From SAR86 cluster bacterium AG-422-P06 (GTDB lineage: Bacteria; Pseudomonadota; Gammaproteobacteria; Magnimaribacterales; TMED112): a stretch of 51,689 nucleotides of DNA. Positions within the stretch are counted from its first letter, which is position 1. Every line of letters begins with the position of its first letter. Positions 1 through 51,689 of the stretch are shown one piece after another. The stretch lies in assembly GCA_003213455.1 (NCBI GenBank), contig QCMX01000004.1, forward strand, positions 1-51,689. Reading direction: 5' to 3'. Under the pieces are notes generated by a model. It was not told the origin of the DNA, did not search any database, and saw nothing but the letters and a program-made list of their open reading frames with translations. Position numbers and translations under genes: made by a program.

Positions 1-369
1 TGTAAAAGATCAATTGAACCAAGGCATGGATATTGGACTTTACCAGCAGGATTTTTAGAAAATCAGGAATCTATTGAAGAGGGAGCACTGAGAGAAACTG
101 AAGAAGAGGCAAAGCTTAGAGTAAGTGATGTAAAACTTTTTACTATTTTAAGTGTGCCCCACATAGATCAGATTTACACATTCTTTACAGGTAAAGTTGT
201 TAACTATGATTTTGGCCCAACACCAGAAAGTAGCGAAGTTAAGCTTTTTAAATACGATGATATTCCATGGGAAGAGTTAGCTTTTCCAACAGTTATCAAA
301 ACCATAAAGCTTTTCTTAGAGCACGGTGACGATAAAATTATTAATGAAGTACTAAGACCTAAAATTTAA
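1..369 (+). CDS. Nudix hydrolase, 5'-truncated by window edge
   Basis: The frame is open from base 1 and yields 122 residues, so the start lies outside the window; an internal GTG at 154 is not the start. Residues 1-40 hold a Nudix box: the GFLENQE glycine and glutamate, then ALRETEEEA, fitting GX5EX7REUXEEXGU except that the late glycine is alanine. The segment CKRSIEPRHGYWTLPAGF resembles the Nudix group that carries an N-terminal zinc-ribbon, which would be off-window. Nudix enzymes cleave nucleoside diphosphates linked to another moiety; the substrate cannot be read from this fragment. It converges with purL and the two stop codons overlap. Confidence 0.85.
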   Translation, partial: CKRSIEPRHGYWTLPAGFLENQESIEEGALRETEEEAKLRVSDVKLFTILSVPHIDQIYTFFTGKVVNYDFGPTPESSEVKLFKYDDIPWEELAFPTVIKTIKLFLEHGDDKIINEVLRPKI

Positions 370-3300
370 TTTTTCTTAGTAAATTGATAGGCATTATCAA
401 ACATCTTGAACCAAGGCGAATAATGATTCCATTCCTTAGGTGACCAGGAATATTGTTTGGCTAAATAAGTTCTTTCAGGATGCGGCATCATTATCATAAT
501 TCTGCCATCATCATTACAAACTCCTGCTGCGCCTTGTTCAGAGCCATTTGGATTAAAAGGATAGTGTTTAGTTGTTCTATGTAATGGATCAACATACCTT
601 GCCACCACATTGTTTTCTTTATCACTAAAGACTGCTTTACCTTCGCCATGGGACACCATTACAGGAATAATGCTCCCAGCCATGCCATCAAAAAATATTG
701 ATTTACTTTCCTCAATCTTTAATTGCACTAATCTACACTCATATTGATCGGAATCATTTCGGGCAAATTTAGGCCAATCTTCAGCTCCGGTAATAATAGA
801 ATTTAAACCGGACATAAATTGACAACCATTACATATTCCCAGTGCAAAATTCTTATCATTCTCTAAAAAATTACTGAATATTTTTTTGAGGTCTTTATTG
901 AATATTATGGTGCTGGACATCCCAGAACCAGCTCCTAAAACATCTCCATATGAGAAACCTCCAGGCACTACAAGACCTTGGTAATTATGTAGGTTAGTTA
1001 TTTTTTTTCCTATCTCACTCATATGCAAGTCATCAACTTCAAAACCTGCTTCCATAAGTGCTGCAGCCATATCATAGTGACCATTTATTCCTTGTTCTCT
1101 TAACAGGGCAACTTTTGGTTTCTGTGAAAAGAGTCGTTTACCTGAATTAGGAATATCAAAATCTATTTTCGGAGTAAGGAAATCTGCGTAATCTCTATAA
1201 GCGATTTTTTCCTGTTCTGCTACTTCGACAGTATCTCTCATTTTTTGCATCTCAAAGCTCACTTTGCTCCATTCATCAAAAAGATTATCTAAACTCTCAG
1301 TAAATAAGTTTTCTTTGAATGAATTAATCGTTATTGTTTTTTCGCTATTCTTTTTGGCAATTTCCTCAGAATTAATATCTAAACCACCTAAATATTTTTT
1401 TACTTTTTCAAGGCTTTCATTATTAACCTCAATAATTAGACCAGATTCTTCAGAAAAAAGTTTAGGAACAATTTTTGATTTTTCTGGATAATCTAAATTT
1501 ATATCAAGGCCTGTATTGCTGCATAAAGCCATTTCTATTAAAGCAGTAATCATTCCTCCATCAGAAATATCATGCATAGATAAAATAAGTTCATCCTCTA
1601 GTAACTCTTGAGTTCCATCAAATAAAGACTTAAAAGAAGCTATATCATCTATATCTGGTGTTGGTCCTCCGAAGAGTTTAAAGCTCTGGTAAAGTGAGCT
1701 GCCACCCATTCTGTATTTATCTTCGTGCACCCAAAGATGAAGAATAGTTGAATCTGCTTCCGAGAGTTCTGGCGTAACAGATTTATTGAGATCCTTCACA
1801 TTAGAGAAAGATGAAATATTTAGAGTCATCGGAGATGTTACTGAATGTTCTTCGTTATCTTTTTTCCAATTAACATTCATTGAAAGAGAATCTTTTCCTA
1901 CAGGAATAGAAACATTAAGAGCATCAGCCATATTGCTAACCGCTTGCACACCCCTAACTAAGTCTCCTCTTTCATCTGCAGTTTTTGTTGAACTCATCCA
2001 ATTTGCAGAAAAGGTAATCTTATCCAAAGCTTCATGCTTTACACCAACGATATTTAATAAAGCTTCTGATAAAGCCATTCTTACAGAAGCTTCTGGGTTT
2101 TCGATTGCAATATTAGGTTTCTCTCCTATGGAAAATACTTGGCCTGAATCAGAACTATAATCATCAAGAGTTGCAGCATAATCACTCACTGGCATTTGTC
2201 TATTTCCAATTAATTGATCTCTAAAAACTAAGCCGTTCACAGTTCGATCCCCAATAGTAATGAGAAATTTCTTTGAACCAACTACTGGAAAATTTAAAAC
2301 TGTAAAAATTAATTTCTTAAGGTCATCGGAGGGTAAATCCTCTTGTTCAGTTGACCTATCGTAGTCTTGAGCTATGAGATCTGGTAGGGGAATTTCACCA
2401 AATAGATCTTCAATTGTTAAATTTACTATCTCCTCGTCATGATATTTAATTTTGATAATTTTCTTGTCTGTCAAAGCACCAGCTACTGAATAAGGACATC
2501 TTTCTCTTTTACAAATATGATCAAGCGCAGGCACTTTAGCCATTGGGATTGTAAAGACATACCTTTCCTGGCTTTCGTTACACCAGAGTTCCATTGGACT
2601 CATAGTTTGGTCAGCTGAATCAATTTTTTCTAAGTTAATTTCTACGCCTAAGTTTGTATCTTTTGCTAATTCAGGAATAGCATTGGATATTCCTCCTGCT
2701 CCAACATCATGAATAAATGTGATTGGATTTTTTGAAGACCGTTCATTAAATTTATCAAGCACTTGTTGCGCTCTTCTTTGCATTTCAGGATTAGATCTTT
2801 GCACTGAGGCATAGTCTAGATCTGAATTGTCACTTGTTTTCTTTGTTGAGCTTGCAGACCCTCCTCCTAGACCTATTAGCATTGCAGGACCACCAAGAAC
2901 TATCACCGCATCTCCTGCTGAAGGCTTACCTTTTTCAATTTGAACTTGTTTTATTGACCCAACTCCACCAGCAAGCATGATTGGTTTATGGAAACCTTGT
3001 TTTTGATATTCGAGTGTTCTGAAATAGCCAAAGATTGCTGGTCTTCCAAACTCATTATTATAGGAAGCAGAGCCTATTGGTGCATCAGCAAGAATATCTT
3101 TAGGAGATGCTAAGAAATCTGGTTTTATTTCAGGCTCCTCCCAGGGCTCTAAGGATTCACCTAACCTTAAATGAGATAAGCATAGACCCATAAAACCTGC
3201 CTTTGGTCTAGCTACCCTTCCAGTAGCACTGCAATCTCTAATTTCTCCACCTGAACCGGTTGCTGCACCTTCAAAAGGAGATATACCGGTAGGATGGTTA

Positions 3301-4139
3301 TGTGTCTCAACTTTTATAGTAGTATCTACTTCACCTTTAAAACTTTTGTATTTATTATTTCCATTAATTTCTAACAAGGTAGTGCCATTTGCTTTTATAA
3401 CTGCTGAATTATCGTGGTACGCAGATAAAACGTGGTCCATTTCATCTTTAGTTGTAGATTTAATAGCATCAAAAAGTGAATCGTGACTGAAAGGTATGTC
3501 GGTTTTCCAGTTTGATCTAAAAATCTTGTGCCTACAGTGTTCAGAATTGATCTGAGAAAACATCATCAATTCAGCGTCTGTTACAGGTCTATCAAGTTTT
3601 GCAAAGAGTGAATTCAAGTATGATTTTTCTACATCATTGAGTGCTAAACCAAGTTCATCATTTAATGTAAAGATTAGGTCTTGGTCTTTATGAATGTTGT
3701 AGCTCTTCGATTGCTTTCTTTTCAGATTTTGAAAAAGCTCTTCTTGAGATGGTAGTTTAGAAAAATGAGACTCAGTCATTTTATCGAAGATTTTCGCAAT
3801 AATTATCTCCGGGTCTTTTGTTTCAAAAGCTTTTAAACGCTCTATCCTAGCAACTGAATCTATGCCAATGTTTGCAAAGATATCTTGTGCCTTGCTTGAC
3901 CATGAGCTTTGAGTGCCAATTCTTGGAGTTATAACTAAATTAGGCGAGAAATCCATTTCAACAGCACCTAAAAGAGACTTCAGCTTACTTATATCTTCAT
4001 GGGAAATTTCATTTTCAACGATTAAGACAAAAATATATTTTCCCTTCTCAATTTTTAAAGAATTGCCAAAAATTTTTGTTTGTTTTGCTTTCGTGAATAC
4101 ATCATGACCTTGAAGAAAAATAATTTTATTGGACATCAT
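366..4139 (-). CDS. purL: Phosphoribosylformylglycinamidine synthase
   Basis: Large single-chain FGAM synthase of 1257 residues, the proteobacterial form (E. coli about 1295). It makes FGAM from FGAR, ATP and glutamine, the fourth step of de novo purine synthesis. Order: PurS-like N-terminus, linker, two PurM-like ATP-binding halves (first with the [19 protein letters not shown] segment), then a class I glutamine amidotransferase domain with nucleophile Cys in GICNGCQ and the closing HPERTYL. Two ATGs are in tandem at the start; the first overlaps the uvrB TGA, so translation is probably coupled. With purF, guaA and guaB it is one of four purine genes here, though not in one operon. Confidence 0.97.
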
Positions 4140-6139
4140 GCTTTATTAATTAAAACTTTATCTTTTAGTTCTTTTATTAAATCTCTATATTTCGCTGCTT
4201 GTTCAAAATCTAAATCTTTAGCAGAAGATTTCATCATTTTCTCAAGCTTTTTAATTTCCTTGCCAATGTTATGGTAATTAACTTTTGAGACATCATATAG
4301 ATTAGAGTCATCATTAGTTTGATTTTTTTCTTTTTTGAGTGATCTTGCACCTTCCATAACATCTTTAATTTTTGATGTCGCAGTTTTCGGCACAATACTA
4401 TGTTTCTTGTTATAGGCCCTTTGTATTTCCCTTCTTCTGTTAGTTTCACCAAGTGCCCGTTCAATTGAACCTGTCATTTTATCTGTATAAAGTATTGCCT
4501 TACCTTCTAAATTTCTAGCAGCTCTTCCTATTGTTTGAATTAATGAACCTTCTGATCTTAGGAATCCTTCCTTGTCTGCATCAAGTATTGCCACAAGTCC
4601 AACTTCAGGTAGATCTAACCCTTCTCTAAGTAAATTAATTCCAACTAGTATGTCAAATACACCCAATCTAAGATCTCTGAGTATCTCTACTCTTTCAACC
4701 GAATCTATGTCTGAATGCATGTAGCGAACATTTAGCCCCTTTTCATGCAAATATTCAGTTAAATCTTCTGACATTTTTTTTGTTAGAGTTGTAATTAATG
4801 TTCTAAAACCTTTTGCTGTTGTTTTGTTGGCTTGCTCCAAGACATCTTCAACTTGGTGCTTGGCTGGCTTGAGCTCCACCTCAGGATCTATTAGGCCAGT
4901 TGGTCTTACCAATAATTCAACTTGATTATCGCTAAACTCTTTTTCCCATTTGCCAGGTGTGGCTGATACAAAAACTCTTTGTGGTGCTAATTTATCCCAT
5001 TCTTCAAAACGAAGTGGCCTATTATCAAGTGCACTTGGTAACCTAAAACCATAATCAACTAATGTTTCTTTTCTAGATCTATCGCCCTTAAACATTCCTC
5101 CAATTTGGGGAACTGAAACATGAGATTCATCAACAAATACTATGGCATTTTCTGGGATGTAATCAAATAAACAAGGAGGTGCTTCACCAGGCTTTCTACC
5201 TGAAAGATATCTAGAATAATTTTCTACGCCGTTGCAATAACCCAACTCAGCCATCATCTCTAAATCGTAGTTAGTTCTTTCTTCTAGTCTTTGAGCTTCT
5301 AACAATTTATTTTTTGCTTTCAACTCTACAAGCCTATGATCAAGCTCAATCTTAATATCATCTAAAGCCTTATTAATAGTGTTCTGAGGTGTAACATAGT
5401 GTGTTTTAGGAAAGATACTTACTCTGGGCATTTCCTTTATAACTGCACCAGTAAGAGGGTCAAAGAAATAAATTTCAGATATTTTTTCTAGTTCGAGCTC
5501 TATTCTTACTGCTTCTTTTTCAGCTTCAGCTGGAAAAATATCAATACTGTTTCCCCTTACTCTGAAAGTGCCTCTTTGAAAATCTAAGTCATTACGGGAG
5601 TATTGCATAGTTGCAAGCTGTCTAAGAATATCGCGTTGATTAATAACCTCGCCTCTACTTAAATTCAAAACCATTTTTAAATATGATTCAGGAGCACCTA
5701 ATCCATATATTGCTGAAACAGAAGCAACTACTATTGTGTCTTTTGCCTCAATTAATGCCTTGGTTGCAGATAGTCTCATCTGTTCAATGTGCTCATTAAT
5801 ATTGGCGTCTTTTGCTATGTAGGTATCAGAAGAAGGTACATAAGCTTCAGGCTGGTAATAATCATAGTATGAAATGAAGTACTCAACCCTATTATCCGGA
5901 AAGAAATCTTTAAACTCTCCATACAGTTGAGCAGCTAATGTTTTATTAGGAGCCATGATTATGGCTGGTCTTTGTGTTTCCTCTATAACTTTAGCTATGG
6001 TGTAAGTTTTTCCTGATCCAGTCACACCTAATAGGGTTTGATTTAATAATCCATCATTTAAATTTTCTGCAATTTTTTTAATTGCTTGTGGCTGATCGCC
6101 CTTTGGATCAAAATCTGAAACTACTTTAAAGCCTTTCAT
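4136..6139 (-). CDS. uvrB: Excinuclease ABC subunit B
   Basis: 667 residues, normal length for UvrB, the damage-verification helicase of nucleotide excision repair that hands DNA from UvrA to UvrC. Visible parts: Walker A GVTGSGKT near residue 40, the beta-hairpin region ([12 protein letters not shown]), the DEAD-like DESH segment, helicase motif QTIGRAARN, and a C-terminal UVR domain (about residues 626-661) that contacts UvrC. It shares ATGA with purL downstream. Only 41 bases separate its start from tRNA-Asn on the other strand. I see no convincing LexA box there, although uvrB is SOS-controlled in E. coli. Confidence 0.97.
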
Positions 6140-6164
6140 TGTTTTTTATTTCTTAATAGTTGTA

Positions 6165-6170
6165 TATAAT
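6165..6170 (+). promoter_or_regulatory. -10 element of the tRNA-Asn promoter
   Basis: A perfect TATAAT ends 10 bases before the first tRNA base, placing a transcription start at about 6176-6178. No good -35 is visible; TTGTTT at 6139-6144 has a long 20-base spacer and overlaps the uvrB start codon. Confidence 0.55.
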
Positions 6171-6180
6171 TCCTATTCGT

Positions 6181-6256
6181 TCCCCGATAGCTCAGTTGGT
6201 AGAGCAACTGACTGTTAATCAGTGGGTCACTGGTTCGAGCCCAGTTCGGGGAGCCA
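6181..6256 (+). tRNA. tRNA-Asn (anticodon GTT)
   Basis: A full cloverleaf can be drawn: acceptor TCCCCGA pairs with TCGGGGA at 6246-6252, D stem GCTC/GAGC, anticodon stem ACTGA/TCAGT with loop CTGTTAA, and T arm containing GGTTCGAGCCC. The anticodon GTT is at 6214-6216. G is the discriminator base and CCA (6254-6256) is encoded. It lies alone between two minus-strand genes. Confidence 0.97.
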
Positions 6257-6289
6257 CTTTGCAGTAGTTCTTATATATTATCTTGTTAC

Positions 6290-6637
6290 TTATTCTTCAA
6301 CGTTGAAAAGTTTGTTGTAGATACTCCACTGATCATCAATCTTTATTAGTGACAATGTATCTAGAAAAGTAATCCCTAAATATTTATCTCTCACCTTTAC
6401 TGCAGCAGTTGTGCCCTCTACAACAGTTGATAGTATTTCATATTCAACATCTGATGGCTCTTGAGCTTCAACAAAACCAGCGAAATCTTCAGTACTCATT
6501 TCTAAAAAATCTCCATGCAAGTGTCCTACAACTTTAGCGTTAGGATGGAATGCTTCTCTAACTTTATCTGGGCTAGATTCTTTTAGTGAATCTATATATG
6601 TTTCAACGACTTTATTTACACTTTCTGAACAACTCAT
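6290..6637 (-). CDS. NTF2-like protein, lumazine-binding-2 type
   Basis: 115 residues forming an NTF2-like (SnoaL / Lumazine_bd_2) fold by pattern: an N-terminal helix with VETYIDSLKESSPDKVREAF, the HPNAKVVGHLHGD segment, and closing strands with LSLIKIDDQWSIYNKLF. No signal peptide is seen, so it is probably cytoplasmic. Members have varied or unknown roles and no catalytic residues can be assigned. The ATP-grasp gene lies 19 bases downstream (its start is further along the minus strand), so co-transcription with the ATP-grasp and peptidase genes is plausible. Confidence 0.75.
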   Translation of the reverse strand: MSCSESVNKVVETYIDSLKESSPDKVREAFHPNAKVVGHLHGDFLEMSTEDFAGFVEAQEPSDVEYEILSTVVEGTTAAVKVRDKYLGITFLDTLSLIKIDDQWSIYNKLFNVEE

Positions 6638-6656
6638 AATTCTCCTTAAAACTTAA

Positions 6657-7547
6657 TTATAAAATTTTCTTAATAGCTTCAGCTATGCTTTCAGCACTTT
6701 TAGGATGGTTTCTTATCCAGAGTTCTGGTTCTATGATTTCTAATTCTGATAAATAGATATTCTTTTCTTGATCCCAAACAATATCGACTCTGCCGTAGAG
6801 TGGAGCAGACTTACAAGCTTTGATAACTTTTAAAGCGAATTCAACTTCCTCTGTTGAAGGTGAATAATCATGCACTGTTCCTCCAAAGTCGTCTTGAACT
6901 CGAAAGTCTCCCTCTTTGGCTTTTTTTAATATTGCATGAGAGAATTTTCCATCAAAAATCATTAATGAAGCTTCCCCAAATTTACTTACAGTTTCAAAGA
7001 ATGGTTGTACAAGCATGTCTCTATTTTTTATTAGCTGCTGAAATAGTTCTTCTTTATCATTTATTTGATTATTAAGTATCTTGAAGGTTTGGAATGCAGC
7101 TGCTGAAATAGCTGGCTTGATAACCAAATCATTCCATTCCATTTTTTTAGTTATATCTAATAAACTTTCTTCTGTATGTTGTTTTGCAAAATAGGTAGGC
7201 ACAATATTTATGCCATTTTCATTCAAATCTTTTAGATAGTGCTTATCTATATTCCATTTAACTAATTCATATGAATTTATTAGTTGGGTTTGGTGTTTAA
7301 CTTCATCTAGCCATTTGAAAAATTCTTCAAACTTTTCAAAATAATCCCAAATTGTTCTGAATATTACAGATTTTGTTTTACTCCAATCATATGAAGGATT
7401 GTCCCAATAAGTAATCTCCACAGTTAAGCCTTGTTCTTCTAGTGCAGACTTCAAAAGCTGCTCTTCAAATAAAATATTTTGGATATAAGGGGTGATTTTG
7501 TCAGGTTTAAAGTAAGCCTGACAAGTTAATAGAGTTACATCTGTCAT
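6657..7547 (-). CDS. ATP-grasp ligase, RimK/DcsG-like
   Basis: 296 residues. The N-terminal part (VIFRTIWDYFEKFEEFFKWL, then LVKWNIDKHYL) and the ATP-grasp core (DLVIKPAISAAAFQT, QPFFETVSKFGEASLMIFDG, YGRVDIVWD, ELEIIEPELW) match the uncharacterised ATP-grasp group that includes the cycloserine ligase DcsG. Such enzymes join a carboxylate to an amine or thiol through an acyl phosphate; the substrate is unknown. The start ATG overlaps the upstream peptidase stop by one base (TAATG), which suggests coupling. Confidence 0.75.
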   Translation of the reverse strand: MTDVTLLTCQAYFKPDKITPYIQNILFEEQLLKSALEEQGLTVEITYWDNPSYDWSKTKSVIFRTIWDYFEKFEEFFKWLDEVKHQTQLINSYELVKWNIDKHYLKDLNENGINIVPTYFAKQHTEESLLDITKKMEWNDLVIKPAISAAAFQTFKILNNQINDKEELFQQLIKNRDMLVQPFFETVSKFGEASLMIFDGKFSHAILKKAKEGDFRVQDDFGGTVHDYSPSTEEVEFALKVIKACKSAPLYGRVDIVWDQEKNIYLSELEIIEPELWIRNHPKSAESIAEAIKKIL

Positions 7548-9631
7548 TAAAGCAGTTTTTCTTTGAGGTACTCAAGCTGAAGTGTTGTCATATAAGCTGA
7601 TTGTTTAAGATTTGCTGCAGCTGAGTGCCCTCCTTCAATATTTTCGTAATAAATGACTTTGTGTCCTTGGTCCAGCATCTTCTTAGCCATTTTTCTTGCA
7701 TGACCAGGATGAACACGATCGTCTTTAGTTGATGTATAAAAATATATCTCCGGGTATTCTCTCTCAGCAAAAACATTCTGATAAGGAGAGTACTTACTGA
7801 TATAACTCCACTCCTCTGGATTATCAGGATCTCCATATTCATCTACCCAAGATGCACCAGCGAGCAGTTTGTCGTACCTATACATATCTAATAAAGGAAC
7901 AGCACAAATGACGGCATTAAAGAGATCTGGCCTCTGTGCTACAACAGCACCTACTAATAAACCACCATTAGACCCTCCTCTAATACCAAGATTTTTGCTG
8001 GATGTTATGCCATTCGCTATAAGGGTTTCTCCCACAGCAATAAAATCATCGTAAGCTCTTTGACGATTTTGTTTCAAAGCTGCTTGATGCCATTTTGGCC
8101 CAAATTCACCTCCTCCTCTGATATTGGCAATAACGTAAACGCCGCCATTATCTAACCACTGTCTGGCAAATGAACCAAGGTAAGAAGGAGTCAAAGGAAT
8201 CTGAAAACCACCATAACCATATAGGAGTGTTGGGTTGCTTGAATTTTTTTCCATTGAAACATTTGATACTTGGAAGTAAGGGATTTGTGTGCCATCTGCT
8301 GAAGTAGCATAAAGCTGCTGAACCTTATATTTTTTTGGATCAAATTTCTCTTTAAGAGATTTAATTTTTACAAAATCTTTATTCTCATCGGAATAATAAA
8401 GAGAAGTTGGTTCAGTAAAACTTTCTGCGCTTATAAAAAGATGCTCATCCCACTCATCAATACTGGATATTGAAAGAGCTGCATTACCGAAACTTCTTAT
8501 TTCACTTTCTCTCCAGTTAAGTCCAACTTTTTCAAAATGCAGAATTTTTCCATTAATGTTATCTAAAACATTAACGTAGATTTCATCCTTACCAAGACTT
8601 ACGCCTTGCATGAATCGTTTTTCTGTTGGTGCAAATATAAGTTCAATTGAGTCATCAGATATTTCTTGGTTAAGAGCATCTTCTATATTTACAGCAACTA
8701 ATGAGCCAGAAACATAGCCTCTCCAGTCTTCATCAAGACTTACAATCAGGGATCCTTTGAAAGTTCCAGCGACATCCATCTTTAATGGCAAATCAATCTG
8801 TACTAATTTTTCGTCATTTAATAAGTACAGTACTTGAGTAAAAAAAGTCGGGCCTTCAACTACTCCATAATAATTTCCATCTGGTCTTATCGAAGCAAAT
8901 GGGAAACTAAATATTTTAGTGTAATCACCATCAAAAATTGGTGAAATATCCTCCAAATTCTCACCTCTTGTCCATACTTTGACTTGCTTTGGATAGCCTG
9001 ATTCATTCATAGTGCCTTCCCCAAAATCGGTAGCAACCATTATTTGGTTTTCGTTTATCCAGCTTAAATATTGTTTGGATTCAGGGGTATTAAAACCATT
9101 TTCAACAAATGTTTTATTGACCAAATCGAATTCTCTTACAACCACAGCATCTTTGCCTCCTATTGAAAGGCGTAAAAGACACTTATCGTAGTTTGGAGCA
9201 AGACAGTTGGAGCCTTTGTAAACCCAATTTTCATTTTCTTTCTCTGCTAACTCATCAATATCTAGCAAAGTTTCCCATTCTGGGCTGTCAGTCTTATAAG
9301 ATTCAATTGTTGTTCTTCGCCAAAGACCTCTTACATTTTTTTCATCACGCCAGAAGTTATACATCATGCCACCCTGTACACTGGCATAAGGTATTCTGTC
9401 TGTTGATTGATATTCTTTTAATAACTCTTCATAAGTTGAAGAAAATTCTTCGGATTCAGCATACCTTGTTTCTGTGATTTTGTTTTGAGCCTTTACCCAA
9501 TCGAGAGCATCAGCGCCCTCAACATCTTCAAGCCAAAGATATGGATCGGTTGTATCTATTACTCGTTCTTTTTCTGTATTACAGCCCATGATTAATAACG
9601 CTAAGCAAATGATGATGATGTTTTTTTTCAT
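7547..9631 (-). CDS. Prolyl oligopeptidase (S9A) lipoprotein
   Basis: 694 residues. The N-terminus MKKNIIIICLALLIMGC is a lipoprotein signal, so the enzyme is exported and lipid-anchored. A seven-blade beta-propeller follows, then an alpha/beta-hydrolase domain: nucleophile Ser in GGSNGGLLVGA, Asp in TKDDRVHPGHA and His in EGGHSAAANL. This family cleaves short proline-containing peptides; a surface role in peptide scavenging is inferred. The opening DPYLWLEDVEG is typical of bacterial prolyl endopeptidases. The start codon is followed by an intact A8 run, useful for comparison with the broken A7 runs in lpxH and umuC. Confidence 0.92.
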   Translation of the reverse strand: MKKNIIIICLALLIMGCNTEKERVIDTTDPYLWLEDVEGADALDWVKAQNKITETRYAESEEFSSTYEELLKEYQSTDRIPYASVQGGMMYNFWRDEKNVRGLWRRTTIESYKTDSPEWETLLDIDELAEKENENWVYKGSNCLAPNYDKCLLRLSIGGKDAVVVREFDLVNKTFVENGFNTPESKQYLSWINENQIMVATDFGEGTMNESGYPKQVKVWTRGENLEDISPIFDGDYTKIFSFPFASIRPDGNYYGVVEGPTFFTQVLYLLNDEKLVQIDLPLKMDVAGTFKGSLIVSLDEDWRGYVSGSLVAVNIEDALNQEISDDSIELIFAPTEKRFMQGVSLGKDEIYVNVLDNINGKILHFEKVGLNWRESEIRSFGNAALSISSIDEWDEHLFISAESFTEPTSLYYSDENKDFVKIKSLKEKFDPKKYKVQQLYATSADGTQIPYFQVSNVSMEKNSSNPTLLYGYGGFQIPLTPSYLGSFARQWLDNGGVYVIANIRGGGEFGPKWHQAALKQNRQRAYDDFIAVGETLIANGITSSKNLGIRGGSNGGLLVGAVVAQRPDLFNAVICAVPLLDMYRYDKLLAGASWVDEYGDPDNPEEWSYISKYSPYQNVFAEREYPEIYFYTSTKDDRVHPGHARKMAKKMLDQGHKVIYYENIEGGHSAAANLKQSAYMTTLQLEYLKEKLL

Positions 9632-9694
9632 GTTTGCATTCTAAATGCTTTTAATCATTTTCCATAATCTAAAAAAAAGTTTTATTATCAAATT

Positions 9695-10412
9695 ATGGCT
9701 ATCGCATTTATTTCAGATCTTCACCTTGAACCAATAGAAAATACCAGACTTAAAACCTTCTATAACTTATTATCTGAAGCTCATAGCCGGTTTGATTCAC
9801 TCTATATTATTGGAGATTTATTTGAGTATTGGATTGGTGATGATGATAAGCACCCAGTTAATAAAGATATTATTCAAAACATTAAAAAAAGCTACTGATA
9901 GTGGCCTCAATATTTTTCTAATACATGGCAATAGAGATTTTTTGCTTGGCTCTAAGTTTGAAGAAATGACAGGAATCCAGATTATTGATGATATGACCAT
10001 TATCGAAGATGAATTTTGCAAAATTATGGTTTCTCACGGCGATGTATTTTGTACCGATGATATTGAATATCAAAATTTAAAGAAAACCTTACGATCTGAA
10101 GAATGGATAGAAAGCTTCCTATCTAGATCTATTGAAGAGAGAATTGATTTTGCCAATCAACTCAGATCCCAAAGCGCAGAATCTAGCAGCAATAAGGCAG
10201 AAAACATAATGGACGTAAATGCAGATTATGTTGATGAGGTTGTAGGTAAAAATAATCTAGATCTTTTAATACATGGTCATACGCATAGACCAGCTATTCA
10301 TAAACTCGATAGTGGTGCTTCTAGAGCCGTACTTGGGAGTTGGGAAAATAATGAGGGCTGGATAATTGAATATAAGCAAGGAAACATTGATCTCAAGTCT
10401 TTTCCACTCTAA
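9695..10412 (+). pseudogene. lpxH: UDP-2,3-diacylglucosamine pyrophosphatase, frameshifted
   Basis: LpxH cuts UDP-2,3-diacylglucosamine to lipid X in lipid A synthesis. All metallophosphatase motifs are present but in two frames. Frame one (9695-9898) has SDLHLE and GDLFEYWIGDDD and stops at residue 67. The other frame continues with ATDSGLNIFLIHGNRDF, HGDVFCTDD, the SSNKAENIMDVN region and HGHTHRPA to 10412. The break falls in A7 at 9884-9890; removing one A restores a full LpxH of normal length (about 238 residues). Because LpxH is normally essential, a sequencing or assembly error or slippage is as likely as true loss. The ATG at 9792 is out of frame with the LpxH reading before the shift, so it is not a real start. 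Confidence 0.88.
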
Positions 10413-10427
10413 TAATTTATTATAAAA

Positions 10428-10447
10428 TACTGTATAAATATACAGTA
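10428..10447 (+). promoter_or_regulatory. LexA box (SOS operator) of umuDC
   Basis: TACTGTATAAATATACAGTA is a near-perfect match to the gammaproteobacterial LexA operator CTG-N10-CAG, with symmetric TA flanks. It ends five bases before the umuD ATG. Possible -10 elements (TATAAA 10433-10438, TATACA 10439-10444) lie inside the box, so LexA would block the promoter directly and the mRNA leader would be nearly absent. Confidence 0.9.
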
Positions 10448-10452
10448 TTTTT

Positions 10453-10854
10453 ATGTTTTCGAGTAAAGATTATAAGGATCCCTTTTCCCACAAAAAGCTG
10501 AAAAACTCTGGCTTTCCAAGCCCTGCTAATGATTACGTAGAAAACCCTATTAATATTAATGACCTTTTAATAAAGAGAGCTAGTGCTACTTTCTTAATGA
10601 GGTTCAAAGGCAATGAAATGATTTTTTCTGGAATAAAAAATAATGCCATATTAATAATAGATAGAAGCCTTAAACCTGCAAATGGCAATATAGTAGTAGC
10701 CTCAATTAATGGTGAATTTCTTTGCAGAAAAATTCTCTTGGGAGCAAAAAAAGCTCTAGTTACCAATTGCCCAAACAATAAAATATTAGATATAGACAAA
10801 ATAATTAATTTTGAATTTCTTGGTGTTGTTACTTCCTCAATCAATAGGTACTAA
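10453..10854 (+). CDS. umuD: UmuD-like protein lacking the catalytic dyad
   Basis: 133 residues aligning along the whole of UmuD, the subunit that, once self-cleaved, forms polymerase V with UmuC. The cleavage-site region is kept (SGFPSPANDYVE; expected cut Ser19-Gly20), as is the fold (INDLLIKRASATFLMRF, NNAILIIDRS, NGEFLCRKIL, FEFLGVV). The nucleophile Ser (E. coli S60, GDSMI) is Glu55 in GNEMI and the general base Lys (E. coli K97) is Arg92. The codons GAA and AGA are clear. Self-cleavage should therefore fail. The start is set by the LexA box just upstream; the stop overlaps the umuC ATG. Confidence 0.88.
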   Translation: MFSSKDYKDPFSHKKLKNSGFPSPANDYVENPININDLLIKRASATFLMRFKGNEMIFSGIKNNAILIIDRSLKPANGNIVVASINGEFLCRKILLGAKKALVTNCPNNKILDIDKIINFEFLGVVTSSINRY

Positions 10855-12117
10855 TGTTTGCTTTAATTGACTGTAATAGCTTCTATGCCTCATGTGAAAA
10901 AATATTTAGACCAGATTTAAAGGATCGCCCTGTTGTAATTTTGAGCAATAATGATGGTTGTGTAATTGCAAGATCTTCAGAAGCTAAAAAAATGGGGGTC
11001 AGTATGACGCAGCCCTGGTATCAGATTAAAGATCAGTATTTATCTAAAGGAGGTATAGTCTTTTCATCTAATTATGAGTTTTATGCAGATATCTCCAATA
11101 GAGTTATGAATGTTCTATCTGATCTTTGTCCAGAAATTGATATATATAGTATAGATGAGGCATTTTTAGATCTAAGATCATTCAAAAAAAATATTGATCT
11201 AGTTAATTTCGCCTATGACTGCAAAAGAAAAATTAGAGAATGGGTTGGCGTCCCTGTAAGTATTGGCATAGCCCCGACCAAGACACTTGCTAAGCTTGCA
11301 AATAAAGTTGCTAAAGATGATCCAAGATTTGACGGGGTCGTTATTTTATCTGAGCCAAGAGTCATAAAACATTTTTTGAGATCTATGCCAGTTGAAAAGA
11401 TCTGGGGTATAGGCAAGAGACTAACTGCAAGACTTGAAAATATCGGAGTAAAAACCGCCCATGACCTAACACAAATAGATTCAAGGCTAATAGGAGATAA
11501 TTTTAATGTTGTGCTAGAAAGAACTGTTAGAGAATTAAAAGGCCAATCATGTATAACATTGCATGATTTTATGGAACCTAAAAAAACAAATAATGGTTAG
11601 CAGAAGTTTTGGGAGAAGTATAAGGACAAAAAACGTACTCAGTGAAGCAATTAGCTTCCACGCAAGCAGAGCTGCAGAAAAATTAAGGTATGAAAAACAG
11701 AAATGTAGATTAATAACTACCTTTATCAGATCAAATAGATTCAACACCAAGATCAAACAAATATATGCTTCCAGGTCGCTTGAATTAATTCATCCTACAG
11801 ACGATACAAGGACAATAATCAAGAGCGCAAATCGTATATTAGAAAAGATATATGCGAATGGTTACCAATATGCGAAAGCAGGTATATTGTTAAGTGATTT
11901 TACTGATAGCTATGGTTACCAAATGTCTCTCTTTGATAAAAAAAGGGATGAAAAAAGTGCATCAAAATTAATGGAAACCATCGACTACATTAATTTAATG
12001 GAAATAGCTAAAGTCGGGTTTGGAAATCAGGGTTATCAAAATACCTGGAAGATGAAAAGAGAAATAAAATCACAGAGATACACAACCAAAATTGATGAAA
12101 TTCCAATAATTAAGTAA
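10854..12117 (+). pseudogene. umuC: DNA polymerase V catalytic subunit, frameshifted
   Basis: Y-family translesion polymerase. The first part (10854-11600) holds the palm and fingers: DCNSFYASCE with the first metal Asp, NNDGCVIARS and SIDEAFLDL with the Asp-Glu pair, then the helix-hairpin-helix region KIWGIGKRL. It stops after DFMEPKKTNNG. The little-finger and C-terminal region continues in another frame (VSRSFGRSI, AAEKLRYEKQ, LIHPTDDTR, QNTWKMKRE, SQRYTT) to 12117. The break is A7 at 11580-11586; deleting one A joins them into a normal-length protein of about 420 residues. Same lesion type as lpxH. If real, the truncated form keeps catalytic residues but loses the little finger. Confidence 0.9.
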
Positions 12118-12568
12118 AAAAACTAGGTTGGATATATCTTTGATAATGCGCTAGAGACAATTCATAGAATTCTTTATTAATGTCATCTTTTAATTGGGAC
12201 AATGATATATCAATAAAAGCTTCTCTAACATTCAAACTAAATTCTTTTAAATTAAGGTTTTCTGTATCTAATGATCTAAAAAGGTCAAAGACCCAGCAAA
12301 TAGGTTGGAGGTCTTGATTAAACCTAACTTTTGCTTCAAGAAGTGCTTCCTTAAATTTCTCAGAGTCTTTTACATGAAATTTTTCTTCAAGCACAGTAAT
12401 TTTAAATTTTTCTAGTCTGCGGTTAATTATGCTTTTTTCAGAATCTGTATATTCAATCCATGATGTAATTTCATGTCTAAATCTTCTGCACCCTCTGCAA
12501 ATGTCATCTCCATAGGTTGTAGAGCATACTCCTATGCAGGGTGTTCTTTTTATTAGTTTGTCTGCCAT
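12110..12568 (-). CDS. DUF1289 family protein
   Basis: 152 residues. The N-terminus PCIGVCSTTYGDDICRGCRR is the DUF1289 cysteine cluster, which probably binds a metal or Fe-S centre, followed by RFRHEITSW and a longer helical C-terminal part of unknown role (residues 60-152). Many family members are under 100 residues, so the tail is an extension. It overlaps umuC convergently by 8 bases and is divergent from acnB across 64 bases. Confidence 0.8.
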   Translation of the reverse strand: MADKLIKRTPCIGVCSTTYGDDICRGCRRFRHEITSWIEYTDSEKSIINRRLEKFKITVLEEKFHVKDSEKFKEALLEAKVRFNQDLQPICWVFDLFRSLDTENLNLKEFSLNVREAFIDISLSQLKDDINKEFYELSLAHYQRYIQPSFFT

Positions 12569-12632
12569 AAAAAATTCTCTACCTTTATATTTAGAGTACT
12601 TAGATGTAAAATCTAGATCAAATTTTTAGGTT

Positions 12633-15212
12633 ATGTTGGAAGGGTATTATAAAGAGAAGGAAAATAGAAGAGAGGAAGGTCTTCCTCCTCTACCATTGAA
12701 TGCAGAACAGGTGCAATCAATAGCGGATATCTTTGAAAAAGGACAAGGAAATCAAGAACTCCTCAATCTCTTAGAGAATGAAGTGCCCCCTGGTGTTGAT
12801 GAGGCCGCGTATGTTAAGGCAGCTTTTTTAAAAGACCTTGCCCTAGAAAAAATTACAACGGAATTAATCTCACCAAAAAAATCAATTCAAATGTTAGGAA
12901 CTATGCTGGGAGGTTACTCAGTAGAGGCCTTAGTAGAAGTCCTAAAATCTGGAAAACATGGTTCAAATGTTGTTTCTGCTCTTAGGAATACAATTCTTGT
13001 TTACGATTCCTTCAATGAAATCTTTGATTTAAAAGATAGTAATGAATATGCAAATGAAATTATTCAATCCTGGGCAAATGCAGAATGGTTCATAAATAAA
13101 CCAGAAGTTGAAAAAGAAATTCCTTTAACAGTATATAAAGTAAGTGGTGAAACAAATACTGATGATTTTTCTCCTGCTAAAGAAGCATGGTCAAGGCCAG
13201 ATATACCTCTCCATGCTCAAGCATTTCTTAAATGGTCAGAAAATATTAGTGATCCACTAGAAAAATTAACTGATCTTAAAAAAGATAATTCAAAACTAGC
13301 TTTCGTAGGAGATGTAGTTGGTACTGGTTCTTCAAGAAAATCAGCAGCTAATTCAGTTCTATGGCATATGGGTGATGAGATACCATATGTGCCTGCTAAA
13401 AAAACAGGTGGTTTTTGCTTTGGTAACAAAATTGCACCAATTTTCTACAATACGCTACAAGATTCCGGTGCATTTCCAATAGAGTTGGATGTTGATGCCC
13501 TCACCCATGGTAGAAAAATAATATTAAAACCTTATGAAGGTTTAATTCTAGATGCAGAGAGCAATGATGAGATCGCTCAATTTGAATTAAAAAGTAATGT
13601 AATTTTTGATGAAGTTAGAGCTGGCGGAAGGATCAACCTCATTATTGGTAGACAACTCACAGATAAGACGAGAGAAAAATTAGGCTTAGAAACTTCAGAT
13701 GTTTTTCAAAGATATGGTGAAAATGAGAAAAATGAGAAAGGCTACACCCTTGCACAAAAAATGGTTGGCAAAGCATGTGGGATGCAAGGAGTAAGAGCTG
13801 GCCAATACTGTGAACCAAGAATGACAACTGTTGGCTCACAAGATACAACTGGCCCAATGACAAGAGATGAACTAAAAGAATTGGCTTGTTTGGGTTTTTC
13901 TTCAGATTTAGTAATGCAATCATTTTGTCATACAGCTGCATACCCAAAACCAGTAGATGAAGTCACTCATAGAACTCTGCCTGATTTTTTTATAAATCGA
14001 GGTGGTGTTTCTTTAAGGCCTGGGGATGGAATCATTCATTCATGGCTAAATAGAATGCTCTTGCCTGATACAGTTGGCACAGGAGGTGATAGTCATACAA
14101 GATTTCCTATTGGCATAAGTTTTCCAGCAGGTTCTGGTATGGTTGCTTTTGCGGCAACACTTGGAGTGATGCCGTTAGAGATGCCTGAAAGTGTTCTAGT
14201 CAGATTTTCGGGTAAATTAAAACCAGGTATTACGATAAGAGATTTAGTGCATGCAATTCCTTATTATGCTATGAAGAATGGACTGCTAACACTTGATAAA
14301 AAGAATAAGGAAAATATTTTTTCAGGAAGATGTTTAGAGATAGAGGGTTTACCAGACCTGAAAATTGAGCAAGCATTTGAGCTATCTGATGCTTCAGCTG
14401 AAAGATCTGCATCAGGTTGTACAGTAAAACTTAATAAAGAGCCAATAATTGAATACCTTAAATCTAATATCACTTTATTAAGATGGATGATCTCAGATGG
14501 TTATCATGATCCAAAGACACTTGAGAGAAGAGCAAGAGAAATGGAAGAATGGATAAAAAATCCAGAGCTAATGGAAGCAGATAGTGATGCTGAATATGCA
14601 GCAATAATAGATATACCATTGGATGAAATAACAGAACCACTACTATGCTGCCCAAATGACCCTGATGATGTGAAGACTTTATCTGAGGTAGCTGGAGATA
14701 AAGTACATGAAACATTTATAGGTTCTTGTATGACTAATATTGGTCATTTCCGTGCAGCTGGAAAACTCTTAGATAAATATGGCGAATCTAATACAAGACT
14801 TTGGGTAGTGCCTCCGACACGAATGGATGAGTATCAACTTAAACAAGAAGGCTACTATGAAATATACGAAAAATCTAAAGCAAGGGTAGAGATACCTGGC
14901 TGCTCATTATGCATGGGTAATCAAGCCCGGGCTGCAGATAATACAACTATGGTCTCGACCTCTACAAGAAATTTTCCAAATAGAATGGGGGATGGCTGCA
15001 ATGTTTACCTAGCTTCGTCAGAAGTAACTGCTATATCTTCATTACTAGGCCGAATACCAAATCATGAAGAATATAAAGAATATATGACAGACCTCAACAC
15101 CATGTCAGATGATGTCTTTAGATACATGAATTTTAATGAAATTGAAGAATATCTAAAAAAGGTAAGAGATATGGATATATCTCATTTAGATATAGAAGAA
15201 ATTAAAAGCTAA
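12633..15212 (+). CDS. acnB: Aconitate hydratase B / 2-methylaconitate hydratase
   Basis: 859 residues, co-linear with E. coli AcnB (865). It interconverts citrate and isocitrate; AcnB also hydrates 2-methyl-cis-aconitate in the methylcitrate cycle. Seen: HEAT-like N-terminus ending at GVDEAAYVKAAFL, the swivel domain (GETNTDDFSPA, VGTGSSRKSAANSVLW), and the catalytic domains (GSQDTTGPMTRDEL, GGDSHTRFPIGISF). The three [4Fe-4S] cysteines are in IGSCMTNIGHF and PGCSLCMGN. With prpC and prpD 5-10 kb away it could complete propionate-derived methylcitrate chemistry. Its stop is one base from the convergent purF stop. Confidence 0.97.
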   Translation: MLEGYYKEKENRREEGLPPLPLNAEQVQSIADIFEKGQGNQELLNLLENEVPPGVDEAAYVKAAFLKDLALEKITTELISPKKSIQMLGTMLGGYSVEALVEVLKSGKHGSNVVSALRNTILVYDSFNEIFDLKDSNEYANEIIQSWANAEWFINKPEVEKEIPLTVYKVSGETNTDDFSPAKEAWSRPDIPLHAQAFLKWSENISDPLEKLTDLKKDNSKLAFVGDVVGTGSSRKSAANSVLWHMGDEIPYVPAKKTGGFCFGNKIAPIFYNTLQDSGAFPIELDVDALTHGRKIILKPYEGLILDAESNDEIAQFELKSNVIFDEVRAGGRINLIIGRQLTDKTREKLGLETSDVFQRYGENEKNEKGYTLAQKMVGKACGMQGVRAGQYCEPRMTTVGSQDTTGPMTRDELKELACLGFSSDLVMQSFCHTAAYPKPVDEVTHRTLPDFFINRGGVSLRPGDGIIHSWLNRMLLPDTVGTGGDSHTRFPIGISFPAGSGMVAFAATLGVMPLEMPESVLVRFSGKLKPGITIRDLVHAIPYYAMKNGLLTLDKKNKENIFSGRCLEIEGLPDLKIEQAFELSDASAERSASGCTVKLNKEPIIEYLKSNITLLRWMISDGYHDPKTLERRAREMEEWIKNPELMEADSDAEYAAIIDIPLDEITEPLLCCPNDPDDVKTLSEVAGDKVHETFIGSCMTNIGHFRAAGKLLDKYGESNTRLWVVPPTRMDEYQLKQEGYYEIYEKSKARVEIPGCSLCMGNQARAADNTTMVSTSTRNFPNRMGDGCNVYLASSEVTAISSLLGRIPNHEEYKEYMTDLNTMSDDVFRYMNFNEIEEYLKKVRDMDISHLDIEEIKS

Positions 15213-15213
15213 G

Positions 15214-16662
15214 CTATCCTCTTTTAAACTCAAGCCTATCTAAGTAATCTGAAGAAATATCAGTTGGATATTCACCATTAAATATTGATTTTTCAACATC
15301 ATTTAACTCAGGATTAAGTTCTAAGACAGATTGCACAAGATCTTCTAGTGATTGGTAAACCAAATTATCGCAACCCAAGAAATCTCTAATCTCATTATTT
15401 GATCTGGAGCTAGCAATTAAGTCTTTTTTAGCCGCCATATCAATTCCATAAACATTCGGATAACGAACTTCTGCAGCTGCTGAAGCTACTGAGACTTTTT
15501 TGGCACCTGCTTTATAACACATTGCTACAATTTCTTTCATAGTTGTTCCTCTAACAATAGAATCATCTATCAGAAGAACTTTTTTATCTTTAAATTCATC
15601 ATTAATAGGATTAAGTTTTCTTCTTACTGAAGCTTTTCTTAGCTTTTGCTCTGGCATTATGAAAGTTCTGCCAACATACCTGTTTTTCACAAAACCATAA
15701 GCTAAATCTTTATTGAGTGTTCTGGCTACTTGTGTCCCACTTGTAATTGAGCTTTCAGGAATTGGTATTACGACATCAATATCTTCATCGGGTATCTCTG
15801 CTTTAATTTTTTCAGCTAATTTCTTACCCATAAGCTGTCTTGATTGATAAACGCTTACCCCATCTATGATTGAATCAGGTCTTGCAAAATAAACATACTC
15901 AAAAAGACATGGATTTGGAGAAGCATCATCAGCACAAAGTCTTGAATAAAGTTCTCCATCAAATGAAATAAAAATAGCCTCTCCTGGCTTTATATCTCTT
16001 TCTAATTCATAACTGGATGAGGCAAAAGCACAACTTTCAGAGGAAACCATATAATCTTTTCCTCCTTCACTATTCTTTCTTGAACCTAAAGCCATAGGCC
16101 TTATGCCAAGCTTATCCCTAAATGCTAGAAGACCATAGTCTGTGATAATTGAAACTACGTTAATACTTCCCTCACACCTTTTAAACGTGCTTTCTACTGC
16201 ATCAAAAAATGTATCTGGACTAGGTTCATTTGCACCTCGCTTTGAAATTTCATGGGCCAAAATATTTAATAAAACCTCAGAATCTGAATCCGTAGAAATA
16301 TGTCTTAAATCACTATGAAATAATTCATCAGAAAGCTCAGCTGTATTTGATAAGTTTCCGTTATGGGCCAGAGAGATACCATAGGGAGAATTCACATACA
16401 TTGGTTGAGCATATTCTTTAGAGTTACCACCTGCCGTTGGGTATCTTACATGGCCTATCCCATAATTTCCTTGCAGTCTGTCAAAATGCTGTTGATTGAA
16501 AACTTCATTTACAAGTCCTTTGGATTTTCTTGAGTGTAGTTTTCCATTCTCACAAATGGTAATGCCAGCAGCATCTTGCCCTCTATGCTGCAACATAATT
16601 AAAGAGTCATATAATTCTGTAAAACAGTTATCTTTTTGTACTATTCCAACAATTCCGCACAT
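15214..16662 (-). CDS. purF: Amidophosphoribosyltransferase
   Basis: 482 residues. It catalyses the committed step of purine synthesis: PRPP plus glutamine to phosphoribosylamine. The mature N-terminal nucleophile is Cys2 (MCGIVGIV). The N-terminal Ntn glutaminase includes GHVRYPTAGG and SLAHNGNLSN. The C-terminal phosphoribosyltransferase domain has the PRPP loop VLLIDDSIVRGTT. As in E. coli it follows cvpA; the overlap is a single base (TAATG), so translation is probably coupled. Confidence 0.97.
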   Translation of the reverse strand: MCGIVGIVQKDNCFTELYDSLIMLQHRGQDAAGITICENGKLHSRKSKGLVNEVFNQQHFDRLQGNYGIGHVRYPTAGGNSKEYAQPMYVNSPYGISLAHNGNLSNTAELSDELFHSDLRHISTDSDSEVLLNILAHEISKRGANEPSPDTFFDAVESTFKRCEGSINVVSIITDYGLLAFRDKLGIRPMALGSRKNSEGGKDYMVSSESCAFASSSYELERDIKPGEAIFISFDGELYSRLCADDASPNPCLFEYVYFARPDSIIDGVSVYQSRQLMGKKLAEKIKAEIPDEDIDVVIPIPESSITSGTQVARTLNKDLAYGFVKNRYVGRTFIMPEQKLRKASVRRKLNPINDEFKDKKVLLIDDSIVRGTTMKEIVAMCYKAGAKKVSVASAAAEVRYPNVYGIDMAAKKDLIASSRSNNEIRDFLGCDNLVYQSLEDLVQSVLELNPELNDVEKSIFNGEYPTDISSDYLDRLEFKRG

Positions 16663-17126
16663 TAGCTCAATAGGTAAATAAATATATTTTCAAAATAAGA
16701 AAGAATGATATTAACAACAAAAGAATTTTTTACCAAAGTAGCGTCAGTAAAATTTGGAAAAAGCTGCAACATAAAAAATATTAATAACAGAAAACGCACT
16801 ATTGCGATTAAGCAGCCTAAAACTATATTCGGCATCCCTTTAAACTTTGGTATGTAGAGTCCTGTAAAAAAATTTACAAAAGGAAGCCCTGCACAGGCAA
16901 AGAGCCCAAGAAAGACATTATAAATTGACTGAGCATAATCAAACCCTTCATCATCAAAATAATCATAGACTGTTTTAAGATTGTTGAGTGTTAGATAACA
17001 ATAGGTAAATAGTATTGATATAAAAACTAATTCCTTTAGAAAACCATTATTCTTTACACGAAAGAAAAGTAAAATTAGGCCTGTAAATAGAAGCAAATCA
17101 AGGATACTAAAATTTAAATTTTCCAT
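16662..17126 (-). CDS. cvpA: CvpA family membrane protein
   Basis: 154 residues with four predicted hydrophobic segments (about 10-22, 32-47, 85-105, 107-125). Position directly before purF and the pattern NFSILDLLLF match CvpA, an inner-membrane protein needed for colicin V production and envelope stress tolerance in E. coli. Its biochemical role is unsettled. It overlaps the SPOR-domain gene upstream by 13 bases. Confidence 0.8.
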   Translation of the reverse strand: MENLNFSILDLLLFTGLILLFFRVKNNGFLKELVFISILFTYCYLTLNNLKTVYDYFDDEGFDYAQSIYNVFLGLFACAGLPFVNFFTGLYIPKFKGMPNIVLGCLIAIVRFLLLIFFMLQLFPNFTDATLVKNSFVVNIILSYFENIFIYLLS

Positions 17127-17572
17127 CTCTCAATTGTTCCTAATTCTTGGTCAAACCTTTCCTGTAAGTACTGCTTTGCCAGCTCTAGTTGTGATTTATC
17201 TATGTAAGGGCCTATCAAAATATATTCATCATTATTAATTGAGATAAAACTATTCTTTAAAAGCTCATTTTTAAATTCCTCAACCGGAATATCAATTAAA
17301 TCTTTTTCTAATTTCAGCACCCATGAAATAGGAGTGCCATCGTAATTAATATTAATATCGTTAGAGGATTCTTGTAAATTTGCATCATTGAATAACTCTT
17401 CAAGTGATGCTCTCTCTACAGCTAACAACTCTACTTCTTTTGAATAACTCTCAATCTTTAGGTCAGAATCATCAGAATTTATAAAAACAAAAACATTGTA
17501 ACTAATGAAAATTGTATAAATTATTGTAAGAATAATTACTATTCCAAGAAGATACTTAACTAGTTCTCTCAT
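17114..17572 (-). CDS. dedD: DedD-like SPOR-domain protein
   Basis: 152 residues: one N-terminal membrane helix (about 7-31), a short acidic periplasmic linker, and a C-terminal SPOR-like domain (about 83-152) with WVLKLEKDL and the YILIGPYIDKSQLELAKQYL signature. SPOR domains bind denuded septal peptidoglycan, and DedD sits between accD and cvpA in E. coli, exactly as here, though folC is missing from the interval. The linker is much shorter than usual. Assignment rests on position plus the SPOR pattern. Confidence 0.72.
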   Translation of the reverse strand: MRELVKYLLGIVIILTIIYTIFISYNVFVFINSDDSDLKIESYSKEVELLAVERASLEELFNDANLQESSNDININYDGTPISWVLKLEKDLIDIPVEEFKNELLKNSFISINNDEYILIGPYIDKSQLELAKQYLQERFDQELGTIERWKI

Positions 17573-18433
17573 TTATTGCAGCATGGTTAGTATTTTGTCG
17601 ACAAATTCTCTGAAATTTTTTCGATCAATAATTTTGTCTACAAAACCATTTTCTAGTTGCTTTTCAGCAGTTTGAAAATCTTTAGGAAGATCTTCTTTTA
17701 CTGTGTCTTGAATTACTCTTTTACCAGAGAAACCAATTCTTGCCTTTGGTTCAGCCAGTATCAAATCTCCAAGCATAGCAAGGCTAGCAGTAACTCCACC
17801 ATAACAAGGATCAACCAGAACAGAGATAAAAGGCAATTTTTTGTTCTTTAATTTTTTTACGGCTGCAGCCGTCTTACCCATTTGGAAAAGAGATATCATA
17901 GATTCCTGCATCCTCGCTCCACCACTTGTTGAGAAAACTATGAGTGGGCAGCCATGATCAACAGCATAATCAACAGCAGCAGTAAACCTTTTTCCAACTA
18001 CGGCTCCCATTGATCCGCCTAAGAAATCGAATTCAAATATTGCACATACAACTTCTTTGCCTTTAATTAATCCTGTTCCAATAGACAAAGCTTCATCAGA
18101 TTCAGTCTTATTTTGTGCTTCTTGGAATCTATCTTTGTATTTCTTGGTATCTTTAAATTGCAAGTAGTCATTGAAGACTTCATTTTTATTAAGATCCTTA
18201 TAAGATCCTTTATCAAAGGTAATCTCTATACGTTCTTTTACATTAATCTTGAAATGGTGATCACATTTAGAGCAAACATATGAGTTCTTTTGTAACTCTG
18301 GAATATATAAAATTGAACCGCATTTATCACAAGATTTCCAAAGACCTTCAGGTATTTTGCTGTCCTTTTCTCCACCGAATGTCTCGGTCAGATTTTTTTT
18401 CATCGTAGGAATGAAATCTTTAATCCAATTCAT
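17573..18433 (-). CDS. accD: Acetyl-CoA carboxylase carboxyltransferase beta subunit
   Basis: 286 residues. With AccA it moves CO2 from carboxybiotin to acetyl-CoA, giving malonyl-CoA for fatty-acid synthesis. It has the N-terminal four-cysteine zinc ribbon (CDKCGSILY and CSKCDHHF) and the crotonase-like core with STSGGARMQESMISLFQM, GGVTASLAMLGD and GFSGKRVIQDT. The start ATG gives the canonical opening helix before the zinc ribbon. It overlaps truA by 14 bases and is one base from the SPOR gene. Confidence 0.97.
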   Translation of the reverse strand: MNWIKDFIPTMKKNLTETFGGEKDSKIPEGLWKSCDKCGSILYIPELQKNSYVCSKCDHHFKINVKERIEITFDKGSYKDLNKNEVFNDYLQFKDTKKYKDRFQEAQNKTESDEALSIGTGLIKGKEVVCAIFEFDFLGGSMGAVVGKRFTAAVDYAVDHGCPLIVFSTSGGARMQESMISLFQMGKTAAAVKKLKNKKLPFISVLVDPCYGGVTASLAMLGDLILAEPKARIGFSGKRVIQDTVKEDLPKDFQTAEKQLENGFVDKIIDRKNFREFVDKILTMLQ

Positions 18434-19208
18434 TTAACAAAGCCTCTTTTGAGTAATCAAGCTCATTATACTCTGGTCCAAGAAAATATAAGCCATTTGC
18501 TGATATTGTTTTTCCTGCATTTGTTCTTTTCTTCAATTTAATAATCTCTTTAAATTGGGAGATATTCATTTTTCCCATCCCAATATTAATTAATGTTCCT
18601 GTAATAATTCTGACCATATTCAACATAAATGCGTTCCCCTTAATGTTAAAAAATATAAAGTTTCCTTTCTTTGATACTTCTGCCTCAAAAATTTCTCTAA
18701 TAGGTGTCTTGGACTGACAGCCTGACGCTCTGAAAGCAGAAAAGTCTTTTTCTCCCAAGAGGTGTTGAGCTGCTCTATGCATCTTTTCAACATTTAAGAG
18801 CTTCTTTACCCATAAACAATTATGTGATCCTATTGCAGGTGGTGTTTTAGAATTTTTAATAACGTATACATAACTTCTCGAATTAGCACTGAATCTTGCA
18901 TGCATATCTGGATCAACTTTGAAGAAGTTTTTTACAGCAATATCTGCTGGCAGATATGAATTTACCCCTTTCACCCATGAATCAATATTTCTTTTTGATT
19001 TAGTATCAAAATGAATGAACTGATTTAATGCATGCACGCCAGCATCAGTCCTTCCACTACAGATAGTAGACACTTTATGATTTGCTACTTTTGATAGGGC
19101 TTTGTCAATGTGGTGTTGAATAGTTTTTTTTGTGTTCGTTTGCTTTTGAAACCCATGATAATCAGTTCCATCGTATTCAATTTGGACAAAATATCTAATC
19201 ATTATCAA
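18420..19208 (-). CDS. truA: tRNA pseudouridine(38-40) synthase
   Basis: 262 residues. TruA converts U38-U40 in the anticodon arm to pseudouridine. The catalytic Asp is in SGRTDAGVHALNQ; YDGTDYHGFQKQ near the start and FRASGCQSKTPIR are family signatures. A second in-frame ATG two codons on (19202) gives [12 protein letters not shown] and is equally likely as the start. Placement between fimV and accD follows the Pseudomonas order. Confidence 0.96.
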   Translation of the reverse strand: MIMIRYFVQIEYDGTDYHGFQKQTNTKKTIQHHIDKALSKVANHKVSTICSGRTDAGVHALNQFIHFDTKSKRNIDSWVKGVNSYLPADIAVKNFFKVDPDMHARFSANSRSYVYVIKNSKTPPAIGSHNCLWVKKLLNVEKMHRAAQHLLGEKDFSAFRASGCQSKTPIREIFEAEVSKKGNFIFFNIKGNAFMLNMVRIITGTLINIGMGKMNISQFKEIIKLKKRTNAGKTISANGLYFLGPEYNELDYSKEALLNELD

Positions 19209-19590
19209 TCTGTTTTTTTAATTTGCTAAGCTCACTTTTTTCAAACTTAGTTAAAGAATTATTTTCCAACCTCTGGAGTATTTTTTTTGCTAAATTACTC
19301 TTGCCCATATTCATGTAAGCAGTTGCTAAATCTATTTTTTGGATTACTGAATTTGATCCAATATCTTTTAATCCTGTTACATTGTCAGGCAAGTCTTGAT
19401 CTTTAACTTCATCTTTTGGTTTTAAAAAATCAATTATTAAACCAAGAATAAATAAAAAAATGATTGCACTAATTAAATAAATTTCGTTATTTGTGAATTC
19501 GAGATCAAATTTGAGGGATAAGAAATTAGATGGATTTTTTAAAATCTCTAAAAATTCTGAAGAATCAATCCTTAAAATTTCTTTCAACAT
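19195..19590 (-). CDS. Miniature FimV-like protein (membrane helix plus FimV C-terminal motif)
   Basis: 131 residues: a short N-terminal part, one membrane helix (about 37-55), a charged linker and a C-terminal helical motif [20 protein letters not shown] that matches the conserved FimV C-terminus, a TPR-like repeat. FimV proteins in Pseudomonas exceed 900 residues, carry a periplasmic LysM domain and sit directly upstream of truA, as this gene does. Here the LysM part and long acidic repeats are gone. Role in polar assembly cannot be assumed. It overlaps aroC by 26 bases and truA by 14. Confidence 0.65.
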
Positions 19591-20638
19591 TGAAGCATTG
19601 CCCTCTATCTATGAGAATTTGGTCAAGAATGCAGATCGAAGCCATTGCTTCAAGGATAGGTGTTGCCCTTAAACCAACACAAGGGTCATGTCGGCCTTTA
19701 ACTTGAAGATCTACTTCATCTTTATTGATATCTATCGTTTTTGTCTTTTGAGAAATACTTGATGTCGGTTTTAATGAAGCATAAATATTAATCTCGTCTC
19801 CATTGGATATGCCACCAAGCATTCCGCCAGAATTATTTGACTCAAAACCAGATTTACTAATTTTGTCTCTGTTTTCAGAACCTCTCATTGTGACAACTTT
19901 ACACCCCGATCCAATTTCTACAGCTTTGACAGCATTTACACTCATTAATGCCCTTGCCAATTCTCCATCTAGCTTTGCAAACACTGGTGAACCAATGCCT
20001 GCAGGCATACCAGTAATATTTATCAAAATTTTTGCACCAATAGAATCTTGAGCTTTATTAAGTTCTGCAAAGAAATCTTCAAGCAAGTTAACTTTGTCTG
20101 AATCTAAAAAATTAAAAGGATTTGTTGTTGAAAAATCTATTTTTGAAGCTTCAATTTCTCCAACTTGAACTACTCCACCCCTTACTTTTATGCCCAGACC
20201 TTCCATTACTTGTTTTGCAATTGCGCCCCCAGCAACTCTCATAGCTGTTTCGCGAGCACTAGCTCTACCACCACCACGGTAGTCTCTTATTCCATACTTA
20301 TCTTGGTAAGTAATATCTGCATGCCCTGGTCGGAATTTATCTTTAATGTTCTCATAATCCTTAGTTTTTTGGTCTTCATTTCTTATAACCAAACCAATAG
20401 GTGTTCCCGTAGTCTTGCCCTCAAAAGTTCCTGATAGTATCTCAACAACATCATTTTCTTTTCTTTGTGTAACAAATTTAGATTGTCCGGGTTTCCTCTT
20501 ATCAAGCTCATGCTGAATGATAGCTTCATTCAGTTCTATATTGGGCGGACAGCCGTCTATTATTGCACCCAAGGCCTTACCATGGCTTTCGCCAAAAGTA
20601 GTTACCTTAAATATTGTTCCAAATGTATTTCCTGACAT
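19565..20638 (-). CDS. aroC: Chorismate synthase
   Basis: 357 residues, full length. It converts EPSP to chorismate with reduced FMN, ending the shikimate pathway. Signatures: [16 protein letters not shown] at the start, [19 protein letters not shown], and [13 protein letters not shown]; the C-terminal [19 protein letters not shown] carries conserved basic residues. The next gene downstream, the FimV-like one, starts inside its end. Confidence 0.97.
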
Positions 20639-20639
20639 A

Positions 20640-22028
20640 TTACTTATAAATATTATCCAATAGCTCGTATATATTAATAGAATCTAGATCATTTTCATCA
20701 TAAAAACCAATTAGCTTAGCTGTATCAAAATCTTTATTTTCTATGCTCTTACAGAATTTCTGTCTTAAGAAAGGTTTTGATTCATCTCTTCTTTTTCTAT
20801 GTCCAAGCGGGTAAAGCACCTCCTCTTCATAGGTTTCACCAGATTTAAGCTTTACTATGACTTTATTTGGAATAGCCCTTTCACTTAAATCATAGTATTT
20901 TTCAGTGTATGTTTTGTCTTCAATTGTAGTTGTTAAATTTCTAAGCACGTCTATATTTTTATCCATGGCTGATTCATCTGAGTATGAATTAGAATCAAGA
21001 CTTCCATTTATTAAACACCATGCAACTATGTACTCTATACAATGGTCTCTATCGGCATAATTTGTAAGTGGTCCTTGCTTTGAAATTATCCTCACCCCAG
21101 GTTCTTGAGTTGAAATTAATATTTCTTTGATTTCGCCTATTTTTCCTTCAAGGTTCTTTGAAATTGAAATGGCTGCTTCTGCTGCTGTTTGGGCATGGAA
21201 CTCTGCTGGAAAAGAGACTTTATAAAGAATGTTATCCATGACATAAGACTCAAGGTTTCTTTCTAGTTTTAATGGATTATTACCCATAAGAACGTCATTG
21301 AAGCCCCAAACTTTTGATGTGAGTGCTGTTGGGTAGCTCTCATCACTTACTTCTGAAATAAATATTTGTTTGAGCGCTTTAGCTGATGCATCACCAGCTG
21401 CCCAACTTTTTCTTGCACCAGTATTGGGAAAATGACGATATGTTCTCAAACTTTGGCCATCAAGAAATGCATTGCTGATGACTGATTTTATTTGGGATCT
21501 ATCTAGATCCATCATCTTTGCTCCAACTGCTGCAGAAGCTACCTTAACTAAAGCTACATGATCTAAACCTTCTCTATTCAAACTATTCTCAATTGCTAAT
21601 GCTCCCTGAACTTCATGAGCCAAAACCATAAAATTTAAAATCTGTTTGAAAGATAAATTTATATCTTTATGTTTTTTTAGATAATCAGTGAGAGCTAGAA
21701 CAATTGAGATATTATCAGAAGGATGTCCCCACTCTTTTGCTAACCAAGTATCATTAAAGTCCAGCCACCTAATCAAAGCACCATTTAAAAAAGTAGCATC
21801 AACTGCATTTGTTTTTATATTAGTCCCTATTACTCTTACTGAGCCAGAAGAGTTCTTTATGTATTCAAGCTGTATGAATTTTTTTACTTGTTCATGATCA
21901 AGCGCCATAAATGCACAAGCGATACTGTCGAAAAAACAGTTTTTTGCTTCTATTAATGAAGATTCTTGAGCCTGATAGCTCTGAACATAATCAGAAATTT
22001 TTTCGATTACAGGGTCAAACTTTGGCAT
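20640..22028 (-). CDS. prpD: MmgE/PrpD family 2-methylcitrate dehydratase
   Basis: 462 residues of the MmgE/PrpD family, which dehydrates 2-methylcitrate. Family stretches: [26 protein letters not shown] split over residues 75-100, [33 protein letters not shown] and [11 protein letters not shown]. It overlaps prpC by one base, so both are probably translated together. PrpD specificity rather than another PrpD-family substrate is inferred from that pairing. prpB (methylisocitrate lyase) is not in the window. Confidence 0.92.
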
Positions 22029-23143
22029 TATCTAGATTCGATATCAATCCAGCTTCTATCACCTGGACCAATATAATCTGCACTTGGTCTAATTATTCTA
22101 TTATTACCTCTTTGCTCATAAGCATGAGCTGACCAACCAATTATTCTGGCTATTGCAAATAGTGGTGTAAAAAGTTTTGTTGGTATCCCAAGGTAATGGT
22201 ATGCCGGTGCATGGAAAAAGTCCGTATTAGGGAATAAGCCTTTCTTTTCTTTTAAATAAGCTTCCATTATCACAGCAGAATCATGTAGTTTTTTATCTTC
22301 ATGCCCTATGCTTAGCTCTGAGGAATATTCTTTAATAATATCGCTTCTAGGGTCTTTGACAGAGTAAACTGCATGCCCAAAACCCATTATTTTTTCTTTA
22401 TTTTCTAGCTTCTTATCAATAAAAGTTTTGACTTCATCTACTGACTCAATTTCTTCAAGCATTTTCATTGCCTCTTCATTAGCACCACCATGTAATGGCC
22501 CTCTTAAACTTCCAACTGCTGCTGTAAGACAAGAATGAAGATCAGAAAGTGTTGAAGCACAAACCCTGCCTGTAAATGTTGAAGCATTAAACTCATGCTC
22601 TGCATATAGAGTAAGTGATACATCTAGAGTTTTCTTGTGAAGGTCATCTATTTCTTCTTGTCTAAGAAGTTTTAGAAAATGAGCTGCAACAGATTTTTCA
22701 CCTGTCCCTTGATCAATTCTTACTCCTTCATGTGAATATTTGTACCAATACACAATAGCAGTGGTAGTTACTCCCAGAAGCCTTTTTGTAACTGAAAGTT
22801 GATCATCAAATGATTTTTCTGGTTCTATAACTCCCATATAAGAAATTATTGTTCTTATAACTTCCATAGGGTGAGCTTCAGCAGGTATAGACTCTACTAC
22901 TTTCACCAGAGAATCTGGCATTGTTCTGAGCTCTAAGAGCTCTTTTTCGAATTGTTCTAAATTATTTCTGTTAGGAAGCTCGCCAAGCAGCAATAAATAT
23001 GCCACTTCTTCGAAGCTTGCATGGCTGGCTAAGTCTTCGATGCTAAAACCTAAATATCTTAAGCTCCCTTCTTGTTCGACTGTTGATAATGATGTTTGCC
23101 CTGCTGATTGACCTCTTAGGCCTGCTCCTTGTAATTTTTTCAT
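22028..23143 (-). CDS. prpC: 2-methylcitrate synthase (citrate synthase family)
   Basis: 371 residues, the short type II citrate-synthase fold typical of PrpC. It condenses propionyl-CoA with oxaloacetate. The opening [19 protein letters not shown] is characteristic of methylcitrate synthases; catalytic His residues are in [16 protein letters not shown] and [14 protein letters not shown], and the catalytic Asp lies in [18 protein letters not shown]. Overlap with queH upstream is four bases. Some PrpC enzymes also act on acetyl-CoA. Confidence 0.92.
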
Positions 23144-23808
23144 GATTTAATCTCGTAAAAATTGATTCCCCTTTTTATTATTTCTCGGCCTTGAGATTTA
23201 CGCCACCTGTTAGTATCTCTCAAACTATAAACACAACCGCAGTATTCTTGCTTATAGAATTTTTCTTTTTTAGAAATTTCCAACATACGGGACGAACCAC
23301 CCTGTTTTCGCCAATTGAAATCCCAATAATGGACATCATTATAGCGATTTGCAGCTTTTAAACCAGAAGTATCTATTTGATTAAGATCTTTCCATCTTGA
23401 AATTCCAAGAGTTGTTGCAAATACATCAAAGTTATTTTCGTGTGCATACAATGCCGATCTTTCGAATCTCATATCAAAACAAACTGTACATCTCTCTCCT
23501 CTTTCTGGAGCATCTTCAAGTCCCTTTACTCTTTCAAACCAATTATCTTTGTCGTAATCTGCATCCACAAAATCAAAACCTAATTTCTCAGCAAATCTTA
23601 TATTCTCATCTTTTCTAATTTCGTATTCCTCCTTTGGATGAATGTTTGGATTATAAAAATAGATTGTTGTTTGAATATCTGATGCTGCAATTGCTTCCAT
23701 AATCTCTCCAGCACACGGAGCACAGCAGCTGTGTAATAGCAGTTTTTTGCCATTATATGGCAATGTTAATTTTGGTCGAGAAAAATTCTCTACAGAAAAA
23801 TTATTCAT
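23140..23808 (-). CDS. queH: Epoxyqueuosine reductase QueH
   Basis: 222 residues. QueH (formerly DUF208) reduces epoxyqueuosine to queuosine in tRNA wobble position 34, replacing QueG. Cysteine motifs expected for its Fe-S and second metal site are all visible: [12 protein letters not shown] near the N-terminus, [11 protein letters not shown] in the middle and YCGCVYS near the C-terminus, with [10 protein letters not shown] between. It overlaps thrH by 8 bases and prpC by 4. tRNA-Asn(GTT), one of the four queuosine-bearing tRNAs, is encoded in this window. Confidence 0.93.
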
Positions 23809-24391
23809 TTAACATGTGTTTCATTAAATCATCGTAAGATTCAAAAGAAATTATATCAGGACGTGAAGCTTTAACCTCCATAGGAGCAAAAATAAAAGCA
23901 CCATTTGATTGGTCTATCATTTGTATGTCATTGTAAGAATCTCCCATACAAAAGCATTCAAAATTCATTGCTTGAAATCCCTTAATAACCTGTTTCTTTG
24001 GCTCTTCTTGTCTTTTTTTGTACCCAACAATGAAATCATCTTCTATAACTAGCTCATGGCAAAGTAAGGGTATATTTCCCAATTTCCTTACAACTGGTTG
24101 ACCTAGCTCATAGAATGTATCGGAAACAATTACGGTTTGATAGTCAGCTGATATTGACGAAAGAAATTCTTTTGCACCATTAAATGGCTGAATTGTTTCT
24201 ACGAAGTCTGAAATTTTTTTATAACTAATATTATTCTTTTGTAGAATATTCATTCTCTTGGACATTAGTTCGTCAAAGTCAGGTATATCTCTTGTAGTTA
24301 GGTGTAGTTCTTCTATTCCAAAAAAACTGCCTATTTCTTGCCAAATTTCAGGTGCTAAAGTGCCTTCAAGATCTGTACAAAGAATTTTCAT
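23801..24391 (-). CDS. thrH: Phosphoserine phosphatase / homoserine phosphotransferase ThrH
   Basis: 196 residues, HAD superfamily. The first motif [11 protein letters not shown], with Glu two residues after the nucleophile Asp, is the ThrH form rather than the usual DxD of Ser[21 protein letters not shown] and [12 protein letters not shown] supply the later HAD motifs. In Pseudomonas, ThrH dephosphorylates phosphoserine and can transfer the phosphate to homoserine. It overlaps the 5'-nucleotidase upstream by four bases. Confidence 0.9.
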
Positions 24392-25266
24392 TTTGAATTA
24401 TTAATACCGTATGGTACATGACCTGTTGAAACGTGACTAGTTGTTTCCAAGCAGTTCTCCGCCAGATCATCAAAAAATATATCAGCTGAAAAACCTTTCA
24501 AGAATTTACCTTTTGCGAGCCCGCCCAAAAAGAAAGTTTCATCAATTCTTATATTCTCTTTTCTTAAAGTATTAATTACTCTTTTATGCGCAGGAGCAGC
24601 TCTTGCTGTTACAAGCGCTATTCGAATTGGGCATTTATCTGCAGGGTATTTTGATTGAATCAAATTTAGTTTCTTTAAGAAATTATTAAATGGTCCGGGA
24701 TTCATTGGTTTTTTTGATGCTCCCTCTTCTTTTAAGTATTTTTCTAATCCTTTCTTTTTATAAGTTACCTCAGATTCATCCGAAAAAATAACAGCATCAG
24801 CATCGAACCCTATCCTTAGCTGGTCACTTTGAGATGGTTTGTACTTATCGGTGAATATATGAGCTGCAGCTATATTATTTTCTATAGCCATTTTTACATC
24901 TTTGACATCTGCGGAAAGAAATAGATCTATATCTAATGCATCTACGTATGGAAATGGGCTTTGCCCACCAGAGAAGACTGCTCTTGAGATATCTAAACCG
25001 TTTTTTTCAATTGAATTGAAAATTCTTAAGCCTGTATCAGAACTATTGCGAGATAAGAGAATAACTTCGACTATTTGTTCTTTTTTGTTATTCATTTTAA
25101 GAAGTTTCTCAACAAGGTCGAAAGCTACTCCTTTTTCTAAAGGTTTATTTTCATTCTTTTTCTGATAGCTTGAATACTCTTCAATACCACTTTTTTTAAA
25201 TATTTCGTGGCTTTCTACTAAATCAAAAAGAGCCCTTGAGCTAATTCCTATTTTTAATAAAGACAT
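24388..25266 (-). CDS. 5'-nucleotidase (cytosolic NT5C1-like)
   Basis: 292 residues of the bacterial 5'-nucleotidase family related to animal cytosolic 5'-nucleotidase 1A (PF06189). Stretches seen: IGISSRALFDL at the start, VILLSRNSSDTGLRIFNSIE, FDADAVIFSDESE, ALVTARAAPAHKRVI and FFLGGLAKGKFL then DIFFDDLAENC, which fit a HAD-like fold. It would release nucleosides from 5'-monophosphates; the base preference is unknown. It is divergent from lexA across 44 bases, so the LexA operator lies just upstream of both start codons. Confidence 0.85.
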   Translation of the reverse strand: MSLLKIGISSRALFDLVESHEIFKKSGIEEYSSYQKKNENKPLEKGVAFDLVEKLLKMNNKKEQIVEVILLSRNSSDTGLRIFNSIEKNGLDISRAVFSGGQSPFPYVDALDIDLFLSADVKDVKMAIENNIAAAHIFTDKYKPSQSDQLRIGFDADAVIFSDESEVTYKKKGLEKYLKEEGASKKPMNPGPFNNFLKKLNLIQSKYPADKCPIRIALVTARAAPAHKRVINTLRKENIRIDETFFLGGLAKGKFLKGFSADIFFDDLAENCLETTSHVSTGHVPYGINNSK

Positions 25267-25289
25267 AATTATTTGTATTTACTTTAATT

Positions 25290-25309
25290 TACTGTATATA
25301 ATTACAGTA
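25290..25309 (+). promoter_or_regulatory. LexA box and overlapping lexA promoter
   Basis: TACTGTATATAATTACAGTA is a strong LexA operator ending one base before the lexA ATG at 25311. A perfect -10 hexamer TATAAT (25297-25302) is embedded in it and TTGTAT at 25273-25278 offers a -35 with an 18-base spacer. That places transcription start at about 25308-25311, at or next to the A of the start codon, so the lexA mRNA is probably leaderless. Confidence 0.92.
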
Positions 25310-25310
25310 T

Positions 25311-25901
25311 ATGTTAAACCTTACTGCACAACAGATCAAAGTCTTTGATGTTATCAAAGAATCATTACAGAGCAATGGTTATCCACCAACTAGGGCAGAA
25401 ATAGCAAAAATTTTAGATTTTAAATCTGTAAATGCTGCTGAATCACATATTAAAGCACTTGTTAAAAAAGGTGTTATTGAAAAGGTTCCAGGCTCTTCAA
25501 GAGGCATTAAGCTGGTAGAAGAAATTTCTGGAATACCGCTAATTGGAAGTGTAGCTGCCGGCAGTCCTATCTTAGCTTTCGAAAACGTTGAAAAAACCAT
25601 TCATTCAAATCCTCTTACAAAGTCAGTAGATTTTTTCCTAAGAGTACAAGGCGAAAGCATGATCGAAGCAGGTATCTTAGATAATGATCTTGTTGGAATA
25701 AGAAAAACAAGAAACGTTGAAAATGGGGAGATAATCGTTGCAAGGATAGAAGATGAAGTAACACTCAAAAGGTTTAAGAAAGATAGTAAAGGTATTAGGT
25801 TAGTGGCAGAAAATCAAAGTTTCTCCGACATCGAAATTGATGAACATTCAAATTTCTCTGTAGAGGGAAGAGCTGTTGGAATTATCAGAGAAGATATCTA
25901 G
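25311..25901 (+). CDS. lexA: LexA repressor
   Basis: 196 residues. Winged-helix DNA-binding domain 1-70 (GYPPTRAEIAKILDF, SVNAAESHIKAL, GSSRGIKL), linker, cleavage site Ala83-Gly84 (VAAGSP), and S24 peptidase domain with nucleophile Ser116 (GESMIEAGI) and base Lys153 (EVTLKRFKK). Both catalytic residues are intact, unlike in UmuD. The start matches other LexA proteins exactly. No Shine-Dalgarno precedes it. It is autoregulated through the adjoining box and should control umuDC. Confidence 0.97.
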   Translation: MLNLTAQQIKVFDVIKESLQSNGYPPTRAEIAKILDFKSVNAAESHIKALVKKGVIEKVPGSSRGIKLVEEISGIPLIGSVAAGSPILAFENVEKTIHSNPLTKSVDFFLRVQGESMIEAGILDNDLVGIRKTRNVENGEIIVARIEDEVTLKRFKKDSKGIRLVAENQSFSDIEIDEHSNFSVEGRAVGIIREDI

Positions 25902-26165
25902 TTAGTGGACTACTCTGTCTTCTGGATCTTTCTTCAAGAATGAATCAATTACATCATCATCAAGAGCATCAACATCAATATCGCTATTAAGGGTTTCTAT
26001 TCCAGACTTAATCATTTCTTTTGCAACATCAAACTCCATTCCATTTAATAAAGTTTTAACTTCTGCTGAAAATTCAATTTTTACGAGTGGTGCTTCTTTT
26101 TGATCTGACCTTCTAAGTACGACTACACCTTCTGAAACTTCGACTAGCTCTAAATATTTAGACAT
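25902..26165 (-). CDS. Small acidic protein of unknown function
   Basis: 87 residues, acidic, with a short beta-rich start (YLELVEVSEGVVVLRRSD) and a helical C-terminal half ending in a run of acidic residues (DIDVDALDDDVIDSFLKKD). No signal peptide, metal motif or membrane segment is seen. It abuts the lexA stop convergently and lies 43 bases downstream of topA. Small hypothetical genes occupy the lexA-topA interval in Pseudomonas too, so it may be a conserved partner, but I cannot name it. Confidence 0.7.
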   Translation of the reverse strand: MSKYLELVEVSEGVVVLRRSDQKEAPLVKIEFSAEVKTLLNGMEFDVAKEMIKSGIETLNSDIDVDALDDDVIDSFLKKDPEDRVVH

Positions 26166-26208
26166 AATTTTATATTAGGTGCTTTTGAGAATTATTAAAG
26201 TCTTTTTA

Positions 26209-28701
26209 TTAATCTCTTTGCATTTCTTTCCAATTGCTGCCATCAAAAATATAGAACAACTTCTTTTTCTTCCCTTTTGATTCTGCGGAAAGTGTTTGAC
26301 TGCCATCTTTTCTGTTAAATCTAACAACAAGATCGTCTCCATCAGGATCTTTATCAGGTGCACTGGAAAATATTTGGTGTTTTTCGGGTAGTTTGCTTAA
26401 AACAGATTTAACCTCTCCGACTAATGGCGCTCTTGTCTCCCTGTTTTTTGGAAATTGTGATGCTGCTAAAAATAAACCTTTCAAACTATCTCTTAATAAA
26501 TAAATATCATCACATTTTTGACACTTTAAATCAGCCATCTCAATTGGATCCATAAACACTGGCTTTAATTTTCCGTCCTTCATCAGTTGTCTTGTTGCTG
26601 TGCAAGATTGGCAAGCAAAATATTTGCCAAATCTTCCTAACTTTAGCTCCATCTGTGCATCACATTTGTGACAATCTATTAGCTCCTCTTCACCATTCTT
26701 TGGTTTGATGAAATTACCTTCTTCTACTTTTGTGCCTGAACATATTGGGGAACTTGAACAAATATGTAGTTTTCTTTTCTCATCTATAATGTAACCGTCC
26801 ATGCTAGAACCGCATAGATGACATTTAGTCTTACCAAAGATACTCTCAGCTTCTTTATCGTCATTGTCTGTAAATAATTCATCTGGTAAAACAGAATTAG
26901 TATTTTTGCATTGCTCTTCTCCCTCTTCGAGATACCCTTCACAACCAAGGAACTGACCATTTTGATTGGTTCTTAGATGCATTTTTCTATCCTTGTTACA
27001 TGCATCGCATTTAACTTCTGTAAGGATTGGTTTATTTCTCTCCATCCCCTCAGCTGCTAATTCTTTTGCTTTATTGAAGTCTGTATAAAAATCTTCTAAG
27101 AGCTTTTTCCAACTTTCTTTTCCTTCAGCTACCTCATCAAGACTTTTTTCCATTTCTGCAGTAAAACCATAATCCATGATGTTCTTGAACGACTTTAACA
27201 ACCTATCGGATATTAAATTTGCAATTTTAGTTGCATAAAGTCTTTTATTTTCTTTATTTACATAACCTCTATCTTGGATGTTAGTGATAATTTCTTGGTA
27301 TGTTGATGGTCTACCTATGCTTCTTTTTTCAAGTTCTTTAACTAGACTTGCTTCAGAATACCTAGATGGCGGTTTTGTGAAATGTTGGGACTTATCAACC
27401 TTGCTAATTTTTTTCATCAGGCCAACAGACAAGCTTTCTAAATCATAATCTACATAGCCACTATTTTTTCCAGGCGGCATGACTTTATAAAAACCATCGA
27501 AGCTAATACTACTTACTGAAGATTCAAAAACTTTCTCAGCTTTTTTAGCTTTGATGCTGTTCACAATAATCTCAGGCTGAGGCATCTGAGATGCTACAAA
27601 TCTGGACCAAATAAGGTTGTATAGTTTTTTATGGTCCTGACTAAGGGATAGTTCCTCTGCTTTGAATGTAACATCAGTAGGCCTAATTGCTTCATGAGCT
27701 TCTTGAGAGTTTGAACCTTTTGATGCAAAGTTTTTTGGCGCACTATAAGCCTCACCATAAGTATCAAGCAAATACTGTTTACAATTATTCTGTGCAAGCA
27801 TGCTGATATTTGGAGAGTCAGTTCTCATATATGAAATATAACCGCCTGTATATAAATCTTGGGCTAATTTCATAGTCTTTGATAGGCTGAATCCTAACAT
27901 TGAGCTTGAAGTCTGTTGTAGGGTTGAAGTAATAAATGGTGGCTTAACTGGTATTTTTCTTTTTGTTTTCTCGTTATCAGTAATCTCTATTTCTGAGTCT
28001 TGTAATTCAGATGCAAGTTTCTCTGCCTCATTTTTTGATGTAATTTCAAGATTAGATTTTTTTGTATTTAACTTAAATACTATGTCTCTCTCATCATGTC
28101 TAAGATTAACTTCAATTTCCCAATACTCTTTTGGTGAAAAAGCCTTTATTTCTTTTTCTCTCTCGACAACTAGACGAACAGCTACTGATTGAACTCGGCC
28201 AGCTGACAATTTTCCATAACTTCCAATCTTCTGCCATAAGAGGCTTGATAAATCGTAGCCAACTATACGGTCTAAGATTCTTCTAGTTTTTTGTGCATCA
28301 ATTAGGCCCTCATCAAGATTTCCAGGTTTTTCAAAGGCTTCTTGTATTGCGCCCTTGGTAATTTCATTGAATCTTACTCTGCTATAGTTATATTTTTTTC
28401 CTAAAATTTCTTTTAAGTGCCAAGCAATTGCTTCTCCTTCTCTATCCAAGTCAGTTGCTAGAAAAATATTTGCAACTCCCTTTGCTGAAGACTTTAGGTC
28501 TTTTACAACTTTTTCTTTCTTTGGGTCAATCTCGTAAGTTATGGACCAATCGTCTAAGTTAATGGCCTTGCTTCCTTTAGGCAATCTTCTTACGTGACCA
28601 ACACTAGATTTAACGACAAAGTCTTTGCCTAAATATTTACTAATAGTTTTAGCTTTTGATGGAGACTCAACTATTACGAGAGATTTGTTTGTCATTTTCA
28701 A
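26209..28701 (-). CDS. topA: DNA topoisomerase I
   Basis: 830 residues (E. coli 865). TopA relaxes negative supercoils. The Toprim domain opens with LVIVESPSKAKTISKYLG; the active-site Tyr is in GGYISYMRTDSPN. The C-terminus has three clear four-cysteine zinc ribbons starting CDACNKD, CHLCGSS and CHKCDAQ, plus a degenerate fourth (CQKCDD) whose second pair is missing. The first ATG gives MKMTNKSL; the next, at 28695, is equally plausible. It overlaps the pyrD end by up to 35 bases. Confidence 0.96.
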   Translation of the reverse strand: MKMTNKSLVIVESPSKAKTISKYLGKDFVVKSSVGHVRRLPKGSKAINLDDWSITYEIDPKKEKVVKDLKSSAKGVANIFLATDLDREGEAIAWHLKEILGKKYNYSRVRFNEITKGAIQEAFEKPGNLDEGLIDAQKTRRILDRIVGYDLSSLLWQKIGSYGKLSAGRVQSVAVRLVVEREKEIKAFSPKEYWEIEVNLRHDERDIVFKLNTKKSNLEITSKNEAEKLASELQDSEIEITDNEKTKRKIPVKPPFITSTLQQTSSSMLGFSLSKTMKLAQDLYTGGYISYMRTDSPNISMLAQNNCKQYLLDTYGEAYSAPKNFASKGSNSQEAHEAIRPTDVTFKAEELSLSQDHKKLYNLIWSRFVASQMPQPEIIVNSIKAKKAEKVFESSVSSISFDGFYKVMPPGKNSGYVDYDLESLSVGLMKKISKVDKSQHFTKPPSRYSEASLVKELEKRSIGRPSTYQEIITNIQDRGYVNKENKRLYATKIANLISDRLLKSFKNIMDYGFTAEMEKSLDEVAEGKESWKKLLEDFYTDFNKAKELAAEGMERNKPILTEVKCDACNKDRKMHLRTNQNGQFLGCEGYLEEGEEQCKNTNSVLPDELFTDNDDKEAESIFGKTKCHLCGSSMDGYIIDEKRKLHICSSSPICSGTKVEEGNFIKPKNGEEELIDCHKCDAQMELKLGRFGKYFACQSCTATRQLMKDGKLKPVFMDPIEMADLKCQKCDDIYLLRDSLKGLFLAASQFPKNRETRAPLVGEVKSVLSKLPEKHQIFSSAPDKDPDGDDLVVRFNRKDGSQTLSAESKGKKKKLFYIFDGSNWKEMQRD

Positions 28702-29662
28702 TAATTCTTTTAACTAAATTTGGTCCTTCATAGATAAGGCCTGTGTACATTTGTACAAGATCTGCACCTAATTCAAATTTTTCGTTATACGAATCTACAT
28801 CAAAAACACCGCCCACTGCAACAATAATTTTTTCGTCACTTATTATTGATTTGATTTCCTTGAGAATTTTATTTGAAGAATTTCTTAGAGATTTTCCTGA
28901 TATGCCACCTGGCAAATGCCCAACATTCAGCTGTTCTTTTAAGATTTCATCATTGGTAGTATTGCTTATGATTACGCCATCGATATCTGTTTCATTTATA
29001 GTATTTATTATATTTCTATAATTACTAACCTCTTCATCAGGCGAGAGCTTAATTAAGATTTTAGGTTTAGTTGCATGCAGGTCTCTCTCTATTAATATTG
29101 CTTTTATAATTTTTGTGAAGCTTTCAATATTATGTAATTTTCTTAAATTAGGTGTATTGGGTGAAGATATATTTAAAGTCACAAAATCAGCATACTCATG
29201 TAATTCTTTGTAGCAGAATAAATAATCATTAATAATGTTATCTGGTCCTGTATCTTTATTTGGACCTATATTTACACCTAAACAAATTTCTTTACTAACC
29301 TTGCTCAATCTTGCTTTAATTTTTTCAACGCCATCATTTGGAAAACCTAAACTATTAAGTAATGATTCCTCTTTAATTAGTCTTTGCACTCTTGGCTTTT
29401 TGTTGCCATATTGCGCATTAGGTGTAATGGTACCGACTTCTATAAACCCAAAACCTATGTCATCAAATTGTTTTACTTGCATAGCATTTTTATCTAAACC
29501 AGCTGCTAACCCTAGACGGTTTTTTACCTTTAGACCTTTTACACTAAAACTTGTTTGTTTAGATTTATAAAGCCAGGAAAATGCATTTAAAAAAATATGG
29601 GACAATGATTGGCTTACTTCTGGTGGAAAAAGAAAGAGTATTTTTCTAAATATCTTATAAAT
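28667..29662 (-). CDS. pyrD: Dihydroorotate dehydrogenase, class 2, probable ATT start
   Basis: Quinone-linked dihydroorotate dehydrogenase of pyrimidine synthesis. Signatures: NRLGLAAGLDKN, IEVGTITP, ISSPNTPNLR with the class 2 catalytic Ser, and LVQMYTGLIY. The first ordinary start, TTG at 29605, would give 312 residues and cut off the membrane-associated helices. The open frame continues upstream through IYKIFRKILFLFPPEVSQ, clearly the missing class 2 N-terminus, with no ATG, GTG or TTG before a stop at 29687-29689. A GGGAG at 29672-29676 lies 9 bases before ATT at 29660-29662, so I choose that rare start (331 residues). It overlaps the galU end by 8 bases. Confidence 0.85.
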   Translation of the reverse strand: MYKIFRKILFLFPPEVSQSLSHIFLNAFSWLYKSKQTSFSVKGLKVKNRLGLAAGLDKNAMQVKQFDDIGFGFIEVGTITPNAQYGNKKPRVQRLIKEESLLNSLGFPNDGVEKIKARLSKVSKEICLGVNIGPNKDTGPDNIINDYLFCYKELHEYADFVTLNISSPNTPNLRKLHNIESFTKIIKAILIERDLHATKPKILIKLSPDEEVSNYRNIINTINETDIDGVIISNTTNDEILKEQLNVGHLPGGISGKSLRNSSNKILKEIKSIISDEKIIVAVGGVFDVDSYNEKFELGADLVQMYTGLIYEGPNLVKRIIENDKQISRNS

Positions 29663-30524
29663 TTTTGATATCTCCCAAGTAGGAACTCAGTTCATCTTTT
29701 AGTTCATGGTTCTGAAGTCCATAGGCAATGTTTGCCTTGAGATAACCAACTTTGCTGCCGCAATCAAACCTTTCTCCAAGAAATTCGTAACCTATAAAAT
29801 CATCAATGTTACTCATAATTGCATCTGTGATCTGTATTTCACCATTTTTGCCAGCATTGTCGTAATCAATATGTGAAAAAATTCCCTTTTTAAATATATA
29901 TCTTCCTACCACTGCTAAATCTGAAGGAGCCTCTGCAGCTGAAGGCTTTTCAACTATTCCCGAGAGATGAGATATTCTGCCATCAATCGAGCTTGGATTT
30001 ACTACTCCAAATTTTGATATATCTTTATGGGGTATCTTTTCTAAGGCTAAAACTTGTTTATTGTATTTTTGAGCTTGATCTCTCATTTGTTCTAAGACAT
30101 TTGCTCCCTGACTAAAAATTAGATCATCCGCCAAAATTACTGCAAAAAATTCTCCATCATCTATCAGATCATTCGCACAACCAATAGCATGGCCAAGACC
30201 TTTTGGTTCTCCCTGATCAACTGAAATAAATTTTGCATTTGCTCCGCCAATGTCTTTTATTGAGTCGGCTAAATCCTGCTTACCCTGCTTGACCAGCATG
30301 TCATAGAGATCTTCATTATGTTTAAAGTGTTTATCAATAGCGGATTTTGCATGATGGGTAATGAATATGTATTCTTCTACGCCAATTTTTGCTGCTTCCT
30401 CAACGGCATACTGAATAAGTGGTTTATCAACTATGGGCAACATTTCTTTGGGTGTGGCTTTTGTTGCTGGTAGAAACCTTGTGCCAAAACCAGCTACTGG
30501 AAATACTGCTTTCTTAATATTCAT
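29655..30524 (-). CDS. galU: UTP-glucose-1-phosphate uridylyltransferase
   Basis: 289 residues. It makes UDP-glucose from UTP and glucose-1-phosphate for envelope sugars. Nucleotidyltransferase signature AVFPVAGFGTRFLPATKATP and KEMLPIVDKPLIQYAVEEA, then VILADDLI and GRYIFKKGIFSHI, with EFLGERFDCGSKVGYLKA near the end. Start and length are normal. It follows nadK by 24 bases and overlaps pyrD. Confidence 0.96.
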   Translation of the reverse strand: MNIKKAVFPVAGFGTRFLPATKATPKEMLPIVDKPLIQYAVEEAAKIGVEEYIFITHHAKSAIDKHFKHNEDLYDMLVKQGKQDLADSIKDIGGANAKFISVDQGEPKGLGHAIGCANDLIDDGEFFAVILADDLIFSQGANVLEQMRDQAQKYNKQVLALEKIPHKDISKFGVVNPSSIDGRISHLSGIVEKPSAAEAPSDLAVVGRYIFKKGIFSHIDYDNAGKNGEIQITDAIMSNIDDFIGYEFLGERFDCGSKVGYLKANIAYGLQNHELKDELSSYLGDIKNL

Positions 30525-30548
30525 TTGTGAGAATTATACAGAACTTGC

Positions 30549-31394
30549 TTAATTAGAGCTATGTTCATCCTTGGAGATACTCCAGTGCAACTTGTCTCGA
30601 CAGGTTTTAAAGAAATCATGATTCTTAGGATGTAATAGTTTAAAACTTTGCTCACTTTTAGTTACTGAAAAGTCTTTTGCATTATCTTCAATTTGTATTT
30701 CTTGATTACCATCAATAATTATGAAGCTATTTAAATCATCAGGTGTTTTAATCAAACTTACTTCTATATGAGCTGAACTAGGAACTATAAGTGGGCGTGC
30801 CGATAAAGATAATGGATTTAATGAAGTAATAACTAATCCATTTACGTCTGGTGACAAAATAGGTCCTCCTGCTGATAGGGAGTAAGCAGTTGATCCATTA
30901 GATGTTGAGATAATCAAACCATCTGCTCTCTTTCTGTAAATAAGATTGCCTTCTATTCTTAGCTCAAAATGCATTAATTTATAGCTCTTTTGGGTATGCA
31001 GTACTATTTCATTGAAAGCCGTGTATTTTTTTCCGTTATAGCTGCACGAAATAGTTTCTTTGTCTTCAACTAGATTATTGCCACTTAGAACTTCTGGTAA
31101 TTCAGTTGCAAGATTGTCTGAATCTAAATCAGCCATAAAACCAACTTTTCCAAGATTGATGCCTAAAAAAGGACAATTGATGTGAGAGAAAAGTTTTGCT
31201 GCTGACAGCATTGACCCATCACCACCAATAACAAGCACAAGGTCATAGCCACTATAGCTCTTTGCATCATTGTGCTCATTATAGATCTCATGATCTGTAT
31301 TATTTTCAGATAAAATCTTTTGAACTTCCTTTAATGCTTTATTTGATTTATTTTTATCAAATACAACCACTAAAATATTTTTATAATTAAACAT
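30549..31394 (-). CDS. nadK: NAD kinase
   Basis: 281 residues. It phosphorylates NAD to NADP. The ATP/NAD-binding motif VIGGDGSMLSAAKLF, the NEIVLH segment and NGSTAYSLSAGGPI are conserved, and ISTSNGS carries the NAD-site residues. The start ATG occupies 31392-31394, and its first base is also the first base of the divergent sir2 start codon, so the two genes have no intergenic space. Confidence 0.95.
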   Translation of the reverse strand: MFNYKNILVVVFDKNKSNKALKEVQKILSENNTDHEIYNEHNDAKSYSGYDLVLVIGGDGSMLSAAKLFSHINCPFLGINLGKVGFMADLDSDNLATELPEVLSGNNLVEDKETISCSYNGKKYTAFNEIVLHTQKSYKLMHFELRIEGNLIYRKRADGLIISTSNGSTAYSLSAGGPILSPDVNGLVITSLNPLSLSARPLIVPSSAHIEVSLIKTPDDLNSFIIIDGNQEIQIEDNAKDFSVTKSEQSFKLLHPKNHDFFKTCRDKLHWSISKDEHSSN

Positions 31395-32134
31395 TGAACA
31401 CTTATTTTAAAGCTTTAAAGACAATCCTTGAAGGAAAAGATGCTATTACATTTTTTTCAGGTGCTGGTTTAAGCGTATCATCAGGCTTACCAGACTTTAG
31501 GGGCGATAAAGATGGCTTCTGGAAAAGCAATACACCCGTGCATTTTAGTGACTTTATCAAAGACCCAATAAGCAGAAATAAGTCTTGGCAAAATAATTTA
31601 GCTATACACAGTAAAATCTCCGGCGCAGAACCATCAAGAATGCATAAACTTATTAATAGCTTAATTAATAGAAATACAGATAATTTTCATATCACACAAA
31701 ATATTGATGGTTTGCATAAAAATACCGAAAATCCAAACAATATATTGGAATTACATGGCAATATTTTTAGATGTGGTTGCTTAAATTGTGGGTTTGAAGC
31801 ACCAACATTAGAGTTTTACGAAAAATATAAAAATGAAGAAGATTTTACATGTCCAGCATGCTCGAAAGGTTACATAAAAGTTAAAACTATCTCTTTTGGG
31901 CAGTCATTAGATCAGAATGTACTAAGTATTGCTCACAGAGTTTCAGAACAAGCAAAATACTTTGTAGCAATGGGAAGCTCGCTAAAAGTTTCGCCCGCTA
32001 ATAGTTTCATAAAAGTCGCAAAAGCTAATAAAGCCAAGATAATTATCCTGAATAAAGATAAAACACCTTTTGATGATTATGCTGATATAGTCATCAATGA
32101 TTACTTAGAAAATATCTATGAACAAATTAAATGA
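31394..32134 (+). CDS. Sir2-family NAD-dependent protein deacylase
   Basis: 246 residues of the sirtuin fold, bacterial CobB-like. NAD-binding FFSGAGLSVSSGLPDFRG, catalytic region TQNIDGLH with the active His in ELHGNIF, and a four-cysteine zinc site (CGCLNCGF and CPAC). Downstream, VAMGSSLKVSPANSF completes the Rossmann part. The start must be TTG at 31394: an in-frame stop lies two codons upstream and no other start precedes the FSGAG motif. It heads a plus-strand operon with mazG, an acyltransferase and prc. Whether it removes acetyl or longer acyl groups is not decided here. Confidence 0.9.
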   Translation: MNTYFKALKTILEGKDAITFFSGAGLSVSSGLPDFRGDKDGFWKSNTPVHFSDFIKDPISRNKSWQNNLAIHSKISGAEPSRMHKLINSLINRNTDNFHITQNIDGLHKNTENPNNILELHGNIFRCGCLNCGFEAPTLEFYEKYKNEEDFTCPACSKGYIKVKTISFGQSLDQNVLSIAHRVSEQAKYFVAMGSSLKVSPANSFIKVAKANKAKIIILNKDKTPFDDYADIVINDYLENIYEQIK

Positions 32135-32897
32135 GCAACTCACAGAATTAATTGCTACTTTCAAGAGTTTACGTGATCCAAAAAATGGTTGTGCATGGGA
32201 TAGAGAGCAGACTTTTAAATCTATTGCTAGCTGCTCAATAGAAGAAGCTTATGAAGTTGCAGATGCTATTGAAAGAGAAGATTTTCAAGCACTAAAATCA
32301 GAATTAGGCGATTTATTGTTTCAGGTTGTATTTCATGCAGAGATGGCTGATGAAGAAGGTTTATTTAACTTAACGGATGTAATAGCCGAGTTAAATAACA
32401 AGCTTATTAGGAGACACCCTCATGTTTTTTCAGATAAAAGTGCCATTACAGCCTCAGAAAGTTTAACTATTTGGGAAGATATTAAGGCTGAGGAAAGAAA
32501 AAACCTGAAATACGATTCTTTAATGGATGATGTACCCAGGAATCTTCCCAGCTTAACTAGAGCAAAAAAATTACAAAAACGAGCAGCTAGGGTCGGTTTT
32601 GATTGGCTGAGCAGTAGAGAAGTTATGGCTAAAATTCAAGAAGAGATACAAGAACTAGAGATTGAACACAAAGCTGACAATAGAGAAAATATATCTGAGG
32701 AGATTGGAGATATATTATTTACTCTAGTGAATCTAACAAGACACTTTAATCTCGATCCTGAGGATATAATGAGAAAATCAAATTTAAAGTTTGAAAATAG
32801 GTTCAGAGCAATGGAAAATTATGCCAAGGACAATAATATTGCTTTAGACAAGATGAGTTTAGAAGAGCTAGAAGAAATATGGCAACAAATTAAATGA
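32118..32897 (+). CDS. mazG: Nucleoside triphosphate pyrophosphohydrolase MazG
   Basis: 259 residues with two tandem MazG-type four-helix modules. The first carries CAWDREQTFKSI, SIEEAYEVADAIE and ELGDLLFQVVFHAE, the acidic EExxE and ExxD metal ligands; the second has KIQEEIQELE and EEIGDILFTLVNLTRH. It hydrolyses NTPs to NMP and pyrophosphate, cleaning the nucleotide pool. It overlaps sir2 by 17 bases and the acyltransferase by 4. Confidence 0.95.
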   Translation: MNKLNEQLTELIATFKSLRDPKNGCAWDREQTFKSIASCSIEEAYEVADAIEREDFQALKSELGDLLFQVVFHAEMADEEGLFNLTDVIAELNNKLIRRHPHVFSDKSAITASESLTIWEDIKAEERKNLKYDSLMDDVPRNLPSLTRAKKLQKRAARVGFDWLSSREVMAKIQEEIQELEIEHKADNRENISEEIGDILFTLVNLTRHFNLDPEDIMRKSNLKFENRFRAMENYAKDNNIALDKMSLEELEEIWQQIK

Positions 32898-33790
32898 TTA
32901 GAATTTTAAGAGGGATAATTACTTTCATACTATGTTTGCTTAATGCAGTTGTTGTGATTGTTATTGTTACTCCATTGGGATTATTGAGATTTATACCAAT
33001 TACATTTGTTCAAAAAAATATACTTAAACTTAATGAATTTTTTGCGGAGTTATATTTGTATTTCAATAGCAGAATACAAGACTTAATGCATAACCCAGAC
33101 TATATAGTTTATGGACAAGAAAAGCTCAAAAGAGACATTTGGCAGTTCACAACAATCAATCATCTTAGTTGGGCAGATATATTCCTGTACTTATACTTCT
33201 GCAGTCCCAATCAAAGTGTTCCAAGAATTTTTATGAAATCGCAATTATGGTGGCTACCATTAACTTGGACTGCCTATCTTGGTTTAGGCATGCCTTATGT
33301 TGTTAGAAGATCAAAAGAAGCAATTAAAGCTAATCCTCAACTTGCTCAGACTGATAAAAACTCCACAATTAACGCATGCAAAATGTATAAAATTATGCCA
33401 ACAAATGTTGCTGGTTTCATAGAAGGTACAAGAATAGATAAAGAAAAATATCTTGCTTCCAATAGCAAATTTAAGAATCTTATGCCTCCAAAGATAGGTG
33501 GCATGGGTTATACCTTAGAAGTTATGCCATATATTGACCATCTTACTGATATAACCCTTGTATATAAATCAGATAAGAGAGCATTTTGGAGTTTTTTATG
33601 CGGGGACTTGAGAGAAGCCAGTGTGACAATAAATACTTATAAGATACCTGAGGAGCTTAGAGGGGTTGACTATACTGATAATCAGGAAATGCGCGATAAA
33701 TTGAAAACTTTTTTAGAGGGTATCTGGGAAGAGAAAGATAAGATCATAGAGAAAGAAAAAGAGAAATATGACATCAAGACTGTTATCTAG
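32894..33790 (+). CDS. Lysophospholipid acyltransferase (PlsC/YihG-like)
   Basis: 298 residues. An N-terminal membrane helix (about 5-30) precedes the acyltransferase domain: motif I NHLSWADIF with the catalytic His-x4-Asp, GMPYVVRRSKEA, and motif III GFIEGTRIDKEKY. The arrangement fits the YihG group of 1-acyl-glycerol-3-phosphate acyltransferases, which tune phospholipid acyl chains. The C-terminal 25 residues are highly charged and helical. It overlaps prc by 23 bases. Confidence 0.85.
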   Translation: MIRILRGIITFILCLLNAVVVIVIVTPLGLLRFIPITFVQKNILKLNEFFAELYLYFNSRIQDLMHNPDYIVYGQEKLKRDIWQFTTINHLSWADIFLYLYFCSPNQSVPRIFMKSQLWWLPLTWTAYLGLGMPYVVRRSKEAIKANPQLAQTDKNSTINACKMYKIMPTNVAGFIEGTRIDKEKYLASNSKFKNLMPPKIGGMGYTLEVMPYIDHLTDITLVYKSDKRAFWSFLCGDLREASVTINTYKIPEELRGVDYTDNQEMRDKLKTFLEGIWEEKDKIIEKEKEKYDIKTVI

Positions 33791-35717
33791 TTACTTACTA
33801 CTGTTCTTATTAATAGGTTGTTCTGTAGATGAAGATAAAACCGATTATGAGTCTGAATTTCAATCTATTGTTATGGAATTTGAGAAATCTACGATCCTCA
33901 ATTTTGATAAGGAGCAACTTGGCAATTTGGGTTTTATAGAAGATTTTATCAATAAACTAGATAAACAAAAAACTACTTTTCTCCAAGAAGACATTGAACC
34001 ATTCATCAACACTGAAGCTGGTGCAAACCCTAAAAATTATTGGGTCCTTAAGAATACAGTTGATTTGTACTATCAAAGATATATGGAATCTTTGAACAAT
34101 CGCAAACAAATACTCAATACCCATGATTTTAACTTTGAAAAGGATGAATATATTAAATTAAAATCTAGGGAGCAATACTTTGCAGATAACGATTCCAAAA
34201 GCAATTACCAAAGAAAAATCATTAAAAATGAGCTTATTAATTTAATGTTAACTGGCGATGATCTTAAGGAAGCAAAAAAAGAACTAAAGAAAATTTACAT
34301 CGATAGAATTTCATCAATCTCAAAAATAAGAGAGTCAGATAGATTTGCATTATTGGCAAATAATTTTCTTTCTATTTTAGACCCTCATGCCTCTTATTTT
34401 TCAAAAAGAGATTTAGAGAACTGGAATTTAAGAATGAATCTTTCATTTCAAGGAATTGGTGCAATTCTTGGGTATGAGAATGAAAAAGCAAAAATTCAAG
34501 AACTCATGCCAGGTGGCCCTGCAATTCAATCAAATAAAATTCAGGTTGGAGATCGCATTATTAAAGTTGGTCAAGGTGAAAAAGGTAGGTTGATAAATGT
34601 TGTTGGTTGGCGCCTTGATGATATTGTTGACAAAATTCGAGGTGAAGAAGATTCAGTAGTTAGACTTGAAATTGAAAACGATGCTGGAAAAGAAATTGTA
34701 AGCATAACGAGAGGCACTGTAGCTCTTGAAGATAGTGATGCTTCTTCGGAGATTATAGAGTTTGAAGAGAAAAAAGTTGGCTATATCAAGTTACCATCTT
34801 TTTATAGTGATTTAGACTGTCTGAGACGTAATTTATATGTCTGCAAAACTGCAACTTCTGATGTTCAGAAATTTCTTAGAGAATTTAATTATGATGGTAT
34901 AGAGGGTGTGGTAATTGACCTAAGAAATAATGGAGGTGGATACTTACATGAAGCTGATTCTTTAACCAGACTATTCATAAATTATGGCCCAACTGTACAG
35001 GTCAAAAACCCTAATAGAGAGGTTGAAGTCCTTAATTCTTTCAGATCCAATAAGGTGTGGAATAAGCCATTGATAGTTTTAGTAAATAAGTACTCTGCGT
35101 CAGCTTCAGAAATCTTTGCAGGAGCAATGCAAGACTATAATAGAGCACTTGTTATTGGGCAAACTACATTTGGGAAAGGCAGTGTACAAAGATTCAAAAA
35201 TACAAATAATGGTCAAATAAAACTGACAGATTCACTCTATTACAGAGTTACAGGCATGCCAACACAGATTTATGGAGTTGAACCAACTCTTGAAATTCCT
35301 TCCTTAATTGATGTGGGTGATTTGGGTGAAGGTGAGTACGAAAATGCAATTAAGCCAAATAATATTGAAAGCACTTATTTTATAAAATTTAATACTAAAG
35401 TCTCTCAAGATTTAAGAGAATCCTTCCAAGTAAGAATCAATAGTTCTGCCTATTTTTCAAAAATAGGAGAAATAAAAAAACAAAGAAATTCTAACCTTTT
35501 ATTAAGTCTTAATTTTGAAGAGAGACAACAAATTCAGACAACAGATAGAATCAATACTCTTGAGCTTGCAAATCATGCTCGAAGATTATCAGGAAAAAAT
35601 GAGTTTAAGGACTATGATGAATATAAGGACTATATTGCTGAGGATGAATTCATAATTGATGCTGAAATAGATCAGTCCTTAAGGGCTCTAAATGACCTAA
35701 TTATCTTAAATGTTTAA
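33768..35717 (+). CDS. prc: Tail-specific protease Prc (S41), lipoprotein
   Basis: 649 residues. The N-terminus ends its hydrophobic stretch in LLIGCSVDED, a lipobox, so the protein is probably a periplasmic lipoprotein. Order: helical N-domain, PDZ domain (about 220-310, LSFQGIGAILGYE to IRGEEDS), S41 peptidase with the Ser-Lys dyad in KYSASASEIFAGAM and GQTTFGKGSVQ, and a DUF3340-type C-terminus. Prc trims protein C-termini and regulates peptidoglycan hydrolases. It ends 14 bases before the RiPP locus. Confidence 0.92.
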   Translation: MTSRLLSSYLLLFLLIGCSVDEDKTDYESEFQSIVMEFEKSTILNFDKEQLGNLGFIEDFINKLDKQKTTFLQEDIEPFINTEAGANPKNYWVLKNTVDLYYQRYMESLNNRKQILNTHDFNFEKDEYIKLKSREQYFADNDSKSNYQRKIIKNELINLMLTGDDLKEAKKELKKIYIDRISSISKIRESDRFALLANNFLSILDPHASYFSKRDLENWNLRMNLSFQGIGAILGYENEKAKIQELMPGGPAIQSNKIQVGDRIIKVGQGEKGRLINVVGWRLDDIVDKIRGEEDSVVRLEIENDAGKEIVSITRGTVALEDSDASSEIIEFEEKKVGYIKLPSFYSDLDCLRRNLYVCKTATSDVQKFLREFNYDGIEGVVIDLRNNGGGYLHEADSLTRLFINYGPTVQVKNPNREVEVLNSFRSNKVWNKPLIVLVNKYSASASEIFAGAMQDYNRALVIGQTTFGKGSVQRFKNTNNGQIKLTDSLYYRVTGMPTQIYGVEPTLEIPSLIDVGDLGEGEYENAIKPNNIESTYFIKFNTKVSQDLRESFQVRINSSAYFSKIGEIKKQRNSNLLLSLNFEERQQIQTTDRINTLELANHARRLSGKNEFKDYDEYKDYIAEDEFIIDAEIDQSLRALNDLIILNV

Positions 35718-35723
35718 TATAAT
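35718..35723 (+). promoter_or_regulatory. Possible -10 element for the RiPP operon
   Basis: A perfect TATAAT ends 8 bases before the B1 ATG. If used, transcription would start at or next to the ATG, giving a leaderless message. A -35 is poor (ATGACC 35692-35697). Chance occurrence is likely in such AT-rich DNA, and read-through from prc is an alternative. Confidence 0.3.
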
Positions 35724-35731
35724 GTTAATTT

Positions 35732-35989
35732 ATGAGTCTTATTAAAAACCCAAAATGTATTTATAAGAAGGTTGATGGAATTGGAGTAATTCTAGAGCCT
35801 GAAAGTGGTAAATTTATTGAATTAAATTCAACTGCTTTAGAAATTTGGAATTTGCTTGACGAAATAGGAGATGCAGCCCTTTTAGAGAAAAAATTAATTG
35901 AAAAATATGAGATGAATGAAGCTATTGGTATTGATATAGCTGAATTTTTAACAAATGCTTTGGCAGCTAATATTATTATAAAAAATTGA
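35732..35989 (+). CDS. Lasso peptide B1-type leader-binding protein (PqqD-like RRE)
   Basis: 85 residues, a stand-alone PqqD-like RiPP recognition element: three-strand start with GVILEPESGKFIELN, then ALEIWNLLDEIG and a helical C-terminal part with LIEKYEMNEA. In lasso peptide systems the B1 protein grips the leader and presents it to the B2 protease. Its stop TGA overlaps the TTG start of the next gene. The identity follows from fold pattern plus strict adjacency to B2 and C genes. Confidence 0.88.
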   Translation: MSLIKNPKCIYKKVDGIGVILEPESGKFIELNSTALEIWNLLDEIGDAALLEKKLIEKYEMNEAIGIDIAEFLTNALAANIIIKN

Positions 35990-36381
35990 AAAACCAGCAA
36001 AAGCAATTAAGCATCAAGCATCATAAATTCTTTTACCTTAAAAATATATTTTTAGTTCTAACCGAATTATGTAAATTTTCATTAAGCAGTTTCGAGCAAA
36101 TAATAAATTCTCTAAAAAAACCAATTCCCAAAAATCACAAAAAAATTGCTGTTCTTTTTATCATAAAAAAAAGCACAAGATTATTAGATATCCTTAAAAT
36201 TAAATCTTGTTTTCTACGTTCCATAATAATTTTTAAATTACTGAAGAAGTACAATCATTCACCTAAACTGCATATAGGTATTAAGAGAGTTGAAAGCCTG
36301 TATTCCCATGCCTGGATAGAAGTTAATGATCTCAGAATAGATGCAAGCCGAGGCTTTGAAATATTTACAACGATAAAATGA
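35986..36381 (+). CDS. Lasso peptide B2 leader peptidase (transglutaminase-like)
   Basis: 131 residues, slightly short for B2 proteins (usually about 140-150). The C-terminal half is the Transglut_core3 cysteine protease: Cys75 in KSCFLRSIIIFKLL, LHIGIKRVE, His108 in SHAWIEVND and an Asp (Asp119 likely) completing the triad. B2 cuts the leader from the precursor after B1 delivers it. The start is TTG at 35986, overlapping the B1 stop; the end overlaps the cyclase start by 4 bases. The N-terminal 60 residues are basic and poorly conserved. Confidence 0.88.
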   Translation: MKNQQKQLSIKHHKFFYLKNIFLVLTELCKFSLSSFEQIINSLKKPIPKNHKKIAVLFIIKKSTRLLDILKIKSCFLRSIIIFKLLKKYNHSPKLHIGIKRVESLYSHAWIEVNDLRIDASRGFEIFTTIK

Positions 36382-38126
36382 CTAAATATTGCATCAAAAT
36401 AAATAAAAAATCGTTTTATGATCCTGCTGAATGTTCAGGCACTAATGTTGAATACAAAAATGACATTGCAGTTATTGGGGATTTAAGAATTGATAATAGG
36501 GCAGAACTGCAAAAAATTGAAAAATTAAGCCATACAAAAAGTGACGTTGAAATAATTGAATTTTTATATAAAAAATATGGTGAGAATTATATAAAAAAAA
36601 TTCATGGGGCATTTGCCTTCATTTTACATGACAAGCTTAATGGTCAGCTTTCAATTGCCAGGGATCAACTAGGCCAAAAAATAATCTACTATTTAGTAAA
36701 TAATAATGAAATTTATATTTCTTCATCAATACATGGTCTTTTAGATTATTCAGCAATTGAAAAAAAAATGAATCTCAATAGAGTCATTGATTTAATTGCG
36801 CATACTCATAGCCCATCCACAGAAACATTTTTTCAAGATATAAATTATTTAGAGCCTTCGACTATCATCCAGTTTAGTAAAAACAAAACTACAAAAAAAG
36901 AATTTAAATATAAATCTGATATTCACTTAAATAAGAATTTAAAAGAGTTATTTTATGAATCTGTGACATCTATTAAAGGTGAAAACTGTGGTTCAATGTT
37001 AAGCGGGGGTTTAGATTCCTCAGCTATATCAATAGCTCTTCAAGAATTAAGCAGAGAAAAAATTCAGTCATTTTCTGTTGTCTTTCCAGAACTTAGCCCT
37101 GAATTAAAAGCTATGGCTGATGAAGAAAAATATGTAAAAGAAGTTATAAAAAAACATGGAATGCACATGAATACAGTTCCTGTGAGTAAATTTAATTTCA
37201 TAAAAAATATTAGGGAGAACACGGCTTACTTTGAAGAACCATTCATGGCTACAAATACATACATTTATGAAGAAGTATTTAAAAAAATGAATGAAAAGGG
37301 AGTAGACATAGTCTTAGATGGCACAGATGGTGATAGTGTGATTTCTCATGGGACAGAAATCTTTAGACATTACGGGGAAAAATTTGAAATACAAAAATTG
37401 CTGAAATCAAAGAAAGATTACGATAGAATTCGCGGCAAAAAACACTCAGCTTTATCAACTTTGAGGACAATATTTTCATTTGTAATAATGCCTAGACTTC
37501 CAAAATGGTTATTTATTCAGTTAAAGAGGATAAAGAATACCGATTTCTTATACATGCAGAATATTTTGCTCAACAAAGCATTTAGAAAAACTAATGAGAA
37601 GCTTTATAAAGATGCAGAAAAATTATATAACCCAAAAAAGTCATTCAACAACTTTGCTGAAAAAGCACATCATATGATGGTTTACAATTCTCATTGGGAT
37701 GATGTTTTTAATATACTTAATATAATTGCGAAAAAATATAATGTAGAAATAAGGTTTCCTTTTTTCTATCAGCCTTTAGTAAATTTTTGCTTATCTGAGC
37801 CTGTTACAAACAAAACAAAAAATGGCGTAGATAGATATAATTTTCGAGAAGCTTTAAAAGAGCAATTACCTAAAAAAATATATGAAAGAAACTCTAAGTC
37901 AAATCTCAGTCCAATTTTTACTGAAAGTTTCATGAATATTGATCCAAATTACTCTAATGAAGTTTTTTTTGAAAAAGATTCTCCAATTTATAATCTTGTA
38001 GATCAAAAAGAAATAAAAAAATTATTAGATTCCAAAGACCCAAAAAAAAATCTTGCGATAATTTATACGTTTTTTAGCTTGTATGAATGGATGAAAAAAA
38101 ATCATTTTATTGTAACTATTGATTAA
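36378..38126 (+). CDS. Lasso peptide macrolactam synthetase (asparagine synthetase-like)
   Basis: 582 residues. The N-terminal Ntn-like domain (1-190) lacks Cys2, so glutaminase activity is absent, as in lasso cyclases. The C-terminal ATP-pyrophosphatase domain has the P-loop SGGLDSS at 209-215, FEEPFMATNTYIYEEVF and DGTDGDSVISHG, and ends with the arginine/lysine-rich segment before FTESFMN. The C protein adenylates an Asp or Glu side chain in the core and joins it to the new N-terminal amine. The gene is very AT-rich (line 36541-36600 has 10 G/C in 60) with intact A9 runs, suggesting foreign origin or relaxed composition. Confidence 0.9.
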   Translation: MTKYCIKINKKSFYDPAECSGTNVEYKNDIAVIGDLRIDNRAELQKIEKLSHTKSDVEIIEFLYKKYGENYIKKIHGAFAFILHDKLNGQLSIARDQLGQKIIYYLVNNNEIYISSSIHGLLDYSAIEKKMNLNRVIDLIAHTHSPSTETFFQDINYLEPSTIIQFSKNKTTKKEFKYKSDIHLNKNLKELFYESVTSIKGENCGSMLSGGLDSSAISIALQELSREKIQSFSVVFPELSPELKAMADEEKYVKEVIKKHGMHMNTVPVSKFNFIKNIRENTAYFEEPFMATNTYIYEEVFKKMNEKGVDIVLDGTDGDSVISHGTEIFRHYGEKFEIQKLLKSKKDYDRIRGKKHSALSTLRTIFSFVIMPRLPKWLFIQLKRIKNTDFLYMQNILLNKAFRKTNEKLYKDAEKLYNPKKSFNNFAEKAHHMMVYNSHWDDVFNILNIIAKKYNVEIRFPFFYQPLVNFCLSEPVTNKTKNGVDRYNFREALKEQLPKKIYERNSKSNLSPIFTESFMNIDPNYSNEVFFEKDSPIYNLVDQKEIKKLLDSKDPKKNLAIIYTFFSLYEWMKKNHFIVTID

Positions 38127-38153
38127 TAGAACAGATGGTGATATAAATCTCGT

Positions 38154-38306
38154 ATGGAAAAGAAACATACTTGGCATAAACCAACAATTAAAGTCTTTGA
38201 TTCAGCTAAAGACTTTATACAGGGCGTAGATACCATTGGTGGTGTAAAGAAAGAGATTGGAACACCGTCAGACACAGCCTTCGCCAATTCAATAATCTCA
38301 CCATAA
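38154..38306 (+). CDS. Lasso-type RiPP precursor peptide (A)
   Basis: 50 residues, ATG to TAA, between the cyclase and the kinase (27 and 3 bases away), so its position is exactly that of a lasso precursor. The leader has Trp7-x-Lys9-Pro10-x-Ile12, the aromatic version of the YxxPxL motif bound by B1, followed by a hydrophobic Val14-Phe15. Thr27 in VDTIGG is the natural -2 threonine, giving a 22-residue core from Gly29 to Pro50. The only acidic residues in that core are Glu34 (core 6) and Asp40 (core 12), neither at the usual 7-9. The C-terminus is NSIISP, with Ser49 next to last. Confidence 0.82.
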   Translation: MEKKHTWHKPTIKVFDSAKDFIQGVDTIGGVKKEIGTPSDTAFANSIISP

Positions 38307-38309
38307 TAC

Positions 38310-39176
38310 TTGAGAGTAAAACCTTTTAATTTAATTAATGTTCATGCGAACTTTTCTCATGATTTGTTAATAAAAAAAGATGTATTATCAAATGATTCAA
38401 ACTTAGAAATAAACCTTTCAGACAACAAAAAAATTGAAAAGGATTTTGTTTCAAGCTCGAAAATTTTTTTTAATAAAACTGGCATTGCTACTTATGAAAT
38501 TTTAGATGGCAGTGTAATTAATATATATCCTTATAAAAACGTTGATACAAATACTTTACTCTACTACGGGCTTCAAATACCTTTTGGGTGCGCTTGTGTA
38601 CAAAATAAGAAGCTTGTTTTTCATGCTTCAGTTGCCGAGAAAGATGGCAAATGTTTTGCTTTTTTAGGGAGTCCAGGTGCAGGAAAATCATCTCTTTTGA
38701 TTGAATTAATAGAATCTGGATGGAATTTTATAACAGAAGATATATGTGTCCTTGATGACGACTATAATCTTAATTTTATTAGCTTATTTCCATATATAAA
38801 GCTTTCAAATGAAGTTGCTACAAAGCATACAAATAAATTGATTTTAACTGGTATAAAAACAGATAGATTAGGCAGACAAACTTATCAGATAGATTTATCA
38901 AATGTTTCGGCAGGAGGCATTCTTGAATCTATCTTTATCCTCGATTGGAGCCAAGAAAAAAATTTATATCAACCTGCTGAATCAACAAAACTTAGACTTT
39001 TGCTAAATTATCTTGTGCCTTCTTTCCAAGCAAAAGCTAATAATATTCATATTGATTCCTATAAAAAAATACTTAAGCTTATCGATTCACTACCAATATT
39101 CGTGCTAGAAAGACCAAGATCTCTTGGCAAAAAAGTTATTCAAACAACAATCGATAGATTAAATTTTCTTATTTAG
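38310..39176 (+). CDS. HPr-kinase-like tailoring kinase
   Basis: 288 residues, TTG start three bases after the precursor stop. A poorly conserved N-terminal half is followed by the HPrK C-terminal fold: FHASVAEKDGKCFAFLG with conserved His105, P-loop GSPGAGKSS (120-128) and ITEDICVLDDD. No sugar phosphotransferase genes are near, so HPr is an unlikely substrate. In paeninodin-type lasso clusters such kinases phosphorylate the C-terminal Ser of the precursor; here Ser49 or Ser46 would be the candidate. The stop overlaps the convergent permease stop by 4 bases. Confidence 0.85.
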   Translation: MRVKPFNLINVHANFSHDLLIKKDVLSNDSNLEINLSDNKKIEKDFVSSSKIFFNKTGIATYEILDGSVINIYPYKNVDTNTLLYYGLQIPFGCACVQNKKLVFHASVAEKDGKCFAFLGSPGAGKSSLLIELIESGWNFITEDICVLDDDYNLNFISLFPYIKLSNEVATKHTNKLILTGIKTDRLGRQTYQIDLSNVSAGGILESIFILDWSQEKNLYQPAESTKLRLLLNYLVPSFQAKANNIHIDSYKKILKLIDSLPIFVLERPRSLGKKVIQTTIDRLNFLI

Positions 39177-39991
39177 TAATGTGATAATGTTCCTTTTTTT
39201 CTTGAGGTATCTATTGCTCTCGAAATAGATGAGTAACCCAAGACAAGATAGAAGATAGCTAAAAATAATAATTTTAAAGCAGAGAAATAAGAACTATTGA
39301 TATTACTTTCCTCGACTAATTCGTTTCTAACTATATCTAATGTATGAGTAAGAGGCATCAATTCAGAAAGATATATAAAGATTTGAGGTAAAACATCATT
39401 TGGGTAAATAGCACCTGAAATAATTAAGGGCCCTCCCACAAAGACTAAACTAAGATAGTCTCCCTTTTTATAAATGAGGATAATTGATAGACCTATCATT
39501 GATATGCCAATAAATGCTACCAGCGTAATACAACATACTGCTAGTAGTGTAATGATGTCTCGAATTGAAAGAATCTGATCACTTAGAGCCCATGAAACTA
39601 TAAAAATCAATAAGAGCCTTAGAAATGACTTTACAAATGTATAGAATACTGAAGATATAGATAAGAAAATAAATCTATTTTTTGAAACGAATAATTCTTC
39701 AATATATCCAAAGCTTTGAGCTTCCCTCAAATTATTACTGATAGCTGCGTAAGACTGCCCCATTAGATTAACTATTGAAAAACCTGTGATAGAAAAGAGA
39801 AAGAATTCTCCTTTAAACCTGCTGTAAAAAGAGTCCTCAGAAAAATTAAATGACTTGGATAAGAAAAATAAAAAAAATACTAATAAAAAGGCAAAAACTA
39901 GTTCAGTAAAAAAACTTAGCTTATATGAAAATTGAAAGAGGAAATCTTTTTTGAATGATGCCCTTAGAATGTTTAAATAACTAGCCAGCAT
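39173..39991 (-). CDS. ABC-2 type transporter permease
   Basis: 272 residues with six hydrophobic segments (roughly 25-48, 66-80, 108-137, 140-172, 180-200, 240-260), the layout of an ABC-2 export permease. The stretch YIEELFVSKNRFIFL lies on the cytoplasmic side, as in drug and polysaccharide exporters. It overlaps its ATPase by 11 bases. Pointing into the RiPP operon, it is a candidate peptide exporter, although lasso exporters are usually single fused polypeptides. Confidence 0.82.
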   Translation of the reverse strand: MLASYLNILRASFKKDFLFQFSYKLSFFTELVFAFLLVFFLFFLSKSFNFSEDSFYSRFKGEFFLFSITGFSIVNLMGQSYAAISNNLREAQSFGYIEELFVSKNRFIFLSISSVFYTFVKSFLRLLLIFIVSWALSDQILSIRDIITLLAVCCITLVAFIGISMIGLSIILIYKKGDYLSLVFVGGPLIISGAIYPNDVLPQIFIYLSELMPLTHTLDIVRNELVEESNINSSYFSALKLLFLAIFYLVLGYSSISRAIDTSRKKGTLSHY

Positions 39992-40607
39992 TGAGTGATT
40001 CCATATGTAATATTGAGTCAGAAGATTGCTTTAAGAAGTTTATGTCATGCGAACTAATTAATACATTTTTTAAGCTATTATTTACAATCTCCTCCTGCAA
40101 AATTTTTACAATATTTTTAATTGATACCTCATCAATTGAAACAAAGGTTTCATCTAATATCAAAATATCAGGTTTATAAATTAGAGCACGAAGTATTGAT
40201 AATTTCTGAATCTCTCCTGTTGATAAGTTAGATACATTTCTGTCTAGCAAAGCAGATAAGCCTAGAATATTTGCTATTTGCTTTAATCTTTTATTAAAAA
40301 TAAATTTTCTGCCAGTTCTTGCGGTAAAGAAATAATCTAAATTTTCATAAGCTGTAATTCTATTAATAAAGGCCCTTTGATTACTGGCAACATAGCACAC
40401 ATTTGATTTGACAGGATCAAAAGCGACTGAGCCAGAATCTTGAGCTATTAACCCTGCTATTATTTTGAATAATGTTGTCTTGCCCGACCCATTTGAACCA
40501 TAGAAGGCATAAATTTTTTTGTCCTGCAATTCGAGACTAATATTAGTTAATACTTTTTTTGATGGCTTGTTTGAAAATGATTTATATATATTATTTAAGA
40601 AGATCAT
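39981..40607 (-). CDS. ABC transporter ATPase
   Basis: 208 residues from the ATG at 40607. A start further upstream (40700) would run across xthA and adds a sequence with no match to the ABC fold, so I reject it. Motifs: Walker A GSNGSGKTT (37-45), Q-loop VASNQRAF, signature LSTGEIQKL, Walker B DILILDETFVSIDE and switch His in SSHDINFL. It forms an exporter with the downstream permease. Its start codon is only 4 bases from the divergent xthA start. Confidence 0.9.
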   Translation of the reverse strand: MIFLNNIYKSFSNKPSKKVLTNISLELQDKKIYAFYGSNGSGKTTLFKIIAGLIAQDSGSVAFDPVKSNVCYVASNQRAFINRITAYENLDYFFTARTGRKFIFNKRLKQIANILGLSALLDRNVSNLSTGEIQKLSILRALIYKPDILILDETFVSIDEVSIKNIVKILQEEIVNNSLKNVLISSHDINFLKQSSDSILHMESLNAG

Positions 40608-40611
40608 AATT

Positions 40612-41412
40612 ATGTTAGTTATCACTTTTAATGTTAATGGAATCAGGGCAAGAATCCACCAATTAGATGCTTTAATCCAAAAATATAGTCCTGATATCAT
40701 CTGTTTACAAGAGATTAAAGTTTCTGATGAGGATTTTCCTTATACAACCATAGAGGAATTAGGCTATAGAGTTTTTAACTATGGTCAAAAAGGTTTTCAC
40801 GGTGTTGCAATTTTATGCAAAGTAGAGCCACTTAATGTTGTCAGGGGCCTAGATGGTGGTAAAGATGAAGAACAAAAAAGATATATTCAATGTGATTTTA
40901 AATCTAAAATTGGCACAATTTCTATATGTAACTCTTATTTCCCACAAGGGGAGAACAGGAAACATGAATTAAAGTTTCCATATAAAGAGCGCTACTACAA
41001 AAGAATTACTGAGCACCTTAAAAAAATTAAGAATAATTATATTGTGACTGGTGATTTCAATATAGCGCCTCTAGCAGTAGATAGGGCAATCGGTCTAGAT
41101 GCTGAAAAAAGATGGTTAAGAGAAGGTCATACAGCTTTTTTATCTGAAGAAATTGAATGGTTTTCAAATCTGACTGCTATTGGTCTTGAAGATATTTGGC
41201 GAAAAAATAATCCTAATGAAAATATCTCAACTTGGTTTGACTATCGATCTAGGGGTTTTGAAAGAGAACCGAAGAGAGGTTTAAGAATTGACTTTTTCCT
41301 CACAAATTTAGGTTTAAGAGATACTTATGTTGACTCAAAAATTGATCATGAAATTAGAGCAATGGATAAACCCTCTGATCATTGCCCTGTAACTCTTAAA
41401 TTAAATATTTGA
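40612..41412 (+). CDS. xthA: Exodeoxyribonuclease III
   Basis: 266 residues from ATG 40612, which gives MLVITFNVNGIRAR as in E. coli XthA. The longer frame from 40519 is antisense to the ABC ATPase and is rejected. Motifs: LQEIKVSDEDFP with the metal Glu, YGQKGFHGVAIL, GDFNIAPLAVD, and SDHCPV with the catalytic Asp-His. It is the AP endonuclease and 3'-5' exonuclease of base excision repair. A housekeeping gene lodged between RiPP genes is odd and may mark one edge of an inserted locus. Confidence 0.95.
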   Translation: MLVITFNVNGIRARIHQLDALIQKYSPDIICLQEIKVSDEDFPYTTIEELGYRVFNYGQKGFHGVAILCKVEPLNVVRGLDGGKDEEQKRYIQCDFKSKIGTISICNSYFPQGENRKHELKFPYKERYYKRITEHLKKIKNNYIVTGDFNIAPLAVDRAIGLDAEKRWLREGHTAFLSEEIEWFSNLTAIGLEDIWRKNNPNENISTWFDYRSRGFEREPKRGLRIDFFLTNLGLRDTYVDSKIDHEIRAMDKPSDHCPVTLKLNI

Positions 41413-42482
41413 TGAGACTGAATCTACTCAAAACAATCTTTGATAACTCTATAACCTCAAGCTCTTTGTCGAACAATGAGTTAGAAGGTCTTATGAAGAC
41501 CTGTGAAAAACATAGGATCAAACAAATATTCATCGATCATATGGATATGGTTAAGGATCATAGAGCAAATTATAGAGAATATGCAAAAAAATATACTCGT
41601 TATTCATTAACGAGAGACTTAAACATCCTGAGTGAGATAGACAAGCTTGCCCTACTTCTGGAAAGCAGAAAAATTAACTTTGTTTTCTTAAAAGGTGCAG
41701 CATTTAAAAAAGCATTATATAAAAAATCAACTTTTAGAGATTGTAGAGACATTGACGTATTAGTAAGTACTAAAGATGTTAAACCAACGCTAGAAACTCT
41801 ATTTGAAAATGGTTACAAGTATGTCGTGGCTCAAGAAAGTCGAAATACTCAAATTGATTATGAGAATAGTCATCAAGCTCCTGTTTTATTTTCTCCTAAC
41901 GGGCAATATGTTGAGATACATTACAGGTTAACTATGGAAAATAAGAAATGTCTCATTTCTGATGATATGCTTCAGCAACAAAAAAATTATATTGGACCTA
42001 ATAGCCTGAATCTAATTCATATTGCCTATCATGCATTGATAATTAATAAGCTTAATAATGGGCTGATGTCTTTAATAGATATTAATTATTTGCTGAATGG
42101 TACTTCAAAAAATGAGGTCATTCATGCTGCAGAAAAATATAATTTGAGCGGGAAGATCAAACATATGATAGAGCTTTATGAATTTAACTTATTTAACAAG
42201 CAATTTAATCATAATAAAACAGAAATATTATTAATATCAAATGAACTTATACATGCTGGTGAAGTATTAGTTGGTTTTAAAGCACACTCAAGAAGCTTAA
42301 ATATTTTTAAGAAAAAATATTTGGGCAAGGAAGGGGGCAAGTTAGATTCTTTAAGAATAAATATTTCATTTATAAGATATATCTTTAATAAATTATTTTT
42401 TCACATTGTGTCTGTAATAAAAAATCCAAATTTATGGAGTAAAAGAAATAGGCTAAAAAAATATTTAAAGAAAGAAGATTAG
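41412..42482 (+). CDS. Nucleotidyltransferase family 5 protein, putative RiPP tailoring enzyme
   Basis: 356 residues from the ATG at 41412; a TTG one codon earlier is also possible. Core motif VFLKGAAFKKALY then RDCRDIDVLVSTKDV carries the metal-binding acidic pair of NTP_transf_5 (PF14907); HQAPVLFSPNGQYVEIHYRL follows. Such genes recur beside lasso clusters that also encode HPr-like kinases, so it probably belongs with the RiPP locus despite xthA lying between. It shares TGATG with xthA and converges on DUF962 with a 4-base overlap. Its substrate is unknown. Confidence 0.8.
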   Translation: MRLNLLKTIFDNSITSSSLSNNELEGLMKTCEKHRIKQIFIDHMDMVKDHRANYREYAKKYTRYSLTRDLNILSEIDKLALLLESRKINFVFLKGAAFKKALYKKSTFRDCRDIDVLVSTKDVKPTLETLFENGYKYVVAQESRNTQIDYENSHQAPVLFSPNGQYVEIHYRLTMENKKCLISDDMLQQQKNYIGPNSLNLIHIAYHALIINKLNNGLMSLIDINYLLNGTSKNEVIHAAEKYNLSGKIKHMIELYEFNLFNKQFNHNKTEILLISNELIHAGEVLVGFKAHSRSLNIFKKKYLGKEGGKLDSLRINISFIRYIFNKLFFHIVSVIKNPNLWSKRNRLKKYLKKED

Positions 42483-42784
42483 AAAATCTTATGTTTTCCT
42501 CTTAGTATTTCCCAAAACATTATATAGTCACTCATTAAGCTCAATAGCGGATATGTAAAGGTTGCAGGCTTATTATGCTCGACAAAGAAATGACTTACCC
42601 ATGCAAAACCATACCCTGATAATAATGCATAAAGAATATAAATCGGATTTAGCTCTACAACAAAAAGAACGAAGAACACTATGGAGAAACTTGTACCAAC
42701 AAAATGAAACAGCTTGGTAGTTTTGTGTTCGTGTTCACTCAAGTAGTAAGGATAAAATTCTTTTAGTGTTTTATATTTTTTCAT
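42479..42784 (-). CDS. DUF962 / Mpo1-like membrane protein
   Basis: 101 residues. The opening FYPYYLSEHEHKTTKLFHFVGT and GYGFAWVSHFFVEHNKPATFTYPL are the DUF962 signature, with conserved His residues, and there are two to three hydrophobic segments (about 29-45, 48-66, 78-92). The yeast member Mpo1 is an iron-dependent dioxygenase acting on 2-hydroxy fatty acids; bacterial members are uncharacterised. A 119-base gap separates it from the divergent DUF305 gene, the largest divergent spacer in the window. Confidence 0.88.
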   Translation of the reverse strand: MKKYKTLKEFYPYYLSEHEHKTTKLFHFVGTSFSIVFFVLFVVELNPIYILYALLSGYGFAWVSHFFVEHNKPATFTYPLLSLMSDYIMFWEILRGKHKIF

Positions 42785-42903
42785 ATTTCTACCTAATTCT
42801 AATTATAAACCTAATATGCAAAATACTTAATCCTAGTGCAATAGAGTGATTTTTAGTGCTAATATGGATTATCTAACTATCTAGAAAATTAATTAAGAAA
42901 CTT

Positions 42904-45126
42904 ATGATCAATAAAAACATTAAATTATTTACTTTATTTTTTGTGCTCTTTGGCAGCACTTTAAGTGCAGACAATGAAGCACCTATTCTACAACCTGGCT
43001 CTCCAGGAGAATCAACCAAAGAAATAAGCGCTGAAAAAGCCTCTGATATTGCTAATAGCTCATATACAGTTGCTGACGTAAATTTCATGCAAGGCATGAT
43101 TGTTCATCATGAACAAGCTCTAACAATGTCTAGAATGGCATCTCAAAGAACAAACTCTAAAGCTATATTGGATCTAGCTGGCAGAATCGAAGGTTCGCAA
43201 GAAGATGAAATTCAATTCATGGTCTCATGGCTGAAAGATCGAGATGAAGATACTAATTACAAAATGAATCATATGAATATGCATCATGGTATGGATCACG
43301 ATATGGATCATAATATGGATCACAGCATGCATCACGGTATGCATAAAATGTCTGGAATGGCCTCACCACTTCAATTAAAAAACTTAGAGAACTCAAAATC
43401 AGTAGATTTTGATAGATTATTTTTACAATTAATGATTGCCCACCACGATGGTGCAATTGATATGGTTGATGACTTAAAAGAACAACCTGGTTCAAGATAT
43501 GACCAACTTCTAAGTGAATTTGTCTCTGACCTAGTAAACGATCAAGCAATAGAGATAGAAAGAATGAATAGAATTCTTATAAATATTTCTGATGATCCAA
43601 GAGCTGGCCTAGCTGCAGGACTTTTCACTGCTGAAGAAGTCATTAGTAATATGGAACTAATTGCATCACTTAGAAAGCCCGTAGGTTTTTACGATCCCAA
43701 AAACCCTGCTATGAAGAAAGCTATAGATGAGGATGATGAAGATGAAGTAAAACCTATAGAAGTGGCATCACAAGGTAGATCACCAATGTTAAGTTTTTCA
43801 AATACAGATATGGCATTTAGAGATGATGTATTAGTTGCTGGCAGCTATCATGGTTTTAATATTTATAGGCTAGCTGAGAATGGTGTGCCTTCTTTAATCT
43901 CATCGGTAATCTGTCCAGGAGGGCAAGGAGATGTTTCAATTGTTGGAGATCTTCTCATCATGTCAGTACAAGATACAAGAGGTAGATTGGATTGTGGTTT
44001 ACAGGGAGTTGGATCTGAACCTTCTCCAGAAAGATTTAGAGGTATAAGAATATTTGATATTTCAAATCTAGAGATGCCTATGCAAGTAGGTGCTGTGCAA
44101 ACTTGTAGAGGTTCTCATACTCACTCTGTAGTCTCAGGTCCAGATAAAGACGGCATAATTGTAGTCTACAATTCCGGAACTTCTTCTATTAGAGAAGATG
44201 AAGAGTTGGCCGGTTGTTTTGATGGGCCTGGTGATAGTAGAACAGCATTATTTAGAATTGATGTTATTGAAATACCAGTAGATGATCCAAGCAAAGCACG
44301 TATTGTAAAAAGTCCTGCTGTTTTTGCAGATGAGGAAACCGGTATTTTGGCAGGTTTATGGCGAGGTGGTGATCATGGAGATCGTACACAAAGAACTTCT
44401 AGAACCGATGAATGCCATGATATAACAGTCTTTCCTTCAGCAAATCTAGCTGCAGGTGCGTGTTCTGGTAACGGTATATTATTTGATATTTCTGATCCTT
44501 ATAATCCTAAAAGAATTGATGTTGTTACCGATGAAGGTTTTGCTTATTGGCACTCAGCTACATTTAACAACGATGGTACCAAGGTAGTCTTTACAGATGA
44601 ATGGGGTGGTGGTGGAAGACCAAGATGTAGAGCATGGGATCCACTTAATTGGGGAGCTAATGCAATATATGATATCGAAGACAATAAATTAGTTTTCAAA
44701 AGTCACTATAAAATGCCAGCGCCACAGACAGAAACTGAAAACTGTGTTGCCCATAATGGCTCGATCATTCCAGTTAAAGGCAGGGATATATTTATCCAAG
44801 CTTGGTACCAAGGCGGTATTTCCATGATGGATTTTACTGATTCAGATAACCCAATTGAAATTGGCTACTTTGATAGAGGGCCAATATCTGAGGAAACCCT
44901 TGGAACAGGTGGTTTCTGGTCAGTTTATTTCTATGAAGGCACAATATATGGCACAGAGATTGTTAGAGGTCTTGATGTGTTTAAGTTGACTGAGAGCGAA
45001 TATCTTACACAAGCTGAAATAGATAGTGCTATTAATGCATATCCAGCAGAAGGACCTAAGAGGTTATTTAATCCACAGCAGCAGATGCCAATGACTTGGC
45101 CAGAAGCATCTAGCTCTGGGAACTAA
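42904..45126 (+). CDS. Secreted DUF305 / LVIVD beta-propeller fusion with Met-His-rich linker
   Basis: 740 residues. A cleavable signal peptide (about 1-22, ending TLSA) is followed by a DUF305 domain with its two half-motifs, MIVHHEQA (65-72) and MIAHHDGA (177-184). Between them, residues 121-152 are almost all Met, His and Asp in an MDH-type repeat, suggesting copper or similar metal binding in the periplasm. From about residue 260 onward come LVIVD-type propeller repeats (GIRIFDISNLEMP, GILFDISDPYNPKRID, YWHSATFNNDGTKVVF). The fused layout and the DoxX partner (TAATG overlap) suggest an envelope metal or redox function. Substrate unknown. Confidence 0.85.
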   Translation: MINKNIKLFTLFFVLFGSTLSADNEAPILQPGSPGESTKEISAEKASDIANSSYTVADVNFMQGMIVHHEQALTMSRMASQRTNSKAILDLAGRIEGSQEDEIQFMVSWLKDRDEDTNYKMNHMNMHHGMDHDMDHNMDHSMHHGMHKMSGMASPLQLKNLENSKSVDFDRLFLQLMIAHHDGAIDMVDDLKEQPGSRYDQLLSEFVSDLVNDQAIEIERMNRILINISDDPRAGLAAGLFTAEEVISNMELIASLRKPVGFYDPKNPAMKKAIDEDDEDEVKPIEVASQGRSPMLSFSNTDMAFRDDVLVAGSYHGFNIYRLAENGVPSLISSVICPGGQGDVSIVGDLLIMSVQDTRGRLDCGLQGVGSEPSPERFRGIRIFDISNLEMPMQVGAVQTCRGSHTHSVVSGPDKDGIIVVYNSGTSSIREDEELAGCFDGPGDSRTALFRIDVIEIPVDDPSKARIVKSPAVFADEETGILAGLWRGGDHGDRTQRTSRTDECHDITVFPSANLAAGACSGNGILFDISDPYNPKRIDVVTDEGFAYWHSATFNNDGTKVVFTDEWGGGGRPRCRAWDPLNWGANAIYDIEDNKLVFKSHYKMPAPQTETENCVAHNGSIIPVKGRDIFIQAWYQGGISMMDFTDSDNPIEIGYFDRGPISEETLGTGGFWSVYFYEGTIYGTEIVRGLDVFKLTESEYLTQAEIDSAINAYPAEGPKRLFNPQQQMPMTWPEASSSGN

Positions 45127-45509
45127 TGACAGAAAAAATATCGGCTAAGTTCCTTTATCCTCTGGGTAGATTCTTACTTGGCCTTTATTTCCTACTTCCT
45201 GGTTTAGCAAAGGTATTCTTCTTTCAAGAGAACTTTGATGTTGTTATTGAAAGAGAGGTGCCCTTGCCTTTTCTTTCATTAAGCCTTGTTGCTATAGCTC
45301 AAATCTTCTTCGGCACAATGTTAATGTTCGGTAAATTTGTTCATTTGGGTTCATTGGTTTTAGCAGTTGTCACTATACTCATAAACCTTTACATACATGA
45401 TTTCTGGAATATGGCAGATAATCCAGATCAGGCACATGAAACACAGAACTTTGTAAAAAATTTAGGTATATTTGCAGGGCTTTTAGTTTTGAGTAAAAAA
45501 AGTAATTAG
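45126..45509 (+). CDS. DoxX family membrane protein
   Basis: 127 residues with four hydrophobic helices (about 9-31, 48-68, 72-90, 108-122). GRFLLGLYFLLPGLAKVFFF and GTMLMFGKFVHLG are DoxX-family patterns. DoxX proteins are linked to respiration, thiosulfate oxidation or redox stress; a specific role cannot be given. The start overlaps the stop of the DUF305 fusion, so both are probably made together. Confidence 0.85.
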   Translation: MTEKISAKFLYPLGRFLLGLYFLLPGLAKVFFFQENFDVVIEREVPLPFLSLSLVAIAQIFFGTMLMFGKFVHLGSLVLAVVTILINLYIHDFWNMADNPDQAHETQNFVKNLGIFAGLLVLSKKSN

Positions 45510-45539
45510 CCCTTGAAAGAAATAAGTTTTCTGGGAAAG

Positions 45540-46010
45540 TTAAATAAATTTAAAGTACTTATTGCAATCAATCTTGAGCTCGGGAGGCAACTCATTACTA
45601 CTATTTATGAAGCTTTTTCTTCTTTCTTCGTCTGGAATTATACAATTATCACGCTTCCCCCAAATTTTGTAACGATTCCTACCGACAAAGTCATAAACAA
45701 GATTCCTTGCAAACCGAGGTACTAAAATTGCTATTTTTGATAACAGGCCATATGGAAATTTTAGAGTGGACATAACTTTTAGAGACGCATCTGATTTAAT
45801 ATTCAATGGCTCATTTTCAGTTATGCAAAGAATAGAGTCTGCCTCTCCACCAAATCTATCTATTAGCTCTTTCGATAAATCTGTTAGTTCAACTTTTTGC
45901 AATGGAATAAAAAAAACTTTTTCATTCTGAGCATTATCGAGAACAAAATTTACCCACCCCTCACAAAATAGGCAAACACCATCAAATAATACAACTTTAC
46001 TTTTTTTCAC
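45540..46010 (-). CDS. DCC-family thiol-disulfide oxidoreductase (DUF393)
   Basis: 156 residues. The name-giving motif DGVCLFCEGWVNF has the CxxC pair at residues 13-16 after a buried LFDG strand; FIPLQKVE and GRNRYKIWGKRDNCIIP are also typical of DUF393. The fold is thioredoxin-like. In many bacteria this domain is fused or adjacent to an HTTM membrane protein, as here: the start overlaps the stop of the HTTM-like gene by one base. Confidence 0.88.
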   Translation of the reverse strand: MKKSKVVLFDGVCLFCEGWVNFVLDNAQNEKVFFIPLQKVELTDLSKELIDRFGGEADSILCITENEPLNIKSDASLKVMSTLKFPYGLLSKIAILVPRFARNLVYDFVGRNRYKIWGKRDNCIIPDEERRKSFINSSNELPPELKIDCNKYFKFI

Positions 46011-46906
46011 TATAGAAACATCCTTAAGAGGTCATTAATTCTTAACAATATATAAAATAACGAAAAAGAAATAAATACTAATAATGCCAACCTGTAAATG
46101 TACGATATAAATCTATTTTCTAAATATTCTTCATTTGAGTTAAAAATTAAATGCATAAACACTGCTGGATAAATTAAATTATATACGGTTCCAGTGCCTG
46201 TAAGTAAAATTCCAAGGTGAAATGGGAAGACCAATAACATTAAGTACAATTTTAAAATTCCAGAAAAAAACAAAAGAACTATTGGTTCTATGAGCTCTAC
46301 AACCAATGCATACCATGCTAATAAAGATGAATATTGAATAAAATATTCGAGTACTGGCCAATAAAAAAGATGATCCGCCCTCTGCAGTAAAACTTCAACT
46401 ACTTCTCCTGATAGGAAATCTGGATTCAGCTTAACAATTCCTGCAACTAAATAGGTTGAAGCGGCAATAGCTAAGATAATTCTATTTACAACACCTCTCC
46501 AATAGTTTTTTGTAAGTAAATAGAAACCATAAGCAGGAAAAAGCAATGAAGACAACACCATGTCATGATGCATGCTTAAATAATCAGATAACTGTAGAAT
46601 TAGGTTTGTTGAGCCATTTACGATGAACGGAATTGATTGAACACTTCCCCTCTTAGAGAATAAAAAAATTAACGAAAAAAAACTTATCCAAATTAGTTCA
46701 CTAGTAAAATTTCTCGCAATATATTCAAAAGAATTAAAAATTGGACTAATAAAAAAACTCGGATCTTCAAATTTAGAGAAATCCCATGAAGTTAAGTTTT
46801 TCAAAGCAGAAATAATTAAGGTTAACATCCACAAGAGATGTATCCCATTTGTTAATTTAAAGCCTTTAAATAAATCTAAAGCTCTATTTAGTACAGTTAA
46901 CATCAT
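46010..46906 (-). CDS. HTTM-like multi-pass membrane protein
   Basis: 298 residues with about seven to eight hydrophobic helices. Features such as YLVAGIVKLNPDFLSGE, a membrane-edge lysine after the gly-ile, and FPFHLGILLTGTGTV resemble HTTM proteins (related to vitamin K gamma-carboxylase). Adjacency to a DCC thiol oxidoreductase supports this. Function of bacterial HTTM-DCC pairs is unknown. It overlaps the upstream small gene by 23 bases. Confidence 0.68.
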   Translation of the reverse strand: MMLTVLNRALDLFKGFKLTNGIHLLWMLTLIISALKNLTSWDFSKFEDPSFFISPIFNSFEYIARNFTSELIWISFFSLIFLFSKRGSVQSIPFIVNGSTNLILQLSDYLSMHHDMVLSSLLFPAYGFYLLTKNYWRGVVNRIILAIAASTYLVAGIVKLNPDFLSGEVVEVLLQRADHLFYWPVLEYFIQYSSLLAWYALVVELIEPIVLLFFSGILKLYLMLLVFPFHLGILLTGTGTVYNLIYPAVFMHLIFNSNEEYLENRFISYIYRLALLVFISFSLFYILLRINDLLRMFL

Positions 46907-47312
46907 AATTAATTGAAATAATTTCTTTTTTATTTTTTAAATAAGAAGCAATGACTTTAAAATTGTTATCTTTATCAAGGCCTATTTCATTTTTTATTGC
47001 GCAGAAATAATTATTTATAGTAGTTTCATCCCCCATCCATCTATCAGAACTTATAAGCCCGCCAGATGGTTTGATTTCATATAGTTGGTTTGAATTAAAA
47101 TTTGTGTTGATTGCGGGTATAAAAAAATCTGCATGTTCCTTCTTTTTATCAGAAGGTGAGTTAAGAGCCCAAACATACATATTAAATTGCATTAAATGTG
47201 GAGGTAACCTTAAACTATTTTCAATAACTGCAAATTTATCTCTCAAACCAATCACAATAAGAAAAATTAAAAGAAGCGTGCTCCAAAAATTAAGCTGATA
47301 CTGAAATTTCAT
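46884..47312 (-). CDS. Membrane-anchored protein of unknown function
   Basis: 142 residues: an N-terminal signal anchor (about 8-23, FWSTLLLIFLIVIGL) then an exported soluble part containing two cysteines (one in NYFCAIKN, one near the end in DVNC) that could form a disulfide. No family is recognised. It opens the HTTM-DCC gene set, whose thiol chemistry may act on it. This is inference from position only. Confidence 0.6.
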   Translation of the reverse strand: MKFQYQLNFWSTLLLIFLIVIGLRDKFAVIENSLRLPPHLMQFNMYVWALNSPSDKKKEHADFFIPAINTNFNSNQLYEIKPSGGLISSDRWMGDETTINNYFCAIKNEIGLDKDNNFKVIASYLKNKKEIISINYDVNCTK

Positions 47313-47346
47313 GGAAGTATTATACCACCTGCATTTGTTTAGATAT

Positions 47347-47508
47347 TTATTGAACTTGAATTATGCTTGTAATAAGGTATCCACTAATCACAAAGAAAAC
47401 ATCTACGCCGACAAAACCACCACTAAACAATTCAAAGCCAGCATGGAATAGGATAACAGGTAATACTGCCAATGCTCGTAAAACATCAATCTCTGCTCTA
47501 TACTTCAT
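47347..47508 (-). pseudogene. Truncated acyltransferase-3 (OafA-like) remnant
   Basis: A 53-codon frame from ATG 47508 to TAA 47347. It reads [19 protein letters not shown], then [19 protein letters not shown] and ISGYLIT, an unmistakable start of an O-acetyltransferase of the OafA/acyltransferase-3 family with its conserved His. The family normally has about 350-650 residues; here the protein ends right after the second membrane helix, and the DNA to the left belongs to other genes. It abuts the four-helix gene with no gap. Treated as a remnant left by a deletion or by arrival of the HTTM-DCC genes. Confidence 0.85.
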
Positions 47509-48006
47509 TTAATTTACTCTGTAGAACATTGTTCTAATAAAGGCAATTGTGCTTTGCAGCACAAATAGCATTAAACAAAAGATATATACTGCATTAGTCT
47601 GAGTTAATAAATCAATAATTAAACTTCCAGATAAAAGAAAAATTGTTGCTTGTATACCTATTTGAACGAAGGCTAATTTCAGTGGAAAAAGATCTTTGTA
47701 ACCATCTGATCTAAGCTGAAAAAACCTTCTTGGAAATATCAAGAGCCCTGTAACAATGTAAATGCATAATGCCCATGAGACTATCTTCCATGCCAGTTGA
47801 TTCTCTATTCCATTAAAAATAGCAAAAGGTAACAGCGCACAAAATACTGCTCCAAATGCTGAGAATGTGAGTAATTGAATTCTAAAATTATCGGGTGCAG
47901 TAAAACCGTCTTTTGATCTGCTTAAACCTATCAGAATTGCTGAGAATCCAACTATGCCTAAAGCAACTTCTGCTATTACTTGTAGAGCTCTAAAGTCTGG
48001 TTCCAT
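47509..48006 (-). CDS. Four-helix membrane protein of unknown function
   Basis: 165 residues with four clear hydrophobic helices (about 8-26, 46-64, 74-92, 108-128, and a fifth weaker one at 136-156). Starts MEPDFRALQVIAEVALGIVG. Charged loops such as PRRFFQLRSDGYKD separate them. No family name is certain; similar proteins are annotated only as hypothetical membrane proteins. It lies 12 bases downstream of the methyltransferase. Confidence 0.65.
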   Translation of the reverse strand: MEPDFRALQVIAEVALGIVGFSAILIGLSRSKDGFTAPDNFRIQLLTFSAFGAVFCALLPFAIFNGIENQLAWKIVSWALCIYIVTGLLIFPRRFFQLRSDGYKDLFPLKLAFVQIGIQATIFLLSGSLIIDLLTQTNAVYIFCLMLFVLQSTIAFIRTMFYRVN

Positions 48007-48018
48007 TATTTTTAAATT

Positions 48019-48639
48019 TTACCCCTTCTTCCCTGTCAACACCAAAGTGCCTGACCAATCTTCAGAAGGATTAGACCTCCAACTTTTGACATCATTAAGT
48101 CCAGATGCAAAGAAAATATCTAACCATTCTGCTTCTTTAAGCATAAGCATTGGTGTGCCAACTTTTTCTTCCCATGAATGGGAATCTAAATTTTCATAAT
48201 AATGATCAATTCCAATAATTATCCTTCCCTGATCTGCAAGCCAATCATTAGTAAATCTTTTTACTTTTTTAGCTGGATCTTCTAAATAATATAGAACTTC
48301 CATTGAATGAATGAGATCGAACTTTCTATTAGGAATATAAGAATTGATATCAGCATGAATATATTCTACTTGTCCCTTTATTTTTTTAGCATTTAGAATC
48401 ATCTGCTCAGCACCATCTAAGCCAACCGCATCAGTACATAAAGTGTTTTCAGCAACTTTCCTTGCAGCCCAACCATTACCACAGCCCAAATCCAAAAAAC
48501 TAAAGTTTTTTCCTATATTAGTTCTTTCTAGAAGAGCAAAATCAAGCATATCTTTAACCGAAGTTGCATGTCCTTTTTCCATGCCGACATCTTTACCTTC
48601 TTCAGCCCATCTGCCAAAAATTTCAGTTGGTTTTTGCAT
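48019..48639 (-). CDS. Class I SAM-dependent methyltransferase
   Basis: 206 residues. SAM-binding motif I FLDLGCGNGWAARKVAE at about 49-65, acidic end of strand two (AVGLDGAEQM), motif with YIHADINSYIPN and DLIHSMEVLYYLEDP as in UbiE-like enzymes. The target molecule cannot be told from sequence. The N-terminus IFGRWAEEGKDVGMEKGHA is a family-specific lead. It follows the thioredoxin-like gene by 12 bases. Confidence 0.88.
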   Translation of the reverse strand: MQKPTEIFGRWAEEGKDVGMEKGHATSVKDMLDFALLERTNIGKNFSFLDLGCGNGWAARKVAENTLCTDAVGLDGAEQMILNAKKIKGQVEYIHADINSYIPNRKFDLIHSMEVLYYLEDPAKKVKRFTNDWLADQGRIIIGIDHYYENLDSHSWEEKVGTPMLMLKEAEWLDIFFASGLNDVKSWRSNPSEDWSGTLVLTGKKG

Positions 48640-48651
48640 AACTAAAAAAAA

Positions 48652-49122
48652 TCAAATAGAAGAGATAATTAATTCTATATCTTTCTCTAAAGATATTATC
48701 GGTTTCTCTACTATCCTTCCGATCTCCTTTGATCCTCTAAAAAAAATTAATGTTGGTGTGTATATAAGGTTTAGTTTTGCTGCTCTGCCTAGAGGCTCTT
48801 TTTTATCTAGTCCTAAAGCTATTAATTCAATATTTTCATCTTTCATACCAATTTTATTGAATATTTTAAGTGCCTTAGGTAATTCTCTTTTACTGTCGTG
48901 ACACCATGTACCAAAAAATACAACAACGTTAATGTCATCATATTTAACCGTGTTTAGTTCTAAAGGGACATAATTATCATAACCCTTTTTGAATATTGGA
49001 TACTCATAGAACAATTCTTCAATCTCAATACTGCCACGATGTTGCTTGTTTTTGTTTTCAATCTTTTCATTGGCAGAACAAGATATTAAAAATACAAAAA
49101 ATGAAATTTGTAAAAGTTTCAT
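48652..49122 (-). CDS. Thioredoxin-like lipoprotein
   Basis: 156 residues from the ATG at 49122 (a GTG two codons upstream lies inside the guaA-derived repeat and is less likely). A lipoprotein signal ends at FLISCSANEK. The thioredoxin fold follows: VVVFFGTWCHDSKRELP, a WCxxS active site with only the first Cys, and the cis-Pro in IYTPTLIFF. A single-cysteine site argues against a normal disulfide exchanger. Its start codon sits directly against the 18-base repeat, where it overlaps the relic guaA stop as ATGA. Confidence 0.82.
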   Translation of the reverse strand: MKLLQISFFVFLISCSANEKIENKNKQHRGSIEIEELFYEYPIFKKGYDNYVPLELNTVKYDDINVVVFFGTWCHDSKRELPKALKIFNKIGMKDENIELIALGLDKKEPLGRAAKLNLIYTPTLIFFRGSKEIGRIVEKPIISLEKDIELIISSI

Positions 49123-49140
49123 TCCCACTCAATAGTTGCA
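49123..49140. repeat. Distal direct repeat of guaA 3' end (att-like, left)
   Basis: TCCCACTCAATAGTTGCA on the plus strand, identical to 49879-49896. Read on the minus strand, with the bases that follow, it gives ACT ATT GAG TGG GAA TGA, which is the TIEWE terminus of GuaA plus a stop, overlapping the start of the thioredoxin-like gene. Confidence 0.92.
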
Positions 49141-49343
49141 CAAAACACCACCTCTGAAACCCCTACTACGACTGTGTTTCCGAGTGCCTTTTTTGTAAAA
49201 TACCACTTTGTCAAACTTTGCAAAGTAGACATCTACTGTTTTACTCTCCATAACCCCAATTTTACCCTCTCCATGACAAACTTTGTTACAGATATACAAC
49301 TATTTTCAAAAACCCCATTATCAGAATTGAAACTCAATGAGAT

Positions 49344-49373
49344 ACTGAAAGAGTAGTTCTACTCTCTTTCAGT
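49344..49373 (+). terminator. Rho-independent-like hairpin
   Basis: ACTGAAAGAG (49344-49353) pairs with CTCTTTCAGT (49364-49373), with a further GAGTAG/CTACTC pairing possible inside, and TTTT follows on the plus strand. It lies 24 bases beyond the SRPBCC gene end. It is the only convincing terminator-shaped structure I found in the window. Confidence 0.6.
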
Positions 49374-49396
49374 TTTCCACCATTTCCTAGCAACAT

Positions 49397-49872
49397 CTAC
49401 TCGATTAGTTGATCATTCAGAGGTCTAAAATTGAGATTTACTAGTTTCCGCCATCGCATATGTCTATAGGAGTAAAAAATGAATGCGTAGATATAGATTG
49501 GTAATGTGAAAAGACCAGCATCGATAGAAACCTCATCTGTATATCGAGTTCCGCCTCCCTCCGATTCTAAAAAAATTAGATGATCCCAAGTTTTTGCTAT
49601 AGAACCACTTCCATTATCTCTGAGAACCCAATGATCGGATTTTTGTGGAAATTCTATACCTACAATTTGTTTTCCGATGGGTAAAAAATGAAATGCGAAC
49701 ATTTTTACAGAGAACTTCCCCTCAACCCATTTGACGGAAAGAAATTTGGTTCGATAGGATGGAATTTCATTAAACCAGACACCACATAATTTAGTAGCGC
49801 TGGCGTCATTAAATAACTCTTAACCGTCTCTAAATCTGCTGCTAAATAGGTGCTGATTTTTAGCGTACGCAT
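49397..49872 (-). pseudogene. SRPBCC-family protein, frameshifted
   Basis: Starts at ATG 49872, two bases after the guaA stop. Frame one gives RTLKISTYLAADLETVKSYL and PIEPNFFPS, then stops at 49705. A second frame, from WVEGKFSVKMFAFHFLPIG on, continues with HWVLRDNGSGSIAKTWDHL, GGGTRYTDEVSIDAGLF and YRHMRWRKLV to 49397, typical of SRPBCC (START-like) ligand-binding proteins. The shift lies near 49731-49740, where one base appears missing. Unlike lpxH and umuC it is not in an A7 run, so true decay inside the inserted segment is likely. Confidence 0.75.
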
Positions 49873-49874
49873 CA

Positions 49875-51398
49875 TTACTCCCACTCAATAGTTGCAGGTG
49901 GTTTAGAGGTTATGTCATAGACAACTCTACTGATACCATCAATTTCATTAACTATTCTTGTTGATACATGCTCAACAAACTCATGTGGCAAAGCAGTAGC
50001 TTTAGCTGTCATGAAATCAGTAGTATTTACTGACCTTAAACCAATAACATCTGCATAAACCCTATTATCTCCTACCACACCAACAGACTTGATTGGCAAG
50101 TAAAAAGCAAATGCTTGGCTGGCAGAATAGTATAGGTCTTGTTTCTTAAGTTCTGATAGAAAAATATGGTCTGCTTCTCTTAATCTCTCTAACCTTTCAT
50201 GGTTAACTTCGCCAATTATCCTGATACCAAGACCAGGGCCTGGAAATGGATGTCTTTCCACAATTTCATGTGGTAAACCAATTGCTTTACCTATCTTCCT
50301 TACCTCATCTTTAAATAACATTCTAAAAGGTTCAAGCAGTTTTAAATCCATTCTTTCAGGTAAGCCACCAACATTATGGTGAGACTTAATTACTTTAGCT
50401 TTAGTTTTTGAGTTGCCAGCAGATTCAATAACATCTGGATAGATAGTGCCTTGCGCTAACCAATTTATACTTTCAAGTTTTTTACTTTCGTTCTCAAAAA
50501 CTTCAATAAATGTATTACCAATAATTTTTCGTTTCGTTTCTGGTTCTGTTACACCTGATAGTTTGGTTAGAAAGGTGTCTTCAGCATTTACTAAATTGAC
50601 TGTTAAGCCAATTTTCTCTTTAAGGTTTTGAACTACATTTTTTGCTTCGTTTTTCCTTAAAAGCCCATGATCTACCATCACACAAGTTAATTTGTCTCCA
50701 ATAATTTTGTAGAGCACTGCTGCAAGTACAGTCGAGTCAACGCCCCCACTTAAAGCAAGCAGCACGTTATCTTCTTTTACTTCATTGCTAACTAACTCTT
50801 CAATTTGTTTAAGAATATCTGAGGCATTCCAGTTTTGTTCTACACCACAGATATCAACAAAATTTTTAATTATTTCTATACCATATTTGGTATGTGTAAC
50901 TTCTGGATGAAATTGTAGTCCATAATATTTTTTTTCTTGATTTTGAAAAGCAGCTATTGGTGAATTAGAGCTTGATGCAGTAATTTCATAGCCTTGCGGC
51001 AAGGAATCAACTTTATCTCCGTGAGACATCCAGACATCAATTGTAGTAACTATATTTTCGAAAATGTTTGACTCTGACATTACATTTAGTTCAGCATGTC
51101 CAAATTCTTTTTTTCCTTCATTTATTACTTTGCCACCTTCTTGGAAAGATAAAACTTGCATGCCATAGCAAATACCCAAAATTGGTTTTTTAGTGCTGAA
51201 GATATCTTCGTGAATAGTTGGATTCCCCTCAATATTAGATGACTCTGGACCGCCAGAGAGAATAAAACCTTCAACCTCATCAAGCTTAGGCAATTCATCC
51301 CACGGACAAACTTCTGAATAGACACAAAGTTCTCTTAGTCGTCTTGCTATTAATTGAGTATATTGAGATCCAAAATCTATGACTAAGATTTTTTTCAT
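49875..51398 (-). CDS. guaA: GMP synthase (glutamine-hydrolysing)
   Basis: 507 residues. It aminates XMP to GMP. N-terminal amidotransferase with Cys in GICYGMQVLSF and His-Glu in LQFHPEVTHT; ATP-pyrophosphatase P-loop LALSGGVDSTV; C-terminal dimerisation domain with RHPFPGPGLGIRI and ending PPATIEWE. Its start shares one base with the guaB stop, the usual guaBA operon. The last codons read GAG TAA, against GAA TGA in the relic copy at 49117-49140, showing the end was rebuilt by the insertion. Confidence 0.97.
   Translation of the reverse strand: MKKILVIDFGSQYTQLIARRLRELCVYSEVCPWDELPKLDEVEGFILSGGPESSNIEGNPTIHEDIFSTKKPILGICYGMQVLSFQEGGKVINEGKKEFGHAELNVMSESNIFENIVTTIDVWMSHGDKVDSLPQGYEITASSSNSPIAAFQNQEKKYYGLQFHPEVTHTKYGIEIIKNFVDICGVEQNWNASDILKQIEELVSNEVKEDNVLLALSGGVDSTVLAAVLYKIIGDKLTCVMVDHGLLRKNEAKNVVQNLKEKIGLTVNLVNAEDTFLTKLSGVTEPETKRKIIGNTFIEVFENESKKLESINWLAQGTIYPDVIESAGNSKTKAKVIKSHHNVGGLPERMDLKLLEPFRMLFKDEVRKIGKAIGLPHEIVERHPFPGPGLGIRIIGEVNHERLERLREADHIFLSELKKQDLYYSASQAFAFYLPIKSVGVVGDNRVYADVIGLRSVNTTDFMTAKATALPHEFVEHVSTRIVNEIDGISRVVYDITSKPPATIEWE
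49879..49896. repeat. Proximal direct repeat within guaA 3' end (att-like, right)
   Basis: TCCCACTCAATAGTTGCA, identical to 49123-49140. On the minus strand it encodes most of the final ATIEW of GuaA. The bases next to it differ from the other copy on both sides, so the identical core is exactly 18 bases. Confidence 0.92.
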
Positions 51399-51689
51399 TA
51401 ATCGGCTCTATAGTTTGGTGCTTCTTTAGTAATGCTCACGTCATGAACATGACTTTCGATTACACCTGATCTAGTTATCTTTTGGAATTGAACTTTTTCT
51501 TTTAGCTCACCAATATTATTAGAACCGGTATAGCCCATACCTTGTCTTAAACCGCCCTCAAGTTGATAAACAACATCTTTTAACCAACCTCTGAATGGCA
51601 CTCTACCTTCTATACCTTCTGGCACAAGTTTATCTGTATCGATATCTTCACCTTGCATATATCTGTTTGCATCTGTTCTTTTTGACATA
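51398..51689 (-). CDS. guaB: IMP dehydrogenase, C-terminal part (cut by window edge)
   Basis: The last 96 residues of GuaB; the frame is open to the window edge and the Met at 51688 is not the start. [15 protein letters not shown] contains the mobile-flap Arg and the K+-site region, [16 protein letters not shown] lies in the C-terminal barrel, and the end [18 protein letters not shown] is highly typical. It converts IMP to XMP, the substrate of GuaA, which it overlaps by one base. Confidence 0.95.

Follow-up and report, generated by a model that had tools for sequence, protein, structure and literature searches.

In textbook accounts mutagenic repair is restrained by a delay, the RecA-driven cleavage of UmuD. 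In E. coli, full-length UmuD carrying S60A blocks mutagenesis, and together with UmuC it lowers UV mutagenesis (PMC3901139). The engineered E. coli variant UmuD3A (T14A L17A F18A) and the truncation UmuD18 are uncleaved, hold their arm weakly and are structurally like UmuD'; UV mutagenesis from UmuD18 in E. coli is low only (PMC5342242). HumD of phage P1 is made already short, as the equivalent of activated UmuD' (PMC7092418). An AlphaFold model of Pol V has UmuC touching UmuD' through its C-terminal carboxylate, at S36, T71 and K73, with E69 near. In this model the N-terminus of UmuD' also contacts UmuC, lying within its cleft close to DNA and to the active site (PMC11791011). Residue identities agree when the numbering is shifted by 24, and on this basis we equate S36, T71, K73 and E69 with S60, T95, K97 and E93. 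In the open-access literature we found no paper joining UmuD and SAR86, and no description of a chromosomal UmuD lineage without the Ser-Lys dyad.

The window, meaning the whole stretch of DNA that was analysed, is 51,689 nt of SAR86 cluster bacterium AG-422-P06 (contig QCMX01000004.1). Its umuD gene (10453..10854, + strand) encodes 133 aa and was identified by profile search and alignment. The ORF matches Pfam Peptidase_S24 (PF00717) at E 6.5e-15, among solved structures it is closest to those of E. coli UmuD and UmuD' (E 1e-18), and an AlphaFold model of the TMED112 protein matches the UmuD' structure 1ay9 in Foldseek at E 9e-8, which supports the fold. In the alignment E. coli GDSM is replaced by GNEM, placing Glu55 (codon GAA, 10615..10617, +) at the position of the nucleophile Ser60, and GEFTVKK by GEFLCRK, placing Arg92 (codon AGA, 10726..10728, +) at that of the general base Lys97. 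We assign the protein to UmuD by its S24 fold and sequence likeness and by its gene context, with umuC next downstream and a LexA box ahead of it. The UmuD model NF007621 gives it 107.9 bits, slightly below the cut-off of 110, and annotation tools either miss such UmuDs for this reason or call them an 'autoproteolytic subunit'. It falls outside the HumD family, with an arm of 19-20 residues in all 18 copies found and 74.8 bits from model NF051876 against a cut-off of 120.

A perfect LexA operator, CTGTATAAATATACAG (10430..10445, +), stands 7 nt upstream of the umuD ATG, and a CTGTAT...ATACAG box is found 6-10 nt ahead of the umuD start in all 18 relatives. The lexA gene of the window (25311..25901, +) encodes the sole other S24 protein of the genome; its AAG cleavage site, Ser and Lys are intact, the last two within GESM and TLKRF, and its own LexA box (25292..25307, +) has one mismatch to CTGTATNNNNATACAG. 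A first-pass annotation of this DNA had described a UmuD homologue with Ser replaced by Glu55 and Lys by Arg92, with the fold and the SOS operator kept, beside a LexA that keeps both catalytic residues. The alignment, the profile and structure matches, the perfect box and the LexA motifs bear out each of these points.

We searched 21 genomes of the genus and found umuD in 18; the 21 include one complete chromosome besides MAGs and single-cell genomes. No other genus of its family, TMED112, is represented in the genome set, in which SAR86 comprises four families. None of the 18 UmuDs has Ser at the Ser60 position (14 Glu, 3 Asp and 1 Gly) and all have Arg at the Lys97 position, spelled by five different codons (AGA, AGG, CGA, CGC and CGT). 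The same reading is found in the named genomes SAR86 cluster bacteria MED-G166 and TMED112 and in the complete chromosome TMED112-A1 (CP097968.1), as well as in AG-349-I13, AG-912-P10, AG-907-K13, AG-898-K03 and AG-917-O15, whose AG- names we take to denote single-cell genomes. Because single cells and the complete chromosome read alike, a MAG or assembly artefact is ruled out. A viral origin was also considered and rejected: no relative was found in IMG/VR, and phage and plasmid matches were all below 60% identity.

The umuC gene (10854..12117, +), whose start overlaps the umuD stop, is split in the window into two ORFs (10854-11600 and 11563-12117). The break is one additional A in a seven-A run at about 11574-11580, relative to MED-G166. 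The window lpxH gene (UDP-2,3-diacylglucosamine diphosphatase, 9695-10412) is likewise split: compared with MED-G166, its A run at about 9884 is longer by one A. Both insertions resemble errors of base calling or slips of very recent date. In all 17 relatives the umuC frame is intact, at 420 aa. The first-pass annotation had seen a broken umuC and offered decay of the operon as one explanation. A split frame beside a UmuD without its dyad is what a dying umuDC operon might look like, and the split does exist in the window, but it is the one-base change just described; against decay stand 18 copies over a diverse genus, the retained operator and a umuD dN/dS of 0.053 (median of 10 unsaturated pairs), to be compared with 0.018-0.073 in three other SAR86 families. 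Intact relatives together with relaxed selection on this copy were to have meant plain decay; the three sister families are intact, but selection on TMED112 umuD is not relaxed. With both substitutions fixed in 18/18 at a dN/dS of about 0.05, decay is refuted for the lineage, and we give it almost no credence as an account of this operon.

Elsewhere in the window, a lasso-peptide-like gene set lies at 35732-42482. It comprises a small PqqD-like ORF recognized by eye (35732-35989), a transglutaminase-like B2 gene (35986-36381), an asparagine synthase (36378-38126), an HPr-kinase-like ORF with no match in the Pfam search (38310-39176), an ABC transporter (39173-40700) and a nucleotidyltransferase (41409-42482); a precursor gene was not found in this set.

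Outside TMED112 the dyad is kept almost throughout. Ser60 is present in 60/60 UmuDs of the three other SAR86 families, and Lys97 likewise except in one genus (g7) of family f3, where four loci (L031, L032, L035 and L038) have Arg. What this genus shares with TMED112 is the Lys97 to Arg change; unlike TMED112 it retains Ser60, the 28-residue arm and P-x-F. Because g7 sits inside f3 in the UmuC tree, its Lys97 change is a separate event, independent of that in TMED112. At high pH LexA K156R is still partly active, and K97R alone is no proof of lost cleavage. Both residues are kept in all 26 loci surveyed from the class, in 3 more from a scan of named genomes and in 68 of 71 further Pseudomonadota UmuDs, E. 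coli included. Three proteins depart from this. Two are enterobacterial and armless (L168 and L171), with Lys97Arg but an unchanged Ser60; they are not close to P1 HumD, which rules out that identity. The third, a MAG protein of the same phylum (L197, G719 contig 294), has Asp at Ser60 and an unchanged Lys97; it adjoins lexA and umuC and comes from a single MAG in a one-genome family. In one SAR86 genome umuDC is present twice in tandem, with about 4.8 kb between the copies (L061; G114, 704500-713000). Among the armless HumD-like phage proteins (L225-L232) the Ser60 column holds His, Cys, Tyr, Ala or Val and the Lys97 column Lys, Arg, Met or Ala, so that in proteins without an arm the dyad drifts.

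The N-terminal arm is remodelled as well. In the window it has 19 residues (10453..10509, +), and in all 18 TMED112 UmuDs 19-20; sister UmuDs mostly have 27-28, apart from one genus with 21. The TMED112 arm lacks the P-[LIYF]-[FY] motif and includes a basic HKKxKxS stretch (HKKLKNS in the window). At P3 the near-invariant Val22 is replaced by Lys (Lys17 in the window) in 18/18, which no other UmuD in the survey has there, and P1 is Ser in 18/18. Thus the self-cleaving S24 features, namely the Ser nucleophile, the Lys base and a canonical cleavage site (hydrophobic P3, Ala/Cys/Val-Gly), are absent from all 18 proteins. Of the Ser19-Gly20 cleavage region that had been reported as kept, the P' side is conserved, with GFPSPA, the beginning of the UmuD' part, at 10510..10527 (+), while the P side has changed. 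The arm has a dN/dS of 0.12, and its proximal half 0.066; since it is conserved, with two invariant Lys (Lys14 and Lys17), it does something.

A constant Ser-Gly junction and a near-constant arm length are what might be expected if the arm were removed in trans by another protease (LexA, Lon, ClpXP or other), and Lon and ClpXP do act on E. coli UmuD (PMC5342242). The Lys at P3 argues against such removal, as does the shortage of candidates: a PF00717 search of the genus for a second UmuD or other S24 protease returned LexA, UmuD and, in four genomes, 89-aa ORFs. The latter (L150-L153) are signal-peptidase-like, follow a Ni-SOD-like gene (HCDIPCKVYDP) and weakly match signal peptidase and Ni-SOD maturation protease models; each is a probable SOD maturation protease. 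Cutting in trans, which the first-pass annotation had also proposed, is accordingly unlikely.

The changes extend beyond the dyad and the arm. We call a column strictly changed when it is conserved in the sister families and its residue is never shared by TMED112. There are 10 such columns of 133 in UmuD and 6 of 420 in UmuC (Fisher p 0.001), and those in UmuD include S60, two arm residues (P16 and V22) and three in a conserved loop (N111, Y114 and P116). That both catalytic positions changed together in one lineage, with Arg92 invariant, could suggest that Glu55 and Arg92 form a working protease site of new, non-Ser/Lys chemistry. We find this scarcely credible: Glu, Asp and Gly all occur at position 55, a variation incompatible with an essential nucleophile, and the losses extend to the substrate side and to the N-x-x-Y-x-P loop that sister families conserve.

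The account we favour, and consider probable, is that TMED112 UmuD is a never-cleaved chromosomal form which serves UmuC as a ready-made UmuD'-like subunit. RecA-stimulated self-cleavage would have been permanently lost from the chromosomal UmuD of this family, with the umuDC operon still under LexA repression. Once LexA has been removed by DNA damage, UmuD would pair with UmuC directly, as an uncleaved dimer. The shorter arm, without P-x-F and Val22, is probably no longer packed over the body as an inhibitory arm; the AlphaFold model of TMED112 UmuD has pLDDT <50 over most of residues 1-39, and arm docking is not readable from it. The invariant Arg92 probably retains the positive charge that in the Pol V model anchors the UmuC C-terminal carboxylate, and Glu or Asp55 may pair with it; that position 97 would meet this carboxylate would explain why it stays positive whereas position 60 varies. 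The retention of the GFPSPA half of the cleavage region is explained by the same model, in which this end of UmuD' is buried in UmuC. We infer the lack of any cleavage, the free arm and the UmuD'-like activity from these comparisons. The cleavage timer of Pol V would then be gone, leaving LexA repression and RecA-ATP activation as controls. Among the options of the first-pass annotation, an uncleaved protein acting as a constitutive form is the best supported.

The S60A result in E. coli points the other way, since dyad loss alone would be inhibitory; our argument therefore rests on the remodelled arm, which is altered in the same region as the arms of UmuD3A and UmuD18. If that result, and the retention of the arm under purifying selection, are instead given full weight, UmuD would be locked in the inhibitory uncleaved state, and UmuD2C would act as a damage checkpoint only, without lesion bypass. 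Such a locked state is rather unlikely given the polymerase. UmuC keeps catalytic D6, the SIDE motif and the QxxLF clamp motif in 17/17 relatives, has a dN/dS of 0.062 in the family and is the sole Y-family polymerase found in TMED112 genomes; moreover, the features that hold the arm to the body are the very ones altered. In the UmuC tree the 17 TMED112 rows form one group with 100/100 support and a long stem. By analogy with the phage proteins, a UmuD' lacking the dyad is probably able to work in Pol V, because the GDSM serine is gone from P1 HumD and its N15, HK140, HK639 and phiKO2 homologues in our alignment, in which the P1 column is ambiguous by one residue.

For the arm within this never-cleaved UmuD we tentatively raise a further possibility, for which the Pol V model is the guide. 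The uncleaved basic arm (Lys14, Lys17) might be a working part of the polymerase that reaches the primer-template, and it could alter fidelity or put a DNA-contact switch in the place of the cleavage switch. Were this so, Pol V would have been rewired from two-step to one-step SOS control.

On the never-cleaved reading, a whole family of abundant, streamlined surface-ocean bacteria would do without the cleavage delay while keeping its polymerase under strong selection, and an SOS mutagenesis response without that delay is predicted. The purpose of the cleavage step could thus be tested in TMED112 as a natural experiment.

Set beside E. coli UmuD/UmuD', the S24 subunit of Pol V, TMED112 UmuD is alike in fold, in its umuDC operon, in its LexA box and in the GFPSPA start; it differs in lacking Ser60 and Lys97, in a 19-residue arm without P-x-F, and in the Lys at P3. 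The engineered UmuD3A and UmuD18 resemble the form proposed here in being uncleaved and UmuD'-like, with a weakly held arm (PMC5342242), but they are laboratory variants whose dyad was not the part changed, whereas in TMED112 the dyad is lost. The nearest precedent is HumD (phages P1 and P7; N15 gp26, phiKO2 Gp23 and HK140), which is likewise a natural UmuD-family protein without cleavage. HumD is phage-borne and armless and starts with MGFPSPA, and no umuC was seen beside it in the P1 and N15 stretches read; TMED112 UmuD retains an arm, though a remodelled one, and has a UmuC of its own. Dyad loss, seen in the armless phage HumD, thus occurs too in an arm-bearing chromosomal UmuD.

Follow-up and report, generated by a model that had tools for sequence, protein, structure and literature searches.

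A lasso-peptide-type RiPP gene cluster with an ABC-2 exporter in a SAR86 cluster bacterium

Described relatives and layout of the locus

The gene set A-B1-B2-C-K-N is known from the bsf and pseudomycoidin clusters. The bsf cluster of Bradymonas sediminis comprises A, B1, B2, C, D, K and N; its precursor, BsfA, is cut after Ile(-2)-Arg(-1), as mass spectrometry showed, and has a core with Asp8 and a phosphorylated Ser3 (PMC10368454). The same study places the ring acceptor of lasso peptides at position 7–9. The pseudomycoidin/paeninodin clusters of Bacillota share with the locus described here B1, B2, C, A, an HprK-like K and a WxxP leader, and their products are phosphorylated on a C-terminal Ser; the pseudomycoidin cluster also has N, and PsmN puts one or two hexoses on the phosphoserine (PMC9266682). 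Metanodin, ascribed to a gammaproteobacterium, has an Asn1-Asp9 ring and is encoded by a classical A-B-C cluster with a peptidase gene (PMC12670498). Clusters for linear polyphosphorylated peptides (LPPs) have an RRE, an HprK-like kinase and an NTP transferase in common with our locus, but they lack a macrolactam cyclase and use a signal-peptidase-like leader peptidase and an MsbA-like exporter (PMC13381572).

The window, the whole stretch of 51,689 nucleotides analysed here, is contig 4 of a 687-kb genome assembly (31 contigs, 66% complete). Its G+C content is 33.5%, and that of its relatives is 30–33%. The locus is bounded by ctpA and an Mpo1-like gene. B1, B2, C, A and K come first, all on the + strand and with gene ends that overlap or almost touch; a permease and an ATPase gene (-), xthA (+) and N (+) follow. 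Every frame at 35732–42482 is open and lies where an earlier note, made from the letters alone, had placed it. The genes are as follows.

35732..35989, +: B1, PqqD-like RiPP recognition element, 85 aa (PF05402; lasso B1 matches in the PDB)
35986..36381, +: B2, transglutaminase-like leader peptidase, 131 aa, TTG start (NF033537; Cys75/His108)
36378..38126, +: C, predicted ATP-dependent macrolactam cyclase, asparagine-synthetase-like, 582 aa, without Cys2 (NF033535; tree)
38154..38306, +: A, precursor peptide, 50 aa (homologues between C and K in relatives; leave-one-out profile)
38223..38303, +: predicted core GVDTIGGVKKEIGTPSDTAFANSIISP, 27 aa, if cut after Gln23 in the BsfA register (leader-anchored alignment)
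38310..39176, +: K, predicted HprK-like peptide kinase, 288 aa, TTG start (family profiles, invariant residues, fold)
39173..39991, -: ABC-2 type permease of the exporter, 272 aa (PF01061; alignment with relatives)
39981..40610, -: ABC ATPase of the exporter, about 209 aa (PF00005; the listed frame runs to 40700)
40612..41412, +: xthA, exodeoxyribonuclease III, resident, outside the cluster (ctpA-xthA adjacency in eleven sister genomes)
41409..42482, +: N, PF14907 nucleotidyltransferase, TTG or ATG start (PF14907; found in all ten loci)

The best explanation, which we consider probable, is that all of these genes except xthA, eight in number, make up a RiPP cluster of the lasso-peptide type that entered the chromosome at a conserved site. 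By analogy with characterised relatives, we infer the enzymatic steps, the cleavage site and export. B1 would bind the WxxPxI leader of the 50-residue precursor, and K would phosphorylate a core Ser or Thr prior to processing, probably with the help of B1. B2 would then cut the leader after Gln23 (Ile at -2), releasing a 27-residue core with an N-terminal Gly, and C, acting as a lasso cyclase, would spend ATP on linking the freed N-terminus to an acidic side chain. The phosphate may receive a hexose or a nucleotide through the action of N, and the ABC-2 pair would export the product.

Kinship of the modifying enzymes

In the HMM search that the earlier note had proposed, PF05402, NF033537 and PF14907 gave matches, NF033535 was the top model for C, and matches to K were weak. 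B1 scores over the PF05402 cut-off (E=2.7e-12), and a profile built from the ten B1 proteins has as its best PDB matches TbiB1 (5v1u), 9x90, TfuB1 (6jx3) and 9x8z, well before other PqqD proteins. Profiles from the order also match the bsf proteins, with 61 bits for BsfB1 and 49 bits for BsfK. B2 matches the lasso_biosyn_B2 model NF033537 with 41.4 bits (cut-off 33), and its Cys75 and His108 are invariant across the ten loci.

The closest solved structure to C is asparagine synthetase B, and one could read C as an ordinary asparagine synthetase with unrelated neighbours. We regard this as very improbable in view of its profile matches, its position in a tree, a separate homologue in the same genome and the conserved neighbourhood described below. 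The lasso cyclase model NF033535 is the top NCBIfam match (E=2.6e-76; 257.6 bits, below the strict cut-off of 525 bits), ahead of asparagine synthase (8.4e-55). The P-loop SGGLDSS (residues 209–215) is mostly invariant, and the window protein keeps every residue that is invariant among its ten relatives. The tree, quickly built from 90 cyclases and asparagine-synthetase-like proteins, has long branches that leave its finer joins unsure. In it, the order's ten C proteins group together (96% SH-aLRT) and belong to a larger set of 21 rows with 99% support, whose other members are nine proteins from B1-B2 clusters and two more. C thus stands apart from the true asparagine synthetases, a grouping with which the earlier note would have given up its reading. 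The glutaminase nucleophile of asparagine synthetase B is Cys2, which was found in none of the ten C proteins of the order (0/10); the source genome encodes a separate asparagine-synthetase-like protein that has it, beginning MCG. A scan of viral contigs with C returned zero relatives. Outside the order, the cyclases nearest to C come from B1-B2-C-A-K(-D-N) clusters in Chloroflexi, Rokubacteria, Omnitrophota, Rubrobacter and cyanobacteria (L032–L038). Where complete, these share the order B1-B2-C-A-K with the window, but they differ in their Thr(-2) leaders and, where a transporter is found (L033, L035), in having a one-piece D protein.

Sequence matches of K are weak (HprK_rel_A, 4.8e-10; Hpr_kinase_C, under the cut-off). 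The K family profile has HprK as its first match in the PDB, and the AlphaFold2 model (pLDDT 78) matches structures of PEPCK and HprK, two proteins that share a fold. Residues H105, G120, G125-K126-S127 and E143-D144 are invariant among the ten loci. Of the His-Lys-Asp-Asp motif of paeninodin-type kinases, His105, Lys126 and Asp144 are kept, and Glu143 stands at the place of the first Asp in 10/10; this Glu aligns with Asp186 of BsfK (PMC10368454), so that the motif reads Asp-Asp in bsf and Glu-Asp in the window. N matches PF14907 at E=2.6e-24, has an invariant K94-G95 and likewise invariant D113 and D115, the two aspartates of the nucleotidyltransferase motif. Its model is weak (mean pLDDT 64): the best matches have a nucleotidyltransferase fold (MenT1 and ANT(2''), for example) and score E 0.002–0.02, and no PDB match reaches E<0.001. 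Given the PsmN precedent, a similar transfer is the likeliest guess for N.

Precursor, cleavage register and ring

The leader of A contains W(-17)xxP(-14)xI(-12), with the sequence WHKPTI, and Ile(-2), a spacing equal to that of BsfA, whose leader has YxxPxL and Ile(-2). Searches of NCBIfam and Pfam with A gave zero matches. A profile of nine relatives, built without the window, recovers the window precursor at E=1.6e-6, and the next-best of the 908 window frames scores E=3.2; the 50-residue precursor is therefore no chance frame. Every relative locus read has a small frame with the same leader between C and K. The precursor is thus conserved in relatives that carry B1, B2 and C, the point on which the earlier note had staked its reading.

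Anchored on W/Y-xx-P-x-[LIV], a cut in the BsfA register falls behind [I/V/T](-2)-X(-1) in 21/21 precursors. In this register the window core has no Asp or Glu at positions 7–9; its acidic residues are D3, E11 and D17, and both Asp8 and Ser3 of the bsf core are missing. Across a wider set, 13/18 precursors have Asp or Glu at core 7–9 (p=0.0003, as 0.03% of shuffles reach that number), where the p-value treats the precursors as independent, though their sequences are related, and where the set, which excludes the near-duplicates L014 and L020 as well as BsfA and never included L115, was chosen after the register table had been seen, with positions 7–9 fixed beforehand from the literature. For the order alone, the count is 7/9 (shuffle p=0.02). 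This enrichment supports both the cleavage register and a lasso ring as the usual chemistry of the family. Three cores of the order start with Asn (L012, L015 and L017) and two with Asp (L019 and L020), and all five carry Asp9. For the three with Asn, an Asn1-Asp9 ring is predicted from sequence, as found in metanodin, and for L019 an Asp1-Asp9 ring; the window core instead begins with Gly. Other cores of the order combine G1 with D7 (L018), G1 with E7 (L112) and M1 with D7 (L016). The L013 and L014 cores have D6 and D14 and, like the window copy, nothing at 7–9. A canonical lasso ring is therefore predicted for most relatives and unpredicted for the window copy. The mass of the core minus water, which the earlier note had suggested looking for, comes to 2655.376 Da (monoisotopic) for cyclised GVDTIGGVKKEIGTPSDTAFANSIISP, with 79.966 Da more if phosphorylated; it assumes a ring, and the window core is without an acidic residue at 7–9. 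The other frames of the core region were read by eye for a frame shift that would restore one, and none was better.

Three other readings of the window core have to be weighed. As a variant within the main reading, the lasso machinery may form an unusual ring, either on Glu11 (eleven residues) or, after a cut two residues later, between Asp3 and Glu11 as positions 1 and 9. We view this as a tentative possibility. The first acidic acceptor also stands at 10–11 in the Rokubacteria/Chloroflexi precursors L033 (D10) and L032 (D11), Asp1 is paired with Asp9 in L019 and L020, and an Asn1-Asp9 ring was shown for metanodin (PMC12670498). Acceptors beyond 9 depart from the 7–9 rule given in the bsf paper (PMC10368454), however, and the shifted cut would place Gly at -2, against Ile, Val or Thr in all 21 precursors compared.

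A linear product, with B1, B2, K and N active and C idle or otherwise employed, would recall the LPP clusters, whose RRE, HprK-like kinase and NTP transferase occur without a macrolactam cyclase (PMC13381572), and the core of L035, like that of the window, has no acidic residue at 7–9. We think this unlikely, since C retains all residues invariant in its ten relatives and B2 is present. Moreover, neither an MsbA-like exporter nor an LPP-type leader peptidase is seen in the cluster: a Pfam/NCBIfam search of the window cluster for a signal-peptidase-like gene found none, and C and B2 are there.

The cluster could also be decaying, its acceptor lost from the core and its locus rearranged, with the exporter strand-flipped and N separated by xthA. 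Gene order and strands are indeed unlike those of the nine relatives, and the GxGD core motif present in all nine is missing from the window core. As all eight genes are open, the active-site residues are retained and the leader is conserved, we judge decay to be quite unlikely.

We file the locus as a lasso-type cluster and not as a proven lasso peptide, because the core lacks one defining feature of the family, an acidic residue at 7–9, and threading of the product is putative. At the level of sequence, a lasso-type gene cluster is well supported, and we still favour a pathway that would work in a lasso-like manner at least as far as cutting off the leader and modifying the core at the expense of ATP.

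The site of phosphorylation suggested in the earlier note, a C-terminal Ser as in paeninodin, found no support: the window precursor ends in Ile-Ser-Pro, and no Ser position is conserved. Elsewhere in the order the precursors end in A, G, T or S; counting all members, 4/11 end in Ser, and neither a paeninodin-style C-terminal Ser nor Ser3 of BsfA is conserved as a phosphosite among the precursors compared.

Two other loci have tandem precursors. The cyanobacterial L037 has two near-identical genes (10893–11045 and 11222–11374) with Q1-D9 cores. L115 (1085–1623), from the same class as the window, has two precursors with YHTPKL leaders beside a PqqD-like gene, and a cyclase is absent within the short stretch inspected.

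Exporter, insertion site and distribution

The exporter ATPase matches PF00005 at E=7e-26, and the permease matches PF01061 under the cut-off in the window and above it in relatives. For the ATPase, a start at 40610 is more likely than one at 40700, since relatives align from 40610; this gives 209 aa and removes the overlap with xthA. An ABC-2 permease with a separate ATPase is found in 10/10 loci of the order. One-piece proteins (ABC_membrane with ABC_tran) occur in L133, L033 (below cut-off) and L035, and in L036 and L037 ABC_tran lies in frames about as long as one-piece transporters. L133, a paeninodin-family cluster compared directly, has the order C-A-K-B1-B2-D, with a one-piece PF00664 ABC transporter as D. 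From these sequences, a two-part ABC-2 exporter in place of the one-piece D transporter appears to be the main departure from the relatives examined. A literature search with partial coverage for lasso peptides together with ABC-2 found no paper on clusters of this kind, a weak sign of novelty. Of the combination that the earlier note had supposed to be undescribed, the kinase with the nucleotidyltransferase is already present in pseudomycoidin (PMC9266682) and bsf (PMC10368454), and the ABC-2 pair stands as an apparent departure. The exporter, the precursor and the occurrence of a lasso-type kit in this lineage look new. A lineage-specific branch, in which the ABC-2 exporter replaced the D transporter and some members, the window copy among them, close rings outside the 7–9 rule (for example Glu11; Asp3-Glu11), is conceivable, and we offer it as speculation.

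The insertion site is established by comparison with eleven sister genomes, in which ctpA adjoins xthA; plsC precedes the pair (the L131 sequence breaks off at this point) and Mpo1 follows it. In L122, ctpA and xthA overlap at ATGA. One of the eleven, G014, has a cluster elsewhere (L016, L125). In the window, B1 to K and the exporter separate ctpA from xthA, and N separates xthA from Mpo1. The empty ctpA-xthA site makes xthA a resident gene and not the embedded cluster member that the earlier note had seen; the same site rules it out as a tailoring gene. Between the same flanking genes, but in the opposite orientation, L014 has another cluster, whose C is about 28% identical, and L013 is arranged likewise, with ctpA truncated by the contig end. 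Further along the window (42904–45126), a 740-aa, DUF305-like-looking protein is rich in His and Met over one stretch, HHGMDHDMDHNMDHSMHHGMHKM, a potential metal-binding segment. Sister genomes, too, have this protein encoded next to xthA and Mpo1.

The comparison of gene order with related genomes, also proposed earlier, bears out a B1-B2-C-A-K cluster of lasso type with an exporter and a nucleotidyltransferase: the same eight genes are clustered in nine further genomes of the order (N, ATPase, permease, B1, B2, C, A and K together in 9/9 loci read fully), and the unit is thus conserved, with 14–36% identity between the proteins of the window and those of the nine relatives. The most frequent arrangement is N-ATPase-permease-B1-B2-C-A-K; L012 and L015 have N in inverted orientation, and L018 has it after K. 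The window variant has the exporter pair after K on the opposite strand and N past xthA. An eleventh locus (L112) is interrupted by a contig end. Among the 203 genomes surveyed in the order, mostly of 0.7–1.3 Mb, B2 occurs in 10 and the precursor in 11, from five genera; the 40 near-complete genomes of the order yielded no precursor (0/40). The precursor profile was also run against 369 genomes sampled from the class and 398 from the phylum: outside the window's own genome, all matches in the class were marginal, and the phylum gave a single match that is clearly lasso-like (L118). Literature searches for SAR86 with lasso or RiPP clusters returned nothing relevant, and with secondary metabolites an unrelated paper only.

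Streamlined cells are thought to offer little room for secondary metabolism. If our reading is correct, only some species of these streamlined, probably open-water bacteria maintain a 7-kb pathway devoted to a peptide. The cluster stands at the same chromosomal junction in three genomes, with proteins mostly 14–36% identical to those of the window; such patchy and divergent clusters would be in keeping with a rapidly evolving trait in competition or signalling. The ten loci also provide natural pairings of precursor and enzymes, several of which have cores with Asn1 or Asp1 or without a 7–9 acceptor and could probe how strict the ring rule of the lasso cyclase is.

Two kinds of neighbouring gene were observed in relatives. 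A 2OG-Fe(II) oxygenase gene, absent from the window, adjoins the cluster in L013 (8937–9488), L018 (10875–11477) and L014 (3007–3561), assigned by PF13640 in the first two and by similarity to L013 in the third; it is a possible hydroxylating tailoring enzyme. In L012 (1379–2500) and L015 (752–1879), metK (S-adenosylmethionine synthetase, as judged from its sequence) lies near the cluster, which hints at a second favoured insertion site.

What the first reader, a model, noticed from the sequence alone, without database searches (positions are those of the whole stretch)
38154..38306. Precursor core has no acidic residue at the normal lasso ring positions
With Thr27 as the -2 residue, the core begins at Gly29, and its only acids are Glu34 (position 6) and Asp40 (position 12). 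Known lasso rings use Asp or Glu at 7, 8 or 9. Either cleavage is shifted upstream (start at Ile28, Thr27 or Asp26 puts Glu34 at 7, 8 or 9), or the ring has a new size, or the product is not a classical lasso. The tail motif EIGTPSD followed by NSIISP recalls orphan lasso-leader peptides of unknown structure.
Basis: partly seen in the sequence, partly recalled or inferred. Interest (0 to 1): 0.82.

Follow-up and report, generated by a model that had tools for sequence, protein, structure and literature searches.

The report
Lasso-type precursor with displaced ring acid
This gene encodes the raw peptide for a lasso-type natural product in which the residue that normally closes the ring has moved far downstream and is paired with a conserved lysine, marking an unlabelled subclass, found in several bacterial phyla, that may close its ring in a new way.

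Summary
The ORF at 38154-38306 is real. It lies in a complete lasso-type cluster (B1, B2, cyclase C, precursor A, HPrK-like kinase; ABC transporter and NTP_transf_5 nearby). Thr27 is not the -2 residue. By the [Y/W](-17) register Ile22 is -2 and the core starts at Gly24, so the acids fall at 3, 11 and 17. "No acid at 7-9" therefore stands; the numbering does not. Eleven of ~203 genomes of the order carry the cluster. In eight aligned precursors Asp40 is invariant; Glu34, Thr27 and Gly29 are not. The window copy is not an isolated mutant: it belongs to a class with motif KxxGxxD (KxxGxxxD here), Asp mostly at core 10-17, in Acidobacteriota, Rokubacteria, Chloroflexota, Desulfocapsa and this order. 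Outside the class 56 of 60 precursors have an acid at 7-9. Cyclases of ordinary precursors form one strongly supported side of the tree; those of this class lie on the other. All 20 motif members keep Thr or Ile at -2. Preferred reading (inference): Asp40 is the acceptor and the Lys33 side chain replaces the N-terminal amine (29-atom ring; 26 in most relatives). Main rival: a shifted cut keeping a 7-9-residue ring. Mass spectrometry would decide.

The parts
35732..35989 (+). B1: PqqD-like RRE protein that binds the leader
   Evidence: Pfam PqqD 2.7e-12, above its cut-off; lasso_PqqD_Bac 7e-6, below its curated cut-off
35986..36381 (+). B2: leader peptidase (Transglut_core3)
   Evidence: NF033537 lasso_biosyn_B2 41.4 bits, cut-off 33; catalytic Cys and His columns kept
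36378..38126 (+). C: lasso-type macrolactam cyclase (asparagine-synthetase fold)
   Evidence: Pfam Asn_synthase 3.5e-38; lass_lactam_cya 257.6 bits, below its 525-bit cut-off; SGGLDSS loop and K507 conserved
38154..38306 (+). A: precursor peptide (50 aa)
   Evidence: homologues in 11 genomes of the order
38154..38222 (+). Predicted leader, residues 1-23, with Trp7(-17), Pro10(-14), Ile12(-12), Ile22(-2)
   Evidence: [Y/W]xxPx[L/I] register; Ile(-2) cut proven for BsfA (PMC10368454)
38223..38303 (+). Predicted core GVDTIGGVKKEIGTPSDTAFANSIISP, residues 24-50
   Evidence: register validated on 60 precursors
38250..38273 (+). KEIGTPSD, Lys33-Asp40: putative ring segment (motif KxxGxxxD)
   Evidence: ring partner assignment is inference
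38298..38300 (+). Ser49 codon, candidate phosphorylation site
   Evidence: Ser/Thr in the last three residues in 11 of 11 order precursors, 5.4 expected, p = 0.0004
38310..39176 (+). HPrK-like peptide kinase (PadeK/BsfK type)
   Evidence: HprK_rel_A 4.8e-10, below its cut-off; P-loop residues G125, K126, S127, with H105 and D144, invariant
39173..40700 (-). ABC exporter: permease 39173-39991 and ATPase 39981-40700
   Evidence: homologues upstream of B1 in relatives
41409..42482 (+). NTP_transf_5 nucleotidyltransferase-like protein (PsmN-like)
   Evidence: Pfam PF14907 2.7e-24; homologues in relatives' clusters

Best explanation
The ORF is the precursor of a lasso-type cluster that belongs to a distinct subclass, marked by KxxGxxD. 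B1 binds the leader at Trp7/Pro10/Ile12 and B2 cuts after Gln23, with Ile22 at -2. The kinase probably phosphorylates Ser49 near the C terminus. The cyclase activates Asp40, the conserved acid. Because the N-terminal amine (Gly24) lies 16 residues away, the side-chain amine of the conserved Lys33 attacks instead. This makes a Lys33-Asp40 amide ring of 29 atoms (26 in relatives with Lys six before Asp; ordinary 8- and 9-residue lasso rings have 25 and 28) and leaves residues 24-32 as a free N-terminal arm. Shown by sequence: the cluster, the register, the displacement, the conserved Lys, Gly and Asp, and the separate cyclase lineage. Inferred: the cut site in this peptide, the Lys-Asp bond, threading and phosphorylation.
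For: Register: Ile(-2) cleavage by BsfB2 at Tyr(-17) (PMC10368454); outside the class 56 of 60 precursors have D/E at 7-9 against 15.2 in shuffles. All 20 motif members keep T (15) or I (5) at -2; L036 also has T. Motif: KxxG(2-3 residues)D in 16 of 21 precursors lacking an acid at 7-9, and in 4 of 60 others; those 4 (L022, L023, L024, L212) are the same class with a coincidental acid. KxxGxxD in 13 of 20 non-redundant displaced or class cores against 0.30 in shuffles, maximum 3. At that position the class has Lys and never Arg, which fits a chemical role better than a charge role. Members from the kinase-profile searches made after the motif was seen (L190, L209-L213, L215-L217, L233, L236) carry it, while L214 (ordinary D9 precursors) has a cyclase on the ordinary side. 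Careful tree: ordinary cyclases form one side of a 98/99 branch and the class lies on the other; holding the order together with the outside class as one clade raises lnL by 31.6, p-AU 0.894. Lys-to-Asp ring size stays at 26-29 atoms while N-terminus-to-Asp would run from 31 to over 50. Cys pairs partly within the N-terminal extension (L213, L215 QCxPPxC; L217 Cys5/Cys29; L236 Cys4/Cys31) suggest the extension stays in the product.
Against: No product is known. No lasso cyclase is known to use a Lys side chain; the papers searched give none. The window deviates by one residue (KxxGxxxD), and K32 or K33 could serve. The motif also fits Lys as a new core residue 1 after a shifted cut. Short-type relatives in the same order lack the Lys and have Asp9 at normal spacing, although their cyclases sit on the same side of the tree. 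The extension is no better conserved than the leader, so its conservation does not prove that it stays. Sequences are related, so counts are not independent events, and the order's cyclases are long branches.
Confidence: 0.4

Rival explanations
1. Shifted cut: the leader is extended by 8-10 residues and B2 (or a second protease) cuts before K32, K33 or E34, so the alpha-amine closes an ordinary 7-, 8- or 9-residue ring on Asp40.
For: Asp40 is the invariant acid. Short-type relatives carry [N/D]xxxxGxxD with Asp exactly at 9, and long-type members of the order show D-x-K-x-x-G-x-x-D. Lys as core 1 would give a 7-residue ring in most members. The aromatic-to-cut distance is not universal: paeninodin-type leaders have Trp at -15 (PMC13381572).
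Against: T/I at the canonical -2 is kept in all 20 motif members. No residue is conserved just before the new start. An 8-residue ring would need an N-terminal Pro in L023, L025, L026, L212, L213 and L215 (sequences). Cys in the extension suggests it is kept.
Confidence: 0.3
2. Giant head-to-side-chain ring: the cut is at Gly24 and the Gly24 amine closes on Asp40 (17-residue ring), with 10-17-residue rings in most relatives.
For: Canonical cut features and the conserved Asp.
Against: Ring size would vary from 31 to over 50 atoms between relatives, whereas altering lasso ring size by one residue already reduces production (review PMC13352647). It gives no role to the invariant Lys.
Confidence: 0.1
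3. No macrolactam: the mature product is a linear or otherwise modified phosphopeptide, as in the LPP family.
For: LPP clusters share the RRE, HPrK-like kinase and NTP transferase and give linear polyphosphorylated peptides (PMC13381572).
Against: LPPs lack the cyclase; here C and B2 are adjacent with conserved motifs, and the cyclase lineage tracks the precursor type.
Confidence: 0.1
4. Glu34 closes the ring after a cut at Asp26, Thr27 or Ile28.
For: Only arithmetic: Glu34 would be 9, 8 or 7.
Against: Glu34, Thr27, Ile28 and Asp26 are not conserved in the aligned homologues; Ile22, not Thr27, fits the -2 register.
Confidence: 0.04
5. Decayed cluster: the precursor has lost its ring acid and makes no product.
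For: The cluster is patchy (11 of ~203 genomes).
Against: All five core genes are intact and in order; the displacement is shared by a whole class with a conserved motif.
Confidence: 0.04

Closest known systems
BsfA/Bsf cluster (Bradymonas sediminis, phosphorylated lasso system, PMC10368454)
   Same: B1, B2, C and HPrK-like kinase; Ile at -2 and Gly at core 1 with the aromatic at -17
   Different: BsfA has Asp8 as ring acid and is phosphorylated on Ser3; here there is no acid at 7-9, and Asp17 is paired with a Lys
Paeninodin / pseudomycoidin-type lasso clusters
   Same: WxxP leader, kinase, and an NTP transferase nearby; Ser near the C terminus
   Different: Paeninodin-type leaders have Trp at -15 (PMC13381572); in those the conserved Ser is the last residue, here Ser49 is penultimate; the ring acid is displaced here
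Metanodin (Asn1 lasso peptide, PMC12670498)
   Same: From an uncultivated gammaproteobacterium; several short-type relatives of this order also have Asn as predicted core 1 with Asp9
   Different: Metanodin has a normal ring built on the N-terminal amine
LPP (linear polyphosphorylated peptides, PMC13381572)
   Same: Shared RRE, kinase and NTP transferase logic
   Different: LPP clusters lack the cyclase and use a signal-peptidase-like enzyme
Graspetides (general knowledge)
   Same: Side-chain-to-side-chain Lys/Asp-type lactams, the chemistry proposed here
   Different: Graspetides use ATP-grasp ligases; here the enzyme is an asparagine-synthetase-type lasso cyclase

Membership tests
Lasso peptide (classical) | RRE-binding motif [Y/W]xxPx[L/I/V] in the leader | tested here: met
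   W7-H-K-P10-T-I12; W and P invariant in relatives
Lasso peptide (classical) | Thr at -2 | tested here: not met
   Ile22 at -2; Ile(-2) is a proven natural variant in BsfA
Lasso peptide (classical) | B1/RRE and B2 peptidase genes | tested here: met
   PqqD and lasso_biosyn_B2 above their cut-offs
Lasso peptide (classical) | Asn-synthetase-type cyclase C | tested here: met
   Asn_synthase 3.5e-38; conserved motifs; NCBIfam lasso cyclase model hit but below its cut-off
Lasso peptide (classical) | Asp/Glu at core 7, 8 or 9 | tested here: not met
   Acids at 3, 11, 17 from Gly24, or 6 and 12 from Gly29
Lasso peptide (classical) | Isopeptide ring with threaded tail | not testable with these tools
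   needs MS/MS or NMR of the product
Paeninodin/pseudomycoidin-type phosphorylated lasso peptides | HPrK-like kinase gene next to A | tested here: met
   38310-39176, HprK_rel_A 4.8e-10
Paeninodin/pseudomycoidin-type phosphorylated lasso peptides | C-terminal Ser | tested here: inconclusive
   Ser49 is penultimate; Ser/Thr in the last three residues in 11 of 11 order precursors
KxxGxxD subclass (proposed here) | Lys-x-x-Gly-x-x-(x)-Asp in the core, no acid acting at 7-9, T/I at -2 | tested here: met
   KEIGTPSD, residues 33-40, with the extra residue seen also in L233
KxxGxxD subclass (proposed here) | Cyclase on the class side of the tree | tested here: met
   (ordinary cyclases split off at 98/99); AU test not rejected
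LPP | No macrolactam cyclase; SpI-like peptidase instead of B2 | tested here: not met
   C and B2 are present
Graspetide | ATP-grasp ligase | not tested
   none among the eight cluster proteins scanned; the rest of the window was not scanned for it

The most novel reading that the evidence does not exclude
A lasso-cyclase lineage spread over several phyla makes side-chain-to-side-chain rings (Lys epsilon-amine to Asp, 26-29 atoms) instead of head-to-side-chain rings, giving lariats with a free N-terminal arm; in this order some members later returned to normal Asp9 spacing by losing the Lys and shortening the core.
Probability: 0.38. Interest if true: 0.88.

Novelty: new variant of a known kind. 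Interest (0 to 1): 0.72.

Why it matters
The rule that a lasso ring runs from core residue 1 to an acid at 7-9 is used to recognise these peptides. Here is a coherent set of complete clusters in several phyla that breaks it in one consistent way, with a conserved Lys-Asp pair and a separate cyclase lineage. If Lys is the nucleophile, lasso cyclases can close rings away from the N terminus, which would open N-terminally extended lariats and change how precursors are predicted. If instead the cut is shifted, it shows that leader length is far more flexible than assumed. Either result is reachable with one expression experiment.

Tried and rejected
Thr27 as -2 and Glu34 as acceptor: rejected by homologues and by the register. 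Isolated mutant or decay: rejected, since the displacement is shared by a class. Plain LPP-type linear peptide: lowered, because C and B2 are present. Searches that gave little: Pfam and NCBIfam on the precursor (no hit); single-protein scan of genome contigs with C (nothing); plasmid search (nothing); class-wide precursor search (only two weak hits outside the order); PDB search (only distant Asn synthetases and HPr kinases; no solved lasso cyclase, also stated in PMC13352647). Columns of C that differ between the two cyclase groups (463, 465 next to conserved R459/P461) are suggestive but were not mapped on a structure. No structure prediction was run, because a monomer model cannot show which amine attacks. 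L069, L170, L199 and L201 have an acid at 10 without the KxxGxxD motif; a one-residue shift is the simpler reading and they were not put in the class. Rubrobacter L036 (K27-D33) was counted with the class because of its cyclase position, but it lacks the Gly at the usual place.

Full report
Setting. Positions 35732-39176 carry, on the + strand, B1 (PqqD), B2 (Transglut_core3, above the NCBIfam lasso B2 cut-off), C (Asn_synthase), the 50-residue ORF in question, and an HPrK-like kinase; an ABC exporter follows on the minus strand, and an NTP_transf_5 gene lies at 41409-42482. Catalytic motifs of C and the Cys/His columns of B2 are kept.

Check of the observation. The ORF and its acids are as described, but the cut site is not. 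B1-type RREs recognise Y/WxxPxL, and in BsfA this motif is at -17, -14 and -12, with a natural Ile at -2 and cleavage before Gly1 proven in vitro (PMC10368454). The window leader WHKPTIKVFDSAKDFIQ|G matches BsfA YKKPQLTYHSTLAAIIR|G position by position. So Ile22 is -2 and the predicted core is GVDTIGGVKKEIGTPSDTAFANSIISP, with acids at 3, 11 and 17. The headline holds under this register as well. Paeninodin-type leaders have the Trp at -15 (PMC13381572), so the distance is not universal. Within the data gathered here it works: of 60 precursors outside the class described below, 56 have D/E at 7-9 (55 at 8-9), against 15.2 (10.5) in shuffled cores.

Relatives in the same order. A profile search with the precursor and an independent one with the kinase found the same 11 genomes among about 203. 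Alignment of eight precursors leaves W7, P10, G36 and D40 invariant; E34, D26, T27, I28 and G29 vary. Five relatives (L028, L029, L136, L137, L138) have Asp exactly at 9 and Asn or Asp at core 1. Six (the window, L022-L026) have the conserved Asp at 12-17. The window is therefore not an isolated mutant.

A wider class. Scanning other phyla with the cyclase alignment and the kinase profile gave many complete clusters whose precursors follow the ordinary rule, and a set that does not. The latter share K-x-x-G-x-x-D: Rokubacteria (D10), Chloroflexota (D11), Acidobacteriota (D11, D14, D16) and this order (D12, D14, D15), with the spaced form KxxGxxxD in the window (D17) and in a second cluster of a Desulfocapsa genome (L233, D23). 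Of 81 precursors, 21 lack an acid at 7-9; 16 of these have the motif (2 or 3 residues between Gly and Asp), against 4 of 60 others, and those 4 are the same class with a chance acid. In a set of 20 non-redundant cores 13 have KxxGxxD against 0.30 in shuffles (maximum 3). The class has Lys and never Arg at that place. Trp rather than Tyr at -17 marks it as well (18 of 21 against 5 of 60). Every motif member keeps Thr or Ile at -2. The motif was noticed on the first members; those were found with the kinase profile, independent of the precursor, and are a fair test of it.

Cyclase lineage. In the careful tree of 43 cyclases those with ordinary precursors form one side of a branch with support 98/99; all cyclases of the class, and the order's short-type ones, lie on the other side. 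In the first, quick tree the order stood apart; holding it with the outside class as one clade gave a higher likelihood (31.6 units, p-AU 0.894). The order's rows are long branches of odd composition, so the exact branching inside is unsure. Precursor type and cyclase lineage go together, except that the short type lies within the class side; a return to ordinary spacing is the simplest account.

Mechanism. Asp40 is the best candidate acceptor. For the amine there are three choices. The Gly24 amine would need a 17-residue ring here and 10-17 (more in L233) in relatives. A shifted cut would give an ordinary ring but has no conserved residue before the new start, would demand N-terminal Pro in several members for an 8-residue ring, and leaves the kept T/I(-2) unexplained. 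The Lys side chain gives a nearly constant ring of 26 atoms (29 in the window), close to the 25 and 28 atoms of known 8- and 9-residue rings (the 28-atom figure is also in PMC13352647), and explains why Lys is invariant. Cysteines in the N-terminal extension of L213/L215, L217 and L236 suggest that the extension belongs to the product. I therefore prefer the Lys-Asp ring at 0.4 and the shifted cut at 0.3. The bond, the threading and the phosphorylation (Ser49) are inferred.

Comparison with the known. By its genes the system works like a paeninodin/Bsf-type phosphorylated lasso cluster. As a classical lasso peptide it fails a defining feature (acid at 7-9), and Thr(-2) is replaced by Ile, which is a known variant. 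It should be filed as a new variant next to lasso peptides, not as a classical member. No paper found in the open library describes a lasso cyclase with a Lys nucleophile or this motif; subscription journals are mostly not held, so this is not proof of novelty.

Limits. Counts are of related sequences. The class was defined on the data on which the first statistics were made. The window itself has one extra residue between Gly and Asp, and Lys32 or Lys33 could serve.

Noticed in passing
L028, L029, L136, L137, L138 (precursors): Short-type relatives of the same order have Asn or Asp as predicted core residue 1 with Asp9, resembling the Asn1 lasso peptide metanodin.
   Followed up: partly
L213:2618-2842 and L215:2493-2753 (minus strand): Class members with a conserved QCxPPxCKPK stretch between the -2 Thr and the ring motif; a disulfide in the N-terminal arm is possible.
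   Followed up: partly
L036:6387-6590: Rubrobacter precursor with no acid at 7-9, K27...D33 and Cys20/Cys35 around it; its cyclase falls outside the ordinary group.
   Followed up: partly
L172:718-975 and 1069-1254: Two near-identical tandem lasso-type precursors (AVDMxGMADGGGG...) in one acidobacterial cluster.
   Followed up: no
window 39173-40700: The ABC exporter genes lie downstream on the minus strand here, whereas several relatives have them upstream of B1 on the same strand.
   Followed up: no
L069, L170, L199, L201: Precursors with the first ring-type acid at 10 and no KxxGxxD motif; probably a one-residue shift of the cut.
   Followed up: partly
window 41409-42482: NTP_transf_5 protein of the PsmN/LppN kind, one gene away from the exporter; possible sugar or nucleotide transfer onto the phosphorylated Ser.
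   Followed up: no
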